From Flavobacterium segetis (GTDB lineage: Bacteria > Bacteroidota > Bacteroidia > Flavobacteriales > Flavobacteriaceae), in assembly GCF_900129575.1 (NCBI RefSeq), contig NZ_FQWE01000001.1, positions 248,001 through 312,000 on the forward strand: a stretch of 64,000 nucleotides of DNA. Reading direction: 5' to 3'. Below are positions 1 to 64,000 of this stretch, piece after piece; position 1 is the first letter of the stretch; every line of letters starts with the position of its first letter. The notes below the pieces were generated by a model that saw only the letters and a program-made list of their open reading frames with translations, was not told the origin of the DNA and made no database searches. The position numbers and the translations under genes were made by a program.

Positions 1-828
1 AAGTGTTAGATTTTGCTTTGTCATCAACTGGCCTAAAACAACCTCAATAGTTTCGTTATCATCAAAACCAAAAATAATATCACTGATTATGGCATTCAAT
101 GAGCTCACTCTTTCATCCAATGCAGCTTCTAATTTTTCTTTATCCACACCTCGAGCTGAAAGACGCAAACGCACTCTCCCAGGAGCTGGTAAATACGCTA
201 ATTTGATGAACTCAGGTAGATTATTTTCCCAATCTTCAATTCGTTCTGCAACAAGACTTTCGCCCTGCCCGTAAGTGATGATAGTTTTATGAATGATGTA
301 AGGTCGCTTGTACTCGCTTACAATTTTTGGGATTATTTCTTGCTCTACTATATATTTCATCTCATAAGGAACTCCTGGCAAAGATATAAATACTGTATTT
401 TCTTTTTTCATCCACATCCCAGGAGCTGTACCTACTTGATTATGGAGAACTATACATTTGGAGGGTACTAAAGCTTGATCTTTATTTATTTGCGAAGCTT
501 TTCTATTCATCGCACGCTCAATAAGTTCAATTACATGTTTTTCTATTTTTTTATCTACAATAAGCTCATCGTCAAAATAATCACAAAAAGTTTTCTTCGT
601 GATATCATCTTTAGTTGGTCCTAAACCTCCAGTTATAATAACTAAATCAACTGTGTTTTGCAATTTTGCAAACGTATCTAAAATGTGATTTTTATCATCA
701 CTTATTGAAATCATCTCATTAATTTCAATACCAATTTTATCAAGTGATTTTGCAATAAAACCCGAATTAGTATCAACAATTTGACCTATTAATATTTCAT
801 CACCAATAGTAACTATGGTTGCTTTCAT
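1..828 (-). CDS. cinA: CinA-family protein, 3' end outside window
   Basis: The reading frame opens with [19 protein letters not shown] and continues for 276 codons to the window edge, so the C-terminal part is missing. The N-terminal molybdopterin-binding-like (MoCF) domain is clear, with the loop [11 protein letters not shown] near residues 65-75 and a second conserved stretch, SLPGVPYEM, further on. CinA proteins are linked to competence or DNA damage in some bacteria, and many carry a C-terminal nicotinamide-nucleotide amidohydrolase domain, which cannot be judged here. The ATG at 826-828 directly precedes the conserved MoCF strand, so the start is well supported. The gene follows the Hpt protein on the same strand but is separated from it by a terminator. 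Confidence 0.9.
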
Positions 829-864
829 TGTTTTGAATTTTAATCTTAAAATTTTTATTAAAAT

Positions 865-903
865 AAAAAGAGAAATGTCTGTTCTAAGCACATTTCTCTT
901 TTT
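865..903 (-). terminator. Rho-independent terminator after the FAH-Hpt pair
   Basis: Perfect 14-bp inverted repeat (AAAAAGAGAAATGT and its complement) with an 11-nt loop. The A/T-rich arms give a T tract on both strands. It lies between the Hpt gene and cinA and would end minus-strand transcription of the FAH-Hpt pair. Confidence 0.8.
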
Positions 904-1013
904 GCGTGAGGGATCGTAGTGAAAATCCTTTTATTATGGAACTATAGCGCAATAAAATGATTGTAACGGATAGCCCGAACATGCTGTAACGCTATTGGAA
1001 GAATGTTCACGCC
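904..1013. repeat. Dispersed palindromic element, GCGTGAGGG...CACGC type
   Basis: Begins GCGTGAGGGAT and ends TTCACGCC. Inside is a CCTTTTATT / AATAAAATG stem followed by GATAGCCCGA. The same layout recurs at 30499-30581 and, in opposite orientation, at 36791-36904. A related form with different ends lies at 40477-40586. I recall similar intergenic elements from other Flavobacterium genomes. The element abuts a terminator and sits just after the Hpt stop codon. Confidence 0.6.
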
Positions 1014-1019
1014 TAAGAA

Positions 1020-1364
1020 CTACAAATTAAAATCTTTTTTAATTTCTTTTATCGCTTCCTTCACTTGTGTCTTGACACTTTTAAAGGTTTCCTTAATATC
1101 CTTCTTTTTGCCTTCGGTTTTAGTCCATGCTTCTATTTGAAGAATCTCTTCAAAAGCGACATTTAAACCCATTAAATCTAAAGTTGGCTTGATTTTATGA
1201 GCAAAAGCATATACATGCTTGTGATCTTTTTTCTTGATTCCCTCTTTAATTTGCAATAAATCCTCAGGAATTTCTGATACAAAAAGCATCAGAATTTCAT
1301 TTACAAATTCTGGATCATTGTCTGAAAGTGCGTACACTTTTGAAAGATTGTAATGTATTGCCAT
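1020..1364 (-). CDS. Hpt-domain phosphotransfer protein
   Basis: A 114-residue all-helical protein. The motif AHKIKPTLDLMG carries the probable phospho-accepting His56, followed by the small-residue and Gly pattern typical of histidine phosphotransfer (Hpt) domains. Such stand-alone proteins relay phosphate between a hybrid histidine kinase and a response regulator. No kinase or receiver gene lies next to it. Its ATG overlaps the stop of the upstream FAH gene by one base (TAATG), so the two are probably translationally coupled, although no functional link is obvious. The C-terminal third is Lys-rich. Partner kinase unknown. Confidence 0.85.
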   Translation of the reverse strand: MAIHYNLSKVYALSDNDPEFVNEILMLFVSEIPEDLLQIKEGIKKKDHKHVYAFAHKIKPTLDLMGLNVAFEEILQIEAWTKTEGKKKDIKETFKSVKTQVKEAIKEIKKDFNL

Positions 1365-1975
1365 TATTTTATTTGTATTCTAAATAATTGTTTTCCTTCT
1401 AAAAACCCTTCTAAAACATCATTTGACTTAACTGCAGCGACTCCTTCTGGAGTTCCTGTAAAAATAATGTCGCCAATTTTCAATGTGAAATATTGAGAAA
1501 CATACGAAATTAACTCGTCAATTTTCCATAGCATAAGGTTTGAATTTCCTTTTTGAACTATTTGATTATTAGAATGTAATTCAAATGTAATATTTTCTAG
1601 CGAGCTAAACTGATTTATCGGTATAAAGTCACCTATAACCGCTGAACCGTCAAAAGCTTTTGCTTTTTCCCACGGCAAACCCTTCGACTTTAATTTATCT
1701 TGTAAATCTCTGGCAGTAAAATCAATTCCAACACTAATTTCGTCATAATATTTGTGTGCAAATTTAGGCTCAATATATTTCCCCACTTTACTAATTTTCA
1801 CAATAAGCTCAATTTCGTGGTGGACATCATTAGAGAATTCTGGAATCACAAACGGATGTTGCTTTAACAAAACTGCTGAATCCGGCTTCATAAAAACAAC
1901 GGGCTCAGTAGGCCTCTCGTTTTTTAACTCTTCTATATGATTGGTGTAATTTCTACCGATGCAGATTATTTTCAT
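1364..1975 (-). CDS. Fumarylacetoacetate hydrolase family protein
   Basis: A 203-residue protein matching the short FAH fold: it opens MKIICIGRNY, has metal-ligand region HHEIELIVKI (E-x-E) near residues 52-61, the Asp in VGIDFTARDLQ and the closing loop IIFTGTPEGV. Family members (YcgM-like) hydrolyse or decarboxylate acylpyruvates and oxaloacetate using Mg2+ or Mn2+. Length fits the single-domain cytosolic form. It lies between a DnaQ-like exonuclease and the Hpt gene and overlaps the latter by one base. Substrate not predictable from sequence alone. Confidence 0.9.
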   Translation of the reverse strand: MKIICIGRNYTNHIEELKNERPTEPVVFMKPDSAVLLKQHPFVIPEFSNDVHHEIELIVKISKVGKYIEPKFAHKYYDEISVGIDFTARDLQDKLKSKGLPWEKAKAFDGSAVIGDFIPINQFSSLENITFELHSNNQIVQKGNSNLMLWKIDELISYVSQYFTLKIGDIIFTGTPEGVAAVKSNDVLEGFLEGKQLFRIQIK

Positions 1976-2028
1976 AGCATTTTAAGTTTCGTGTTCAGTA
2001 TTCTGCCAAAATGAGCACTGAGCATTTT

Positions 2029-2799
2029 TTATTTAGTATTTAATTTCCTTAGTTTAATTGCTGTCAATACTTTCTTTGTGTACAAGGGAAAATCTGCATT
2101 TTGAATCCAACTAAAGTATCCAGGTTCTGTTTCTAAAATTTTATCGACTTTCACGCCTTTATGCTTCCCAAATGTAAAAATCTCTTCATTGTCCTTATCG
2201 AAAGCAATCATTCCAGCAAAATCAGCAATTTTCTTTCTTGTCGTAAATTCAGATAATGATTTCATATCATTTTCTAGCTCTGGATAACGGTCCAACTGCG
2301 CTTTTAAAATTTCGTAAGTCGCCATTGTATCCGACTCCGCTGAGTGTGCATTTTCTAATGTTGTTCCGCAATAAAATTTAAGTGCAGCACTCAAAGTACG
2401 TTCTTCCATTTTATGAAAAACAGTTTGAACATCGACTGAAACTTTTCCTTTCATGTCAAAATCTACTCCGGCACGCAATAATTCTTCTGCTAATAATGGA
2501 ATATCAAATCGATCTGAGTTAAATCCAGCTAAATCACTATCTTTAATCATTGCATGGACTTGGGTCGCTAACTCTTTGAAAGTGGGCTCATTAGCTACTT
2601 TTTCATTTGTAATTCCGTGTATAGCCGTAGTTTGAGGAGGAATCGGGATCGTAGGATTGACTAACCAAGTTTTACTTTCTTTATTTCCGTTTGGAAAAAC
2701 TTTAAATATTGAGATTTCTACAATTCTATCTTTGCCAATATCAATTCCTGTTGTTTCAAGATCGAAAAAGCAAATAGGCCTACTAAGTTTAAGTTCCAT
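2029..2799 (-). CDS. DnaQ-like 3'-5' exonuclease with C-terminal DUF3820-like tail
   Basis: A 256-residue DEDDh exonuclease. Exo I is FDLETTG (Asp13, Glu15), Exo II includes HGIT and FNSDRFDIPLL, and Exo III is AHSAESDTMAT with the conserved His and Asp. Such proteins serve as proofreading epsilon-like subunits or free-standing exonucleases. After the nuclease domain (to about residue 180) comes a segment around FGKHKGVKVDKILETEPGYF that resembles the DUF3820 protein encoded at 26372-26605. A longer upstream minus-strand reading frame (2789-2986) is probably non-coding. Whether this is the replicative proofreader cannot be told from context. Confidence 0.85.
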   Translation of the reverse strand: MELKLSRPICFFDLETTGIDIGKDRIVEISIFKVFPNGNKESKTWLVNPTIPIPPQTTAIHGITNEKVANEPTFKELATQVHAMIKDSDLAGFNSDRFDIPLLAEELLRAGVDFDMKGKVSVDVQTVFHKMEERTLSAALKFYCGTTLENAHSAESDTMATYEILKAQLDRYPELENDMKSLSEFTTRKKIADFAGMIAFDKDNEEIFTFGKHKGVKVDKILETEPGYFSWIQNADFPLYTKKVLTAIKLRKLNTK

Positions 2800-3008
2800 T
2801 TTTATTTTTTGTGTGGTTACAAATATATAAATTTGAGTTTAAATTTATGTGAAGTTTAGATTTTAAAGTTTCAATGGAAAAAAGTAAGCTCTCAATAAAA
2901 ATAATTTTATTATTGCAATACTCACCCTTGAGAACTGCAAAAATTAAAATACTGAAAAACAAATCAAATGAGTATTTAGTGTGCAAAACAAATAGGACTT
3001 AAAATAAA

Positions 3009-3040
3009 AACCCGACTATTTTCTTAAAATGAGTCGGGTT
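3009..3040 (-). terminator. Terminator after the E2 gene
   Basis: Perfect 9-bp inverted repeat AACCCGACT / AGTCGGGTT with a 14-nt loop. On the minus strand it is followed by TTTATTTT. It is 20 bp past the E2 stop codon. Confidence 0.85.
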
Positions 3041-3060
3041 AAAATTATAATTTTATCTTT

Positions 3061-4368
3061 TTAAAGATCTCTATTAATATCAAAAGCTTCTAGATATTCG
3101 GCAACACGTTTTACAAAACTTCCGCCTAAAGCACCATCTACTACTCGGTGATCGTAACTGTGGGATAAGAACATTTTTTGACGAATTCCTATAAAGTCTC
3201 CTTCTGGAGTTTCAATAACAGCGGGAACTTTACGAATGGCTCCTAGAGCTAAAATACCTACTTGCGGCTGATTTAAAATTGGCGTTCCAAAAACACTACC
3301 AAAAGTCCCAACATTAGTAACCGTGTAAGTTCCGCCTTGCGTATCATCTGGTTTTAGTTTCCCCGCTTTGGCGCGACCACCAAGATCATTTACCGCTTTG
3401 GCCATTCCCACTAAATTCAATTGATCGGCATTTTTTATAACTGGAACAATTAAATTGCCATTTGGTAAGGAGGCCGCCATTCCTAGATTAATATTTTTCT
3501 TTTTAATAATGTAATCACCATCCACAGAAATATTCATTCCTGGATAGTCTTTAATTGCTTTTGCAACAGCTTCCATGAAAATTGGAGTATAAGTCAACTT
3601 TTCTCCCTCTCTTTTTTCGAAAGCATTTTTATTTTTTTCTCTCCATTTCACAATATTTGTTACATCCACCTCAATAAAGGATTGTACGTGTGCTGAAGTT
3701 TGTACTGAAGCAACCATATAACCCGCAATAAGCTTGCGCATTCTGTCCATTTCAATAATTTCGTCTCCGCCACTTACTGATACTGGAGCTGCCTTTTGCG
3801 CTACTGGAGCAGCAATTGTTTTTTGAACTGATACAACTGGAGTAGCAACTGGTTGATTCGTTCTGTTTTTTACATATTCTAGAATATCATTTTTAGTAAC
3901 TCTACCTTCTTTTCCTGTTCCTGCAATTGCTTCAAGTTCTGCCACTGAAACACTCTCTTCTTTAGCTATGTTTTTAACTAAAGGTGATAAGAATTTTTCT
4001 GTTGTTGAATAGTCATTAGTAGTTGCATTTTCTTTAACAACTAAATTATCAGTAGCCACCATTTTAGTTAATTCAGTAACAATTTCAGGTGTAACTGCTT
4101 TTTGTTCTATTAATGAAGATTCTTCATCTTCCGTTTCGATTATTGCAATAGTTTGGCCCACTTGAACTAATTCATCTTTGCCAAACAATTGTTCTACTAA
4201 TACACCCGAAACTTCACTTGGAACCTCGCTATCAACTTTATCAGTGGCAATTTCAAGAACTGCTTCATCAGCTTCAATTTTGTCTCCAATTTGTTTCAAC
4301 CAATTTGTAATGGTTGCTTCTGCGACGCTTTCTCCCATTTTAGGAAGTTTTAATTCAAATCTTGCCAT
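3061..4368 (-). CDS. Dihydrolipoamide acyltransferase (E2) of a 2-oxoacid dehydrogenase
   Basis: A 435-residue E2 component. The N-terminal lipoyl domain has the lipoylated Lys44 in ATDKVDSEV. A flexible linker follows, then a peripheral E1/E3-binding domain (about residues 125-160, LSPLVKNIAKEE), a Pro/Ala/Val-rich linker, and the catalytic acyltransferase core with the HRVVDG motif (His407, Asp411). It transfers acyl groups from E1-bound thiamine diphosphate to CoA. The DKVDSEV context and single lipoyl domain fit a branched-chain or 2-oxoglutarate type rather than the multi-lipoyl pyruvate enzyme. It is not adjacent to E1 or E3 genes, as is common for Flavobacteriia. Confidence 0.92.
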   Translation of the reverse strand: MARFELKLPKMGESVAEATITNWLKQIGDKIEADEAVLEIATDKVDSEVPSEVSGVLVEQLFGKDELVQVGQTIAIIETEDEESSLIEQKAVTPEIVTELTKMVATDNLVVKENATTNDYSTTEKFLSPLVKNIAKEESVSVAELEAIAGTGKEGRVTKNDILEYVKNRTNQPVATPVVSVQKTIAAPVAQKAAPVSVSGGDEIIEMDRMRKLIAGYMVASVQTSAHVQSFIEVDVTNIVKWREKNKNAFEKREGEKLTYTPIFMEAVAKAIKDYPGMNISVDGDYIIKKKNINLGMAASLPNGNLIVPVIKNADQLNLVGMAKAVNDLGGRAKAGKLKPDDTQGGTYTVTNVGTFGSVFGTPILNQPQVGILALGAIRKVPAVIETPEGDFIGIRQKMFLSHSYDHRVVDGALGGSFVKRVAEYLEAFDINRDL

Positions 4369-4422
4369 ATTGTTACCCTAAAAGGTGATATTGATTTTCA
4401 GTTTGCGAAATTACTAAATATT

Positions 4423-5628
4423 TCAATTATAATTTACATTAAATGTATTTTTTTCCTCTATTTTAATAACCTCGCCTCTTTCGTTACTATTATTACTTCC
4501 TATTAAAAAATTAGCGTTTTTTGGTTTAATTTTAAACGTAAAACCTTTATTCTTTGCTAATTCGAGAAACGAAATATAGTCTTTAAAAGAAATACTTTCA
4601 TTATCCAGAATCATTTCTACTTTATTATCATTTCTATTTAGGCACGAAATTAATTCTTTTTGATTTTTTAAATTGTGTAAAGTGACTTTTTTTTGCAAAA
4701 GCACACATAATTTATTTAATAATATTTCTGAGGTAGAATATAGGTAATACGCATTTGGAACTAATACCTCTTGTATTTTATGTTGCAATTTTCTGGTAAG
4801 AAAAAAAAACACGATACCAATTTTCATAAATACAGTAAAATAAATTGATCCTAAACCTTTTGATTTAATATGCTTATTATAAAAAAAGTTCATCGATTCT
4901 GCAAATCGTTTCATGTATATTCGATCTTTTACTGTGCTCTCTCCCTTAAAATGAATGACTGTTGTTTGATGAAAATAGTAATTGTAATTTCCTTTCTGAG
5001 ATACAACATAAGATAAATCAATATCGTCAGAGTACATAAAACAATCTTCATCAAATCCACCAACTTCGCGATATAAATCCCGTTTCATAAACATAAATGC
5101 ACCTACTAGAATATCGACTTTACCGGTTTCATTTTCATCTAAATGGCCTGCGTAATATTGATCAAAAAGTTTTGATTTGGGAAAAAATTTGTACAAACCC
5201 GATATTTTAGTAAAAGCGACCCAGGGAGTTGGGACACCGCGCTTACTTTCAGGTAAAAAATTACCAGCTCCATCAATAAGTTTGCAACCTATAATTCCTA
5301 GTTTTTTTTGCCTTTGGGCGAAAGCCAAAATTTTAATAAAAGTATCCTCTGCAACAACAGTATCCGGATTTAGGACACAAATGTACTCCCCTTTTGCCTT
5401 ATCCACAGCAATATTATTACCTTTTGAGAAACCTAAATTATCATTGTTTTGAATGAGTTTTACATTAGGAAAACGCGTTATCATCATTTCACAGCTATCA
5501 TCGTGTGAATTATTGTCAATTACAATAATTTCGCTGTTAATTTCTACAAGTGCATTTTGAACACTTATAATACAAAGTTCTAAAAAATAGCGAACATTAT
5601 AGTTCAGGATAATGACGGATAACTGCAT
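4423..5628 (-). CDS. Glycosyltransferase family 2 protein
   Basis: A 401-residue protein starting with the GT-A signature LSVIILNYN. The nucleotide-sugar-binding acidic motif is LNPDTVV near residue 95 and the acceptor-side region is GGFDEDCFMYSDDIDLSYV. A hydrophobic stretch near residues 270-290 may anchor it to the inner membrane. Family 2 enzymes of this LPS-assembly type add sugars to lipid-linked glycans. The residues after about 300 are poorly conserved and charged. It is transcribed toward the E2 gene and stands alone, so the glycan it builds is unknown. Confidence 0.88.
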   Translation of the reverse strand: MQLSVIILNYNVRYFLELCIISVQNALVEINSEIIVIDNNSHDDSCEMMITRFPNVKLIQNNDNLGFSKGNNIAVDKAKGEYICVLNPDTVVAEDTFIKILAFAQRQKKLGIIGCKLIDGAGNFLPESKRGVPTPWVAFTKISGLYKFFPKSKLFDQYYAGHLDENETGKVDILVGAFMFMKRDLYREVGGFDEDCFMYSDDIDLSYVVSQKGNYNYYFHQTTVIHFKGESTVKDRIYMKRFAESMNFFYNKHIKSKGLGSIYFTVFMKIGIVFFFLTRKLQHKIQEVLVPNAYYLYSTSEILLNKLCVLLQKKVTLHNLKNQKELISCLNRNDNKVEMILDNESISFKDYISFLELAKNKGFTFKIKPKNANFLIGSNNSNERGEVIKIEEKNTFNVNYN

Positions 5629-5649
5629 CTTATTATTAATACGTTAGTG

Positions 5650-5783
5650 TTCATCGAGCAATTCAGGGTGACATTAGTTTTAATAATTAAGTATTCTTTG
5701 TACGTCACCTTAAATTGCAATTGAAGTTCTTCAACAAGTTCAGATTCACATTAGTTTTAGTAGTTGTGTTTTCTCTATATATC
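5650..5783. repeat. Imperfect ~75-bp direct repeat between genes
   Basis: Two copies of a degenerate unit share the words TTCAG, ACATTAGTTTTA and GTATTCT/GTTTTCT (about 5650-5706 and 5726-5783). No coding potential was seen. This is probably decayed intergenic DNA. Confidence 0.4.
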
Positions 5784-5839
5784 AGTTTTTATAACGACTA
5801 AAGCGCTTTGATAAGCTTAGAGCTACGTTTGGTTTATTT

Positions 5840-6649
5840 TTAATATTCCCATTTACGTGTTTTATCTAATTCTTCTTGCTCCTTGATAATTTCAGCTGGA
5901 ATGACCTTTAGGAAAGAAGAATGTTGCTCTATTGCATATTCAACTTTTTCTACAATTTCATCAATAGAATCATTATCGTAATCAATATCCAGCGGTTCTT
6001 TAATAATAAAAGATTGCAGAATACCTTTCTTTTTCATTCGCAGTCCCTTTTTATCAAATGAGCGTCGGAAACCGTCGATAACAATAGGAACTACAATAGG
6101 ACGATGTTGTTTTATAATATGAGCAGTGCCTTTTCTAACGGGTTTAAATGACTTAGTTGTACCTTGTGGAAACGTAATTACCCAGCCGTCGTTGAGCGCA
6201 GTTTTGATGTTTTCAGTATCATCTGGGTTGATGTCTTTTTTATCTTTTACATCAACGCCTTTCGCGCGCCAAGTCCGCTCTACTGAAATTGCTCCAGCGT
6301 AAGCCATAATTCGAGGTAATATGCCCGCTTGCATCGTTTCCTTCGCAGCAACATAATAAATATTCATTTTGGGCTGCCATAAATAACCAACGTTTTTTAT
6401 ATTGTCCTCCCGTCCACTAAGACTTGCATTTATAACATGAAACATTGCCACAACATCAGCAAAATAGGTTTGATGATTTGATATAAACAGAACATTACGA
6501 TCCGGCAAATTCCTGATAATTTCTGATCCTTCGATTTGTAATTCATTAAATCCTCGATAGCGCCGGTGCGTAACCACACCGAAAATCCGAATCAACATTT
6601 TTTTTAGAAATAGTATGTGTCCAAAAGGATTTCGCTTTAACAATCCCAT
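5840..6649 (-). CDS. PlsC-like lysophospholipid acyltransferase with divergent motifs
   Basis: A 269-residue protein with the acyltransferase fold of 1-acylglycerol-3-phosphate acyltransferases. The active-site His lies in SNHQTYFADVV, which has five rather than the usual four residues between His and Asp. The second block is FPQGTTKSF where FPEGTRS is expected, so the acidic and Arg residues of block III are replaced. Family members acylate lysophosphatidate or other lysolipids at the inner membrane. A hydrophobic N-terminus may mediate membrane contact. It could be a variant subfamily with another acceptor. A CAAACTTA box (reverse complement of TAnnTTTG) lies at 6679-6686 upstream. Confidence 0.8.
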   Translation of the reverse strand: MGLLKRNPFGHILFLKKMLIRIFGVVTHRRYRGFNELQIEGSEIIRNLPDRNVLFISNHQTYFADVVAMFHVINASLSGREDNIKNVGYLWQPKMNIYYVAAKETMQAGILPRIMAYAGAISVERTWRAKGVDVKDKKDINPDDTENIKTALNDGWVITFPQGTTKSFKPVRKGTAHIIKQHRPIVVPIVIDGFRRSFDKKGLRMKKKGILQSFIIKEPLDIDYDNDSIDEIVEKVEYAIEQHSSFLKVIPAEIIKEQEELDKTRKWEY

Positions 6650-6734
6650 AACTAATATAGTTTACAATATTTAAATTTCAAACTTACGAAAATATTTTTT
6701 GATGATTTATTGGCAATAGAGATATAATACCAAC

Positions 6735-7391
6735 TTATTTTGAAATAGGCAATACTTGTTTTAAAACCTCTTTTAGCTCACTTAAAATCATAGCTGTAGC
6801 TCCCCAAACAATTTGATTGTCAATATTAAAAGCTGGCACAGCACTAATAGATGCATCAGAGATTTTTACGTTACTATTTATCACTGTACTTTCATTTAAA
6901 AACACAGACAATGGCAACTCAATAACAGCGGCAACCTCATGAGGATCAGGAACAAAAATAAGTTTTTGTTTACAAATACCTAAATAAGGATGAATTAAAA
7001 AATTGCTAGGAGGAATATACAATTGAGTAAAAGATCTTATTATTTCAATTTTTTCAGGATGAATTCCAATTTCTTCATGTGTTTCCCTCAATGCTGTAAA
7101 AATTAAATTTTCATCTCCTTGTTCATACTTTCCTCCAGGAAAACCCACTTGAGCCGAATGAATTCCTTCATAAGAATTCCGGAGGATTAAGACTAAATGC
7201 GTTTGTTCTTTTTTAGGATAAAAAAGCATTAATACGGCAGCAATTTTTGGGTTTTTATTGCTTAAATCCATTGTAGCTAAATCTTCCATTCTATGAATGG
7301 GTGCCATTTTTATATGTGCATGAAAAGCTGGAAGTGTAATGTCAATTATTTTAGGAACAAACTGTAAAAATTCTTGAAAATCCATATTCAA
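6735..7391 (-). CDS. Nudix hydrolase, CoA pyrophosphatase type
   Basis: A 218-residue protein with a Nudix box around residues 90-115: GFPGGKYEQGD, then ALRETHEEIG containing the catalytic REXXEE core. The lead-in GFPGG and the extended N-terminus fit the CoA diphosphatase (NudL/YeaB) group, which cleaves CoA or acyl-CoA into phosphopantetheine and 3',5'-ADP. It is single copy and separated by about 85 bp from the divergent DUF4268 gene. Substrate assignment is by family resemblance. Confidence 0.85.
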   Translation of the reverse strand: MNMDFQEFLQFVPKIIDITLPAFHAHIKMAPIHRMEDLATMDLSNKNPKIAAVLMLFYPKKEQTHLVLILRNSYEGIHSAQVGFPGGKYEQGDENLIFTALRETHEEIGIHPEKIEIIRSFTQLYIPPSNFLIHPYLGICKQKLIFVPDPHEVAAVIELPLSVFLNESTVINSNVKISDASISAVPAFNIDNQIVWGATAMILSELKEVLKQVLPISK

Positions 7392-7477
7392 AGTCTATTT
7401 TTGCTAACTATTATTTATTTTAAAAGTACTCAGAAAATATAATTAAGCCTATTTTCTCACACCTAAATATATCGCTA

Positions 7478-7918
7478 ATGTATAGTAAAGAAGAAACTCA
7501 AAGATTAAAACGGGAATTCTGGGTAGAATTTGCTCTGAAATTTCCACGAAAGTGGCTTCTATACGATACTAAGATTAAAGATTTCTCCTTTAAGTTTTAT
7601 GTTGATAATAGAAAAGCACAGGTTTTAATAGACATTGAACATCGAAATGATGAAAAAAGAATTGCTTATTTTGAAAAACTAGAGGCATTGAAAAACATTC
7701 TTGAAGAAGAATTTGTTAAAGATTTAGTTTTTGAAAAAGAACACACCCTTGAAAGTGGTAAAAATATAAGCAGGATTTGGGTAGAAATTGTGGGTGTTGG
7801 AGTCAGCAATAGAAATAATTGGGATAAGATTTTTGAATTTTACAATGAAAAAATGAATGCATTAGAGGGGTTTTATTCCGAGTACGATTCTTTTATTAAG
7901 GATATTGAAATTATGTGA
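7478..7918 (+). CDS. DUF4268-domain protein
   Basis: A 146-residue soluble protein rich in Lys, Glu and aromatic residues, with no signal peptide or membrane segment. The pattern (KREFWVEFALKF near the start, DIEHRNDEKR in the middle, a C-terminal SFIKDIEIM) matches the DUF4268 family as I remember it. Related domains occur at the end of restriction-like nucleases, but this short stand-alone form has no assigned function and no nuclease motif. It is monocistronic and divergent from the Nudix gene. Confidence 0.75.
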   Translation: MYSKEETQRLKREFWVEFALKFPRKWLLYDTKIKDFSFKFYVDNRKAQVLIDIEHRNDEKRIAYFEKLEALKNILEEEFVKDLVFEKEHTLESGKNISRIWVEIVGVGVSNRNNWDKIFEFYNEKMNALEGFYSEYDSFIKDIEIM

Positions 7919-8273
7919 TTATTGTGATTTAAGCATTTAATACCTTCCTTAAATGTTTTTAAAATTTATTCTTTTAATCACTCTAGAAATTCCGCCTATA
8001 CGCCAAAATTTTTGTGGATAAAAAGTAGATTTTGTTTTGATTAAAATTTTACTCTAAAAGATACCAAAGTATTTTTCATATAATTTATCTAACTTTTCTT
8101 TATAGTAAAATCTTTTTTTTGAAAAATTATCAAAAAGATTGAAACGACATACCCAATTTGAAATATCAAAAAATACCAAATTCTTTAAAAGAACTTTAAT
8201 TAAGAGTTTCTTGCTCCCATCATCTTAATAATTCTCAATTACCGCAACAACTTTAATTTTCTAACGAGCGTCA
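7919..8273. other. Intergenic, no feature recognised
   Basis: 355 bp of very AT-rich sequence between convergent genes. I saw no reading frame with coding character and no strong terminator. Confidence 0.5.
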
Positions 8274-8690
8274 CTAAGGCATGTTGAAAATATTATAGTT
8301 TATAATTCGGTTACCATAATTTATGTATAGTTGTTTTCTATTGTCTTGTTTTTTTCTAGTAACAATTGAGACTGTACAATTTAAACCCTCATTATCTATA
8401 CAGGTAAAGGAATAAACAATATCAGAATCATTTTCCTCAATGGGTTGATAAGTAACAATTTCAAAAAGTTGAATAATTTGAGAATACACCACAATGCGGC
8501 TTTTATTGGTATCTAATGTTACTAGAATATTAACCAAACTCAAATCAGACCATTTTCCCCATTTTCCTTTTTCGTTTTTTTCTAAAACGCTAAAACCTGA
8601 TGTTTTAAATTTATAGGTTTGGCCAAAAGCGCTTTGTAAACCTGCAATTAGAAAAAGTACTAAAATATATTGTTTGATTCTTGTCATCAT
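8274..8690 (-). CDS. Small secreted protein of unknown function
   Basis: A 138-residue protein with an N-terminal signal peptide (MMTRIKQYILVLFLIAGL then a cleavage site after AFG). The mature part is about 115 residues, mostly beta-strand-like, with two Cys (C in SFTCIDNEGLNC). Two consecutive ATG codons are available at the start. It begins immediately after the stop of the FabK-like gene with no spacing, so it is the second gene of that transcript. I do not recognise a family. Confidence 0.75.
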   Translation of the reverse strand: MMTRIKQYILVLFLIAGLQSAFGQTYKFKTSGFSVLEKNEKGKWGKWSDLSLVNILVTLDTNKSRIVVYSQIIQLFEIVTYQPIEENDSDIVYSFTCIDNEGLNCTVSIVTRKKQDNRKQLYINYGNRIINYNIFNMP

Positions 8691-9635
8691 TTAAAATCCA
8701 AATGTGGTTATTTCTTTTTTTGCAATCTCAAAATCGGTTATCATATCTTCAATAATCTTTGCTGCTGGTTGTATTTCATTTATTATTCCTGCAATTTGAC
8801 CTATTTCAAGTTCGCCCTCAATTAAATCGCCTTGAAACATACCTCGTTTTGCTCTTGCACGACCTAATAACGTTATAAGCTCCTCTTTTGTTGGATTTTG
8901 CTGATACAAATCTTGAATGTCCTGGTAGAATTTGTTTTTAATTAATCGAACTGGCGCCAATTCTTTCAAGGTAAGTTGGGTATCGCCTTCGTGTACATTC
9001 ACAATTGTATGCTTAAAATTATCGTGTGCTGACGATTCGGTCGATGCAGCGAATCTACTACCTACTTGTACACCATCAGCACCCAGAATCATTGCAGCTA
9101 GCATTCCTCGACCCGTTGCAATTCCGCCGGCTGCGATTAGGGGAACTGTAATTTTTTCCCGTACCATAGGAATAAGCGTAAATGTCGTAGTTTCCTCTCT
9201 ACCATTGTGTCCACCAGCTTCAAAGCCTTCAGCAACTATTGCATCAACTCCAGCACTTTGCGCTTTTAATGCAAATGTTGAACTACTAACTACATGAACA
9301 ACCGTAATGTCGTTTTCTTTTAAAAATGACGTCCATGTTTTAGGATTACCAGCTGATGTAAATACAATTTTCACTCCTTCATCTATTATAATTTTAATTA
9401 TTTCCTCGATGTTAGGATAGAGCATTGGCACATTTACACCAAAAGGTTTTGAAGTTGCTTTTTTACATTTTTGAATGTGTTCTCGCAAAATTTCAGGATA
9501 CATTGAACCGGCACCAATTAATCCCAATCCACCAGCATTGCTAACGGCACTTGCTAACTTATAACCACTATTCCAAATCATTCCTCCCTGGATAATTGGG
9601 TATTTTATCTTGAAAAGATCAGTAATTTTATTCAT
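8691..9635 (-). CDS. FMN-dependent nitronate monooxygenase / FabK-like oxidoreductase
   Basis: A 314-residue TIM-barrel flavoprotein. Landmarks are YPIIQGGMIW at the N-terminus, SNAGGLGLIGAG, VAEGFEAGGHNG (the conserved His-Gly segment near residue 150) and AAGGIATGRGMLAA with GADGVQVGSRF for FMN phosphate binding. This family contains nitronate monooxygenases and enoyl-ACP reductase FabK, which are hard to separate by motif. The EAGGHNGR pattern and C-terminal GQIAGII region are often found in FabK-type annotations. The next gene follows without a gap. Confidence 0.85.
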   Translation of the reverse strand: MNKITDLFKIKYPIIQGGMIWNSGYKLASAVSNAGGLGLIGAGSMYPEILREHIQKCKKATSKPFGVNVPMLYPNIEEIIKIIIDEGVKIVFTSAGNPKTWTSFLKENDITVVHVVSSSTFALKAQSAGVDAIVAEGFEAGGHNGREETTTFTLIPMVREKITVPLIAAGGIATGRGMLAAMILGADGVQVGSRFAASTESSAHDNFKHTIVNVHEGDTQLTLKELAPVRLIKNKFYQDIQDLYQQNPTKEELITLLGRARAKRGMFQGDLIEGELEIGQIAGIINEIQPAAKIIEDMITDFEIAKKEITTFGF

Positions 9636-9647
9636 TTAAGTTTATGC

Positions 9648-11261
9648 TTATTGCTTTATAATTTTTCCCGATTTAGAAAAATTATCTGATTCCATTTTAT
9701 AAAAATATATTCCTTTTTCTAAGGGCTTTAAAGAAATTGTTGCTGCGTTAGCAGTAACCGTTTGCTCCATCATTTTCTGACCAATAGTATTAAAAATAAA
9801 CAATGTTCCAGATTTAAATTTATCAGGTAACATAATTAAAATAAAGTCATTTGTTGGATTTGGATAAACGATAAATTCATCTGAAACGAGCGAATTTGAA
9901 AACAACTGGTTTTTTAATGCTAAAGAAAAATTAGGAATTCCATAACCATATTCATTATCAGGATTTGTAAATCGATCCGCCGATTGAAGAACAATATCGC
10001 GAATTTGCCGATTTGTCTTTTGCGGAAGCGCTTGCCATAAACTTGCGATCATTCCCGCCATAATTGGTGCTGAAAATGAAGTGCCATTTGCTACTCCTAT
10101 TTTCCCTGTTTCATCAGAAACAACAGCTGATTGGCCCTGAGCCATAACTTCTGGCTTTATTCTCTGGTCGAATGCTGGACCTATAGAACTAAATCCAACT
10201 CGGTTTCTAGTAGCATTAACAGCTCCAACAGCAATTACCGAAATAGCATCTGCGGGAACAGCAATATGAGGATCCAAGTTATCAGAACCTGAATTTCCGG
10301 CTGAGGTTACGATAATCATACCTCTACTAAAAGCAATTTCAGCACCTTTCGACATGAATGCAGTTGTACCATTCATTTCGTTATACGTATGATTGTAAGA
10401 AGCATCGTCAAATTCAAAATAGCCTAATGATGAATTTATGACGTCAACACCTAGGCTATCTGCTTTTTCAGCTGCTTCGACCCAGAGCGATTCTTCAACA
10501 GGATTTTCAGAATCATCATTTTCTGTGACAAATAAATAATACGATGCATCTGGCGCGGTTCCAACTAATGAATTTTCTTTGTAGCCGCCCATTGTTGAAA
10601 GCACTAATGTACCGTGAGAATCTCCTGAATAAAAATTAGAATTTCGCAATACAAAATTGTAACCACCTAAAATCTTATTGTTATTTACAAGTCTCTGGAA
10701 AGGTTGTGCCGTATTCACTCCTGGAAAGCCAGAATCCATAATTGCAATGATTTTACCCGAGCCAGTGAAATTTTGATGATGCAAAACTTGTCCACTTAGC
10801 ATTTCTATTTGGTTTGCGGAAGTACCGTATGCAAAGTCAATTTTAGTCTTCTTAGTTTTACTACCTTGTTTAATCTTTGCCGATTTTATAATTCGCGCCG
10901 ACTGATTTAAAGATTTATTGGCAAAATCAATTTTGTCTACAAAAGTTAATGTTCTTAAAGTATTCAAATTTGATTGACTTCCGCGAACATGAACGGCATT
11001 TAGCCATTTTGACTTAGCTAAAACAGTAACTCCTACTGTTGCTTTTACTTGTGTAATAAATGAGGAATTAATAGGGATATCTTTCTCGTCTAAAGTAATG
11101 TTTTGATTACTCCTGCGATCTAAAGCTCTTTGCGAAAGCATAGACAAAGGTGAATCAAAATATAGTTGAGAACTCGGTTTTGCATTGAAATACACCCAAG
11201 CATCTTGCTGCGAAAATCCTAGAGAGGAAATCAATAATAAAATGAAGTACTGTTTTTTCAT
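9648..11261 (-). CDS. Secreted S8 subtilisin-like peptidase with T9SS sorting domain
   Basis: A 537-residue protein with a signal peptide (MKKQYFILLLISSLGFS). It has an N-terminal propeptide-like region, then the subtilase triad: Asp176 in AIMDSGFPG, His216 in GDSHGTLV and Ser395 in NGTSFSAP. The C-terminal ~75 residues begin YPNPTND and end GKIIKQ, the pattern of a type A sorting domain recognised by the type IX (Por) secretion system of Bacteroidota. The protease is therefore expected at the cell surface or outside the cell. It is followed by the FabK-like gene 13 bp after it on the same strand. Confidence 0.93.
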   Translation of the reverse strand: MKKQYFILLLISSLGFSQQDAWVYFNAKPSSQLYFDSPLSMLSQRALDRRSNQNITLDEKDIPINSSFITQVKATVGVTVLAKSKWLNAVHVRGSQSNLNTLRTLTFVDKIDFANKSLNQSARIIKSAKIKQGSKTKKTKIDFAYGTSANQIEMLSGQVLHHQNFTGSGKIIAIMDSGFPGVNTAQPFQRLVNNNKILGGYNFVLRNSNFYSGDSHGTLVLSTMGGYKENSLVGTAPDASYYLFVTENDDSENPVEESLWVEAAEKADSLGVDVINSSLGYFEFDDASYNHTYNEMNGTTAFMSKGAEIAFSRGMIIVTSAGNSGSDNLDPHIAVPADAISVIAVGAVNATRNRVGFSSIGPAFDQRIKPEVMAQGQSAVVSDETGKIGVANGTSFSAPIMAGMIASLWQALPQKTNRQIRDIVLQSADRFTNPDNEYGYGIPNFSLALKNQLFSNSLVSDEFIVYPNPTNDFILIMLPDKFKSGTLFIFNTIGQKMMEQTVTANAATISLKPLEKGIYFYKMESDNFSKSGKIIKQ

Positions 11262-11322
11262 ATAAAAAAATGTATGTTATGATGAAAAATATAATATTAC
11301 CAATTGTTTTAATTAATATTTT

Positions 11323-12519
11323 TTAGGATATTACTCCAGATCCAATTAATTCATCTTCTAAATACCAAGCTGCAAATTGTCCTTCAGTAATTGCTGATTG
11401 AGGTTCAGCAAATTCAATATACAATACAGTTTCAAATTGATATAAAGTCGCTCTTTGCAACGGCTGTCTATATCTTATTCGCACCATGTACTCGACTCTT
11501 TCTCCATTGGCTAAAGCCAAATCATTTCGAATCCAATGCACTTCTTGATTTTCAATTTTGAGCGCTTTTTTAAATAATCCAGGATGCATACTTGTTAATC
11601 CAGTGTAGATCGTATTAGTTTCTACATTAGTTGCAATAATAAACAAAGGATCAGTTGTGCCCCCCACATTCAATCCTTTTCGTTGACCCGTGGTAAAATA
11701 ATGTGCTCCTTGATGTTTTCCTACTATTTTACCCATCTGTGGTGTGTAAGGAACGTGACTGGATGCTGCTTGTAAAATATCTTCTAAGGTAAGACTACCA
11801 GACGATATTTTACTAGAATATATTGAATCGTTCTTATCAATTTGGATGATCAAACCTTCTTTTGGTCGTAATTTTTGCTGTAAAAATTCTGGCAAACGTA
11901 CTTTCCCTATAAAACACAATCCTTGTGAGTCTTTCTTTTCAGCAGTAATCAAGTCCATTTGAGCGGCTATCGATCTAACTTCTGGCTTTGTCAATTCTCC
12001 AATAGGAAATAAAGATTTTGATAATTGATCCTGTGATAATTGACAAAGAAAATACGACTGATCTTTGTTACCATCTGTACCCGCTTGTAGTTGATAAATA
12101 GTCTCGCCGTTAACATCAATTTCCGTTTTACGGCAATAGTGACCTGTTGCAACATAATCAGCTCCAAGATTTAGTGCAATTTTCATAAAAACATCAAATT
12201 TTATTTCACGATTGCAAAGCACATCTGGATTAGGAGTTCGTCCTCTTTCATATTCATTGAACATATAATCAACGATTTTCTCTTTGTATTCCTCGCTTAA
12301 ATCAACCGTTTGAAAAGGAATTCCTAATTTTTCGGCAACTAGCAAAGCATCATTACTGTCTTCTAACCAGGGACATTCGTTAGAAATAGTAACAGAATCA
12401 TCATGCCAATTCTTCATAAAAAGACCAATAACATCATATCCTTGCTGTTGCAACAAATAGGCTGCAACACTTGAATCTACTCCTCCGGAAAGTCCTACAA
12501 CAACACGCTTCATCTTCAA
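11323..12519 (-). CDS. mnmA: tRNA-specific 2-thiouridylase MnmA
   Basis: A 398-residue PP-loop enzyme. The ATP-binding loop GLSGGVDSS lies at residues 9-17, and catalytic Cys residues sit in VLCNREIKF and QGLCFIG. The tRNA-binding insert and C-terminal beta domain ([14 protein letters not shown]) are present. It thiolates U34 of Lys, Glu and Gln tRNAs. Met1 and Met3 are both possible starts; neither has an SD. A CAAAGTTA box lies 24 bp upstream on the coding strand's template (12543-12550). Confidence 0.95.
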
Positions 12520-12542
12520 AAAATTATAATTTTATAAGGATG

Positions 12543-12550
12543 CAAAGTTA
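12543..12550 (-). promoter_or_regulatory. Putative -7 box for mnmA
   Basis: Read on the minus strand this is TAACTTTG, an exact match to the Bacteroidota TAnnTTTG -7 element. No clear -33 TTG partner is visible. Confidence 0.4.
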
Positions 12551-12839
12551 CGAATATTTACTGGAGAAAAAATATGAGAATATCGAGATGGTATTCTTTT
12601 ATTATTAGCTAAAAATCCAACTTGGACAATCATTAATATATCTTACTCCGTAAAAAAAGTAAATAAATTTTTTCGGTTTTATATCTAAAAAATTATGAAA
12701 GACAAATGGGAGAATTTTCTAATAAAAGGAAATAATCGTTATTGAAGAATTTATAAAACAACGATCTGAAAACTGCCCGCCTTCAAATATTTTAATCTAT
12801 TTTATGTTTTGACTTGGAGAACTTTAAAATAAACGAAGT
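12551..12839. other. Intergenic between mnmA and Rrf2 gene
   Basis: AT-rich sequence with no convincing gene. A 16-codon frame at about 12695-12745 starts MKDKWENFLIKGNN, vaguely like a sigma-factor N-terminus, but ends at a stop. I would not call it. Confidence 0.4.
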
Positions 12840-13274
12840 CTAATATCTCAAAAAAGTATCTCCAGATTTAATACCAAGTGCTAACTCCTCTAGATTGGTA
12901 TTTTCTAGCATCAAGGCTAATTCAGTTCTAATTTGAACAAATTTTTCGTGTAAAGGGCAGGGATGTTCTTCATTACATGATTGTAGTCCCAAACCGCAAC
13001 CTGTAAAAACTCGATCTCCTTCGAGTGCAGTGACAATTTGTGCAAGTGTTATTTGGCGCATCAATTCTTTTGATATTTCAAAACCACCACCCACACCTTT
13101 AACGGACTGAACGATGGCATTTTTAGATAGAATTTGTAAAATCTTTGCAGTGAAGGCTTCAGGAGAATCAATTTTTTTTGCTATTTCCTTTAATCCTACA
13201 CGTGTATTAAGATAAGATTGAGAAGCGATAAAGATAGCAGCTCTAATTCCGTATTCACAAGTTTTAGAAAACAT
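12840..13274 (-). CDS. Rrf2-family Fe-S regulator, NsrR-like
   Basis: A 144-residue winged-helix regulator. The N-terminal half is the Rrf2 DNA-binding domain (TCEYGIRAAIF, then KGVGGGFEI for the wing). Three Cys at positions 93, 100 and 106 (GCGLGLQSC, HPCPLH) fit the Fe-S ligands of IscR and NsrR-type proteins, with spacing close to NsrR. NsrR senses nitric oxide and represses NO-detoxification and nitrite-reduction genes. The neighbourhood (hemerythrin, Ric, nirK) supports that role. Two palindromes at 14643-14660 and 14830-14847 are candidate operators. IscR-like function is the alternative. Confidence 0.85.
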   Translation of the reverse strand: MFSKTCEYGIRAAIFIASQSYLNTRVGLKEIAKKIDSPEAFTAKILQILSKNAIVQSVKGVGGGFEISKELMRQITLAQIVTALEGDRVFTGCGLGLQSCNEEHPCPLHEKFVQIRTELALMLENTNLEELALGIKSGDTFLRY

Positions 13275-13352
13275 ACAGTTTGTTTTTTTTACAAATTTAC
13301 AGAATCACGGTAACACTTCTTTGAAATTTTCAATCCACTTTAGTAATTCAAT

Positions 13353-13817
13353 TTATAACCAGAAAACATCGGTATTGTTTTCAATAAAATTCTCGTCAGA
13401 GTGAAATTTACTAATATCAGCCAATTGAGAAGCGCTGGCAATCTTTTGGATTTCAGGAAATAAAGTACGTTCTTCAAATCGAATGTGCTGCTCCAATAAT
13501 TCGGCTATATTCTTAAACGTTTGTTCCAAATCATTCTCTTCCGTAAATAACTTGGTCAATTTATAATGATCGGATAAGGCTTGCTCTACGAATTCGTTTG
13601 CCGAACCAAGCACAGAAAACACAAATTTTTCCTCCAGTTCAAAATGAGACTTTAGATGAGTTTTATAAAACCAATTTATATAATTTTTTATTCTTTTGAG
13701 ATCAATATTTTTTGAAAAGGCAGTTTTAATTTTCCAACACAATTGTAAACCATGATGATGATCATGGCTTAATGGTTGCAGTTCTTTTATTCTCTTTAAA
13801 GGTTTTTGTGAGATCAT
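13353..13817 (-). CDS. Hemerythrin-domain protein
   Basis: About 154 residues from the preferred ATG at 13815-13817 (MISQKPLKR); an in-frame ATG 27 bp further upstream is possible. It is four-helical, with the His/Glu ligands of a hemerythrin-like di-iron site: LSHDHHHG, HFELEEKF, a central DHYKL and EQHIRFEERTLF. Proteins of this group bind O2 or NO or act beside Ric. It is 35 bp downstream of the ric gene on the same strand and 78 bp ahead of the Rrf2 gene, so the three could form one NO-responsive operon. Confidence 0.85.
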   Translation of the reverse strand: MISQKPLKRIKELQPLSHDHHHGLQLCWKIKTAFSKNIDLKRIKNYINWFYKTHLKSHFELEEKFVFSVLGSANEFVEQALSDHYKLTKLFTEENDLEQTFKNIAELLEQHIRFEERTLFPEIQKIASASQLADISKFHSDENFIENNTDVFWL

Positions 13818-13852
13818 AAAATTATTTTTAAGCTTTATTTTCATATTAAACT

Positions 13853-14587
13853 TTAGTTTTCTTTGAACGTATATTTTTGTTCTAAAAGTGCCGCAGCTGG
13901 AAATAAAATATTGTTTTCCAAGTGAATGTGTTTGTGAAGGTCTTGTTCAAAATCACTTAACATTGCAAAAGTCACTTTGTATGTACTACAACCGTCAGTA
14001 GGCGGCGTATAATTATTAGTTAATTCAGCAATTTTTACAAATCGATCACCTTCGGCTTCGTGTTCTTGCATCATCATTTCAATAGGATTTTTTACAGTTC
14101 CAAAATGAGGAGCCTTGATCGCTTCATCAGTAAGACTCGCTTTTGCTAATTTTTTGATAAATGGAAATAAGATTAGTTCTTCTTTTTTCATGTGCTGCGC
14201 TAATTCACCAGCACAACCTTTAAAAAGTTCATTTATTTCAAATAATTCAGGATGAGTAGCACCATGCACTTTACATAATTTGTCTAAAAATGGAAGTAAA
14301 ATTTGAGTCTTTTCTTCCACATAACGATGATGCGTTTTCTCAATATAATCAGCTAATAAATCTAATGGCCAAGATTTAAAGTCAATCCCATTATCATTTT
14401 TAGTGTTTGAAATATTTTCTATCTCTTGATACAAGATATTAATATCAATATTTTTTTTATCACAAGCTTGTTCAATCGTTCTGTTTCCTTTACAACAAAA
14501 ATCAAGGCCATATCTCGAAAAAACGGCTGCTGTTCTAAAATCTTTTGCTACGTATTCTCCTATTGTTATCTTCTCTAAAGTTTGCAT
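13853..14587 (-). CDS. ric: Iron-sulfur cluster repair di-iron protein Ric (YtfE/ScdA/DnrN)
   Basis: A 244-residue protein from ATG 14585-14587; a longer frame beginning 11 codons earlier lacks family similarity. The N-terminal ScdA domain has the twin Cys GLDFCCKGNR (Cys31, Cys32). The C-terminal hemerythrin-like part carries spaced His and Glu residues (THHRYVEE, HMKKEE, MMQEHEAEGD, HIHLENNILFP) for a di-iron centre. Ric repairs Fe-S clusters after NO or oxidative damage. It is divergent from the nirK operon, and its promoter region has a palindrome shared with that operon. Confidence 0.93.
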   Translation of the reverse strand: MQTLEKITIGEYVAKDFRTAAVFSRYGLDFCCKGNRTIEQACDKKNIDINILYQEIENISNTKNDNGIDFKSWPLDLLADYIEKTHHRYVEEKTQILLPFLDKLCKVHGATHPELFEINELFKGCAGELAQHMKKEELILFPFIKKLAKASLTDEAIKAPHFGTVKNPIEMMMQEHEAEGDRFVKIAELTNNYTPPTDGCSTYKVTFAMLSDFEQDLHKHIHLENNILFPAAALLEQKYTFKEN

Positions 14588-14617
14588 GATTAAAATTTTT
14601 AAATTAAAATATTTATA

Positions 14618-14660
14618 CAAATTTAAATCTTTTTTTTATATAAAGGACAAATTTATCCTT
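14618..14660 (-). promoter_or_regulatory. ric promoter with overlapping palindromic operator
   Basis: On the minus strand a TAAATTTG -7 box (14618-14625) has a TTTG -33 box (14648-14651) 22 bp upstream. The -33 box lies inside the palindrome AAGGACAAATTTATCCTT (14643-14660). A protein bound there would block the polymerase. A related palindrome occurs in the nirK leader. The likely binder is the Rrf2 regulator three genes away; that is inference. Confidence 0.55.
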
Positions 14661-14772
14661 AATTAAATAATTTTACTAATATTCCTTTTAAATAGCTAAA
14701 TAAGAGATATTTAAATTCATAAAAAATATTTAAAATTATGTTAAATCAATACATTCAAATTATTTAAAAAAA

Positions 14773-14786
14773 ATGATTTTTATCAT
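14773..14786 (+). promoter_or_regulatory. FNR/CRP-type palindrome upstream of nirK
   Basis: ATGATTTTTATCAT is a perfect ATGAT-N4-ATCAT palindrome, one base per half-site away from the TTGAT-N4-ATCAA consensus of FNR/DNR-type regulators. Its centre is about 41 bp before the start site expected from the downstream -7 box, the usual position for class II activation. Confidence 0.5.
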
Positions 14787-14808
14787 ATTTTCTAAATAAT
14801 TTCTTTCA

Positions 14809-14847
14809 TTAATTTGTAGTAATAAAACAAAGGATAAAATCATCTTT
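14809..14847 (+). promoter_or_regulatory. nirK -7 box and leader palindrome
   Basis: TTAATTTG (14809-14816) is a near match to TAnnTTTG, with no good -33 box, as expected for an activated promoter. Downstream, AAGGATAAAATCATCTTT (14830-14847) aligns with the ric palindrome at 14 of 18 positions and would lie just after the start site, suiting a repressor. Confidence 0.5.
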
Positions 14848-14888
14848 TATTTTAGGAATTAAATCAAAATAATCTAAACCTCCTTATT

Positions 14889-16379
14889 ATGTATACACAA
14901 TTTAATTTAATCCAGAAAAGTAAGCGCGTTGCAATCTTATTTTTTCTCGCAATCGGAATTTTCGCTTGTAAAGAGAATGAGGAAAAAGATGCCAAATATT
15001 ATGAAAATATAAAAATGGTAGGTCAAAAAACAGCAGAATTGACTGCTCCACCATTTGTTCCAGCGCCAGTAGGTGATCGTCCAGCGATGAAACTTATAGT
15101 TAATATGGAGATTACAGAAAAAGAAGGTGAAATGGTAGATGGCGTAAAGTATACGTACTGGACATTTGGCGGATCTGTTCCTGGAAGTTTTATTAGAACA
15201 CGTGTGGGAGATGAAGTAGAATTTCATTTAAAAAATCACCCTGACAATAAAATGCCGCACAATATAGATTTGCATGCGGTCACAGGGCCTGGTGGTGGCG
15301 CCACCTCATCACTTGTAGCTCCCGGACATGAAAAAGTTTTCAGCTTTAAAACATTAAATCCAGGTTTGTATGTGTATCACTGTGCCACCGCTCCTGTGGG
15401 AATGCACATAGCAAACGGAATGTACGGCTTAATATTAGTAGAACCAGAAGGCGGATTAGCTCCCGTTGATAAAGAATACTACATTATGCAGGGCGATTTT
15501 TACACAAAAGGATCTTACGGGGAACAAGGTAATCAACCGTTTGACATGGAAAAAGCGATAAAAGAACAACCTGATTACGTTGTATTTAATGGAAAAGTTG
15601 GAGCTCTAACTGGTGACAAAGCATTAACTGCTAAAAGAGGTGAAACCGTTCGAATTTTTATGGGAAATGGTGGTCCAAATTTAGTTTCTTCTTTTCATGC
15701 AATTGGTGAAATATTTGATAAAGTACACGTTGAGGGTGGAGATTTAATTAATAAAAACGTTCAAACTACTTTAATTCCTGCTGGTGGTGCTGCTATTGTT
15801 GAACTTAAAGTTGAAGTTCCTGGAACCTTTATTCTTGTAGATCACTCGATATTTAGAGCCTTTAATAAGGGCGCACTAGGAATGTTGAAAGTAGAAGGTG
15901 AAGAAAATAAAAAAGTATATTCAGGCACTATTCAAGAGGGAATTTATTTACCTGAGGGTGGAACAATCCAGACGATGCCAAAGGTTGCAGGTACTCCAAA
16001 AAATACAGTAGCTAAAACACTAGCTCAACAGGTTGTTTCAGGTAAAGCTTTGTATGGAAGAACATGTTCTGCTTGTCATCAAGCAGAGGGACAAGGTGTG
16101 CCAAATGCCTTCCCTCCATTAGCCAAATCAGATTTCCTCAATGCAAATCCAGATAGAGCAGTAAATGCAGTTTTACATGGCTTAAGCGGAGAAGTAACCG
16201 TAAATGGTAAAAAATTCAATAATGTTATGACTAGTCAAAACCTTACTGATGACGAAGTATCTGATGTATTAACATACGTTTATAACAGTTGGGGAAATAA
16301 TAAAACGATTATAACTCCAGAGAAAGTAAAAGCAATTAGAGCAAAACCAGCTCCAAAAGCTAAAGATGTCCATGAATAA
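14889..16379 (+). CDS. nirK: Copper nitrite reductase fused to C-terminal cytochrome c
   Basis: A 496-residue lipoprotein (lipobox GIFAC, Cys27). All NirK ligands are present: type 1 copper His124, Cys165, His173, Met178; type 2 copper His129, His164, His319; catalytic Asp127 and His270. Residues ~380-480 form a class I cytochrome c with CSACH (Cys393, Cys396, His397). It reduces nitrite to NO in the periplasm, and the fused heme probably feeds electrons to the type 1 copper. It heads a plus-strand operon with a paralogous cytochrome c, an FGE-like protein and a SCO chaperone. The lipobox suggests anchoring to a membrane. Confidence 0.96.
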
Positions 16380-16415
16380 AAAAGTAATAATAATTTTAAC
16401 AAAAATAATTTCAAA

Positions 16416-16793
16416 ATGAAAAAGTATATTTTTTCAATCGCTATGATAGCACTGGCTTTTCAAGGATACAGTCAAAGTGCTGATAAAGGTAAAAAAGTTT
16501 ATAATCAAGTTTGCATAGCTTGTCATCAGCCCACAGGTTTAGGAATTCCTGGAGCTTTCCCACCACTAGCTAAATCTGACTATTTAAATAAAGATGTGAA
16601 TAGAGCCATAAAAGGCGTAGTTCAAGGTCTTAAAGGCCCCATAACTGTAAATGGGACAAAGTATAATAGTATGATGCCTGCTCAAGCACTAAACGATCAG
16701 CAAATAGCTGATGTTATGACTTATGTTTACGCAAACTGGGGAAATAATAAAACTGTTGTAACTACTGTAATGGTTAAAGCTCAAAGAAAGTAA
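16416..16793 (+). CDS. Periplasmic class I cytochrome c
   Basis: A 125-residue protein with a signal peptide (MKKYIFSIAMIALAFQGYS) and a CIACH heme motif; Met in SMMPAQ is a likely axial ligand. Over its whole mature length it matches the NirK C-terminal domain (shared [21 protein letters not shown], then YVYANWGNNKT versus [11 protein letters not shown]), so the two derive from a duplication. It probably shuttles electrons to NirK. It lies 36 bp after nirK. Confidence 0.92.
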   Translation: MKKYIFSIAMIALAFQGYSQSADKGKKVYNQVCIACHQPTGLGIPGAFPPLAKSDYLNKDVNRAIKGVVQGLKGPITVNGTKYNSMMPAQALNDQQIADVMTYVYANWGNNKTVVTTVMVKAQRK

Positions 16794-16814
16794 AACCTCA
16801 AATTAAAAAAAGCC

Positions 16815-17588
16815 ATGTTGAAAAATAAAATAGTTTTGTCATTATTTCTATTAATAGTTACAACATCGCTAGTAGCTCAAGAGCCTAAAATGGTTGCCAT
16901 AGCAAGGGGGAAATTTGTTCCCCTCTATGGTGCTACAACTAAAACTCCTGTTGAAGTAAAACCTTTTTATATTGACGTTTATCCAGTTACAAATGCTCAA
17001 TATCTAACTTTTCTAAAAAAATATCCCGAAAATAGCCGTTCTCGAATTAAAGGAATTTTTGCTGATAAAAGTTATTTATCTCAATGGGAAAGCGACTTTA
17101 GTTTCGGAAAGGTTAATTTGAGTAATGCCCCAGTGACCAATGTCTCCTGGTTTACAGCTAAGAAATATTGCGAATGCCAAGGCGGTCGCCTTCCTACCAT
17201 GGATGAATGGGAATATGTTGCAATGGCTGACGAAAAACGAATTGATGCCCGTACTAAAGAAAGCTTCAATAAATACATTATGTCATGGTACGAAAAACCC
17301 AATACTTATGCGAATCCTGTGGGAGAAACATTTAAAAATTATTGGGGTGTTTATGACATGCATGGATTAGTATGGGAGTGGACCGGTGATTTTAACAGTA
17401 TCTTCTTATCAGGTGAATCACGAAAGGACAAGGATACTGACAAAAATTTATTTTGTGGAAGTGCGTCAGTAAATGCAACTGATTTAATGAACTATGCTGC
17501 TTTCATGCGTTACGCTTTTAGAGGAAGTTTGAAAGCCAGATACACCACAAAAAATTTAGGTTTCCGTTGCGCAAAAGATAAAAAATAG
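16815..17588 (+). CDS. Secreted formylglycine-generating-enzyme-like (SUMF1/FGE) protein
   Basis: A 257-residue protein with a signal peptide ending at VAQEP. It has the FGE fold landmarks: a MVAIARGKF start, VYPVTNAQYL, APVTNVSWFTAKKYCE, GGRLPTMDEWEYVA, HGLVWEWTGDF and a C-terminal NLGFRCAKDK. Only one Cys (FCGSAS) lies where catalytic FGE enzymes carry a Cys pair, so sulfatase-activating activity is doubtful. Similar proteins sit beside nirK in other Bacteroidota as I recall. A role in NirK maturation or electron transfer is inference only. Confidence 0.85.
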   Translation: MLKNKIVLSLFLLIVTTSLVAQEPKMVAIARGKFVPLYGATTKTPVEVKPFYIDVYPVTNAQYLTFLKKYPENSRSRIKGIFADKSYLSQWESDFSFGKVNLSNAPVTNVSWFTAKKYCECQGGRLPTMDEWEYVAMADEKRIDARTKESFNKYIMSWYEKPNTYANPVGETFKNYWGVYDMHGLVWEWTGDFNSIFLSGESRKDKDTDKNLFCGSASVNATDLMNYAAFMRYAFRGSLKARYTTKNLGFRCAKDKK

Positions 17589-17615
17589 TCTTTTATTTTA
17601 ACCAAAAACAAAAAA

Positions 17616-18284
17616 ATGAAATTAACCGATTTTAACTTCGAAATAAAAAAAAGAATTTCGAGCCGATCAAGAATATCATTTAAAAGTAAATCTATTTTAT
17701 ATATATTAATCTGCTTTCTTTTTCTTTCGTTTTATTCCTGTACTAATAAAACAGAAACCAAACCTATTATTGAGGAACCTATTTCTGAACTTTCCATTTA
17801 TAATCTACCTTCAAAATGGACAAATGAAGAAGGTGAAAATTTAGAAATAAAAGATTTAAAGGGAAAAGTATTAGTGATGGTCATGATTTATACCTCTTGC
17901 AAAGCAGCCTGTCCCAGACTTGTTGCTGACATGAGAAACATTGAGCAGCGAATTCCAGAAAAAATTAAAGATCATGTAAAATTCGTTCTAGTAAGTATAG
18001 ATCCGGAGGTAGATACACCACAGAGATTGAAAGCATTTGCAATTGAAAATAAAATGGATGGTGATCAATGGACTTTTTTACGTTCATCAGAGGAAAACAC
18101 TCGCGAGTTTGCAGCCGTCTTAGCAGTAAACTATAAAAAAATCGCTCCATTAGATTTTTCCCATTCAAATATTATTTCTGTTTTTAATGCAAAAGGCGAA
18201 TTAGCCTATCAACAAGAAGGTCTAGGAGTAAACTCTGATCAAACTATCGATAAAATTTTAGAAGAAGCTGAAAAGCTAAATTAA
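17616..18284 (+). CDS. SCO1/SenC-family copper chaperone lipoprotein
   Basis: A 222-residue thioredoxin-fold protein with a lipobox (SFYSC, Cys42) after an unusually long basic N-terminus. The copper-binding CxxxC is TSCKAACP (Cys95, Cys99) and the third ligand is His183 in FSHSN. SCO proteins deliver copper to CuA or other periplasmic copper enzymes. In this operon the client is presumably NirK. It is preceded by 27 bp and followed by 6 bp, supporting cotranscription. Confidence 0.93.
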   Translation: MKLTDFNFEIKKRISSRSRISFKSKSILYILICFLFLSFYSCTNKTETKPIIEEPISELSIYNLPSKWTNEEGENLEIKDLKGKVLVMVMIYTSCKAACPRLVADMRNIEQRIPEKIKDHVKFVLVSIDPEVDTPQRLKAFAIENKMDGDQWTFLRSSEENTREFAAVLAVNYKKIAPLDFSHSNIISVFNAKGELAYQQEGLGVNSDQTIDKILEEAEKLN

Positions 18285-18290
18285 ATCACC

Positions 18291-19562
18291 ATGAGTTTAC
18301 TAAAAAAAATCTACTTATCATTACTAGTATTGATAAGCGTAGCTAGTAATGCACAAGAATTTGAAGCTAGTTTACAATTAAGACCTCGCTATGAATATAG
18401 AAATGGTTATAAAAATTTAATTTCTAATGGCGAAGAGCCTACTTCTTTTGTATCACAGCGTTCCCGTCTTAATTTAAATTATAATTATGAAAAGCTAAAA
18501 ACTAAATTAACTTTTCAAAATATTCGAACTTGGGGAGATGCTTCTACAACGACAACAACAGATAAAAATGGAATTGCTGTTTTTGAGGCTTGGGCACAAT
18601 ACGAATTAAATTCGAAGTGGTATACGCGTGTTGGACGTCAAGTTCTTTCTTATGATAACCAACGTATTTTTGGAGAAATTGACTGGGCCCAACAAGGTCA
18701 AAGTCATGATGCTGTAGTTCTAACGTTCAAGCCTACAAATAATCAATTGGATTTAGGATTTGCGTTCAACGCCAATGCAGAAAATGTAATTGCTCCAAAA
18801 ACTCCCTACACAATTAACTATAAATCGATGCAATACGCCTGGTATCAAACAAAATTTAGTAGAGTAAAAATGAGTTTATTATTTTTAAATACTGGATATG
18901 AATTTGAAAAATCTAGTAATAATTTGGAAGTTGATTTCAAGCAGACCTTCGGGACTTACCTCACATTTAAAGAGAAAAAATGGGATATAAACTTTGCAAT
19001 TTATGGTCAATCAGGTAAAAATACTGACAAAAAAGTTAATGCTTGGTATACAGGAGCTTTTGTAGGTTATGGATTTACCGATAACTTTAAAGGCGGATTT
19101 GGATATGAATTGTTGTCTGGTAAAGATCAAAACGACAATAGCACTGTTATTAAATCTTTCTCGCCAATTTTCGGTACAAACCACGCTTTTAATGGTTATA
19201 TGGATTATTTTTATGTGGGTAATCATCAAAACAATATCGGATTGAGTGATGCTTATTTAAAACTAAATTATACAAGAGCAAAATGGCAATTTAATTTGAC
19301 CCCACATTTTTTCAGCGCACCTAACACCGTATTAGATAGCGGCAGTAAGAAAATGGATAGCTACTTAGGAACTGAAATTGACTTTACAGCATCATATACT
19401 GTAAGTAAAGAAGTAATGGCACAGGCAGGATATTCTCAAATATTTGGTTCTACAACTTTAGAAAGAGTTAAAAATATAGGTAGTGCGGCTTCAACTAATA
19501 ATTGGATTTGGCTGATGGTTTCTTTTAGTCCACGATTGTTTACATCTAAAAAATCAATTTAA
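18291..19562 (+). CDS. Outer-membrane alginate-export-type beta barrel
   Basis: A 423-residue protein with a signal peptide (cleavage near SNAQEF). The body alternates polar and aromatic residues as in a transmembrane beta barrel, with the opening FEASLQLRPRYEYRNG typical of the alginate export porin family. It is the last gene of the nirK operon, 6 bp after the SCO gene. It may import copper or nitrite, or serve as a general porin expressed under denitrifying conditions. Alginate transport itself is unlikely from context. Confidence 0.85.
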   Translation: MSLLKKIYLSLLVLISVASNAQEFEASLQLRPRYEYRNGYKNLISNGEEPTSFVSQRSRLNLNYNYEKLKTKLTFQNIRTWGDASTTTTTDKNGIAVFEAWAQYELNSKWYTRVGRQVLSYDNQRIFGEIDWAQQGQSHDAVVLTFKPTNNQLDLGFAFNANAENVIAPKTPYTINYKSMQYAWYQTKFSRVKMSLLFLNTGYEFEKSSNNLEVDFKQTFGTYLTFKEKKWDINFAIYGQSGKNTDKKVNAWYTGAFVGYGFTDNFKGGFGYELLSGKDQNDNSTVIKSFSPIFGTNHAFNGYMDYFYVGNHQNNIGLSDAYLKLNYTRAKWQFNLTPHFFSAPNTVLDSGSKKMDSYLGTEIDFTASYTVSKEVMAQAGYSQIFGSTTLERVKNIGSAASTNNWIWLMVSFSPRLFTSKKSI

Positions 19563-19668
19563 CAAACCTAAAACAACTATCATTGCATCAGGAAAGACAT
19601 TTCTTATTATCTACTAAATATCGTCCTACTTGCTATTTAGAATTCACTTTTAGAATTAGTACTCACGC

Positions 19669-20385
19669 TTAATCTTTTAACCTATTTGCAGGCAAACTCA
19701 TATTAACCTCTTTAATTAATTTTCCTTTTTCATAAAATTGCCACATCCCCACTTTTTTGCCTTTCGCAAATATACCTTTTGAAGCCACATCGCCATTAGC
19801 ATCTCGAAAAATTGCAGCGCCTTCGTATAAACCGTTCTTAAAATTGGATTCTTCTAAGAGAATTCCTTTTTCAGTGAATTTTTTATAAAGACCATCCTTC
19901 ACATTATTTTTGTAAACCTGCTCTTCTGCTATTTTTCCGCTACCATAAAATACAGTTCGTAATCCTTCTAATTTACCTTTGCTATAATTTTCGATAGTCA
20001 TTATTGTATTGGACTCTTGATGAAAATATTTCCATTCTCCTTCAAATAATTTATTCATGACTTTTCCTTCACTAACTTTATAATATTTTTGATCATAAAA
20101 TATTGTAAATGCCGAATCATCATTTGGATTAAATTCTCGCGTTGCTATTAACGATTTAGCTTTTGTATCATCATAAAACTTAAAAACCCCAACTTCCTTA
20201 CCATGCACAAAATTACCTTCATATTTAGGTCTTTTTGACTCATTATAGGTTCCAATCCACAATCCATTTTTTTTTCCTCTTTCATCAATCTTATTGTAAG
20301 TAGATTGAGCATGGCTGACCCAAATATTTAAAAGCGAAACTACTACTGAATAGCTAAAATATTTTCTTTTAAAAATAAAGGTCAT
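19669..20385 (-). CDS. Secreted YwqK/MORN-repeat-like protein
   Basis: A 238-residue protein with a signal peptide (ending VSHAQS). The mature part is a series of ~22-residue repeats with G-W-Y/K-x-G patterns, such as KNGLWIGTY, FVHGKEVGVFKFYD, LFEGEWKYFHQE, KLEGLRTVFYGSGK and KKVGMWQFYEKGK. Databases often name this family 'toxin-antitoxin YwqK family antitoxin', but the secreted Bacteroidota forms have no toxin partner, and none lies here. Function unknown; probably a periplasmic or surface repeat protein. Confidence 0.8.
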   Translation of the reverse strand: MTFIFKRKYFSYSVVVSLLNIWVSHAQSTYNKIDERGKKNGLWIGTYNESKRPKYEGNFVHGKEVGVFKFYDDTKAKSLIATREFNPNDDSAFTIFYDQKYYKVSEGKVMNKLFEGEWKYFHQESNTIMTIENYSKGKLEGLRTVFYGSGKIAEEQVYKNNVKDGLYKKFTEKGILLEESNFKNGLYEGAAIFRDANGDVASKGIFAKGKKVGMWQFYEKGKLIKEVNMSLPANRLKD

Positions 20386-20726
20386 AATGTTTAAAATTTA
20401 TTACCTGTCAAATTTAACTCTTTTTCTATAAAACTGGACGGAGATAATAAAAATAGGAAAATATATAAAAGTTAAAAATATAATAAAAATTAATACGATG
20501 ACTGTCACACGTTCATACTTTAATTTGTTTAATATATATCGTTATAATATTTTTTTATAAATATAAAATAGTTCTGTTTTTTCTGCGTTATTACACAATG
20601 AGCTGAAAATAAGCGCTTAAACAAAACATAAAGCTTACATAAGTATTTTTTTTTGTTTAACATTATAGCTAAATTAGCGAACAAAACAAAACGCTTTATA
20701 TTTATAAATTAATTAAAATAACTATT
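20386..20726. other. Intergenic upstream of the fasciclin gene
   Basis: 341 bp between divergent genes, holding both promoters. A TTTG at 20652-20655 with a weak TAGCGAAC 18 bp later is a possible plus-strand promoter. Nothing stronger is visible. Confidence 0.35.
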
Positions 20727-21686
20727 ATGAAAAAAGTATTGGGATTAAAAGTTTTGGCTTTAGCATTATTTGCAGCCGTATTCATTTCGTGTGACAACAA
20801 TAACGATCCTGTCGTTCCCGTTGACAACACAATTACTGGCGTTGCAGTAAAAAATCCAAATTTAAAGATTTTAGTTCAGGCGTTAACTCGTGCTGAGCTA
20901 GCAACTACTTTACAAGGAACAGGTAAATTTACAGTTTTTGCTCCAACGGATGCAGCATTTACTGCATTTTTGAAAACAACGCCTTACGCTACAATTAATG
21001 ATGTACCAGTTGCAGCATTAAAAGAAATTTTATTAAACCACGTAATAAGCGGCGAAGCAAAAGCAGCTAGCTTGACTACCGGGTACATCAAAACATTAGC
21101 TAAAGGAAGTGCCTCAGCAACAAACACTTTAAGCATGTATGTTGACCTAACTTCAGGAGTTAAATTAAATGGAGTTGCTAAAGTTACGACAGCGGATGTA
21201 GCGGCATCCAATGGAGTTATTCACGTAGTAGATGCAGTAATTGGACTACCAACTGTGGTAACTCATGCAGCTGCTAATGCGAACTTCAGTACCCTAGTAA
21301 GTGTTTTAAACCGTGAAGGTCAACCTAATTTAGTTACAGCATTATCTGCAGCAGGACCATTTACAGTTTTTGCTCCTACAAATGCAGCTTTTACAGCTTT
21401 AAATACTGAGTTGGCTCCAAGTGGAATCGCAGGTGTATCTGCAGCAAACTTGACAAAAGTATTGCAGTATCATGTCGTTTCGGGAAATATTTTATCGTCA
21501 TCATTAACAAACGGACAAGTAGTTACGCCTATTTTGACTCCATCTCAAACCTTCACTATCCAAACAACAAGTGGCGTTAAGATTACTGATGCAAGAGCAA
21601 GAGTTTCAACCGTTATGATTGCTGATGTACAATGCTCTAATGGTGTTATACATGCGGTTGATAAAGTATTGTTACCTGTACTTTAA
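20727..21686 (+). CDS. Lipoprotein with two fasciclin (FAS1) domains
   Basis: A 319-residue protein with a lipobox (AVFISC, Cys22). Two FAS1 domains follow, about residues 35-165 and 168-318. Each has the H1 motif GKFTVFAPTDAAF or GPFTVFAPTNAAF and the H2-type ending NGVIHVVDAVI or NGVIHAVDKVL. Fasciclin domains mediate adhesion or matrix binding. The protein is expected in the periplasm or on the cell surface. It is monocistronic with a strong terminator behind it. Confidence 0.93.
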   Translation: MKKVLGLKVLALALFAAVFISCDNNNDPVVPVDNTITGVAVKNPNLKILVQALTRAELATTLQGTGKFTVFAPTDAAFTAFLKTTPYATINDVPVAALKEILLNHVISGEAKAASLTTGYIKTLAKGSASATNTLSMYVDLTSGVKLNGVAKVTTADVAASNGVIHVVDAVIGLPTVVTHAAANANFSTLVSVLNREGQPNLVTALSAAGPFTVFAPTNAAFTALNTELAPSGIAGVSAANLTKVLQYHVVSGNILSSSLTNGQVVTPILTPSQTFTIQTTSGVKITDARARVSTVMIADVQCSNGVIHAVDKVLLPVL

Positions 21687-21754
21687 TCAGTAAATGTAAA
21701 ATTAATATAGAGATTGCAATCGCAGAAGCTGATTGCTGACTCTCGGATGTTTTT

Positions 21755-21797
21755 AAAAAGCGCTTAAATAAATTTCGATTTATTTAAGCGCTTTTTT
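21755..21797 (+). terminator. Terminator after the fasciclin gene
   Basis: A perfect 18-bp inverted repeat, left arm AAAAAGCGCTTAAATAAA, with a 6-nt loop and a T run. It lies about 70 bp past the stop codon. Confidence 0.9.
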
Positions 21798-21990
21798 ACA
21801 AGCAAAAATTATTTACATTCTTCTCTTGTTCCGCAAATTGTGCATTTATCTTTCTCTATTTTTATATCTACTGAAATGCAAAATTACACTGATCATAATG
21901 GTTTTAGTACAGTCAATGATTGAATGTTATAGACGATATTTTACGATGCTTTTAGTAGATCAAATTCGATAAAAAGCGCTGCTAAATGTT

Positions 21991-22493
21991 GAGACGCTGC
22001 CAGCGTGACAACTTGCGGCGTATAAGTATGGTAAAATATATTACAGACAATACAATTATGAAACAGATTGTTTTAATCATTAAGGGAGTTAAATTAATTT
22101 TAGATTAATGCGCTTTCTTTTCTTAATTTTCTTACCGGTTTAGATAAGTATTTATATTGATTGAGATCCATTTTTTTTCAAAAGTGTTGAAGTAGAAATT
22201 AATTTCTAGTGAGTTAGTCTTGAGTGTTGAGATGCTTCCAGCGTGACAAATTGTGGCGTGCTTATTTGCTAAAAAATATTATTCATTCTATAGACATGAA
22301 ATAGGATTTTTAACCATTGAGGGCGTTAATTTAAGATTATACTACTAGATGTTTCTTAATTTTATTAATGATGTACATACGTATGTTGATTAATTGAGAC
22401 AGTCTTTTTTATTTTTTTAAGTACAACACCATTAAATAGTACTTATAATAAAGCCCTGAGATAATTCCAGCGTGATAAACTCAAGTGTCAGTG
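21991..22493. repeat. Tandem ~235-bp degenerate repeat with GAGA-stem-TGACAA motif
   Basis: The intergenic stretch 21798-22549 contains a unit repeated with period 238 then 229 bp. Each unit opens with GAGA, a short hairpin (ACGCT-GCC-AGCGT at 21991, ATGCT-TCC-AGCGT at 22229, ATAAT-TCC-AGCGT at 22458) and TGACAA or TGATAA. Downstream words, for example CATTAAGGGAGTTAA versus CATTGAGGGCGTTAA, also repeat at 238 bp. No coding frame was seen. Confidence 0.65.
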
Positions 22494-22549
22494 TATATAT
22501 AAGTCACATTCATAACCAATAATAAACCACGAGCAAAAACAATATCACA

Positions 22550-22595
22550 AAAAAAGGAAATCAAATGAGTTTACAATCACTTGATTTCCTTTTTT
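22550..22595 (-). terminator. Terminator after yidC
   Basis: 15-bp perfect inverted repeat AAAAAAGGAAATCAA and its complement around a 16-nt loop, with a T tract on both strands. It lies 25 bp beyond the yidC stop. Confidence 0.85.
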
Positions 22596-22620
22596 ATGTT
22601 TACGATAAAAAGATAATGTG

Positions 22621-24528
22621 TTACTTTTTCTTTTTATCTAATGCTTTTTGAGCTTCGGCTTGTTCCATCACTTCTTGAAGTTTACGTTGAAATTTACCTT
22701 GTTTTTTAGGCTCTTTCAATTTATTTTCTTGGATTTGAACGTGAATTTTATCGCTATCTATAAAATATTTTTTAATAACAACCATGATTCCAATAGTAAT
22801 CAAGTTGGAGATAAAATTGTATAAACTCAATCCTGCACCATAACTATTAAAGAAAAACAGCATCATTATAGGTGAAGCATAAATCATGATTTTCATAATT
22901 TTACCCATATCCGGCATTCCCTCTTGTTGTGGCGCCATCATTTGCTGATCCCCAGAGGTCATTTTCATGTAAAAGAAAATTGCAATTGAAGCAAGTATTG
23001 GAAACAAACTTATATGATTTCCGTAAAATGGAATGTAAAAAGGTAGTCTGATTATTTCATCAAAAGAAGATAAATCATCTGCCCAAAGAAAGCTTTTTTG
23101 CCTTAACTCAAAAGCCGATGGAAAAAACTGAAAGGAAGCATACATAAATGGAAGCTGAATCAATGCTGGAATACAACCCGCCATAGGATTTACTCCTGCT
23201 TTATTATACAACTTCATTGTTTCTTGTTGTTTCTTCATTGGGTCTTTTTTGAATTTTTCTCCCAACTCAGCAATTTCTGGACGCAATACTTTCATCTTAG
23301 CCTGCGATAAGAAAGACTTAAAAGTAATAGGCGACATGGCTATCTTTATTAAAATTGTAAAAACAATAATAGCAATACCGTAAGAAATATAAGAACTTAA
23401 AAAGCCAAATAACGGTATAAATACAAATCTATTAATCCATCCAAAAATACCCCAACCTAAAGAAATAATTTTTTCAAGATTTTTGTCATAATTATTTAGC
23501 GTCTTATAATCTGTTGGACCAAAATACCAACTCATCTTATGATCTAATTCCCCATTAGTAAAAGTTAACGGAATATTTGCCGTAAATTTTTTAGTAAACA
23601 AAGTATCTACTTTATCGTCGTTAACTAAATTTAATGACTTTAATTTAGCGGTTTCAAAAGGAGTTTTTGTTAATAATATGGTAGAGAAAAAATGTTGCTT
23701 ATAAGCTATAAAAGTTGCTTTATCAAGAGAGGATTCTTCCGTTTTTCCTAGTCCAGAATAGCTTATTTTACCATCTTCATGTTCAAAATAGATTTCAGTG
23801 TAGCGATTTTCATAAGAAACACTTTTATCATTTCTTATTGTTTTTAAATCCCATTCTAAATCCAAAGGTTTAGCTGTATTCAATACTTTATTCAATCCTT
23901 GCGAACGAATATCGAAATCAACCATATATTCGTTTGGCTTCAATATATATTTGTATTCTAGGAATTCGTTAGCTCCAGCTTTCAATTTCATAGACAAAAC
24001 CTGATCTGCTCCTATTTTAGTTAAAGTAGGCTCGAAATATAAGTCTTTTGAATTTAAAGTACGGTTGTCACTAGTTAATAACTGAACATTTAAGTTAGAA
24101 TTGTTATCTTTTATTAATTGAACTAATTGACCTGAACCTTTCCTGAATTTTTCGAATTCTTTCAGCGTAGCTTCAACAATGTAGCCACCTTTATTTGCAA
24201 TAGTAAGTTTCACTACTTCATTTTCAATTGTAGTAAGTCCTGCTTTTGCTGATGGAAGAGTTGCTGAGTAAGCAAAATTTCCTAAGTTTTTTTGCAATTC
24301 TGCTAGTTGCGTAGAATCGCCAGTTGCAGCTACTGCAATTGTAGCTTTAGCAACCGTTTTATCTTGCAATTCTTTAGCCTTTGTAGCTTTAATTACCAAT
24401 TCCTTTTCTGCTTTTTCTGCAGCAACCACTTTCGGATCTGGCTGGTTTCGATACATTATAAAAATCAAAATAATGAAAATTAATCCGAAACCTATAATCG
24501 AATTGAGGTCAAATTTTTTTTGTTCCAT
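22621..24528 (-). CDS. yidC: Membrane protein insertase YidC
   Basis: A 635-residue protein. The N-terminal membrane segment (FGLIFIILIFIMYR, residues ~15-28) is followed by a large periplasmic domain of about 320 residues and a conserved C-terminal block of membrane spans, including FKSFLSQAKMKVLRPEI, NPMAGCIPALIQLPFMYASF and LSLYNFISNLITIG. The positively charged groove Arg is in the AKMKVLRPE region. The Lys-rich C-terminal tail suits ribosome contact. It inserts and folds inner-membrane proteins with or without SecYEG. It follows pyrG by 54 bp and probably shares its transcript. Confidence 0.97.
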   Translation of the reverse strand: MEQKKFDLNSIIGFGLIFIILIFIMYRNQPDPKVVAAEKAEKELVIKATKAKELQDKTVAKATIAVAATGDSTQLAELQKNLGNFAYSATLPSAKAGLTTIENEVVKLTIANKGGYIVEATLKEFEKFRKGSGQLVQLIKDNNSNLNVQLLTSDNRTLNSKDLYFEPTLTKIGADQVLSMKLKAGANEFLEYKYILKPNEYMVDFDIRSQGLNKVLNTAKPLDLEWDLKTIRNDKSVSYENRYTEIYFEHEDGKISYSGLGKTEESSLDKATFIAYKQHFFSTILLTKTPFETAKLKSLNLVNDDKVDTLFTKKFTANIPLTFTNGELDHKMSWYFGPTDYKTLNNYDKNLEKIISLGWGIFGWINRFVFIPLFGFLSSYISYGIAIIVFTILIKIAMSPITFKSFLSQAKMKVLRPEIAELGEKFKKDPMKKQQETMKLYNKAGVNPMAGCIPALIQLPFMYASFQFFPSAFELRQKSFLWADDLSSFDEIIRLPFYIPFYGNHISLFPILASIAIFFYMKMTSGDQQMMAPQQEGMPDMGKIMKIMIYASPIMMLFFFNSYGAGLSLYNFISNLITIGIMVVIKKYFIDSDKIHVQIQENKLKEPKKQGKFQRKLQEVMEQAEAQKALDKKKK

Positions 24529-24582
24529 TGTAATTAAAAAAAGTTTTAAATTTAAAGTAAACCGAAACTAAATTGCTTCTAG

Positions 24583-26268
<1,686 letters not shown>

Positions 26269-26371
26269 TTAGCTAACGAGAAAATAAAGCTGTTAGTGAA
26301 TTAGAAAATTTATCAATTAGAAAACGAGAAAATTAATAATCTTGCTGTCTGTCTTATTCTCTGCGTAATTT

Positions 26372-26605
26372 TTAAATTGGTTTTGGATATTGCTTTTTTA
26401 TATTCCGAATTAATTCTTCCAGACCATTGAGTTTTATTTCGTAGATCAATTTTAATTGTTCTCCTAATTCTCCTTTTGGAAATCCTTTATTACTGTACCA
26501 AACGATATAATATTCAGGTATATCGATAAGAAACCAACCTTCATATTTACCAAAAGGCATTTTAGTATGAGCAAGTTTAATAAGCTGTTTTTGATCTTGA
26601 TCCAT
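26372..26605 (-). CDS. DUF3820-family small protein
   Basis: A 77-residue protein whose core PFGKYEGWFLIDIPEYYIVW and GFPKGELGEQL match DUF3820. The family is widespread in Bacteroidota and gamma-proteobacteria, with no firm function. It resembles the tail of the DnaQ-like exonuclease at 2029-2799 (FGKHKG...P.YFSW...FPL), suggesting a nucleic-acid-related role. The gene is free-standing. Confidence 0.85.
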   Translation of the reverse strand: MDQDQKQLIKLAHTKMPFGKYEGWFLIDIPEYYIVWYSNKGFPKGELGEQLKLIYEIKLNGLEELIRNIKKQYPKPI

Positions 26606-26794
26606 TTTGAAAAATAGGAGTTTTAAGTTTAGAATTACGAATTAAAAGGCATGAGCTATCAGGGTAAAACATGTAATTTGAAATTAAAATTACCAACTAA
26701 AATTATTGACTAAAATAGCTATATGTCGGAAAGCCAAAAATTACAATAGTATAATTTACTCCCGCTCACATTAATTTCAAATATAATTATTATT

Positions 26795-27645
26795 CTACTT
26801 ATTTAAATCAGCTTCCATTTTTATTAAATTTCGAGTGTATTGATTGTCTGCTTTTGATCATTTTAATGCTTCTTCATTCCATTTTTTAAATTTAACTTTC
26901 TACTTTACTTTGTAAAATTCGAATGCTAAATTATAAGCCGTTTCTTGTAGAAAAATATTCTCTTTGCATAGCAACGACATTTTTGTGTACGTGGCAGCAA
27001 TTTTTTCATATTTGAGAAGCTTTGTAAAAGTATAGGCTAATTCCTTATTAGTATAACAGTCATTAGGATTTTGTACAATTGTTTTTTTTCAACATAATTC
27101 TACGTTTTTATATTTTCCTAATGCACTATAAGAAAAAGCTAATTCTGTTTGTAGGCCTTTAAATTTAGAATCTATTTTGTCCGCTTTTTCTAAAAAGGTC
27201 AAAGCCTTTTCACTTTCATTCCATTCATTGTACAGATAGCCCCAACGATATAATTTAGCGACTTTGTCATCTTCGGTTTTATAAAATTTCAACCAGCCTG
27301 GTATTTTTTCAACACTCAACTCTCTAAATTTTGACTCTGGTATTTCAGCTACTGCTGTTTTTTTTGGTCGCACTCTGACTTTCATAAATCCTACTTCTTT
27401 TTTCACGCCGCTTTCTATCCTAATGAATTTGCCACTGCCGTCAATTCTAAATTTCCCTTCATTGTTAAAGGTCAAACCAGCTTGCGAATCCATATAAATG
27501 AACCCAAAAACATAACTACTATCTTTATCCATTTGATATGAAACCATTTATCTTCACATTCTTCATTGCTCTTATCAAATTTTAAGGTATTTTGAGAATT
27601 TGTATTGATTAAAATTAATACTATAATTGTAAGAATATAATTCAT
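26795..27645 (-). pseudogene. Decayed secreted TPR-type protein gene
   Basis: From ATG 27643-27645 the frame encodes a signal peptide (MNYILTIIVLILINTNS) and about 18 further residues, then shifts near 27548 (one base missing after a GATAAATGG context). It resumes as a beta-rich domain, then TPR-like helices (NEWNESEKALTFLEKADKI, ELAFSYSALGKYKNVEL). In-frame stops TGA (27089-27091), TAG (26900-26902) and TGA (26858-26860) interrupt a frame that stays protein-like, with YTNKELAYTFTKLLKYEK, to a final stop at 26795. One frameshift and three nonsense codons mark it as inactive. Confidence 0.75.
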
Positions 27646-27785
27646 AGAATACTTAGTTAAATACTTTTTAAAAAAGGGAAAGGTATAATATAATTGCGAT
27701 TATAAAATTTTACACTTCTAAAAAATGCATGAAAAAATTAGAACATTTAGTGAACTAACTTAAAAAAATATAAAGATTTTAAATT

Positions 27786-27917
27786 TTATTTAATACTATA
27801 ATATTTTTGTTGTAAAACTACACCTATCATACCTTCAACTAGTGGTGAAGTAAAATATAAAAAAATTCTATCTCTGTCTTTTTCTTGTATTTCATGCAAT
27901 TTTTTACACGCTTCTTT
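27786..27917 (-). pseudogene. Possible gene remnant, unknown family
   Basis: A minus-strand frame ending at TAA 27786-27788 reads KEACKKLHEIQEKDRDRI then LYFTSPLVEGMIGVVLQQ, which has coding character. It is blocked upstream by stop codons and has no start. The rest of 27646-28227 shows nothing I can support. Confidence 0.3.
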
Positions 27918-28227
27918 TCAGTACATTTATTCTTTAATATTTTTAATGTAAAATATTAATTGACTTATCGCTCACCTTTTAACCAAAATTAGGTAGCTTA
28001 AATCTTCGATCGCTTTTAATAAATATGTCAAATTATACCGCACCCACTCAAACGAAAAATAGAATAAATTTATGATACAAAATTGAGACTGTTACCGAAT
28101 TTTCTAAATTGTTTGAAAACAATCGCGTAATCTAATTTATTATTCAAGTAAAATATATTAGTGTACAAAAATTTAGTTGACAAACGAAACCAACATTTTT
28201 TTTTGCTTTCTTAAAAAAAAAGTAGTG

Positions 28228-28745
28228 ATGCAAAAAATAGTAAGTTTACTTTTAGATTTGTTCTTTTTTACATCCTGTTAGCCTACAACTCAAGGTGCTG
28301 TCCTGTAAAAAATCCCAAGAATCCAACAAAGTTATCTAGTGTGAATCATTGTACCGCATTTTATCCCGTAATTGCTAATAGCACCCATTCCTTTGTATCA
28401 TTGAATTCCAATGTAACTTGCGGCAACAATATCAATGTGCTACAGGTTTATGACACTAAAGATTTAACCAAACCAATATTAGTGCGCAGTAGAACACTGA
28501 CGCAACCAAAAGGATAAGGTTTTTACACCTCTAAATATTTATTTGTAAGTGATGATGTGATAAAAATCTTTGACATCGCTACTCTTTTCGAACCAATTTT
28601 AGTTAACTCTATCAGTAAAAAATGTTTTGATGTCATAATAAGAGACAACACTTTATTTGCTATCGGAGATTCTGGCGTTTTTAGCTATGAATTAAACCCT
28701 TCTATTATTACTGATATAAAATTAGTAAGTGAAGTGAAGTTTTAA
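28228..28745 (+). pseudogene. Decayed LVIVD-repeat-like lipoprotein gene
   Basis: It starts as a lipoprotein (MQKIVSLLLDLFFFTSC), hits TAG at 28279-28281, shifts frame near 28295 and continues as protein-like sequence (NVLQVYDTKDLTKPILV, then KYLFVSDDVIKIFDIAT) with a TAA at 28515-28517, ending 28745. The repeated pattern of x-V-Y-D followed by P-I-L-V resembles LVIVD-repeat beta-propeller proteins of Flavobacteriia. The last 62 codons are open but have no promoter or signal peptide of their own. Confidence 0.7.
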
Positions 28746-29398
28746 TTTTCTAAAAAATACCTTTCTTCAATGCGCTTTATATCTTTTATGGAATTTTTGG
28801 CCCAAGCTAAACGTTTTTCCAGAATTTCTTGTTCCGATAAATGCCAATCAATGTCTGTTTTACGCAATCGATTCGTTAGGTTTTGAATTATGATAGCAGC
28901 TGAAACTGAAATATTTAAGCTCTCGGTAAATCCTACCATAGGAATTTTTAGAAAGCCATCGGCGCGTTTCAAAATTTCTTTAGATAATCCATCTCGTTCT
29001 GTTCCAAAAAACAAAGCACTTGGTTTAGCGATATCAAAATCCTCCAATAAACAATCGCCTTCATGGGGTGTTGTGGCAATAATTTGGTAGCCTTGCCCTT
29101 TTATAGTGTCGATACAATTTGTAATGGAATCAAATGTATTGATGTCTACCCATTTTTGGGCTCCCATTGCAATTTCCTTGTCGATACTTTTTCCGTAACG
29201 TTGCTCAATCACATTAAGCTCTTGAATTCCAAAGACTTCACAACTGCGCATTACCGCGCTTGTATTGTGCATTTGGAAAATATCCTCTACTACAATTGTA
29301 AAATGCTTTGTTCTATTTTCGAGGACTTTTAAGAATTTTTCTTTTCGGTTGTCTGTTAAAATGTTTTCAAGAAAAGTAAGGTAATCGATATCAACCAT
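28742..29398 (-). CDS. trmH: TrmH-type tRNA 2'-O-ribose methyltransferase (SPOUT)
   Basis: A 218-residue SPOUT methyltransferase. Motif 1 is VVEDIFQMHNTSAVMRSCEVFG, with its Asn and Arg, motif 2 ALFFGTERDGLS, and motif 3 IPMVGFTESLNISVSAAI. The order and the basic C-terminus fit TrmH, which methylates G18 of tRNA. The last codons overlap the end of the convergent pseudogene by four bases. A TATTTTTG box on the minus strand (29415-29422) lies just upstream. A decayed partial copy of its 5' end is present at about 29918-30080. Confidence 0.9.
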   Translation of the reverse strand: MVDIDYLTFLENILTDNRKEKFLKVLENRTKHFTIVVEDIFQMHNTSAVMRSCEVFGIQELNVIEQRYGKSIDKEIAMGAQKWVDINTFDSITNCIDTIKGQGYQIIATTPHEGDCLLEDFDIAKPSALFFGTERDGLSKEILKRADGFLKIPMVGFTESLNISVSAAIIIQNLTNRLRKTDIDWHLSEQEILEKRLAWAKNSIKDIKRIEERYFLEN

Positions 29399-29440
29399 TG
29401 CGAATTATTTTTTGCAAAAATAGCAAAAAGTCGAAATTCA

Positions 29441-29809
29441 CTACTCTAAAATAGAAGTAATAAAAGCAGAGATGATTTTTTCTCCTAAACTTTCTTGTTT
29501 AAAGTCGGGAAAAATTGGCTCTTTCTCCCTATTCTTCATTTCGTTTCCAAGTAAATTTGCAGTATTTTGAAAAGGATAAAAATGTTCTGAAGCTATTTTA
29601 GTGGCACACAATCCAGGTTTCGGATTATAAATTGAATATTGGATTTCTCGACTGTAACTATACAAGGAAGCGCTTTTAGTTTTAAAATAATTTGCTGTTA
29701 CATTTAAAGAACTTTCATTAGCACTATAAAATCCAGATTTAAAATTAGCTTTTTGAGCAAAGCCGCAAGACGAACTTACAATTATAAAAAACAGAGCGTA
29801 TTTATTCAT
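29441..29809 (-). CDS. Small secreted protein of unknown function
   Basis: A 122-residue protein with a signal peptide (MNKYALFFIIVSSSCGFAQ). The mature part is ~100 residues, rich in Ser, Asn, Tyr and Lys, with one Cys, and ends in a short hydrophobic helix (IISAFITSILE). No family recognised. It lies between trmH and the decayed trmH copy. Confidence 0.6.
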   Translation of the reverse strand: MNKYALFFIIVSSSCGFAQKANFKSGFYSANESSLNVTANYFKTKSASLYSYSREIQYSIYNPKPGLCATKIASEHFYPFQNTANLLGNEMKNREKEPIFPDFKQESLGEKIISAFITSILE

Positions 29810-29917
29810 AATTTCGTCATTTATGTAAACTCAAAATTACAAATTAGTTTTAAAATTAGGAGTGATTTATTGAACTTAATTCTTTTGTATCTAACTCTTT
29901 TTTAACACACTCGTACT

Positions 29918-30080
29918 TTTGATGAAAAATGTCTTGTACAACAATAGTACAACAATTCGTTTTATCTACAAGACTTAAAAATTTTGTAATGCATGTTTAC
30001 CGATAAATGTTTTCTAGTAAAATAAAGTAATCGATGTCAACTGACAGGATATAGTTTTTTGCAAAAACAGTAAAAAAGAG
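29918..30080 (-). pseudogene. Decayed duplicate of the trmH 5' end
   Basis: Translating the minus strand gives VDIDYFILLENIYR, a stop, then KFLSLVDKTN and TIVVQDIFH. This matches trmH residues 2-46 (VDIDYLTFLENIL, KFLKVLENRT, TIVVEDIFQ). DNA similarity continues into the upstream region: TTTTTTGCAAAAACAG against TTTTTTGCAAAAATAG. So promoter plus 5' end were copied about 650 bp away, and the copy has decayed. Confidence 0.75.
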
Positions 30081-30169
30081 TAGCCTTAACACTTTAAAAT
30101 TGGTTTGTGATACCTCAATTGAATTTTTGTTTAGGAATTAAGATTGTTTTTTTGAGTTAGTATGCGGTA

Positions 30170-30293
30170 TTAAGGCCAGTTTAATAAAGCTAAGGATTTA
30201 AATAAATTAGGAGTCGCGGGTTTACCCGAAAAGGAGAAGCAATCTAAACAACTAGAGCAACAAACAAAGATTCTTCCTTCGTCAGAATGACAA
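30170..30293 (+). other. Short coding-like remnant and one GAGA/TGACAA-type stem-loop
   Basis: A plus-strand frame without a start reads FNKAKDLNKLGVAGLPEKEK then QSKQLEQQ, probably the end of a lost gene. It runs into AGATTCTTCCTTCGTCAGAAT followed by GACAAA (30268-30293), a single copy of the stem-loop found five times at 38610-38957. The rest of 29810-30498 shows no gene. Confidence 0.35.
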
Positions 30294-30498
30294 ATTTAGT
30301 TAGCTATAAACTTAAATTAAGGCTATTGAGATATAGACGATTTCCTTATTTGAGCTTTCTGTTCAATAAATATAGAGTTTAAAGTAAAGTCGCTTTTGCG
30401 AACACGCCTAAATGAAATGAATACTTTTAGTTTAAATTTGACTACTATTCATTATATAATATTCAATAATAACGAAAATATGAAAATCAACAAGATTT

Positions 30499-30581
30499 GC
30501 GTGAGGGATAGAGGCGATATCTTTTTTTATGCTTTTTAGCCAAAAAAGATAAAGCCGAAAACCCGACCCTTGTGGTCACGC
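30499..30581. repeat. Dispersed palindromic element, GCGTGAGGG...CACGC type
   Basis: Starts GCGTGAGGGATAGAGGCGAT, contains a CTTTTTT.../AAAAAAG stem and AACCCGACC, and ends GGTCACGC. Second copy of the element at 904-1013. It ends 15 bp before the sirtuin start. Confidence 0.6.
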
Positions 30582-30596
30582 TCAAATAAAAAAAAT

Positions 30597-31289
30597 ATGA
30601 AAAAGAAATTAGTTGTCCTTACTGGTGCAGGAATAAGTGCCGAAAGTGGTGTGAAAACATTTAGAGACAGCGGCGGACTTTGGGAAGGTCATAACGTGAT
30701 GGACGTGGCAACGCCTGAAGGTTGGTATAAAAATCCTGCTTTAGTGCTTGATTTTTACAATCAAAGGCGTAAGCAGCTCAAAGAAGTGGTTCCTAATCGT
30801 GGTCATGAAATTTTAGCTGAATTAGAAAAAGATTTTGAGGTTTATATTATCACTCAAAATGTAGATGACTTGCACGAGCGTGCTGGAAGTACTAATGTTT
30901 TGCATCTTCATGGCGAATTGCTAAAAGTGCGAAGTATAAGTGACCCAAATTATATTGTAGACTGGCACGATGATTTGAACTTTGGGGATTTTGACAAACA
31001 TAATAATCAGTTGCGACCTGATATTGTATGGTTTGGAGAGGAAGTTCCTGCACTGGAGCAAGCGCTGGAATTAACTCAAAATGCCGATTATTTTGCCGTT
31101 ATTGGAACTTCATTACAAGTTTATCCAGCAGCTGGATTAATTGATTTTACGCCACGAGAAACACCGCTATTTTATATTGATCCAAAACCAATTAAAATTC
31201 CAAATCTTAAAAACCGATTAGAAATAATTCCTGAAATGGCTTCTACAGGAGTTGAAATTATGAGAAATAAATTGCTTTCGTTTCTCTAA
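30597..31289 (+). CDS. Sirtuin (Sir2-family) NAD-dependent deacylase, class III type
   Basis: A 230-residue protein from ATG 30597, which follows an A-rich leader; an upstream in-frame ATG lies inside a repeat element and is not used here. It has the NAD motif LTGAGISAESG, TQNVDDLHE and the catalytic His105 in HLHGELL. The zinc-binding Cys are absent. Tyr54 and Arg57 (FYNQRRKQL) are the residues that let SIRT5/CobB-type enzymes remove succinyl or malonyl groups from Lys. It is therefore probably a desuccinylase/deacetylase controlling metabolic enzymes. Confidence 0.93.
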   Translation: MKKKLVVLTGAGISAESGVKTFRDSGGLWEGHNVMDVATPEGWYKNPALVLDFYNQRRKQLKEVVPNRGHEILAELEKDFEVYIITQNVDDLHERAGSTNVLHLHGELLKVRSISDPNYIVDWHDDLNFGDFDKHNNQLRPDIVWFGEEVPALEQALELTQNADYFAVIGTSLQVYPAAGLIDFTPRETPLFYIDPKPIKIPNLKNRLEIIPEMASTGVEIMRNKLLSFL

Positions 31290-31366
31290 AAATAAAAAAT
31301 ATTTTAAAGCGCACTTTTATGCAAGTCAATTATTAGAAATAGTATGTCTAATTTCTAAGTTCTGCT

Positions 31367-31374
31367 TATATTTG
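31367..31374 (+). promoter_or_regulatory. -7 box for purB
   Basis: TATATTTG matches TAnnTTTG exactly and lies 25 bp before the purB ATG. A TATG 20 bp upstream (31343-31346) is a weak -33 element. Confidence 0.5.
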
Positions 31375-31399
31375 CGACTTTCGAACAAACAACTAAACA

Positions 31400-32746
31400 A
31401 TGACTACTTTAAACGAATTGAATGCTATATCGCCTATTGATGGACGCTATAGAAATAAAACTATTTCGCTGGCTCCATTCTTCTCTGAGGAAGCCTTAAT
31501 AAAATACCGCGTGCTAGTTGAAATTGAATATTTTATTGCCTTGTGCGAAACGCCTTTACCTCAACTGACGTCAGTAAATCCAGATTTATTTGAAAGTTTA
31601 AGAAACATATATAAAAATTTCTCAACTCAAGATGCGCTTTGGATCAAAGAAACCGAGAAAGTCACTAATCACGATGTAAAAGCGGTTGAGTACTTTATTA
31701 AGGAGAAATTTGAAACCTTAGGATTATCACAATATAAAGAGTTTATCCATTTTGGATTGACTTCCCAAGACATCAATAATACGGCGATTCCACTTTCGAC
31801 AAAAGAAGCTTTTGAGAAAGTATACATGCCTTCTTTGATTACATTGACTTCTAAATTAAAAGACTTAAGTATGGAATGGGCAGCCATTCCAATGCTAGCG
31901 CGAACACATGGACAACCTGCTTCTCCTACTCGATTAGGGAAGGAAATAGGCGTTTTTGTAGAACGTTTAGAAGAGCAAATGCGTTTGCTGTTTAATATTC
32001 CTTTTGCGGCTAAATTTGGTGGTGCCACTGGAAATTACAATGCACATCATGTGGCTTATCCCCAGATTGACTGGAGAAAATTTGGTGGAAAATTTGTTGA
32101 AGAAAATCTGGGATTACATCACTCCTTCCCTACTACACAAATTGAACATTACGATCATTTTGCAGCATTTTTTGATGCTTTAAAAAGAATAAATAGCATT
32201 ATAATTGATTTAGATCGAGACATTTGGACGTATGTTTCGATGGAATATTTTAAACAAAAAATCAAAGAGGGAGAAATAGGATCATCAGCGATGCCGCATA
32301 AAGTAAATCCAATTGATTTTGAAAATTCAGAAGGAAATTTAGGAATTGCAAATGCTATTTTTGAACATTTATCGGCTAAATTACCCGTGTCAAGACTGCA
32401 ACGAGATTTAACAGATAGTACGGTTTTAAGAAATATTGGAGTTCCAATAGGTCATACTTTAATTGCCTTTGAAGCCACTTTAAAAGGACTCAATAAATTG
32501 CTGTTGAATGAATCTAAATTTCATGAAGATTTAGAGAAAAATTGGGCTGTGGTTGCCGAAGCTATTCAAACTATTTTGCGTAGAGAAGCCTATCCTAATC
32601 CTTATGAAGCTTTGAAAGGATTGACCAGAACTAATGAATCTATTGATAAAAAAGCGATCCATAATTTTATTGCAACACTTGATGTTTCAGATGAAATTAA
32701 AGCTGAATTAATGCAAATTACACCAAGTAATTTTCTGGGTATCTAG
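31400..32746 (+). CDS. purB: Adenylosuccinate lyase
   Basis: A 448-residue member of the fumarase/aspartase superfamily. It opens NAISPIDGRYRNKT, has TSQDINNTA and ARTHGQPASPT, and carries the signature loop GSSAMPHKVNPIDFENSEGN with the catalytic Ser. It acts twice in purine synthesis, releasing fumarate from SAICAR and from adenylosuccinate. The length and N-terminal SPIDGRY sequence fit the E. coli-type enzyme. It has its own promoter and a terminator. Confidence 0.96.
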   Translation: MTTLNELNAISPIDGRYRNKTISLAPFFSEEALIKYRVLVEIEYFIALCETPLPQLTSVNPDLFESLRNIYKNFSTQDALWIKETEKVTNHDVKAVEYFIKEKFETLGLSQYKEFIHFGLTSQDINNTAIPLSTKEAFEKVYMPSLITLTSKLKDLSMEWAAIPMLARTHGQPASPTRLGKEIGVFVERLEEQMRLLFNIPFAAKFGGATGNYNAHHVAYPQIDWRKFGGKFVEENLGLHHSFPTTQIEHYDHFAAFFDALKRINSIIIDLDRDIWTYVSMEYFKQKIKEGEIGSSAMPHKVNPIDFENSEGNLGIANAIFEHLSAKLPVSRLQRDLTDSTVLRNIGVPIGHTLIAFEATLKGLNKLLLNESKFHEDLEKNWAVVAEAIQTILRREAYPNPYEALKGLTRTNESIDKKAIHNFIATLDVSDEIKAELMQITPSNFLGI

Positions 32747-32769
32747 AAAAAAAAATCACAAAATTTGTT

Positions 32770-32809
32770 ATTCCTATCGACGAGAAAAAGCATTCTTATC
32801 GATGGGAAT
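32770..32809 (+). terminator. Terminator after purB
   Basis: 11-bp inverted repeat ATTCCTATCGA / TCGATGGGAAT (one G-T wobble) with an 18-nt loop, followed by TTTTAATTTT. Confidence 0.8.
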
Positions 32810-32914
32810 TTTAATTTTAAACATTTAATACAATAGTCCATTTGATAAAAATTTTAATTTCTAAAAAAAATTATTTATCTTACCACAAAACCAAAACTTA
32901 CTTCTTAAATAAAT

Positions 32915-35152
32915 ATGAATACAGCTGAAGCAGTAGTCTCCGCAACGCAACATTTACAACCGTTAATACGTGATTTAGGATTAATCTTGATGACCGCAGC
33001 GGTTGCGGTTTTATTATTTAAAAAAATTAAACAACCTTTAGTTTTAGGTTATTTAATTGCTGGATTTTTAGCTGGAAATAACTTTGATTTTTTCCCTTCC
33101 ATAAAAGATATCAAGAGTGTTGAGGTTTGGGCAGAAATTGGTGTAATCTTTTTATTGTTTAGTTTAGGACTAGAATTTAGTTTTAAAAAATTAATGAAAG
33201 TTGGTGGAACAGCATCAATTACAGCAGTTACTCAAATTATTGCTATGGTTGCTATTGGCTATTCAGTAGGAACATGGATTGGTTGGAAACCTATGGACAG
33301 CATTTTTCTGGGCGTTATATTATCTATATCTTCAACAACCATTATTTTAAAAACCTTTGAAGAACTCGGTGTAAAAACACAAAAATTTGCAGGAATTGTA
33401 TTAGGTTCGCTAATTGTGCAGGACATCGTTGCTATCTTGATGATGGTTTTACTTTCTACGATTGCAGTGAGTCAGCAGTTTTCAGGAACTGAATTGTTAT
33501 ATTCCGTTTTAAAGTTGATCTTCTTTTTAACAATATGGTTTGTTGGTGGTATTTTTTTCATTCCCACTTTATTAAAAAAAGCAAAAAGCCTCTTAACAGA
33601 CGAAATGTTATTGATAATCTCGCTGGCATTGTGTTTGATGATGGTAATTCTCGCTGCTAATGTTGGTTTTTCTCCTGCATTAGGTGCTTTTATAATGGGT
33701 TCAATCATTGCCGAAACTACGCAAGCGGAGCATATTGAACATTTAGTAAAACCTGTAAAAGATTTATTTGGTGCTGTATTTTTTGTATCTGTTGGAATGC
33801 TAATTAATCCTGAAACACTTTATGAATATGCGTTACCCGTTGGTATTTTAACTTTAGTTGTTATTTTTGGACAATCGATTAGTTCCACCATCGGTGCGTT
33901 GCTTTCTGGTCAGCCTTTGAAACAATCCGTGCAAACGGGGATGAGTTTATCACAAATAGGCGAATTCTCCTTTATTATTGCCACTTTAGGAATGACACTC
34001 AATGTGACAAGCGATTTTTTATATCCTATTGTTGTAGCAGTTTCAGCGGTTACTACCTTTACAACGCCTTTTATGGTTAAATTTGCTAATCCTTTTTCAG
34101 AATATATTGAAAAAAAATTACCACGAAGATGGAAAAAAAGGATTGAGCGCTATAGTGCAAATGCACAGTCTATCAAATTAGTATCAAATTGGCAAATTGT
34201 AGTCAAAGCCTTTTTAACTCAGGTCGTAATTCATTCTGTTATTATAGTTGCTGTAATTTTGCTTTCATCAAAATTTATACTACCGTTGGTTGAAGATTAT
34301 CAATTTGGAAATGCCGTTGGCGCATTAATAACATTGATAATAATATCTCCTTTTTTATGGGCACTTTCTTTAAGAAGAGTAGCTGTAGACCAAGTAGCTA
34401 TTTTAAGAGAAGAGCGCAAATATCGCGGACCAATTTTAATGATGGTTTTAATGCGAATGTTATTAACGCTTTTTTATATTGGATTTTTACTGAATATTTT
34501 CTTCTCGCCTATTATTGCTTTCATCGCTTTAATAGTTGCAGTTATAGTATATTATGTTTTTCCAAAAAAATTGAATGCACAGTATCATAAAATTGAAGAC
34601 CACTTTCTAAAAAATTTCAATGCAAGAGAAGGTAAAAAAGGAGTGAGAAGCAGAAGCGATTTAACACCTTGGGAAGGACACATGTCCACGTTTGAGATCG
34701 CACCAACATCAAACGTAGTAGGTAAAACATTAAGCGAATTGCGAGTTAGGGAGGAATTAGGTGTCAATATTGCCTTTATTAAAAGGGGGGAATTTATTAT
34801 AAATATTCCTAATAAAAACGAACGCTTATTCCCAGGAGATGAAATTTGTATTATTGGAACAGATAATCAGGTAAAAGAATTTAACTCGTATTTGCATAAA
34901 AACGAAATTCAAAATCCCGAGGTTATTGAGAATGATATTATCTTAAAACAATTAGAACTTCTAGAGGAACAATTTATTGGTGCCACTATTAAAGACTCGC
35001 AATTACGTGAAAAAACAAATGGTTTGATTGTGGGAATTGAACGAAGAGGAAAACGAATCCTGAATCCTGAATCTAACATGGTTTTAGAAAAACACGATAT
35101 ATTGTGGGTGGTGGGAAGTAAAAAACTACTGCGAGATTTTTTTAGAAATTAG
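32915..35152 (+). CDS. CPA2-type cation:proton antiporter with TrkA-C domains
   Basis: A 745-residue protein. The first ~410 residues are a Na+/H+-exchanger-type membrane domain (about 12 spans), with LLFSLGLEFSFKKL and ALGAFIMGSIIAET holding the conserved acidic residue. After a cytosolic link, three more hydrophobic segments occur (about 425-550), then two RCK-C/TrkA-C ligand-binding domains (about 588-660 and 667-743: FEIAPTSNVVGKTLSELRV, FIGATIKDSQLREKTNG). The layout suits K+ or Na+ efflux gated by a cytosolic ligand. The exchanged ion cannot be predicted. Monocistronic. Confidence 0.9.
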   Translation: MNTAEAVVSATQHLQPLIRDLGLILMTAAVAVLLFKKIKQPLVLGYLIAGFLAGNNFDFFPSIKDIKSVEVWAEIGVIFLLFSLGLEFSFKKLMKVGGTASITAVTQIIAMVAIGYSVGTWIGWKPMDSIFLGVILSISSTTIILKTFEELGVKTQKFAGIVLGSLIVQDIVAILMMVLLSTIAVSQQFSGTELLYSVLKLIFFLTIWFVGGIFFIPTLLKKAKSLLTDEMLLIISLALCLMMVILAANVGFSPALGAFIMGSIIAETTQAEHIEHLVKPVKDLFGAVFFVSVGMLINPETLYEYALPVGILTLVVIFGQSISSTIGALLSGQPLKQSVQTGMSLSQIGEFSFIIATLGMTLNVTSDFLYPIVVAVSAVTTFTTPFMVKFANPFSEYIEKKLPRRWKKRIERYSANAQSIKLVSNWQIVVKAFLTQVVIHSVIIVAVILLSSKFILPLVEDYQFGNAVGALITLIIISPFLWALSLRRVAVDQVAILREERKYRGPILMMVLMRMLLTLFYIGFLLNIFFSPIIAFIALIVAVIVYYVFPKKLNAQYHKIEDHFLKNFNAREGKKGVRSRSDLTPWEGHMSTFEIAPTSNVVGKTLSELRVREELGVNIAFIKRGEFIINIPNKNERLFPGDEICIIGTDNQVKEFNSYLHKNEIQNPEVIENDIILKQLELLEEQFIGATIKDSQLREKTNGLIVGIERRGKRILNPESNMVLEKHDILWVVGSKKLLRDFFRN

Positions 35153-35164
35153 AAATAAAAAAAA

Positions 35165-35198
35165 GCAAAATTAAAATCATTTAGGAAATTAATTTTGC
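35165..35198. terminator. Bidirectional terminator between antiporter and pepD
   Basis: 10-bp inverted repeat GCAAAATTAA / TTAATTTTGC flanked by A and T runs, between two convergent genes. Confidence 0.8.
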
Positions 35199-35205
35199 CT
35201 TTTTA

Positions 35206-36684
35206 TTATAAATGAATATATTTTTTCACTGGAATATTCGCTAAAATTTCAACCACAAATTTCCAGAATTTCTGAGACGATGAAATGCTTGCTCTTTCAT
35301 CTGGTGAGTGTGCGCCATGGATGGTGGGTCCAAAAGAGATCATATCCATATCAGGATAATTAGTTCCTAATATTCCACATTCTAACCCAGCGTGACAAGC
35401 TACTACTTTTGGTTTTGCACCGTTTTGTTTTTCATAAATGGGCACTAAGACATCTAATATCTCCGACTCAGCATTAGGTGTCCATCCCGGATAAGATCCC
35501 GAAAATTCTACTTCGCAACCCATTAATTCAAAAGCAGAACGCAAAGCATTTGCCAAATCAAATTTAGAAGTTTCAACCGAAGAACGTGTTAAACATTGAA
35601 CGGAAAGTTGGCCTTTGCCTAAAATTACCTTTGCAATATTATTAGATGTTTCTACTAGATTATCAAAATCAGCACTCATTCTATAAACGCCATTATGTGC
35701 TGTATACATCGATCTCACAAAGTAAAATTGTGCAATTGAAGGCATTACTTTAGCTGGAGTTGCCTCCATTTTTTCGAAAATAACTTCTAGATTAGGTTCC
35801 GTTGTTTTAAGTTCGGTCTTGATTTCATTTACAATTTGCTGCATGTCAAAAACAAAAGCTTCGTCATATACTTCAGCAATAATTACTTTAGCAGTGCTTT
35901 CACGTGGGATAGCATTACGCAAACTTCCACCAACAATCTCTGAAATTTGCAATCCAAAATTATCAAAACCATCAAATAGTAAGCGGTTCATAATCTTATT
36001 AGCATTGCCTAAACCTTTGTGAATGTCCATTCCTGAATGCCCACCATTTAAACCTTTTACGGTGATTACGTATCCTACAGAACCTTCTGGAGTTTCCTCT
36101 TCATCGTACTCAGCGGTTGCTGTTACATCAATTCCTCCTGCACAACCTATGTCAATTTCATCATCTTCTTCCGTGTCCATATTCAATAGAATTTCACCTT
36201 GAAGAACACCGCCTTTAAGATTCAAAGCTCCTGTCATTCCTGTTTCTTCATCAATGGTAAACAACGCTTCAATTGCCGGATGCGGGATGTGAGTACTTTC
36301 TAAAATGGCCATCATGGCAGCAACTCCAAGACCGTTATCAGCACCAAGGGTAGTTCCTCTAGCGCGAACCCAGTCGCCATCTACATACATGTCAATTCCT
36401 TGTGTATCAAAATCGAAAACGGTATCAGCATTTTTTTGATGTACCATATCTAAATGCCCTTGAAGCACAATTGCTTTGCGGTTTTCCATTCCCGCTGTAG
36501 CAGGTTTCCGAATAATTACATTGCGTATTTCATCTTCAAAAGTTTCTAATCCTAGGCTTTCGCCAAAGTTTTTTATAAACGCAATTACACGATCCTCTTT
36601 TTTAGAAGGACGTGGAACGGCATTCAAATCAGCAAACTTATTCCAAAGTGCTTTTGGCTCTAAATTTCTTATTTCTTGACTCAT
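35206..36684 (-). CDS. pepD: Aminoacyl-histidine dipeptidase (PepD-type, M20 family)
   Basis: A 492-residue cytosolic metallopeptidase. Zinc-binding blocks are LQGHLDMVHQ (His and Asp), LGADNGLGVA, and DEETGMTGA with the catalytic Glu; a later His lies in GGHSGMDIHKG and the final one in GAHSPDE. The insert domain is present. The length matches E. coli PepD, which splits Xaa-His dipeptides and other short peptides. It is single copy with a CAAAGTTA box upstream (36719-36726), the complement of TAnnTTTG. Confidence 0.95.
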   Translation of the reverse strand: MSQEIRNLEPKALWNKFADLNAVPRPSKKEDRVIAFIKNFGESLGLETFEDEIRNVIIRKPATAGMENRKAIVLQGHLDMVHQKNADTVFDFDTQGIDMYVDGDWVRARGTTLGADNGLGVAAMMAILESTHIPHPAIEALFTIDEETGMTGALNLKGGVLQGEILLNMDTEEDDEIDIGCAGGIDVTATAEYDEEETPEGSVGYVITVKGLNGGHSGMDIHKGLGNANKIMNRLLFDGFDNFGLQISEIVGGSLRNAIPRESTAKVIIAEVYDEAFVFDMQQIVNEIKTELKTTEPNLEVIFEKMEATPAKVMPSIAQFYFVRSMYTAHNGVYRMSADFDNLVETSNNIAKVILGKGQLSVQCLTRSSVETSKFDLANALRSAFELMGCEVEFSGSYPGWTPNAESEILDVLVPIYEKQNGAKPKVVACHAGLECGILGTNYPDMDMISFGPTIHGAHSPDERASISSSQKFWKFVVEILANIPVKKYIHL

Positions 36685-36790
36685 TTACGTGTGTTTGAAG
36701 TTTAACAATTTAAGATTTCAAAGTTACAAAGTTTAAAATCGATTTTACCTTTACAAAGTAAATTATCATTTAAATTTTGCTAAATTATTA

Positions 36791-36904
36791 GGGCGTGCCA
36801 CCACTATAAAAAGGGGCTCCCTATTTTTGTAAATATAAAGCCCCTTTTCATAGTGCTGTCAGGAGATACGCACTACTTTGGTAGTTTGCTTCTCCCCTTC
36901 ACGC
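36791..36904. repeat. Dispersed palindromic element, reverse orientation
   Basis: Starts GGGCGTGCC and ends CCCCTTCACGC, the opposite orientation to the copies at 904 and 30499. The first half folds into a strong hairpin (AAAAGGGGCT with AGCCCCTTTT, extended by CACTAT/ATAGTG); the second has GGAGATACGC and GCTTCTCC. It could also terminate transcription. Confidence 0.6.
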
Positions 36905-36999
36905 GAGCGAATAGTGCTTTTAATTACTATTTATCACTAACGAAAACATCTTAATAACTATCTTAATTCTTATATTATACTAGCATTAGGCGGTATTCT

Positions 37000-37048
37000 A
37001 AATAGAAAAATAATAAGGAAGATTTGCGTCAATTAAGAAACTTGGCAT
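37000..37048 (-). pseudogene. Remnant of a DUF5615 PIN-like toxin gene
   Basis: ATG at 37046-37048 overlaps the stop of the DUF433 remnant by one base. The frame reads MPSFLIDANLPYYFSI, then a TAG where Trp is expected, then NTA and another stop. FLIDANLP is the start of PIN-like DUF5615 toxins. The rest of the gene is not recognisable. Confidence 0.6.
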
Positions 37049-37281
37049 TACGCGGCAGTTTTGATTGTGAAATTTCTTTTCATTAAATCAGATGCAAATT
37101 TTAGGCAAGCACAAATATTTTCCTTTTCTAATGATGGATATTGACGTACTATTTCCTACTGCGATTCGCCAACACTCAAAAATTCTAAAATAGTCTGCAT
37201 TGTGATTCATTTGTTACGAATAAAAGGTTTTCTATTATAAGTTTCAGCATCAACAGTAATTCTGTCTGTGATAATTTCCAT
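37048..37281 (-). pseudogene. Decayed DUF433 antitoxin gene
   Basis: From ATG 37279-37281 the 78-codon frame reads MEIITDRITVDAETYNRKPF and IRNK, a TGA (37207-37209), ITMQTILEFLSVGESQ, a TAG (37156-37158), then EIVRQYPSLEKENICACLKF and a natural stop. The IT-V-P/A...GKPFIRGTRITV-like opening and the E-D-I-x-A-C-L-x-FA-like end are the DUF433 pattern. DUF433 proteins are antitoxins of DUF5615 toxins, and the toxin start overlaps here. Two nonsense codons make it inactive. Confidence 0.7.
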
Positions 37282-37363
37282 AAAAATTATTTTATACTAC
37301 AAACTCACACAAAACAAATGCTGTTGGTCAATTTATACTAATTTTATAACCAAATTAGAAATA

Positions 37364-38425
37364 ATGCAGCGCAAATACATTCTTCCTTTATTCTTAGTCA
37401 TTCAAATTATTGCTTTAAAAATTATTCCCTACTTTCCTTTGCAGGTAGAACTTTATTATAGTAACGGCCTGTATCCTATTATTTCTAATATTTCTAGAAT
37501 TGTATTGGGAATAATACCTTTTTCCTTGGGTGATTTGCTTTATTTTGTTTTGATTATTATTGGAGTTAAATGGCTTTTTACAAATAGAAAAAAGTGGAAA
37601 TTAAATTGGAAAAATAACATTCTGGTAGTTTTAAGTTTCATCTCAGTTTTTTATTTTTGTTTTCACTTACTGTGGGGTTTAAATTATTACCGCCAACCGC
37701 TATTTGAAAAGATGAATATAGAACGCGATTATTCTGACGCTGATCTTTTGATCTTTACTAAAAAATTAATCGCAAAAACTAATGCTCTTCAACTTTTAAT
37801 TACAAAAAATGATAGCTTAAAAGTAATTGTGCCTTACTCGCAAGAGCAAGTTTTCAAGATGAGTTTAAATGGTTACGAAACGCTTTCAAAAAAACATCCA
37901 TTTTTTCAATATAAAAACCCAAGTGTCAAGAAATCATTATTCAGTTTACCACTGACATATATGGGTTTTGGCGGTTATTTAAATCCGTTTACTAATGAAG
38001 CCCAAGTCAATTATTTGGGACCTATGTACAGCTTTCCTATGACGACTAATCATGAAATGGCACACCAAATGGGTTTTGCTAGCGAGAGTGAATGCAATTT
38101 TATAGGATTTTTAGCCTCTGTAAATAATAAAGATAACTATGTTCAATATTCCGGTTACAGTACCGCTTTGCGGTATTGTATGGGAAATTGGTACGCTCGA
38201 GATGAAAAAATTTACAATGAATTACTAAAAACAATTAATCCAGGAATTTTAAAAAATTATAAAGAAAGTCAAGATTTTTGGAAACAATATGATACGATTA
38301 TTGATAAAGGGTTTCATGCTTTTTATGATCAATTCCTGAAAATGAATCAGCAAAAAGATGGTCTAGAAAGTTATAGTAAGTATGTGGATTTAATGGTGAA
38401 TTATTATAAGGAAAAGGATTTTTAA
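37364..38425 (+). CDS. DUF3810-family membrane protein with HExxH motif
   Basis: A 353-residue protein from ATG 37364 (MQRKYILPLFL); an upstream start would overlap the decayed DUF433 gene. Three N-terminal hydrophobic segments (about residues 5-25, 47-75 and 85-105) precede a large domain with NHEMAHQMGFASESECNF, a zinc-metallopeptidase HExxH signature with a downstream Glu. DUF3810 is a Flavobacteriia/Bacteroidota family whose function is unproved; membrane-bound peptidase is an inference. Monocistronic, with no signal for regulation. Confidence 0.85.
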   Translation: MQRKYILPLFLVIQIIALKIIPYFPLQVELYYSNGLYPIISNISRIVLGIIPFSLGDLLYFVLIIIGVKWLFTNRKKWKLNWKNNILVVLSFISVFYFCFHLLWGLNYYRQPLFEKMNIERDYSDADLLIFTKKLIAKTNALQLLITKNDSLKVIVPYSQEQVFKMSLNGYETLSKKHPFFQYKNPSVKKSLFSLPLTYMGFGGYLNPFTNEAQVNYLGPMYSFPMTTNHEMAHQMGFASESECNFIGFLASVNNKDNYVQYSGYSTALRYCMGNWYARDEKIYNELLKTINPGILKNYKESQDFWKQYDTIIDKGFHAFYDQFLKMNQQKDGLESYSKYVDLMVNYYKEKDF

Positions 38426-38609
38426 AATGATTAGTGATTGTAAATTAACGATTTTTTACTCGAGCGATCGCAACTAGCGTAGCAATTAAAATCTAAACTC
38501 GACGAACTTATTATTGCGATTTTTGAATGAGGATTTTTGAAATTAATAGTTATTAATTCTGAAAAAAATAAAGCATTTGTGATGGTAAAATAATGTAATT
38601 AAAGTCATG

Positions 38610-38957
38610 GAGATACTTCCTTCGTCAGTATGACAAAATAAGAGTGTATCAGTTAAGTTGACAAAAATTTTATAACTAGTGTAGAGATACTTCCTTCGTC
38701 AGTATGATAAATTGAGGGTGTATCAGTTATGAATAAATTAAAATCACAGAAAATGTAAAATAGTGTAGAGATAATTCGTTCGTCAGTATGACAAATTAAG
38801 GGTTAGATAAATTTAGATCAAACTTATCGTAAAATAATGCAGAGATACTTCATTCGTCAGTATGACAAATTAAGAATGTAATAGTTATGAATAAATAAAA
38901 TCGCAGGAAGACTAAAATAGTGTAGAGATACTTACTTCGTCAGTATGACAAAATCAG
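38610..38957. repeat. Array of five GAGATACTT...AGTATGACAAA stem-loops
   Basis: Copies start at 38610, 38694, 38768, 38842 and 38935 (spacing 84, 74, 74, 93). The core is GAGATACTTCCTTCGTCAGT followed by ATGACAAA; ATACT pairs with AGTAT around a 9-nt loop. Spacers also share words such as GTGTATCAGTTATGAATAAA. No gene lies in 38426-39045; the final part holds low-complexity CTAAAAGCTAAGGACTAAG. Confidence 0.8.
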
Positions 38958-39045
38958 GCGCTAGCTATTTCTATTTACGATTATATGGCTATGTACTATA
39001 AACTAAAAGCTAAGGACTAAGAAATAAAGACTAAGAACTTACGCA

Positions 39046-40350
39046 CTAAATTTCATCGCTTATAAAAGTCGTAAAACTCTTCTTTTTAAAAGGTCTGATA
39101 ATCAGGCGACCTTCGCGATCGAAGCGAATGTAGTTATAAACCCAGTTTAAGAAAACAACTGCCTTATTTTTAAAGCCGATTAGTGAAAACAGATGCACAA
39201 ACATCCAAACAACCCATGCGAAAACACCACTAAAGTGATAGTGTGGTAGATCGACTACCGCTTTATTTCTACCAATTGTTGCCATCGAACCTTTATCTTT
39301 ATATTTAAAAGCTTTCATGGTTTTATTTTGAATTAATCTTAGTAAATTTTCGCCTAACAACTCTCCTTGCTGCATTGCAGGTTGCGCCATCATAGGATGA
39401 CCTTGTGGATAATCAGTTGATTCCATTGATGCAATATCGCCTACTGCAAATATGTCACTATATCCTGCAACTTGATTGAACTCATTTACACGAATACGCT
39501 CTACTCTTTCTACTAGTGACTTACTATCTAATCCTGCTACAATGGCTCCTTGAACTCCTGCAGTCCAAATTACAGTAGCAGTTTCAAAAATCAAATCGGA
39601 ATTTGTAGTAATCGTGCGACCATCGTAATTAGTAACACGTACGTTTTTCCATATTTTCACTCCTAGATTTATTAGAAATTTTTCGGCTGCCGCAGAAGAT
39701 TTCTCACTCATTGTATTCAAGATTCGGTCGCCGCTTTGAATCAAGTTAATTTGCATTTTGGCAATATCAAGATCAGGGTAATCTTTTTGTAAAATCGCTT
39801 TTTTCATCTCGGCAAGAGCGCCTGAAAGCTCTACGCCTGTTGGTCCACCACCAACGAGAACAAAATTAATAAGACTGTTTTGCTCCGCAACATCTTTAGT
39901 TAAAACCGCTTGTTCAAAATTCTCTAAAATTAAACTTCGGATATTTAGCGATTGCGGTATGGTTTTCATCGCCATACTGTTGCGCTCTATTTCTTTGTTA
40001 CCAAAATAATTTGTTTTGGAACCAGTTGCAATCACCAAAAAATCATAACTTAATTCCCCAATTTCCCCAATTACTTTCTTGTTCTTAGTATCAATTTCCT
40101 CCACATTAGTCAGTCTGAAATAAAAATCATCATACTCTTGAATCACTTTCCGAATTGGATAAGCAATCGAACCCGCTTCTAGTCCGCCTGTGGCAACTTG
40201 ATACATCAACGGCTGGAAATTATGATAATTGTGTTTGTCCAAAAGAACAACTTGTACTTTTTTATTTTTTAGTTTTTTGGCCAAAGCGATTCCGGCAAAA
40301 CCGCCACCAATAATAACTATTCTGGGTAAAGTTGAATTTGGGATATTCAT
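39046..40350 (-). CDS. Type II NADH dehydrogenase (NDH-2-like flavoprotein)
   Basis: A 434-residue FAD/NAD(P)-binding oxidoreductase. The FAD loop is VIIGGGFAGIALAKKL and the NAD(H) loop FVLVGGGPTGVELSGALAEM; FAVGDIAS binds the FAD ribityl phosphate. The quinone-site motif region AQPAMQQGE is present. The C-terminal amphipathic/hydrophobic stretch (VVWMFVHLFSLIGF) suits membrane association. It passes electrons from NADH to quinone without pumping protons. A TAACTTTG box with TTTG 16 bp upstream (40367-40395, minus strand) is a good promoter. Confidence 0.92.
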   Translation of the reverse strand: MNIPNSTLPRIVIIGGGFAGIALAKKLKNKKVQVVLLDKHNYHNFQPLMYQVATGGLEAGSIAYPIRKVIQEYDDFYFRLTNVEEIDTKNKKVIGEIGELSYDFLVIATGSKTNYFGNKEIERNSMAMKTIPQSLNIRSLILENFEQAVLTKDVAEQNSLINFVLVGGGPTGVELSGALAEMKKAILQKDYPDLDIAKMQINLIQSGDRILNTMSEKSSAAAEKFLINLGVKIWKNVRVTNYDGRTITTNSDLIFETATVIWTAGVQGAIVAGLDSKSLVERVERIRVNEFNQVAGYSDIFAVGDIASMESTDYPQGHPMMAQPAMQQGELLGENLLRLIQNKTMKAFKYKDKGSMATIGRNKAVVDLPHYHFSGVFAWVVWMFVHLFSLIGFKNKAVVFLNWVYNYIRFDREGRLIIRPFKKKSFTTFISDEI

Positions 40351-40366
40351 TTTTTCGTAAACATTT

Positions 40367-40395
40367 CAAAGTTATTAAGAATCAAATATACAAAG
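40367..40395 (-). promoter_or_regulatory. Promoter of the NDH-2 gene
   Basis: Minus-strand TAACTTTG (40367-40374) with a CTTTG (40391-40395) upstream, 16 bp apart. It lies 17 bp before the ATG. Confidence 0.45.
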
Positions 40396-40476
40396 TTTTT
40401 TGATGTACCTTTTCGTCAAATAAAAGCAAACTTTTATTTTTTATGAAAATATCTTTTAAAAATAGGTTGCGTAACT

Positions 40477-40586
40477 TAGCCCTGATGGGAATGGAAATCC
40501 TTTATTTTTCTGGTTGTTCCAGAAAAATAAAGATTGAAATGCACAGCAGGATAGATAGTGTCAATAATAAATTATCGTGAGCTCCC
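40477..40586. repeat. Dispersed palindromic element, AGCCCTGAT...GAGCTCC type
   Basis: Starts TAGCCCTGATGGGAATGGAA, then a perfect 13-bp hairpin (TTTATTTTTCTGG with a 5-nt loop), AGATTGAAATGCACAGCAGG and a closing GAGCTCCC. The internal plan (GGAAATCC-stem-GATTGAAA-GCAGG) parallels the GCGTGAGGG elements. I recall this type as frequent between Flavobacterium genes. Confidence 0.65.
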
Positions 40587-40640
40587 AAATAAAAAATAGA
40601 ACTTTGTAACAAAATCTACAATGCCATTACTAACGTATAT

Positions 40641-41144
40641 ATGAGTAAAAGTTTAGAACAATCATTTGTGAAGCAGTTGCAAGAAAATCAGAATATAATC
40701 CACAAGATTTGTAGGTTATATACTAATGATGATGATGCTCACAAGGATTTGTTCCAAGAAATTACCATTCAGTTGTGGAAAGCGTTTCCAAAATTTCGAG
40801 GTGATAGTAAGTTTTCCACTTGGGCCTATCGAGTAGCGCTGAATACTGCAATCACACTCTATCGAAAAACAAAGCGATCTATTAATACTGTAGAGTTTGA
40901 AGGGCGACAACATTTCTTGAATGATGTGGAATATGACTATGAAGAGGAAGAGCAACTAAAATTAATGTATAAAGCCGTTTACCAACTAAATGATATCGAA
41001 AAAGCATTGATATTTATGTATTTAGAGGATAAGGATTATCATGAAATATCAGAGACATTAGGAATTAGCGAGGTAAATGCGAGAGTGAAAATGAACAGGA
41101 TAAAGGGGAAACTAAAGAAAATTTTAAATCCATTAGGAATATGA
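40641..41144 (+). CDS. ECF-type RNA polymerase sigma factor
   Basis: A 167-residue sigma-70 family protein. Region 2 includes DLFQEITIQLWKAFPKF and GDSKFSTWAYRVALNTA; region 4 is LNDIEKALIFMYLEDKDYHE and ISETLGISEVNARVKMNRIK. There is no region 1 or 3, as expected for ECF factors. It overlaps the next gene by four bases (ATGA), a small membrane protein that is probably its regulator. The target promoters are unknown. Confidence 0.92.
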   Translation: MSKSLEQSFVKQLQENQNIIHKICRLYTNDDDAHKDLFQEITIQLWKAFPKFRGDSKFSTWAYRVALNTAITLYRKTKRSINTVEFEGRQHFLNDVEYDYEEEEQLKLMYKAVYQLNDIEKALIFMYLEDKDYHEISETLGISEVNARVKMNRIKGKLKKILNPLGI

Positions 41145-41773
41145 AAGAGCTGGATTTATTAAAAAAAGATTGGCAAAAGAGTGATAATACTTTTGTGCAA
41201 GTATCAGAAAATGACATTTACATAATGATCCATAAAAGATCGTCTTCGATTGTAAAGTGGATATTGATTATCAGCATTTTAGAAGTTTTATTATGGACTC
41301 TCTTGAGTCTTTTCTCTAATAGTGATGATTATCTAAGAGAAATAAAACATGTAGAATTAATTCCTTATTTTGATGCTTTGACTTATGTCAATTACGCCGT
41401 TATTTTAATTTTTATCTATCAATTTTATAAAAATTACATTTTAATTTCAACCACAACATCTACCAAAAAATTAATGCAAGATATATTGAAAACGCGATGC
41501 ACAGTTCAATACTATGTTTGGTATAATTTAGGAATGATTGTTATTTATACTATTATCGCTTTTACAGTAGCATTTATTTACAATCCTCAAATGGAAGTTT
41601 TAAAAGAGAAAATTGCATCAAATAGCAACGTAATGATAATAACTGTTGGTGTTTTATTTCTTACTAGCTTGCTGTTTTTTGGATTATTTTGGTTATTCTA
41701 CAGAGTTGTTTATGGCATATTATTGCGTAAACTTTTTATTAATTACAAAGAATTAAAAAAAATAGATCTTTAA
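41141..41773 (+). CDS. Membrane protein paired with the sigma factor, possible anti-sigma
   Basis: A 210-residue protein with a 37-residue soluble N-terminus and four predicted membrane spans (about residues 38-57, 83-100, 125-147 and 163-190). The N-terminus starts MKELDLLKKDWQK. Its start overlaps the sigma gene by ATGA, a coupling typical of anti-sigma factors, but no zinc-binding anti-sigma or FecR domain is visible. Family databases sometimes carry mislabelled names for such proteins. Anti-sigma function is inferred from position only. Confidence 0.7.
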   Translation: MKELDLLKKDWQKSDNTFVQVSENDIYIMIHKRSSSIVKWILIISILEVLLWTLLSLFSNSDDYLREIKHVELIPYFDALTYVNYAVILIFIYQFYKNYILISTTTSTKKLMQDILKTRCTVQYYVWYNLGMIVIYTIIAFTVAFIYNPQMEVLKEKIASNSNVMIITVGVLFLTSLLFFGLFWLFYRVVYGILLRKLFINYKELKKIDL

Positions 41774-41892
41774 CTAAAAAATTTAAACTGCTAATCAGCC
41801 CAGCAAATAACTCACTTTGCTGCAGCTTAAATTCAATTATTCAGATTTCATGTTTGTACATAAATTTTAGACAAACAAACCTTACCTTAATA

Positions 41893-41923
41893 TTGTCTGT
41901 GTTTTTCTAATAATCTATCTTTG
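41893..41923 (+). promoter_or_regulatory. thrS operon promoter
   Basis: TATCTTTG (41916-41923) matches TAnnTTTG exactly, with a TTG (41893-41895) 20 bp upstream. The ATG of thrS is 20 bp downstream. Confidence 0.6.
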
Positions 41924-41943
41924 CAGTCATAAAATTTTAAAAA

Positions 41944-43890
41944 ATGATTAAGATTACTTTACCCGATGGGTCAATTAGAGAATATGCTTCTGACGTAACT
42001 CCGATGGATGTTGCTAAAAACATTAGTGAAGGATTTGCTAGAAACGTGATTTCAGCTTCTTTTAATGGTACAACTGTTGAAACCTCTACTCCATTGACAA
42101 CGGACGGAAATCTTACATTATTCACTTGGAACGACGAGAATGGTAAGAAAGCTTTTTGGCATTCTACTTCACATGTCATGGCACAAGTTCTTGAGGAAAT
42201 GTATTCCGGAATTAAATTAACTCTTGGGCCAGCAATCTCAAATGGATTTTACTATGATGTAGATTTTGAAGATCATAAAATTACAGATGCTGATTTCAAA
42301 AAAATTGAAGACCGCGTTCTTGAAATTTCAAGAGGAAAACATGAGTTTAAATTACGTCCTGTAACTAAAGCAGAAGCTTTAGAATTATATAAAGACAACG
42401 TTTATAAAACAGAATTAATCACAAATCTTGAAGACGGAACAATTACGTTTTGCGATCATGATACTTTTACTGATTTATGTCGTGGTGGTCATATTCCAAA
42501 CACTGGGATTATCAAAGCGATGAAAATTATGAGTGTTGCTGGTGCATACTGGCGTGGTGATGAGAAAAATAAGCAATTGACTCGTGTTTACGGAACATCA
42601 TTCCCTAAACAAAAAGATCTTACTGAGTACCTAGCACTTCTTGAAGAAGCAAAACGTAGAGATCACAGAAAGCTTGGTAAAGAACTTGAATTATTTGCTT
42701 TTTCAACTAAAGTGGGTGCGGGATTGCCTTTATGGTTGCCAAAAGGTGCTGCATTAAGAGAACGTTTAGAGCAATTCTTAAAAAAAGCACAGAAAAAAGC
42801 AGGTTACGAGCAAGTGGTTACGCCGCATATTGGACAGAAAGAATTGTATGTAACTTCTGGTCACTATGCAAAATATGGAGCTGATAGCTTTCAACCAATA
42901 ACTACTCCGCATGAAGGTGAAGAGTTTTTGTTAAAACCAATGAACTGTCCACATCACTGCGAAATCTACAATGTGCGTCCGTGGTCATACAAAGATTTGC
43001 CAAAACGTTATGCTGAATTTGGAACCGTTTACAGATACGAACAAAGTGGTGAACTACATGGTTTAACTCGTGTAAGGGGTTTTACTCAGGACGACGCACA
43101 TATTTTTTGTACTCCAGATCAATTGGATGAAGAATTCAAGAAAGTAATTGACTTGGTTCTTTATGTTTTTGGTTCTTTAGGATTTGAAAATTTCACTGCT
43201 CAAATCTCATTGAGAGACAAAGAAAACAGAGAAAAATATATTGGTAGCGATGAAAACTGGGAAAAAGCAGAAAATGCTATTATAAGTGCCGCTGCAGATA
43301 AAGGTTTGAATACTATTATTGAATATGGTGAAGCTGCTTTTTATGGTCCGAAACTGGATTTTATGGTCAAAGATGCTTTAGGTAGACAATGGCAATTAGG
43401 AACAATTCAGGTAGATTATAACTTACCAGAACGTTTTGATTTGACATACAAAGGTTCTGACAATGAATTACATAGACCTGTGATGATTCATAGAGCTCCA
43501 TTTGGTTCAATGGAACGTTTTATAGCTATTTTATTAGAACACACAGCAGGAAATTTCCCACTTTGGTTAATGCCAGAACAGGCTATAATATTGTCTTTGA
43601 GTGAGAAATATGAAATATATGCGAAAAAAGTTTTAGATTTGCTAGAAAATCACGAAATTCGCGCCCTGATTGACAACAGAAATGAGACTATAGGTAAAAA
43701 AATTAGAGATGCGGAGATGCAAAAAATCCCATTTATGCTTATAGTTGGTGAAGAAGAAGAAAAAAACGGAACAATTTCTATACGACGTCACGGTCAGGAA
43801 GGAAAAGGAAATATTACAGTTACAATCGATGAATTTGCTACGCTTGTAAACGAAGAAATCAGCAAAACATTAAAAGTATTTACAGTTTAA
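41944..43890 (+). CDS. thrS: Threonine--tRNA ligase
   Basis: A 648-residue class II synthetase. Domains in order: TGS (residues 1-61, [14 protein letters not shown]), editing domain with HSTSHVMA and the [14 protein letters not shown] zinc-like set, catalytic core with motif 2 and the zinc-ligand [10 protein letters not shown], motif 3 [11 protein letters not shown], and a C-terminal anticodon-binding domain from about 545. It charges tRNA-Thr and hydrolyses Ser-tRNA-Thr. It begins the thrS-infC-rpmI-rplT operon. Confidence 0.97.
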
Positions 43891-43906
43891 CTTAAATTAT
43901 AAAGTC

Positions 43907-44464
43907 ATAGCAATAAGAAGCAACAGAGGTTACCAACCTCGCGTAGAAAAAAAAGATGCCCATAGAATAAACGGCCTTATTCGTGGTATACAAGAAGTAC
44001 GACTTGTAGGAGAAAATATAGAGCCTGGAGTTTTTAAACTTACAGAAGCTTTACGATTAGCAGATCAATTTGAATTGGATTTAGTTGAAATTTCACCTAA
44101 TGCCGAGCCGCCTGTTTGTAAAATCATGGATTACAAGAAATTTGTTTACGAGCAAAAGAAACGTGATAAAGTCCTTAAAGCAAAGTCGACGCAAGTGACT
44201 GTTAAAGAAATTCGTTTTGGACCTCAAACAGATGAGCATGATTACGAATTTAAGAGAAAGAACGCAGAAAAATTCTTAAAGGAAGGTGCTAAATTAAAAG
44301 CATTCGTTTTCTTTAAAGGTCGCTCGATTATTTACAAAGATCAAGGTCAAATCTTGCTGTTAAGATTAGCGACAGATCTAGAAGAATTTGGTAAAGTAGA
44401 AGCTATGCCCGTTCTTGAAGGAAAGAGAATGATTATGTTTATCGCTCCAAAGAAAAAGAAATAA
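43907..44464 (+). CDS. infC: Translation initiation factor IF-3 with ATA start codon
   Basis: A 185-residue protein. The family N-terminus ([20 protein letters not shown], in Flavobacteriia preceded by Met) is encoded directly after ATA at 43907. No ATG, GTG or TTG occurs in frame between the thrS stop and this codon, and the first in-frame ATG (44075) would delete the N-domain. IF-3 genes in other bacteria also use rare starts (AUU in E. coli), so that IF-3 limits its own synthesis. The C-domain follows ([29 protein letters not shown]). Confidence 0.93.
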
Positions 44465-44559
44465 AGCTCTTGGCTCTGAGCCTTTAGCTAAAAGCTAATA
44501 GCCAAAAGCATTCAGCCGAAAAATAAGTAAGTAAGAATAAATTAAAACACTAGGAAAAA

Positions 44560-44757
44560 ATGCCTAAAATGAAAACCAAATCTAGCGCCAAGAAACGATT
44601 CAAAGTTACTGGTTCTGGAAAGATTAAAAGAAAGCATGCTTTTAAAAGTCACATCTTGACTAAAAAATCTAAAAAACGTAAATTAGCTTTGACACATTCA
44701 GCGCTAGTTCACAAAACAGATATGAAAAGCATTAAACAACAATTAAGAATTATCTAA
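44560..44757 (+). CDS. rpmI: 50S ribosomal protein L35
   Basis: A 65-residue very basic protein: [20 protein letters not shown], then [11 protein letters not shown]. Length and sequence are standard for L35, a late-assembling large-subunit protein. Position after infC and before rplT is the conserved order. The 95-bp spacer from infC contains the low-complexity run of AGCTAAAAGC-like words. Confidence 0.97.
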
Positions 44758-44932
44758 TAAGTCTAAAGTTAGAAAGTCTTAGAGTCTAAAGTTAATTACT
44801 TTTGATATTTGACATTTGACATTTGACTAAAGATTTCTTTAGGTTAAAACAATTTAAAATAACCTTGGAGTATGGCCATTAAGTGCTTTTGATTTAATTC
44901 AAGCCGCCTGCTACAAAAAAAACAATAAAATT
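44758..44932 (+). other. rpmI-rplT spacer with short repeats
   Basis: 175 bp, longer than usual for this pair. It contains direct repeats of GTCTAAAGTTA and of CATTTGA. A GC-richer patch (CCTTGGAGTATGGCC, then CAAGCCGCCTGC) sits just before rplT and may fold. L20 often represses its own operon by binding leader RNA, so this is a place to look, but no known L20 site could be matched. Confidence 0.35.
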
Positions 44933-45277
44933 ATGCCAAGATCGGTAAATTCAGTTGCTAAAAGAGCAAGAAGAAAAAAAATAATGAAGCAAGCCAAAGG
45001 TTTCTTTGGTAGACGTAAAAACGTTTGGACAGTTGCTAAGAATGCGGTAGAAAAAGCAATGTGCTACGCTTACCGTGATAGAAAAGTGAATAAGAGAAAT
45101 TTCCGTGCTTTATGGATTCAACGTATCAACGCTGGGGCTAGATTGGAAGGAATATCTTATTCTCAATTTATGGGTAAAGTGAAAAAGCATAATATCGAAT
45201 TGAACCGTAAAGTTCTTGCAGATTTAGCTATGAACCACCCAGAAGCTTTCAAAGCAATACTTAATAAAGTAAAATAA
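44933..45277 (+). CDS. rplT: 50S ribosomal protein L20
   Basis: A 114-residue basic protein beginning [20 protein letters not shown] with the central [20 protein letters not shown]. It matches L20 in full. L20 binds 23S rRNA early in assembly and is often an autogenous repressor of its operon. It ends the operon; a strong terminator follows. Confidence 0.97.
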
Positions 45278-45315
45278 ACGTTTTATCAACACAATTTAGA
45301 TTACTTACTTATACA

Positions 45316-45347
45316 AACCCCATTCGCTTAGCGTAATGGGGTTTTTT
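45316..45347 (+). terminator. Terminator of the thrS-rplT operon
   Basis: Hairpin AACCCCATTCGC / GCGTAATGGGGTT (one bulged T) followed by TTTTTT. It lies 39 bp after rplT. Confidence 0.9.
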
Positions 45348-45373
45348 ATTTTCTAGCCATTTTTATTGAATTA

Positions 45374-46231
45374 CTATTTTTGCAACTTATATTTCTCGAT
45401 AATATATTTCGTTATTGGTTTCAATGGTTTGCCCGTTTCAGGATTAAAACCAGAAGTATTAAATAGTTCAATTACTCCTTCATTTTTAGAATACCAAATT
45501 AAAGCATTACCATTTTTAAAGAAGGTAAGCTTATGATTTGAATTTACTTTTTTTAAATGGATGGTATTTTCATCCAAAGGAAAAACGGTATTTAATTGTC
45601 CAATTGCTAATTGATTAATACCACAATCTACTTCTTCATAATGATCCTCTTTCCACTGCATACATTCCTTTTTCGGAAAAAAGACTCCTTTGACTGTGTA
45701 TCCCATAAAACATAAAGAAAGCAAAACTAAAAAACCAATTGCAATGCTTTTTCCAGTATTATTTTTAGATATAATCACTATCGGTTCTTCTGATAATTTA
45801 TAAACCTTACGCATTATTTCATTTTTTTCTACTGGTAAGAATTCTGGAATCTTTGCTGTTTCATTTTCATCACTTTGCAAATACTTACTGTAAGGTCTTG
45901 GGATAAAATCTACAATTACGGCTGCTAATTCAATTCTGGTCACATGCTCTGAATCTTTCTCTTCCTTCAAGAATGAAATTATCGGTTTGAATTTACTCAC
46001 ATCAAAATTCACTATCGCTCTCCTTATACTTCCCACCTCCTTTGCATTAAAAAACATACTGAATATATTTTCGTCAGTAGTATTTAATCCGTTCTCAAAT
46101 AGCAACAAACACAAATTTCGCAATTGTGCAGGAGTAGGATTCAATAAAATCCCTGACACATCATCACGCTTCTTTACTGCATATTTTGCCCTAACAGCTT
46201 TCTTATATTCTTCAAAAGTAATTTTACTCAT
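45374..46231 (-). CDS. Membrane-anchored protein of unknown function
   Basis: A 285-residue protein from ATG 46229-46231 (MSKITFEEYKKAV), preferred over a start 28 codons upstream that adds a hydrophobic, non-conserved-looking leader. An N-terminal soluble domain of ~165 residues, rich in helices, precedes one membrane span (about residues 168-187, AIGFLVLLSLCFMGYTV). The C-terminal ~90 residues contain two Cys (ECMQWKEDHYEEVDCG) and would be periplasmic. I do not recognise the family. It is convergent with rplT. Confidence 0.7.
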   Translation of the reverse strand: MSKITFEEYKKAVRAKYAVKKRDDVSGILLNPTPAQLRNLCLLLFENGLNTTDENIFSMFFNAKEVGSIRRAIVNFDVSKFKPIISFLKEEKDSEHVTRIELAAVIVDFIPRPYSKYLQSDENETAKIPEFLPVEKNEIMRKVYKLSEEPIVIISKNNTGKSIAIGFLVLLSLCFMGYTVKGVFFPKKECMQWKEDHYEEVDCGINQLAIGQLNTVFPLDENTIHLKKVNSNHKLTFFKNGNALIWYSKNEGVIELFNTSGFNPETGKPLKPITKYIIEKYKLQK

Positions 46232-46566
46232 AGACCTTAAATAGAATTTAAAAGAATTTATCGGAATTAGTAGAATCACTGGAATTCCATTACAATTTTT
46301 CAAGACATCAAGCATTCCTTTGCTTCAGAATTCGTTGTTGTCCTAACCTGCAATTAAGACAAATGTACAAAACTGGTTCTAAAAAGTGATGCAAAACAGC
46401 TTAGTTCATTTATTCGGGAAGTATAAATAAAACTATTCTGTTCCGGCGCACTTCACTTCCCAAAAAGCAAAAAGAGCAATTCCAATTTCAGGAATCAGAC
46501 TCAGGGTAAAATCCGATTTCAAAATCGGACAGCCCAACTTATGTCTAATTTTTAATCTCAAAAAAA

Positions 46567-46737
46567 ATGAAAAGAATAATTTTAGTATCGCTATACTTTC
46601 TGGCGAGTATCTTAATGAACTCCTGTACTACAGACGATTTAGAGAACAACACCACTAATGAAAAACTACAACTAAATGTTGACTTCGATTCAGGAGGTAA
46701 TCAAAATGGACAAACTCCTATTCCTCCACCAAAGTAA
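46567..46737 (+). CDS. Small lipoprotein upstream of the histidine kinase
   Basis: A 56-residue frame with a lipobox (ASILMNSC, Cys20) followed by an acidic, Asn/Gln-rich short mature peptide ending GQTPIPPPK. It is just upstream of the TPR histidine kinase on the same strand (61 bp). Similar short lipoproteins occur at this position in related genomes as I recall. It may be a ligand or accessory of the sensor; this is speculation. A small hairpin (TCCGATT/AATCGGA) lies at 46512-46529 upstream. Confidence 0.6.
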   Translation: MKRIILVSLYFLASILMNSCTTDDLENNTTNEKLQLNVDFDSGGNQNGQTPIPPPK

Positions 46738-46798
46738 TATTTACAAATGTTAATTAAAAATAGATCACAGTTTTAATTAATTTCTGTATTTTCGGGGA

Positions 46799-48523
46799 AT
46801 GCTACTAAAAAAGTTACATTCCCCAATTTTCATCGTATCAATGCTATTTTTATCTGGGTTTATGTCCTGTAAAAAGGAGCTAAAAACTAATGCAAAATCC
46901 ACTGTCAACAAAGCCTACGATAACTATTATACTATTGCGGAGAAGCACATGTCTAATCAAAAATTTGATAGTGCTTTTTATTATTTTAATAAATCAAAGT
47001 CGGTATGTGATGTTAACACCGATCTTAACCGAATCATCTATTCGTTATTAAGAATGGCTTACATCCAGCAGATAGAGGGTGATTATTCAAGCAGTGAGAC
47101 AACAGCTACAGAAGTAGTTTCCTATTTTCAGCACCATACCAACGCTGCTTATAAATGCTCGGCCTACAATATCCTAGGAATAAATTATGAAAACCTATAC
47201 GACTATAACAACGCTATTCTATATTTTAATCTAGCTTATAAACACGCAGAAAGTGAGTTACAAAAGGCCATACTCAAGAATAATCTAGCAGTTGTTTATA
47301 TGGATAAACATGATTATAAAAAAGCTATAACAATTCTAATTCCATTGTCATTAGGTAAAAAAGAAGTGAGCGATACAGAACATTATGCAAGAGTACTTGA
47401 TAATCTTGGGTATTGCTATTTTAAAACAGACAACCCAAATGCTTTAAGTTATTTAAATGAAAGTTTGTCGATGCAAAAACAAGTAGATAATAAATTTGGA
47501 ATGATTACAAGCTATAATCATTTATCAGAATTTTATCAGAAAAGCAATAGATATCGAGCCATTGATTATGCGCAATTAGCATACAAAAAAGCGAGCGAAA
47601 TAAATAGTATTGATGATCGTATTGCATCTTTAGCGTTATTGATTCAAGCCAGTACGGGAACTGAATCCAAGAAATATTCGCTAAAACATCTTCAAATCAG
47701 CGATAGTATTAAAAAAGTTAGACAAAAAGCAAAAAATAATTTTGCAAAAATAAAATACGATTCTAAAATTGAAAAGGAAGAAAATCTAAATCTTAAAACA
47801 CAAAAAATTGAAGATACATTACAATTAGAAAAACAAAAAAACAAGAATTTAGTACTGTATTTCATAGTTGGATTTGGCTTTACTATAACCAGTTTTATCT
47901 ATTATTATTTAGTAGCCAAAAATGAAAGAGAAAAAATAAAATCCTCCTATACTACTGAAATTAGAATAGCCAAAAAACTTCACGATGAATTAGCAAATGA
48001 TGTCTATCAAACTATGGCTTTTGCTGAAACACAAGATTTATCTACAGCCGATAATAAGGAACTTTTACTTAATAATCTGGATACTATTTATTCCAGAACT
48101 AGAAACATATCCAGAGAAAATAGCGCAATAGAAACTGGCAATTTATTTATACCCAATCTAAAAGAAATGATGTCGGGTTTTAATACTAATTCCATTAACA
48201 TTCTAATAAACGGACTGGATACCATTAACTGGGCAACTGTTGAAGAGAATAAAAAAATTACTGTATATCGAGTGCTTCAAGAACTATTAGTAAACATGAA
48301 AAAACATAGTAAATGCAGTCTAGTAGTACTTACTTTCAAAAATATTAAAAATAAATTACACTTAGATTACAGTGATAACGGGGTTGGAGTTGTATTTGAC
48401 GAAATAAATTTGAAAAATGGACTTCAAAATGTGGAAAACCGTATTCTAGCTATAAAAGGAACAATTACTTTTGATACTAAATCCAATAAAGGATTTAAAA
48501 CAAACATAATATTTCCAATATAA
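46799..48523 (+). CDS. TPR-containing sensor histidine kinase
   Basis: A 574-residue protein. An N-terminal signal ends in a lipobox-like GFMSC. About 260 residues of tetratricopeptide repeats follow (for example NILGINYENLYDYNNAILY), then a coiled coil, one membrane span (LVLYFIVGFGFTITSFIYYYL, near 357-377 as a single span), and a kinase module with phospho-accepting His in AKKLHDELANDVYQ and an ATPase domain (VLQELLVNMKKHSK, DNGVGV). This architecture is common in Flavobacteriia. The next gene is its probable response regulator. Confidence 0.9.
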   Translation: MLLKKLHSPIFIVSMLFLSGFMSCKKELKTNAKSTVNKAYDNYYTIAEKHMSNQKFDSAFYYFNKSKSVCDVNTDLNRIIYSLLRMAYIQQIEGDYSSSETTATEVVSYFQHHTNAAYKCSAYNILGINYENLYDYNNAILYFNLAYKHAESELQKAILKNNLAVVYMDKHDYKKAITILIPLSLGKKEVSDTEHYARVLDNLGYCYFKTDNPNALSYLNESLSMQKQVDNKFGMITSYNHLSEFYQKSNRYRAIDYAQLAYKKASEINSIDDRIASLALLIQASTGTESKKYSLKHLQISDSIKKVRQKAKNNFAKIKYDSKIEKEENLNLKTQKIEDTLQLEKQKNKNLVLYFIVGFGFTITSFIYYYLVAKNEREKIKSSYTTEIRIAKKLHDELANDVYQTMAFAETQDLSTADNKELLLNNLDTIYSRTRNISRENSAIETGNLFIPNLKEMMSGFNTNSINILINGLDTINWATVEENKKITVYRVLQELLVNMKKHSKCSLVVLTFKNIKNKLHLDYSDNGVGVVFDEINLKNGLQNVENRILAIKGTITFDTKSNKGFKTNIIFPI

Positions 48524-48534
48524 CTGTACTCAAT

Positions 48535-49203
48535 ATGTTTAATAAAGTTTTAATTGCCGAAGATTTAGACACCATAAGCATCGCCATAGTTCAAGCGTTA
48601 GAAACACTTTCTATAACAGAAATTCATCATACAAAATATTGCGATGATGCACTTTTAAAATTAAAAAAAGCTCTTCATGACAATGTACCTTATGATTTAG
48701 TTATAAGTGATTTATCATTCAAAGTAGACCATCGGGAAAATAAGTTAACCTCTGGAGAAGAACTTATTGAAGCTATAAAAAAGGTACAACCTGGAATAAA
48801 AACAGTCATTTTTTCTATCGAAGATAAATCATTCCGAATAAAATCTCTGTTTAACAATCTTGGAATAAATGCTTACGTATGTAAAGGTAGAGATAGCATT
48901 CAGGAGCTTCAAGCTGCAATTCAGCGTATTTCTAATAATGAAGAGGTAATAGTATCAAACGAATTAGCGCTTGCTTTACGAGATAAAACTATTTTTGAAA
49001 TTGAGTCCTACGATATAATACTTTTAAAATCATTAGCTAAAGGGCAAACACTGGACGAAATTTCTTCAGAATTTAAAGATTCCAGAATTCAACCAAATGG
49101 CAGTAGCAGTTTAGAAAAACGAATAAACCGACTAAAAATATACTTCAAAGCTAACAATAACGTGCATTTGATAGCAATTACTAAAGATTTAGGACTGATC
49201 TAA
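48535..49203 (+). CDS. Response regulator with C-terminal DNA-binding domain
   Basis: A 222-residue protein. The receiver domain (1-125) has the acidic pair in IAEDLDT, phospho-acceptor Asp59 in LVISDLSF and a Ser/Lys-bearing end (TVIFSIEDKSF). The C-terminal part (150-222) is a helix-turn-helix of LuxR-like layout, LLKSLAKGQTLDEISSEF and SSSLEKRINRLKIYFKAN. It begins 11 bp after the kinase gene and is its cognate partner by position. The targets are unknown. Confidence 0.88.
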   Translation: MFNKVLIAEDLDTISIAIVQALETLSITEIHHTKYCDDALLKLKKALHDNVPYDLVISDLSFKVDHRENKLTSGEELIEAIKKVQPGIKTVIFSIEDKSFRIKSLFNNLGINAYVCKGRDSIQELQAAIQRISNNEEVIVSNELALALRDKTIFEIESYDIILLKSLAKGQTLDEISSEFKDSRIQPNGSSSLEKRINRLKIYFKANNNVHLIAITKDLGLI

Positions 49204-50042
49204 AAATACCAATTCATCTTTCTCCGAAATTTACACATAACAATACCATTGCTCCTATTTGTAGCATAATTTTTTATTTGGCTGTTGCCAAGTAAAAATC
49301 GAAAACGCAACCACCTTTTCTCCAATGGAGATGAATTATTTAGCTGGACTTTCCTATTTATAGTGCACAAATCCAACACACTTATAAATTACAAAAATAT
49401 TATAGAAATCACTTAATTAAGTTTCAAAAAAGTCGCTTCCATAAAATATTATATTGAAGACCTTTGATTGTATATGACACCAACTTCACCGTACCAAATA
49501 AAGTAAAAAAAACAATATAATAGAATAAATAATTTAGAAACTGCCTTTATTGATTGCAATCCAATACTAACAATCTGTATAAAATAGTTTTATGGGTGAA
49601 ACTACTATTTTTCAATTAAAATATTAAATTTCCTACTTTATAATCACTTTTAAATATTTCATTTACAACTATTTAAAAAATTATCATCATACTTTTTTAT
49701 TATATTCTTTGCTTTTACGGAAACCCGTAAACTTCTTGATTTTCATAATCCTAATTTTGAATATTAATATTTAAAAGCATTAAAACAAATCATTTAAAGA
49801 GCAAAGTAATAAGTAGAGCTACAAATTATTAAATAAAAAAGCCATTAAGTCTTGGTGGCAAAATCTAAATGATTAAAAATGCAGCTTATTATTAAATTTT
49901 AATAATAATAATAATAATAGGTGTACTCAACTGTGATACAGATAAAATTATTGCTAAAAAATTATCACTGAAAAAGAACGAAAATAATAAAAACATTTCT
50001 AATATAATGATACTAAAAAGTGACAATTATTTAATAAAAAAT
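49204..50042. other. Long AT-rich intergenic region
   Basis: About 840 bp without a credible gene. It has an imperfect hairpin TTTTTATTTGGC / GCCAAGTAAAAA (49271-49298) 70 bp after the response regulator, and an (AAT)n microsatellite near 49903-49919. Confidence 0.45.
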
Positions 50043-50345
50043 ATGACTAAAATTGTTTTCGCTATTTACAAGATCATTTTCTGTGTAACCATCGCATTTA
50101 CCTGGAATAGTATTGCTGCAACACTAAAAAACAATAAATCGAGTAATGTGCAATCTTTAAATAAGGCTGATTCCGCAATTGTTATTAAAAAGAATAAGCA
50201 GCTAATTTTAAATAAAAACAAAAAAACAAATCACTTTAAAAAATTCATTGTTCCTCAAAAGTATAGTTTGTTGCCCAACTTAAAATTTACTGAAAAATCT
50301 CCAACAAGACACAAGAAAGGGAAAATTATTTATAAATATTCTTAA
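50043..50345 (+). CDS. Hypothetical small basic secreted protein
   Basis: 100 residues from ATG 50043 (MTKIVFAIYKIIFCVTIAFT), a signal-peptide-like start; an in-frame ATG 36 bp upstream would lengthen it. The mature part is short and very Lys/Asn-rich. Composition is close to that of random AT-rich DNA, so the call is weak. Confidence 0.4.
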   Translation: MTKIVFAIYKIIFCVTIAFTWNSIAATLKNNKSSNVQSLNKADSAIVIKKNKQLILNKNKKTNHFKKFIVPQKYSLLPNLKFTEKSPTRHKKGKIIYKYS

Positions 50346-50417
50346 AATATTCTTGATAACAATACAATATTCGTTATGATTTTAATCATAGAATTACGAA
50401 CAACTAAACTATTGATA

Positions 50418-50534
50418 ATGACACCATCTACTCTGATATACTTGAACTTATTTTTCTATGCCCAAGTTGGATTCCTAATATTGGGCTCAATATTCATCGC
50501 TTATATCGTATATCATATCTGGAAAAACCGCTGA
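50418..50534 (+). CDS. Possible 38-residue single-span membrane peptide
   Basis: ATG at 50418 encodes MTPSTLIYLNLFFYAQVGFL and ILGSIFIAYIVYHIWKNR, a clean single transmembrane helix with a basic end. Small ORFs of this kind are easily missed by gene finders. There is no homology support. Confidence 0.4.
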   Translation: MTPSTLIYLNLFFYAQVGFLILGSIFIAYIVYHIWKNR

Positions 50535-50609
50535 TCGCGGTATTAATCTCTACTAACTTAAACAGAAAAAGTATTAAATATACTTACAAACACAAAAACG
50601 AATATTTAG

Positions 50610-51005
50610 ATGAAATTTAATGATATGATCATCAATGACGACAGCCTAATTTTGATAAAAAGAAAAAATGAGTGCAAACAAATTTTATTTTCTGATTTAC
50701 AATTAATCTACATTTCACCGCTTAAATTACCGAAGTCAGTTCTTTTAATTTCAGTATTTTTTGTACTATTATTTATAGGTCTGATGACTTTTGCTGTCGC
50801 TATTGAGTTTTTAATTCCTATTGTATTACTCGCAACTGTACCAATGTTTATCAAGTTTAGTTATTACAGCGGATATGAATTAAGAATCAAATTGAATAAT
50901 GGTTCACTATGTAAAATGAAATTTTCTATTGCTTTAAAAAGTAACATGATAATGACAGTAAATAAAATAAAAAAATCGATCTATCAAAGTAAGGTTTCTA
51001 ACTGA
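50610..51005 (+). CDS. Hypothetical two-span membrane protein
   Basis: A 131-residue protein: a 42-residue N-terminal segment of alternating hydrophobic strands, then two membrane spans (about 43-63 and 64-85), then a soluble end with beta character (YELRIKLNNGSLCKMKF). The layout resembles bacterial PH-like membrane proteins, but I cannot assign a family. It stands alone on the plus strand. Confidence 0.6.
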   Translation: MKFNDMIINDDSLILIKRKNECKQILFSDLQLIYISPLKLPKSVLLISVFFVLLFIGLMTFAVAIEFLIPIVLLATVPMFIKFSYYSGYELRIKLNNGSLCKMKFSIALKSNMIMTVNKIKKSIYQSKVSN

Positions 51006-51086
51006 GAATAATTTTCTAAAATTAATTTAACATTTAATCATTTGATTTTAAGTTAGTTAAAACAAAATTATATTTATTTAATCAAA

Positions 51087-51194
51087 ATGAGGTTTCCCGT
51101 AAAGATGTTGTTTTTAATGATGGTAGGTTTGGGGGTATTGATCCATAACAATAAATTGGGGAGTAACCGAAAATCCACAAGAGTAGGAAATTAA
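51087..51194 (+). CDS. Possible 35-residue peptide
   Basis: ATG at 51087 encodes MRFPVKMLFLMMVGLGVLIH and 15 further polar residues. It has a hydrophobic N-terminal half and an Arg/Lys/Asn-rich tail, and ends 18 bp before the next lipoprotein gene. Weak call based on composition only. Confidence 0.3.
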   Translation: MRFPVKMLFLMMVGLGVLIHNNKLGSNRKSTRVGN

Positions 51195-51212
51195 TATTTT
51201 AAATTATTTTTT

Positions 51213-51578
51213 ATGAAAAAAATTTTAAGCTTATTATCACTTTCATTAGCATTAACAATTGCAAGCTGTGGGGGAAGTGCCTCAATAGCAGGTAACACGA
51301 GTATGAGTCAAACGAGTGTTGAATTGTCTAAAAAGAATTTTAATATTTTGGGCGATATCAGTGGTGTTTCTTCTAATACGTACATATTAGGATTTGGTGG
51401 AAATGCAAATAGGTCCTTACTAGAGAAAGCAAAAAGTGAAATGATGAAGAATGCTAAATTGAGTGGCTCAAAAGCACTTGTCAACTTAACCTACGACAAA
51501 CATGTCAATGGATTTTTTCCCTTTTATTCTAAAGTGACGATCACTGCATCAGCAAATATTGTAGAATTTACGGAGTAA
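51213..51578 (+). CDS. Small lipoprotein, DUF6567-like
   Basis: A 121-residue lipoprotein (lipobox LTIASC, Cys19). The mature part has NFNILGDISGVSSNTYILGFG and a closing KALVNLTYDKHVN segment, the pattern of DUF6567 as I remember it. Function unknown; probably periplasmic. A 13-bp perfect hairpin follows at 51585-51618 (ATCTTCTTGCGAA), a likely terminator without a T run. Confidence 0.75.
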   Translation: MKKILSLLSLSLALTIASCGGSASIAGNTSMSQTSVELSKKNFNILGDISGVSSNTYILGFGGNANRSLLEKAKSEMMKNAKLSGSKALVNLTYDKHVNGFFPFYSKVTITASANIVEFTE

Positions 51579-51584
51579 TTTAAA

Positions 51585-51618
51585 ATCTTCTTGCGAAGAT
51601 AAAATTTCGCAAGAAGAT
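51585..51618 (+). terminator. Hairpin after the small lipoprotein gene
   Basis: 13-bp perfect inverted repeat ATCTTCTTGCGAA / TTCGCAAGAAGAT with an 8-nt loop. No clear T tract. Confidence 0.5.
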
Positions 51619-51777
51619 AATATAATATCCCCGTTGCTCAAAGAAGAGTACTAATATATATTACTTCATAAAAAAAACTTCTTACAACACTAAAAATGAG
51701 GCCATTAAATCATTTAGACATTTCATCTTTATACACTGCATTCTGTTTGCAGTTAGCAATAGTATAATTGTAAAGTA

Positions 51778-51996
51778 ATGGATATAAGAATCATAATCAG
51801 AATTCACGATTGTATAAAAAACAGTTGGACAGGAACACCAAAACAGTTGAGTGAAAAGCTTAAAGTTTCTGAGCGTACACTTTATAATTATATTTTTTTT
51901 ATGAAGAATGATTTGAAAGTACCTATAGAATTTTATAAGGTTAAAAGAGATTATATGTATAAGGGGGAATGTAGTTTGAAGTTTGAGAATGAATAG
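51778..51996 (+). CDS. Small helix-turn-helix protein
   Basis: A 72-residue protein with a helix-turn-helix covering most of its length: TGTPKQLSEKLKVSERTLYN and YIFFMKNDLKVPIEF, like an HTH_11-type winged helix. It lies 107 bp upstream of the vWA-PP2C-kinase operon on the same strand and could regulate it. That link is inferred from position. Confidence 0.7.
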   Translation: MDIRIIIRIHDCIKNSWTGTPKQLSEKLKVSERTLYNYIFFMKNDLKVPIEFYKVKRDYMYKGECSLKFENE

Positions 51997-52103
51997 ATAA
52001 ACAAATAACATTAGTACTTAGTCAACGATGCACTATTCTAAATAATAATATTACATTAAACCAATGAGCGGTAAGTATTAGATTAATAATAAAAAAAATA
52101 AAC

Positions 52104-52952
52104 ATGGTTAATTCAAATTCAAAACAATGGAGTTCTGCAACTCCAGGTTACATTATCTTTCTTGTAGACCAATCAGGTTCTATGAATGAATCTTATGCAG
52201 AAGGAAAAACTAGGTCGGAATTTACCGCACTTGTTATTAATCGTACCATAAACGAACTTATCAACACAAATATGGACGGAGAAAAAGTGAAAGACCGAGT
52301 ATTCATTTCAATGATTGGATATGGTGGAAGTAGTTCACTTGCTGTAGATGACATTAGATCCGACTATTTAAGTTCATTTGCTGACAATCCATTACGAATG
52401 GAACGATTAAAAAAGAAAGTTTCTGATGGCGCAGGCGGTCTAATCGAAATAGATGAACAAATGCCAATATTTATTGAACCAACTGCAAATGGATTGACGC
52501 CAATGGCAGATGCATTTTCTTTTACAAAAGAATTAATTGAAGGTTGGCTGCAAAAGAAACCTGATAATCCAGCACCAATTATCATAAATATTTCTGATGG
52601 TTTACCATATACAGGTGATTCAATTGATATTGCAATGAATAACGCTATTTCTGTTTCAAAAGAAATAATGAATATCAATTCGGCAGATGGTAATCCTTTA
52701 ATATTCAATTGTCACTTAGGAGAAGGGCAATCTCACAGTTTTAATGAAAGTGAAAATGAACTTTCTGATGACCAAGCTAAATTCTTGTTCAAAATCTCAA
52801 GTAAAGTTCCTGAATCGTACAAACAAGCGGCTAAAAAGCAAGATTTCAAAACTAAACCCGAATCGAGAGGTTTTGTATCAAATGCAGATGCTCAAGAATT
52901 TATACAGTTCATCAACTTCGGTTCTTCTGGTGGTTCAGATAAAATCGCATAA
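52104..52952 (+). CDS. TerY-like von Willebrand factor A protein
   Basis: A 282-residue cytosolic protein with no signal peptide. A vWA domain fills most of it: MIDAS Asp22-x-Ser24-x-Ser26 in FLVDQSGSMNE, the Thr in NGLTPMADAF and Asp in ISDGLPYTGD. This matches the TerY/YegL group, which acts with a PP2C phosphatase and a kinase (the TerY phosphorylation triad). It is first of a six-gene operon (17 bp to the next gene). In such triads the vWA protein is thought to be a metal-dependent interaction hub. Confidence 0.85.
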   Translation: MVNSNSKQWSSATPGYIIFLVDQSGSMNESYAEGKTRSEFTALVINRTINELINTNMDGEKVKDRVFISMIGYGGSSSLAVDDIRSDYLSSFADNPLRMERLKKKVSDGAGGLIEIDEQMPIFIEPTANGLTPMADAFSFTKELIEGWLQKKPDNPAPIIINISDGLPYTGDSIDIAMNNAISVSKEIMNINSADGNPLIFNCHLGEGQSHSFNESENELSDDQAKFLFKISSKVPESYKQAAKKQDFKTKPESRGFVSNADAQEFIQFINFGSSGGSDKIA

Positions 52953-52969
52953 TCTTTAAATTGACTTAA

Positions 52970-54217
52970 ATGCAAATATCAATTAAAGGATATATCACGG
53001 CAAAACAATCAGAATTATTCTTTGACTGTGCAGATAGATATGCCTATAATAAATCACAAAATAAATTCGCCATTTCTGACGGTGTTTCTAAATCTTTCTT
53101 TCCAAAAATTTGGGCTGACGTTTTAGTGAACAAATGGGTTAATTCTAAGGATTTTGATGAAGATCAATTTATAATCGATTGTCAAAAAAATTGGTTAGAA
53201 CAAGTTACTGAAATCGTTAATAAACCTGATGCAAAATGGTTCACTAAAAATGCTTTCAATAGAAAAGAATCTGGACTTGCAACTTTTGTTGGGTTAAGAT
53301 TTTACAAAAAAAAGAAAGAATGGTTTTGGAAGGCAGAAACTTTGGGAGACAGCTTTTTATTTTTTGTACCAAAAAAAATCGAAGATTTTTCAAAAGAATG
53401 CATTGTTCTATCATCAAAAAAAGAACCAATTGTTTTTGACAATTTTCCAGATTACTTGAGCAGTTTAGGAGATAATCACAAAGGAGAAAAACAGATAATG
53501 GAAAGCCATTTGACTTCTGGAACATTCTATTTAATGACTGATGCGCTTGCAGAATGGTTTTTAAATGAAAAGGAAAATGCAATAAGTAAGATTAGTGTTT
53601 GGCAAAATCAAAAAGATTTTGAGCGTTTTGTGGATGAAGAAAGACACAATGAGAAATTAGGAAATGACGATACAGCTTTTTTGTCAATTAAAATAGAAGA
53701 AGACAAAAAAGACCAATTAATATACGTTTCAGAAGACGTTTCCAATATTAACGAACTTGTAAAGGTCCAACTAAAGGAAATTGAATTTGTCGAAAAAGCA
53801 AAAGAGAAAGAATTAATTCTTAAACAAGAAAATTCTGATTCTGAAATTTCTATTGAGCAAACTCAACAAATTGAACCTATTGAAAATACACTTTCTGAAG
53901 ATGAAGAAACTGAAATCGAAAAGCCTAAAAAAGGAATAATAGAAAAAGGAAAAGAGTTGTTGTTTGGTAAAAAGGGAAAAGAGCAATCTGCTGAACAAGT
54001 AGAAATCCAAACTGATGAAAAAATAGCAGCAACAGAAGAACATCATGAAGAAAAAGAACCTTCAGCTGAAGGCGAAGAAAATAATAGCGAAATTGAGAAA
54101 TCTGAAAATTTAGAAAAGTACAAAAGTCAAGAAAGTGAACCAAATAGTAAAGTAGAACCTGAACCACATGCCAAAACACCAAACAAACTTTCGCAAAATA
54201 TAACTGATAAATTCTAA
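52970..54217 (+). CDS. PP2C-like protein phosphatase with acidic C-terminal tail
   Basis: A 415-residue protein. The PP2C-like core (about 1-250) has metal-site motifs FAISDGVSKS (Asp37-Gly38), TLGDSFLFF, LMTDALAEWF and GNDDTAFLSI. Residues from ~270 on are a charged Glu/Lys-rich tail, probably disordered, ending PNKLSQNITDKF. The end NITDKF is nearly the same as that of the next protein (NDITNKF). It resembles YegK of the YegI-K-L set. The substrate would be the kinase or vWA partner. Confidence 0.85.
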   Translation: MQISIKGYITAKQSELFFDCADRYAYNKSQNKFAISDGVSKSFFPKIWADVLVNKWVNSKDFDEDQFIIDCQKNWLEQVTEIVNKPDAKWFTKNAFNRKESGLATFVGLRFYKKKKEWFWKAETLGDSFLFFVPKKIEDFSKECIVLSSKKEPIVFDNFPDYLSSLGDNHKGEKQIMESHLTSGTFYLMTDALAEWFLNEKENAISKISVWQNQKDFERFVDEERHNEKLGNDDTAFLSIKIEEDKKDQLIYVSEDVSNINELVKVQLKEIEFVEKAKEKELILKQENSDSEISIEQTQQIEPIENTLSEDEETEIEKPKKGIIEKGKELLFGKKGKEQSAEQVEIQTDEKIAATEEHHEEKEPSAEGEENNSEIEKSENLEKYKSQESEPNSKVEPEPHAKTPNKLSQNITDKF

Positions 54218-54219
54218 CT

Positions 54220-55227
54220 ATGTCAAATTATCCTTCTAGAACAGATATTGTTACTGCAATGCGAAATCCACTCGTTAGCTTTAAATCACAAGAAATAATT
54301 GGTGGTTCAATCATTCAAAAAGATTCTAGGATAATTCAATATTCAGGTGGCTACACAACTGTTTTTCCATTTCATAAACAAACAGGAAATAAAGTAGCTG
54401 TTAGACTCTGGATTGCAGATATTGGAGATGCAAAAAAACGTTCACTTGAAATTTCTAATTATTTGGAGAATTTAAATAACGCATATTTCGCAGGATTCAA
54501 ATATATTGATGATGCAGTATTGGTAAATGGCACATTTCATCCAATTGTTCTTATGGATTGGGTGGACGGACAAACTTTAAAAGAGTATATAAATTCCAAT
54601 ATTACAAACACCTCTAAAATTCTTGAATTAGCAAAAAAATTCAAAGAAATGGCAGCATATTTTCATTTGGAGAATATTGCTCATGGAGATTTGCAGCACG
54701 GAAATATTTTAATAAAAAGTGATGGCTCGCTTGTCGCAATTGATTATGATTCAATGTTTATTGAACCATTAAGTGGAATGACTGACACCATAAAAGGTTT
54801 GCCAGGTTATCAACACCCAGCAAGACATAGCAATCAATTTGTAAATTCAAGATTAGACTACTTCTCTGAACTTGTAATATATCTTTCCCTTTTAATTTAT
54901 GCTGACACTCCAAAATTGTGGGATGACTACTATGGAACAGAGGATTTGCTTTTTTCAAAAGATGACTTTGCAAATCCTAGTAATTCAAAATTAATTATTA
55001 CTCATTTAAAATCAGTTAATCCAACAATTTCTCAACTTACTGAAAAGATGGTGGAAGAACTAAAAGCAACTGACATAGCTCAATTACGTCCTTTGGAAGA
55101 TTTGTTGATGAACAGACGTAAAGTAGCCAAAGACAATATTTTTGATAAGTGGGAAAAACAACCCAATCAAGCTGTAAAAAAGAAAGTTGCGCTACCAAAT
55201 AAAAATGACATCACAAACAAATTTTAA
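54220..55227 (+). CDS. Kinase-like protein 1 of the TerY-P-type operon
   Basis: A 335-residue protein-kinase fold. A glycine-rich region SGGYTTVFPF precedes NKVAVRLW, where the beta-3 Lys is Arg62. The catalytic loop is HGDLQHGN (His155, Asp157, Asn162) and the metal motif DYD (Asp175). The activation segment ends GLPGYQHPAR. There is no helix-hairpin-helix domain, unlike typical members of the triad. The C-terminus reads LPNKNDITNKF, matching the PP2C tail. Its stop overlaps the PLD gene start by one base. Activity despite the Lys-to-Arg change is uncertain. Confidence 0.85.
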   Translation: MSNYPSRTDIVTAMRNPLVSFKSQEIIGGSIIQKDSRIIQYSGGYTTVFPFHKQTGNKVAVRLWIADIGDAKKRSLEISNYLENLNNAYFAGFKYIDDAVLVNGTFHPIVLMDWVDGQTLKEYINSNITNTSKILELAKKFKEMAAYFHLENIAHGDLQHGNILIKSDGSLVAIDYDSMFIEPLSGMTDTIKGLPGYQHPARHSNQFVNSRLDYFSELVIYLSLLIYADTPKLWDDYYGTEDLLFSKDDFANPSNSKLIITHLKSVNPTISQLTEKMVEELKATDIAQLRPLEDLLMNRRKVAKDNIFDKWEKQPNQAVKKKVALPNKNDITNKF

Positions 55228-55778
55228 TGGTAAAAGTTTACTTCGAAAATATACATCTTCAAATCATTCATTATATCGAGTATGCACAATCGGATATAAA
55301 GATTTGTGTTGCTTGGTTTACTGACTTTGAAATTTACTCAAAATTAGTCGACAAGCTAAAAGAGGGATTGAACATAGAAGTAATTATTGCAAATCATGAG
55401 TTTAACAAAAAATCAAGAGTAGATTTCAAAGAGTTTTTAAAGTTCAAAGGAAAGGTTGGTTATGTAGGAAATCTTTCCGATAGTTCGAGAGATAGTTTTA
55501 TGCACAACAAATTCTGTATAATAGATAATAATGTAGTAATTACGGGTTCATACAATTGGTCGTTTAAGGCTCGAATGAATGATGAAAATATATTAATCAT
55601 TCAAGATGATGATTCACTGACGAAACAATTTGAAAACAAATTTTTAGACCTCAAACCCCAATTTGGATTTGCAATTAAAAACAATAAAGTGGCATTGCTA
55701 CCTATAGAAAATATAATGGCAAAATGGGATGTAAAAGCAAGTAATAATAAACCATCAAAAATACTTCAAATATTTTAG
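55227..55778 (+). CDS. Single-HKD phospholipase D-like protein
   Basis: A 183-residue protein with one HxKxxxxD motif (His93, Lys95, Asp100, FMHNKFCIID) and the following GSYNWS. One HKD per chain implies a dimer, as in the nuclease Nuc. Family members cut DNA, RNA or phospholipids. No signal peptide, so it acts in the cytosol. Embedded between two kinase-like genes, it is the best candidate effector of the operon; nuclease function is inferred. Confidence 0.88.
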   Translation: MVKVYFENIHLQIIHYIEYAQSDIKICVAWFTDFEIYSKLVDKLKEGLNIEVIIANHEFNKKSRVDFKEFLKFKGKVGYVGNLSDSSRDSFMHNKFCIIDNNVVITGSYNWSFKARMNDENILIIQDDDSLTKQFENKFLDLKPQFGFAIKNNKVALLPIENIMAKWDVKASNNKPSKILQIF

Positions 55779-55792
55779 ACAAATTTTAATCT

Positions 55793-57187
55793 ATGACTAA
55801 CAAGCAGGACATATTAACTTCAATAGCAAATCTAGACCTTTTCTTGAAAGTACCTGCTTTAAAAGGTGCAATAGCTAGAATTAATAAAAATGGAAATCCA
55901 TTTGTTTATGTAGGTGGTTTTAATATGGTGTTTCAATTAACTCATAACTCCAAAAAATGGGCATTTCGTGTTTGGCATGTGCCAATGGGTGAAAACGAAC
56001 ACAGGTACTTAAGAATATCAAAATACCTAGCCTCCAAAAAATTGCCCTATTTCGCAGATTTCATATACGACGAAAAAGGAATTCTTATAAATGGAGAATT
56101 GGTTGACACTATAAGGATGGAATGGTTGGATGGTTTGCTTTTCAAAGACTATGTTGAAAAGAACCTTACTAACTCGTCAGCATTGGTTTTACTTTCAGAC
56201 AACTTCTTGAAAATGTGCGAAGATTTGAGATACAACCAAATTTCTCACGGAGACTTACAAGAAGGAAATATTCTAGTAACCGAGAAAGGAGATATAAAAT
56301 TAGTAGATTATGATTCTATTTGTATTCCAGAAATTGAAGGTCAAAAAGAACTTGTAACAGGACTTAAAGGTTATCAGCATCCATCACGCTTTAAAGGTGG
56401 AAAAGCTACGTTAAAAGCAGATTATTTTTCAGAGTTGATTATTTATTTGTCAATTCTCGCAATAGCTGAAAAAGCAGAACTTTGGAATAAATATCAAGTC
56501 AAAGACACACAATATTTGTTGTTTTCTGAAACTGATTTTGAGGATTTAGAAAATTCAGCTATTTATAAAGACCTATTTGGACTTTCTTTAAAAATAGATA
56601 AGCTTCTTGATGTTTTAATTGATTATGTAAAAATCACGTTTTATACTGATTTACAGCCTTTATCTTATTATTTGCAACCTCCTGTTATAGAAAAATTTAT
56701 TAGTGATAAAGAAGTATTAATTCAAGGTCTTGAAATAACTTTATCATGGAAGGTCGAAAATGCCCTAAAAGTTATGATTAATCATGGAGTAGATGAAGTT
56801 GAGCATAATGGAAGTGTTGTGTTAAAGCCACAAGATAACTTTGAATATGTTTTAACTGCAACTGGTTTTAATGAAACAGTAGATAAAAAACTTGAAGTAA
56901 AGGTTTTTCCAACACCAATCATTAAAACTTTAAATATACCAATACCAATATTTAGTCATCAAACATCCATTTCAAATTTGAAAATTGAAACTCCACAGAT
57001 AAACTTGGGAATAAACTTAAATCCAACCATTTTTACTTGTAATCCTCTTGATTTTGAAAAGCTAAACAGTAATTCGAAAAATACGTTTCTGCCAAATTAT
57101 AAAACTAATGATTCAATTTCAGAAGTATTTGAAAAAATTCAAGAAAGAGTAAATAAAAAATTAAAAAATATTTTTAAAAATGAATAG
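55793..57187 (+). CDS. Kinase-like protein 2 with C-terminal Ig-like domain
   Basis: A 464-residue paralogue of the kinase two genes upstream. Residues 1-290 form the kinase-like part, with WAFRVW (Arg59 in the beta-3 Lys position), HGDLQEGN (His152, Asp154, Asn159), DYD (Asp172) and GLKGYQHPSR. Residues ~300-390 look like an immunoglobulin-type beta domain (EITLSWKVENALKVMINHGV). The tail is unstructured. It overlaps the next gene by eight bases. It may sense or scaffold while kinase 1 signals. Confidence 0.82.
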   Translation: MTNKQDILTSIANLDLFLKVPALKGAIARINKNGNPFVYVGGFNMVFQLTHNSKKWAFRVWHVPMGENEHRYLRISKYLASKKLPYFADFIYDEKGILINGELVDTIRMEWLDGLLFKDYVEKNLTNSSALVLLSDNFLKMCEDLRYNQISHGDLQEGNILVTEKGDIKLVDYDSICIPEIEGQKELVTGLKGYQHPSRFKGGKATLKADYFSELIIYLSILAIAEKAELWNKYQVKDTQYLLFSETDFEDLENSAIYKDLFGLSLKIDKLLDVLIDYVKITFYTDLQPLSYYLQPPVIEKFISDKEVLIQGLEITLSWKVENALKVMINHGVDEVEHNGSVVLKPQDNFEYVLTATGFNETVDKKLEVKVFPTPIIKTLNIPIPIFSHQTSISNLKIETPQINLGINLNPTIFTCNPLDFEKLNSNSKNTFLPNYKTNDSISEVFEKIQERVNKKLKNIFKNE

Positions 57188-58556
57188 AATATCTAATTTT
57201 CTTATCAAATGTGCGGGAGCAGATCAAGAAATACTCGACGCATGTACAGTTAAAGAAAAAAATAAATTTACAGGTATTGGAAGTACATTATTATTAACTG
57301 CTGTTTTAGCATCGTTATCTGGTGGTTATGCGATACACTCTACTTTTGATTCTGTTTTAATTTCAATTATTCTTGGTGTATTTTGGGGTATTGTAATTTT
57401 CAGCCTCGATAGATACATTGTAACCAGTATAGATAAAAAGGGTGTTTGGTGGAAACAATTATTAACTGCATTCCCTCGATTACTAATAGCTTTCGTATTA
57501 GCAATAACTATTTCTAAACCATTAGAACTAAGACTTTTTCAAGATGCTGTAAACAAATCTATGGGCGAAATAGCTAATGCAAGTATTTCAGGATGTGAAG
57601 CAGATTGGAATAAAGAACGAGATAAATTAGCGAAAAGTAAAAGTAATTTAGAAGATGAACGAAAACAAAAAACGGAAGAAATTTATAATAAAGATGGTAT
57701 TTATACCGACTTTGTAAAAGAACAAAAAGAAATTTCAGGACTTAATCAAACTAACCAAAATAAAATTAGCGTAAATAATTCAATTATTTCAAGAGGAACA
57801 TCTTATCCAAATTTAACCAGAAATGATGGTTCTATTATTTATAAAGAAGATGGTAGTCCTAGAAAGACCATAAGACGAAATGCTGCGGCAAATAATGCCT
57901 TTAAAATTAATAATTCTTTAAGAAGTGAAATAAACAGAAACAATATAAAAATCGGGGAATTTGAAGTCCAAAAAAACAATCGAAAACAAGTTTTAAGAAG
58001 ACAAGTTGTAACAACTGAAGCACAATATACAAATCAAATCTCTGGTGTTCAGCAACAAATTAACGACCATAATAATAAAAGACAAGTGTTTTTAGCTGAT
58101 TGTACTAATCGCTCTAATAATGCTAAAGATTTACCAGCACAACTGCAAGCATTGTCAAAGCTTACAGATGAGAATGAAAGTATTGCATGGGCAAGTCTAC
58201 TTATTACTTTACTTTTTGTGATTTTAGAAACTGCTCCAGTTGTCGTAAAACTTCTATCCTCAACAGGAACTTATGAAGAGATTTTAGAAGCAAAAGAATA
58301 CGCAATTAGTATGGAACAAAAGATAAAAATTTCGAATCTTAACGATGAAATTAATACCGTTTTAAAAATAAGTAGTGAAAAAAATAAGAACAAATTAGAG
58401 GCAGAATTGAAAGGAAATGTAGAGTTATTAAATGAGATAGCTTTAGCGCAAGCTGAAATTGCAAAAATTGCTGTTTTAAAATGGAAGGAAGAAGAAATTG
58501 AAAAATTGCAAAATAGCAATAACAATTCAATTGTTAATTCAAATATTGTAAATTAA
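57180..58556 (+). CDS. DUF4407 membrane protein
   Basis: A 458-residue protein. Three N-terminal membrane segments (about 34-55, 58-78 and 97-116), then a long coiled-coil-rich soluble region (about 145-315), then a fourth span (about 325-350, LLITLLFVILETAPVVVKLL) and a final coiled coil. DUF4407 proteins are recurrent in mobile islands with unknown function. It would be the membrane anchor or pore of the operon. A continued open frame of 80 codons directly follows its TAA stop in the same frame. Confidence 0.85.
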   Translation: MNRISNFLIKCAGADQEILDACTVKEKNKFTGIGSTLLLTAVLASLSGGYAIHSTFDSVLISIILGVFWGIVIFSLDRYIVTSIDKKGVWWKQLLTAFPRLLIAFVLAITISKPLELRLFQDAVNKSMGEIANASISGCEADWNKERDKLAKSKSNLEDERKQKTEEIYNKDGIYTDFVKEQKEISGLNQTNQNKISVNNSIISRGTSYPNLTRNDGSIIYKEDGSPRKTIRRNAAANNAFKINNSLRSEINRNNIKIGEFEVQKNNRKQVLRRQVVTTEAQYTNQISGVQQQINDHNNKRQVFLADCTNRSNNAKDLPAQLQALSKLTDENESIAWASLLITLLFVILETAPVVVKLLSSTGTYEEILEAKEYAISMEQKIKISNLNDEINTVLKISSEKNKNKLEAELKGNVELLNEIALAQAEIAKIAVLKWKEEEIEKLQNSNNNSIVNSNIVN

Positions 58557-58799
58557 GAATTTAGACTTCTACAACATAAACTTGAGACGAGCATAAAAAC
58601 ACTGAAGGCTAAAGTCTTCTCATTATTAGTATATGAGCTAAACAATCAGACCACTGATGAAATTTTAATCAAAAATTATTTTGATGAATTGACAAAAAAA
58701 GGGGAATCTCTGGATTCCATACCTGATAATTATGGCGAAGTCTCAAAGTTAAGTGATAAAAAGTATTTTGAAAGTATAGCTATGTGCTCTAAAATTTAA
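58557..58799 (+). pseudogene. In-frame open fragment after the DUF4407 stop
   Basis: Eighty codons, in the same frame as the DUF4407 gene and without a start codon, read as a normal protein: KTLKAKVFSLLVYELNNQTT, then EILIKNYFDELTKKG and a stop. It may be the end of a lost gene or a former extension cut off by a TAA mutation. No family recognised. 58800-58986 holds nothing evident. Confidence 0.4.
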
Positions 58800-58986
58800 G
58801 GTGAGATGCTTAGATTATTGACCATTGAAATTGAATTACTTAGCAAAAATAATCACTAAAATAAGTAGAATAAAAACCAATACAGTCTTTGATAAATAAA
58901 AATATATTTCGACAACAAGTATATACAGTGCCTTTGATTTATTTTTGCAGCTGTAAAAGGAACTAAAATAAAAACATTTAAAGACA

Positions 58987-59292
58987 ATGAAAAATCGATT
59001 CATAAAAACCTCCCTAGCAATACTCCTATTCTTATGCCTGCTAGACTTAGCTTAGGGTTATTTTCAATTCGTTAGATTTGTAGCGATGGTTGCTTTTTGT
59101 TATTTGGCATTTTTAGTTAATAAAAAAAATAACGACAACGAAATATTTATCGATATAGCACTAACAATTTTGTTTCAGCCATTTGTAAAAATCGCGTTCG
59201 GACGAACTGTTTGGAATATTGTTGATGTGTGAGTCGCTATCAGTTTATTAATTAATATTGCATTAAATTCAAAAAAACAAAGTAATAAATAA
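58987..59292 (+). pseudogene. Decayed DUF6804-like membrane protein gene
   Basis: A 102-codon frame from ATG 58987 (MKNRFIKTSLAILLFLCLLD) with a TAG (59053-59055) before GYFQFVRFVAMVAFCYLAFL, and a TGA (59230-59232) after FGRTVWNIVDV. The two hydrophobic pairs and the FYQFVRF and GRTxWNxVD-like words recall DUF6804 membrane proteins. Two nonsense codons make it non-functional. Confidence 0.65.
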
Positions 59293-59311
59293 ATTAGGAA
59301 TAAAAGTAATT

Positions 59312-60133
59312 ATGAATAATTACATTAAAAATTTAGTACTGCTAATACTTTTTGTAACATCATCTTCCAGTACTTTATCAGCCCAAGTCAAACTCCTTTC
59401 CTGGAATATAGAAAACCTAGGAAAATCAAAATCAGATGAAACTATAATTTATATTGCTGAAACCGCAAAAAACTACGATATTATAGCCATACAAGAAGTT
59501 GTAGCGGGTTATGGCGGAGCGCAAGCAGTAGCTAGATTAGCAGATGAATTGAATAGGAAAGGGAGTAAATGGGATTACACCATAAGCGAACCAACAAGCA
59601 GCAGTGCTTATAAAACCGAGCGTTATGCTTTTATCTGGAAAACGAGTAAAGTGAAGAAAATAGGAAAAGCATGGTTGGAACAAAAATACCATTTAGAGAT
59701 TGATAGAGAGCCCTATTTCTGTACTTTTCAATATGAGGACAAACAATTTACACTAGTGAATTTTCACGCTATTACCAAAAACCGACAACCGGAAACCGAA
59801 ATTAAGTACTTTAAGTTTTTACCGAATGAATATCCTAAATTAAACTTAATTTTTGCTGGTGATTTTAACTGTCCGCAATCGCATACTGTTTTTAATCCAT
59901 TGAAGAAAATGGGTTATGAGTCTGTTTTCATTGGACAAAAAACATCACTAAAAAAAGAATGTAAAAACGAAAATTGTCTCGCATCAGAATTTGATAATAT
60001 ATTTTATTCGTCCGCAAAAATTAAAGTTTTAGACTCAGGGGTTTTACATTTTTACACGAACTTCAATTCACTTAAAGAAGCACGCACAATTTCAGATCAT
60101 ATTCCTATTTGGTTTCAGTTCTCTTTGAATTAA
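59312..60133 (+). CDS. Secreted endonuclease/exonuclease/phosphatase-family protein
   Basis: A 273-residue protein with a signal peptide (cleaved near TLSAQ). It has the DNase I-like fold: LLSWNIENLGKSKS, AIQEVV with the metal-binding Glu, NFHAITK, AGDFNCPQ and the C-terminal TISDHIPIWF with the catalytic Asp-His. Such enzymes cut DNA or phosphodiester/phosphomonoester bonds. An extracytoplasmic nuclease for nutrient scavenging is likely. One Cys pair (KKECKNENCLA) may form a disulfide. Confidence 0.92.
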   Translation: MNNYIKNLVLLILFVTSSSSTLSAQVKLLSWNIENLGKSKSDETIIYIAETAKNYDIIAIQEVVAGYGGAQAVARLADELNRKGSKWDYTISEPTSSSAYKTERYAFIWKTSKVKKIGKAWLEQKYHLEIDREPYFCTFQYEDKQFTLVNFHAITKNRQPETEIKYFKFLPNEYPKLNLIFAGDFNCPQSHTVFNPLKKMGYESVFIGQKTSLKKECKNENCLASEFDNIFYSSAKIKVLDSGVLHFYTNFNSLKEARTISDHIPIWFQFSLN

Positions 60134-60413
60134 AATTGTAACGTTTTCTATGATAAACAAAGCATTCACATTGAAAACTAAATCTGCAAATCTTATGAAA
60201 AGATAAAAGTTGATACGATCACGTTTTAATTAAACATTTTAATAATCTTGCTGACCGAATCTAGCTTTGACTTAATCTATAAATGTTACCTGAATAATTT
60301 TAATTGACATCAAAAACAGACTTATATTTTCTTCGTTTTTAATATGATGTAAAAAGTTATTCCATTTTATTTAATCTTGCACATTTTATTAAATCAATAG
60401 GTATAGAACTTAA
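60134..60413. other. Intergenic between convergent genes
   Basis: 280 bp of AT-rich DNA. No gene or strong hairpin seen. Confidence 0.4.
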
Positions 60414-61676
60414 TTATGTTTTGAGCTTCTTTTTCTTAGCTGCTGGAAATAGAACATTGTTTAAAATTAATCTGTAGCCAGGCGAATTAGAATGTAGATC
60501 TAAAACTGTAGGAGGATCACCCACCTGATGCTGAAAATCTTCAGGATCGTGACCGGAGTAAAAGGTAAACATTCCTTTTCCCTTTTGGCCGTGAATATAA
60601 CGTGCCTCGCCGTTTAATTCACAACTACCCATAACTAAAACATTCGATTTAATAAATTCAGAATCAAAAGCTGTAGTTTGTCCCATAAATCCCTTTACTA
60701 ATTGCGTATGGTTTTGGCATAACATGCTAGGAATAGGATCCCATTTAGCTGAAAATTCCATCAAGGTAAAATAATCTTTATCCATAGGAATTTTTCGCTT
60801 TGAAGTCATATCTATATCTGAAAACTCATACACTTCTGGGCGTCTCTCTAAAGTAAAATTTTTAAAAGCAAAAGAATTATTATAATCTATTTTTGATTGA
60901 TAACTCGCTTCGCTTGCATCGCCGTCAAACATTGCCTCGCAAATGTCAATTCCGGTAGCTGCAAGAGCAATATCAAAACTATCTGTTGCTGAACACATCG
61001 CGAACATAAATCCACCGCCAATTACAAAATCTCTAATTTTGTTTGCTACCGCTCCTTTTTCCTGAGAAACCTTCTTAAAACCTAATTTAGTTGCTAAAAC
61101 CTCCGCTTCTTTTTTTTGTTCGATATACCAAGGAATATTTTTATAAGAGGAATAAAATTTACCATACTGTCCCGTAAAATCTTCATGATGCAAGTGTAAC
61201 CAGTCGAATAATAAAAGTTGATCACTTAATACTTCTTCGTCATAGATAGCTGTAAAAGGAATTTCTGCGTATGTTAGTACTAATGTCACTGCATCGTCCC
61301 ACGGTTGTTTTCCTTTAGGAGTGTAAACAGCAATTTTAGGTGCTTTTTCAAGAATAACGGCCTCCATGTTTTGTGAAGGGCTCGCAATTTCATTTAAAAT
61401 AGTTGTTTGCTCTGCATCAGAAATTATTTCAAAACTTACACCTCGTATCTGACATTCTTTCCTAATTTCTGGCGCATCAGGAAGTAAAAAGGAACCTCCT
61501 CGATAATTAAGCAACCAACTGGCTTTATAATTTTTATCGATGCACCAAAATGTAATTCCATAAGCCTTGAGATGATTTTGCTGCGTAGTTTCATCCATTG
61601 GCACTAAAATGAAAGAAGCCTTCACGGAGAAAGAAACAAATAAAATAAGCATCCAAAATGATCTTTTTAGCAACAT
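60414..61676 (-). CDS. Secreted GATase1-like protein usually named asparagine synthetase B
   Basis: A 420-residue protein with a signal peptide (MLLKRSFWMLILFVSFSVKA). Database entries for this Bacteroidota family often say asparagine synthetase B, but neither the N-terminal glutaminase Cys nor a PP-loop SGGLDS motif is visible. Instead VIGGGFMFAMCSATDSFDIA looks like the nucleophile elbow of class I glutamine amidotransferase/ThuA-like proteins. Function unknown; the signal peptide predicts a periplasmic or outer-surface location. It is transcribed behind dnaB, but a terminator lies between. Confidence 0.75.
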   Translation of the reverse strand: MLLKRSFWMLILFVSFSVKASFILVPMDETTQQNHLKAYGITFWCIDKNYKASWLLNYRGGSFLLPDAPEIRKECQIRGVSFEIISDAEQTTILNEIASPSQNMEAVILEKAPKIAVYTPKGKQPWDDAVTLVLTYAEIPFTAIYDEEVLSDQLLLFDWLHLHHEDFTGQYGKFYSSYKNIPWYIEQKKEAEVLATKLGFKKVSQEKGAVANKIRDFVIGGGFMFAMCSATDSFDIALAATGIDICEAMFDGDASEASYQSKIDYNNSFAFKNFTLERRPEVYEFSDIDMTSKRKIPMDKDYFTLMEFSAKWDPIPSMLCQNHTQLVKGFMGQTTAFDSEFIKSNVLVMGSCELNGEARYIHGQKGKGMFTFYSGHDPEDFQHQVGDPPTVLDLHSNSPGYRLILNNVLFPAAKKKKLKT

Positions 61677-61729
61677 GGGAAATTTTTTATTTCAAAGATA
61701 AACGTTTTATTGGGACTTAAAACATAAAA

Positions 61730-61754
61730 AAAGTCTGCTAGAAATGCAGACTTT
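61730..61754 (-). terminator. Terminator after dnaB
   Basis: 9-bp perfect stem AAAGTCTGC / GCAGACTTT with a 7-nt loop and a T run on the minus strand. It lies 13 bp after the dnaB stop. Confidence 0.85.
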
Positions 61755-61766
61755 AACTTTACTATT

Positions 61767-63311
61767 TTAAAATGGAACCTCGCTATCATCGTCTGGATCG
61801 TTGAAATTACTACCAAAAGCTTCATTTGCTGATGGTAAGTTTTTAGTAATAAATGGATTATCATCTTGATTCATACTTGAAGGTAAGTCATCATAATTTC
61901 CACTATGATCTTCAAGGTTATCAAATTTTCCAAGATGTCCTATAAATTTCAAACGCACGTTTTCAATACTACCGTTACGGTGTTTAGCAATCATGATTTC
62001 GGCTTGACCTGCAGTTGGCGAAGCTTCATCATCATCCCATTCGTCAATTTTATAATATTCAGGTCGATACAAAAAGGATACAATATCTGCATCTTGCTCA
62101 ATCGCCCCTGATTCCCGTAAATCTGACAATAAAGGTCTTTTACTCGATCCACGTGTTTCAACCGCACGGGACAACTGCGATAGCGCAATTACGGGAACAT
62201 TTAATTCTTTGGCTAAAGCCTTCAAATTTCGAGAAATGGTAGAAATCTCTTGCTCTCTATTTCCGCCACCTTTTCCATTTCCTCCCGCTGTCATCAATTG
62301 CAAATAATCAACAATAATAATTCTAATGCCGTGCTGGGAAACCAGTCGTCGTGCTTTTGCTCTTAAATCAAAGATAGATAAAGAAGGCGTATCATCAATA
62401 AAAAGTGGTGCTTTCTCTAAATTTTTTACTTTAGTACTCAGCTGCTCCCATTCGTGTTTCTCTAATTTTCCAGTCCGTAATTTCTCTGATGACAAACCTG
62501 TCTCTGATGAAATAAGACGAGTGATTAATTGCACCGAAGCCATCTCAAGTGAAAACAATGCCACGGGCATTCCATAGTCTATAGCCATATTTCGAGCCAT
62601 AGAAAGTACAAAAGCCGTTTTTCCCATTGCAGGTCTTGCTGCAATAATAATTAAATCACTTGGTTGCCATCCTGAAGTTATTTTGTCTAATTTATCAAAA
62701 CCTGTAGCAACTCCACTCAGTCCTTCTTGTCCTGCTATTTCCTCAATTCGTTTTTTAGCTTGTAATACTAAACTTTGAGCAGTCTCTGAACTTCGTTTTA
62801 TATTTCCTTGTGTGATTTCGTATAATTTAGATTCCGCTCTGTCCAGTAAATCAAAAACATCGGTTGTTTCATCGTAAGAATCTTCAATAATTTCCGTCGA
62901 AATCCGTATCAAACTACGCTGAATAAATTTCTGTAAAATTATTCGCGAGTGAAATTCAATATGCGCTGAGGAAGAAATCTTTTGCGTAAGCTGAATAAGG
63001 TAAAAATCTCCACCAGCCAGCTCTAATTTTGCATTTTTCTTAAGTTGAGCTGAAACGGTTAATAAGTCAATTGGTTGCGTTTCAGTAAACAGCTGCACGA
63101 TAGCTTCAAATATATGTTTGTGTGCTTCTTTGTAAAAAGCATCAGGCTGTAAAATGTCGATTACATCATCCACTCCCTTTTTGTCAATCATCATAGCACC
63201 AAGCACAGCCTCTTCTAACTCGAGAACTTGTGGTTGCAGTTTTCCTTTTTCAAGGCTTATAATAGTAGTTTTATCAACCTTGATAGGACTGATATTTCTA
63301 AAGTTTTCCAT
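61767..63311 (-). CDS. dnaB: Replicative DNA helicase
   Basis: A 514-residue protein from ATG 63309-63311 (MENFRNISPIK); the frame continues 30 codons further upstream, but that part runs into the accA terminator. The N-terminal domain (PQVLELEEAVLGAMMID) is followed by the RecA-like ATPase with Walker A ARPAMGKTAF, Walker B IIIVDYLQLM and the Arg-finger region. It unwinds the fork ahead of the polymerase and loads primase. The Asp/Asn/Pro-rich C-terminal tail is usual for the phylum. Confidence 0.96.
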   Translation of the reverse strand: MENFRNISPIKVDKTTIISLEKGKLQPQVLELEEAVLGAMMIDKKGVDDVIDILQPDAFYKEAHKHIFEAIVQLFTETQPIDLLTVSAQLKKNAKLELAGGDFYLIQLTQKISSSAHIEFHSRIILQKFIQRSLIRISTEIIEDSYDETTDVFDLLDRAESKLYEITQGNIKRSSETAQSLVLQAKKRIEEIAGQEGLSGVATGFDKLDKITSGWQPSDLIIIAARPAMGKTAFVLSMARNMAIDYGMPVALFSLEMASVQLITRLISSETGLSSEKLRTGKLEKHEWEQLSTKVKNLEKAPLFIDDTPSLSIFDLRAKARRLVSQHGIRIIIVDYLQLMTAGGNGKGGGNREQEISTISRNLKALAKELNVPVIALSQLSRAVETRGSSKRPLLSDLRESGAIEQDADIVSFLYRPEYYKIDEWDDDEASPTAGQAEIMIAKHRNGSIENVRLKFIGHLGKFDNLEDHSGNYDDLPSSMNQDDNPFITKNLPSANEAFGSNFNDPDDDSEVPF

Positions 63312-63401
63312 GTAGCGAAAGTAGCAAAAATTAAAAAAAGATTGGCTTTGAGTTGTTACTAATAATTGTTTATAACTAACTATTATTTGTTTATAACCCA
63401 A

Positions 63402-63436
63402 AAAAAATCCGAAACGATAAGGCTTCGGATTTTTTT
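63402..63436 (-). terminator. Terminator after accA
   Basis: 12-bp perfect stem AAAAAATCCGAA / TTCGGATTTTTT with a 10-nt loop; T run on both strands. It lies 15 bp past the accA stop. Confidence 0.88.
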
Positions 63437-63451
63437 AAAATTTGTGAGATT

Positions 63452-64000
63452 TTATTCCTTGTATTCGCCCATTCTACTGTATTTCTCCATTCTTTGGGCG
63501 ATTAATTCTTCTGTTGATAAGTCTTTCAATTCATTGAATCCTTTCATTATATATTGCTCCACAGTTTTAAAAGCAGTTGCTCTATCATAATGTGCACCGC
63601 CTAAAGGTTCTGGGATAATATCATCAACTAATTTTTGTTTTTTCATGTCAGCAGAAGTCAATTTTAACGCTTCAGCCGCTTGTTCTTTATATTCCCAACT
63701 TTTCCATAAAATTGAGGAACATGACTCAGGTGAAATAACAGAATACCACGTGTTTTCCATCATATACACTTTGTCACCTACGCCTATTCCTAATGCTCCA
63801 CCCGAAGCGCCTTCTCCAACAATTACGGTAATGATAGGCACTTTTAAGCGAATCATTTCGAAGATATTTCTAGCAATAGCTTCTCCTTGTCCGCGTTCTT
63901 CTGCTTCTAATCCTGGATATGCTCCGGGAGTATCGATTAACGTTAAAACTGGAATGCCAAATTTCTCTGCCATTTTCATCAGTCGCAATGCTTTTCTATA
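63452..64000 (-). CDS. accA: Acetyl-CoA carboxylase carboxyltransferase subunit alpha, 5' end outside window
   Basis: The last 182 codons of AccA. Visible landmarks are [35 protein letters not shown] and [15 protein letters not shown], which form the crotonase-fold carboxyltransferase active site with its oxyanion-hole Gly pairs. The frame is open to the window edge without a start. The alpha subunit works with AccD to move the carboxyl group from biotin to acetyl-CoA, the first step of fatty acid synthesis. Stop at 63452-63454. Confidence 0.95.

Follow-up and report, generated by a model that had tools for sequence, protein, structure and literature searches.

Two palindromes between ric and nirK of Flavobacterium segetis are putative operators of a neighbouring Rrf2-family regulator

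NsrR is described in the accessible part of PMC1274295 as widespread in proteobacteria and firmicutes, and the regulon given there overlaps, with dnrN/ric, norB and nirK, the targets that are predicted below for an Rrf2-family protein of F. segetis. In the same part of that source, FNR regulators of the DNR/NnrR/HcpR type also control nir, nor and hcp genes; they belong to another family and recognize another motif, and here they correspond to a separate second input, an FNR-like site beside nirK. Rrf2 regulators are overrepresented on scaffolds with clade II nos genes, and what is known of such control is said to come only from Proteobacteria and Firmicutes (PMC6264515, accessible part). The terms Rrf2, nitric, denitrif, Fnr and palindrom are all absent from the accessible part of PMC9723704, and a literature search, which largely did not reach subscription journals, yielded no operator or regulon named for Bacteroidota Rrf2 proteins. 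Control of nitric oxide (NO) metabolism by Rrf2 proteins is already known.

The window, i.e., the whole stretch of 64,000 nucleotides of F. segetis DNA that was analyzed, contains the following features.

12840–13274, minus strand: rrf2, Rrf2-family regulator of 144 aa with Cys6, Cys93, Cys100, Cys106 and His109, predicted recognition helix at residues 39–51
13353–13844, minus strand: hemerythrin-domain protein gene, between ric and rrf2
13853–14587, minus strand: ric (ytfE/scdA), iron-sulphur cluster repair di-iron protein (TIGR03652, 242 bits, above the cut-off)
14618–14625, minus strand: −7 box of the ric promoter, TAAATTTG, a perfect TAnnTTTG
14643–14660, minus strand: predicted Rrf2 operator at the ric promoter, reads AAGGATAAATTTGTCCTT on the ric strand
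14648–14651, minus strand: −33 box of the ric promoter, TTTG within the operator (promoter consensus from the accessible part of PMC6847099)
14774–14785, no strand: FNR-like palindrome TGATTTTTATCA, centre 14779.5
14809–14816, plus strand: −7-like box of nirK, TTAATTTG, one mismatch to TAnnTTTG
14830–14847, plus strand: predicted Rrf2 operator in the nirK leader, predicted +10 to +27
14889–16379, plus strand: nirK, copper nitrite reductase with a C-terminal cytochrome c domain (TIGR02376, 354 bits, above the cut-off; PF00034)
16416–18284, plus strand: nirK-linked genes for a cytochrome c, an FGE-sulfatase-domain protein and SCO1/SenC

An earlier note on this DNA had described two palindromes matching at 14 of 18 bases, one overlapping the −33 box of the ric promoter and the other situated in the nirK leader. 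This was borne out: palindrome 1 (AAGGACAAATTTATCCTT, 14643–14660) and palindrome 2 (AAGGATAAAATCATCTTT, 14830–14847) were found at the same coordinates, they are identical at 14/18 positions, and their self-complementarity is 16/18 and 12/18, respectively. The accessible part of PMC6847099 gives the promoter consensus as TTTG/TANNTTTG, whose final G is placed at −5, and describes the −33 motif as weak in F. johnsoniae. The overlap with the −33 box holds, because a TTTG (14651–14648) is included in the ric-strand copy and is followed, 22 bp on, by the perfect TAnnTTTG at 14625–14618; the predicted transcription start of ric is 14613. The position of the second copy agrees with the predicted nirK leader; the predicted transcription start of nirK is 14821, and its ATG is at 14889.

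The numbers of matches in the window and in the genome were not elevated. A merged pattern with up to two mismatches matched five times in the window versus 3.99 expected, i.e., without excess over chance, and an IUPAC motif with up to two mismatches had 48 sites in the whole genome versus 47 for a reversed control. Among these 48 genome sites, the window pair has the two highest scores (26.4 and 21.0 bits) with the PWM introduced below. Seven further matches were inspected for an own-genome regulon, and none made a convincing candidate: an ORF encloses five of them (including one with 19.2 bits at the 5′ end of its ORF), a sixth extends across the start of an ORF, and the seventh, with 15.1 bits, is intergenic. 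The pair stands above chance because of its conservation in relatives and not because of window or genome statistics. Judged from this comparison of sequences, the palindromes are copies of a conserved control site.

The relatives' loci were the best 80 of 461 ric loci, to which a few genomes contributed two. Many of these best 80 of 461 have ric in divergent orientation to norC-norB, others have it divergent from nirK, and in yet others rrf2, a gene for an azurin/plastocyanin-type copper protein and a long norB precede ric; norC, a cytochrome c by Pfam, was called from its sequence and its place beside norB. The motif AARGAYAAWWTTRTCYTT recurs upstream of ric, norC, nirK, norB and rrf2. A PWM was derived from 68 sites (36 distinct) at most 400 bp upstream of ric in the loci L015–L060, and at a threshold of at least 10 bits it gave 175 matches, training sites included, in the best 80 of 461 loci, versus 1–28 for ten column-permuted versions. 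A site was counted as an operator when it had at least 12 bits and was within 130 bp of the gene start, with a wider range for nirK, because nirK starts are uncertain. In the best 80 of 461 loci, an operator was thus counted before ric in 54/79 cases (often at about −70), before norC in 29/29 and before nirK in 15/17, three counts that are not independent, because the training regions held the ric sites together with the norC and nirK sites of the shared intergenic stretch. The sites of norB and rrf2 were not part of the training, and operators were found before 18/19 norB and 31/35 rrf2 genes of these 80 best loci, in the latter case sitting on the −33 box. A TAnnTTTG at +23 to +26 from the operator centre was present in all 31 rrf2 promoters, always at a distance of 24–26 bp, and in 29 of the 54 ric promoters with an operator (same best 80 of 461), and before rrf2 the operator mostly starts 59–64 bp upstream of the gene. 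On the coding strand, AAATTTGTC often has a G, in agreement with a second role of the operator as −33 box.

The exceptions were inspected individually. The four rrf2 genes without an operator (4/35) are all situated downstream of ric, and one of them, in L067, has no site at all. Eighteen of the 25 ric genes without an operator are directly preceded by a norB that itself carries a site close to its start (in L090 this site is weaker, 14.9 bits, and in L065 the norB start is uncertain). The remaining seven are those of L037, which has a site before nirK only, L052, L053, L056, L057, L067 and L071. L067 encodes ric and an Rrf2 protein with a near-identical helix (AFTAKILQVL), and its 8.7 kb contain no operator and FNR-like sites instead. 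The earlier note had named a lack of the motif upstream of orthologues as one finding that would speak against it; the search revealed conservation before ric, nirK, norC and norB.

The co-occurrence of motif and regulator was analyzed in 150 genomes of the same genus, 61 of which have an Rrf2 match (E ≤ 1e-30) and 70 of which have ric; in the genus motif comparison, upstream stretches shorter than 150 bp and duplicates were dropped. The exact motif was found in 46/150 genomes and its reversed control in 11/150. It was present in 41/61 genomes with an Rrf2 orthologue versus 5/89 without (Fisher, 2.6e-16), in 41/59 versus 0/11 when only ric-bearing genomes were considered (1.6e-5), and in 38/59 versus 0/11 when the count was restricted to sites no farther than 10 kb from rrf2 or ric (6e-5), values that overstate independence because the genomes are related. 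Twenty of the 61 Rrf2-positive genomes have no exact motif, and three of the 41 with it (G017, G045, G139) have it at a great distance from rrf2 and ric, two of these within an ORF. In the five Rrf2-less genomes with the motif, four sites are inside ORFs and one (G140) is intergenic, 94 bp before a 529-aa ORF; these five agree with chance given the 11/150 genomes of the reversed control. The sole other Rrf2 match in the genome of the window (E ≤ 0.001, 33% identity) has no site of at least 11 bits in its 4.4-kb locus.

For ten of the 11 ric genomes without Rrf2, the ric locus was inspected directly; G069, with a fragment of ric, was left out. The best operator score in these ten loci was 4.6 bits, and in seven of them an FNR-like TGAY-N4-RTCA is present within 250 bp of ric, with about 0.04 per locus expected (distances are approximate for L205, L211 and L214, where ric starts off an ATG). 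Because of the lack of an operator and the FNR-like sites in 7/10 loci, ric seems to be controlled in another way in genomes without Rrf2. Overall, ric genes without the Rrf2 operator mostly have an FNR-like TGAY-N4-RTCA (L052, L053, L056, L067, L071, L206, L207, L209–L211, L213, L214; the first five and the other seven loci share some genomes), which suggests a switch of control.

In a search of 296 phylum genomes, Rrf2 matches were obtained in 76. Among 62 Rrf2 genes from outside the genus, 61 were counted and one, a fragment, was left out, and the motif core RGAYAA-N2-TTRTCY was scored at −70 to −50 of rrf2. The core was present in 14/19 genes at 50% identity or more, in 4/6 at 45–50% and in 2/36 below 45%, with about 0.4 of 62 expected. 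Sorted by kinship, the values were 8/10 in the same family, 2/5 in the same order and 10/23 in the same class, and the core was found in 0/23 genes outside the class. A phylum-wide motif was therefore rejected, since every site outside the genus belongs to the same class. One of the core-positive genes, L299, has a poor palindrome. The core was present in 19/30 genes with a PxAFTAK or PxYFIAK helix, and thus absent from 11/30, versus 1/31 genes with other helices (P = 2.9e-7, with helix classes that were defined after seeing the data). The core was seen in five families of this one class. The main point of the earlier note holds, and the predicted Rrf2 operator of NO genes reaches further than stated there.

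Diverged paralogues offer a view on recognition. Six Rrf2 paralogues with 49–57% identity have AYTSK where the window protein has AFTAK, within the predicted recognition helix 39–51, and for five of them the upstream DNA was readable and revealed a TGGAY- or CAGAC-type palindrome at −60 to −63 each, e.g., ATGGACAAATTTGTCCAT and GTGGATATTTTTGTCCAC. Four ric genes in clusters with AYTSK paralogues carry GTGGAY-type palindromes; in L252 the variant site was found before the AYTSK paralogue and none before the adjoining ric. G030 and G094 contain both types of paralogues, each with its own operator type. This covariation of helix and operator was counted once, because it is probably one evolutionary event. 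A group with about 50% identity and the helix PFTAKILQ has no site before its own gene, while Rrf2 proteins with the closely similar helix PFTAKIMQ have it. In an Rrf2 subgroup of about 50% identity (second Rrf2 gene, L231, L237, L243, L246), an FNR-like site of the ATATGAC-N4-ATCATA type at about −59 replaces the operator.

The Rrf2 protein of the window scored 89.4 bits with PF02082 (gathering score 30) and 86.9 bits with TIGR00738 (73.3), and its AlphaFold model (pLDDT 83.4, pTM 0.76) has the winged-helix Rrf2 fold. The nearest solved folds are CymR, RsrR, NsrR and IscR. CymR and RsrR gave the best solved-structure matches (E about 2e-7 to 1e-6), but they are only about 20–24% identical to the window protein, and CymR is titled a global cysteine regulator. 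The earlier note had credited the protein with three cysteines; there are four (6, 93, 100 and 106), three of them in the usual cluster region. Together with His109 they are invariant in 16 aligned orthologues, and a cluster is likely to be bound via Cys93, Cys100 and Cys106. In IscR the ligands include a Cys-x2-His at the last cluster cysteine, and the window protein has the same ending (Cys106/His109). It shares Pfam family and fold with the IscR/RirA/SUF regulator branch, but it is far below all equivalog cut-offs of this branch (IscR, 51.8 vs 207.55), its cysteine spacing is C-x6-C-x5-C, and its nameable targets are NO genes. With NsrR it has the winged helix and three clustered cysteines (conserved: C93, C100, C106) in common, but its score with the NsrR equivalog of NCBIfam is 31.1 bits, below the cut-off of 182. 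In the alignment of the 16 orthologues, residue 7 is an invariant Glu and residue 8 is Tyr; in NsrR, Asp8 is the fourth cluster ligand according to the accessible part of PMC13404960. Searching the literature for the numbering of the NsrR cysteines did not bring up a paper. The operators also differ, gATGyAT-N5-ATrCATc for NsrR (PMC1274295, accessible part) versus RGAYAA-N2-TTRTCY here. The best match to the NsrR operator in the ric-nirK intergenic region had four mismatches, the 80 ric upstream regions (best 80 of 461 loci) had 3–6, and with up to three mismatches the window had four matches, all with three, versus 9.48 expected, none of them in the ric-nirK intergenic region. Taken together, the window protein looks like this group's own counterpart of NsrR, and by score or operator it is not NsrR.

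A second input is indicated by the FNR-like palindrome at 14774–14785, which the earlier note had not mentioned. It is situated at −41.5 from the predicted nirK start and at −59 from the centre of the nirK operator. In the best 80 of 461 loci, an offset of −53 to −59 from the operator was found in 22/29 norC promoters; for nirK promoters it was −59 in one and −20 in 14. In the −20 loci, use of a weaker TATTTTTA box would still result in about −41, and these loci were not counted as support. Two CRP/FNR-type genes of the genome exceed the Pfam cut-off, and an FNR-like protein encoded there reached 86.7 bits with the Fnr model, below the cut-off of 228. The gene of this protein is preceded by a site of the same type, and another such site is present upstream in the cbb3 oxidase genes; the FNR-like protein may bind beside nirK. 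CRP/FNR homologues of Flavobacteriales MAGs were predicted to sense carbon (PMC8510549, accessible part).

The two palindromes are probably operators (AARGAYAAWWTTRTCYTT) of the Rrf2 protein encoded at 12840–13274, an NsrR-like repressor that would gate ric and nirK together with an FNR-type activator. An Rrf2 dimer with a cluster on Cys93, Cys100 and Cys106 would sit over the −33 box of ric-hemerythrin-rrf2 and would also cover the start of the nirK transcript, and ric and nirK would both be kept off. NO would damage the cluster, Rrf2 would leave the DNA, and ric and nirK would be expressed; nirK, like norC in relatives, would additionally need the FNR-like activator at −41.5. The earlier note had proposed a shared NO-responsive repressor, and the part concerning operators of the cluster's Rrf2 is well supported by sequence comparison, namely by the recurrence of the motif upstream of orthologous genes, its joint occurrence with Rrf2, the conserved sites that precede rrf2 and the operator variants that go with certain paralogues; the link to this Rrf2 and the placement on promoters are supported as well. 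Binding, repression, the cluster, the NO signal and the FNR-like activator are what we infer. For repression, the argument is the operator positions: the operator covers the −33 box (ric, rrf2) or the transcript start region (nirK, norC), and Rrf2 is therefore most likely a repressor. The target genes and the cysteine pattern make NO the obvious guess for the signal that releases the protein. Counting against the mechanism are L067, which lacks an operator, the group of about 50% identity whose own genes have none, and the 14 nirK promoters of relatives with an FNR-like site at −20 instead of −59.

Other explanations had to be weighed against these results. The match counts in window and genome, which are no higher than in the controls, would suit a chance likeness of two AT-rich palindromes, but given the fixed-position conservation across many genomes and other families of the class this has a negligible probability. 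A different regulator, e.g., of the CRP/FNR family, might bind the palindromes, with Rrf2 as a mere neighbour; two such genes are present in the genome, and FNR-like sites are found by ric in 7/10 Rrf2-less genomes and beside nirK here. Yet the FNR-like site is a separate motif that co-exists with the operator in the same promoters, and the GA-N6-TC geometry of CRP and FNR boxes (PMC1274295, accessible part) is found in the site at 14774–14785 and not in the window palindromes, which have GA-N8-TC. In addition, the exact operator is absent from 11/11 Rrf2-less ric genomes, and it precedes rrf2 itself and varies with the Rrf2 helix, which makes another regulator improbable. Less remote, but still unlikely, is that Rrf2 binds the operator and responds to a signal other than NO (Fe-S or iron status, oxygen, nitrite, redox). 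Its scores of 51.8 bits for IscR and 56.8 for the SUF regulator versus 31.1 for NsrR, the Cys-x2-His ending like that of IscR and the anaerobic ribonucleotide reductase gene that follows ric in several relatives point in this direction; against it, the nameable genes by the sites serve, apart from rrf2, to make NO, to remove it or to repair the damage it does (nirK, norC, norB, ric).

The genome is 100% complete by estimate, and a search of it revealed no recognizable NorB and no Hcp. It contains three COX1-family genes, whose best NCBIfam matches are cytochrome-oxidase models, one of them (L115) above the cut-off, with scores that clearly exceed those of the relatives' NorBs with these models. 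A search for NosZ gave nothing that reached the cut-off in the genome, the single weak match being nirK itself, and the species may be nirK-only. It is tempting to speculate, although this wider reading is rather doubtful than probable, that a class-wide NO regulator of the Bacteroidota, distinct from NsrR and with an operator code of its own, controls denitrification and NO defence, that its duplicates diverge by joint changes of helix and operator, and that here NO made by NirK would derepress nirK, a positive feedback for which an FNR-type activator would set the stage. Bacteroidota include many environmental nitrite and N2O reducers, and a defined operator opens the control of nirK and nor, and hence the release of NO and N2O, to direct tests in flavobacteria that can be cultured.

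Several observations concern the neighbouring genes. An ORF of about 420–430 aa that resembles a membrane protein adjoins ric in two loci (L064:4779-6074, L054:4805-6067); it has no Pfam match, and the ORF of L064 has no NCBIfam match either. The anaerobic ribonucleotide reductase gene nrdD and, by sequence, a probable nrdG are situated between ric and the hemerythrin gene in L019:4770-7878 and similar loci. A TAAATTTG box at 13292–13299, about 25 bp before the rrf2 start, is present without an operator in the window and in several close relatives, and because of this own box rrf2 may also be transcribed alone and unregulated. The order of the genes for cytochrome c, the FGE-sulfatase-domain protein and SCO1/SenC is kept beside nirK in those relatives whose locus reaches them, and the separate cytochrome c comes after the NirK-cytochrome c fusion.
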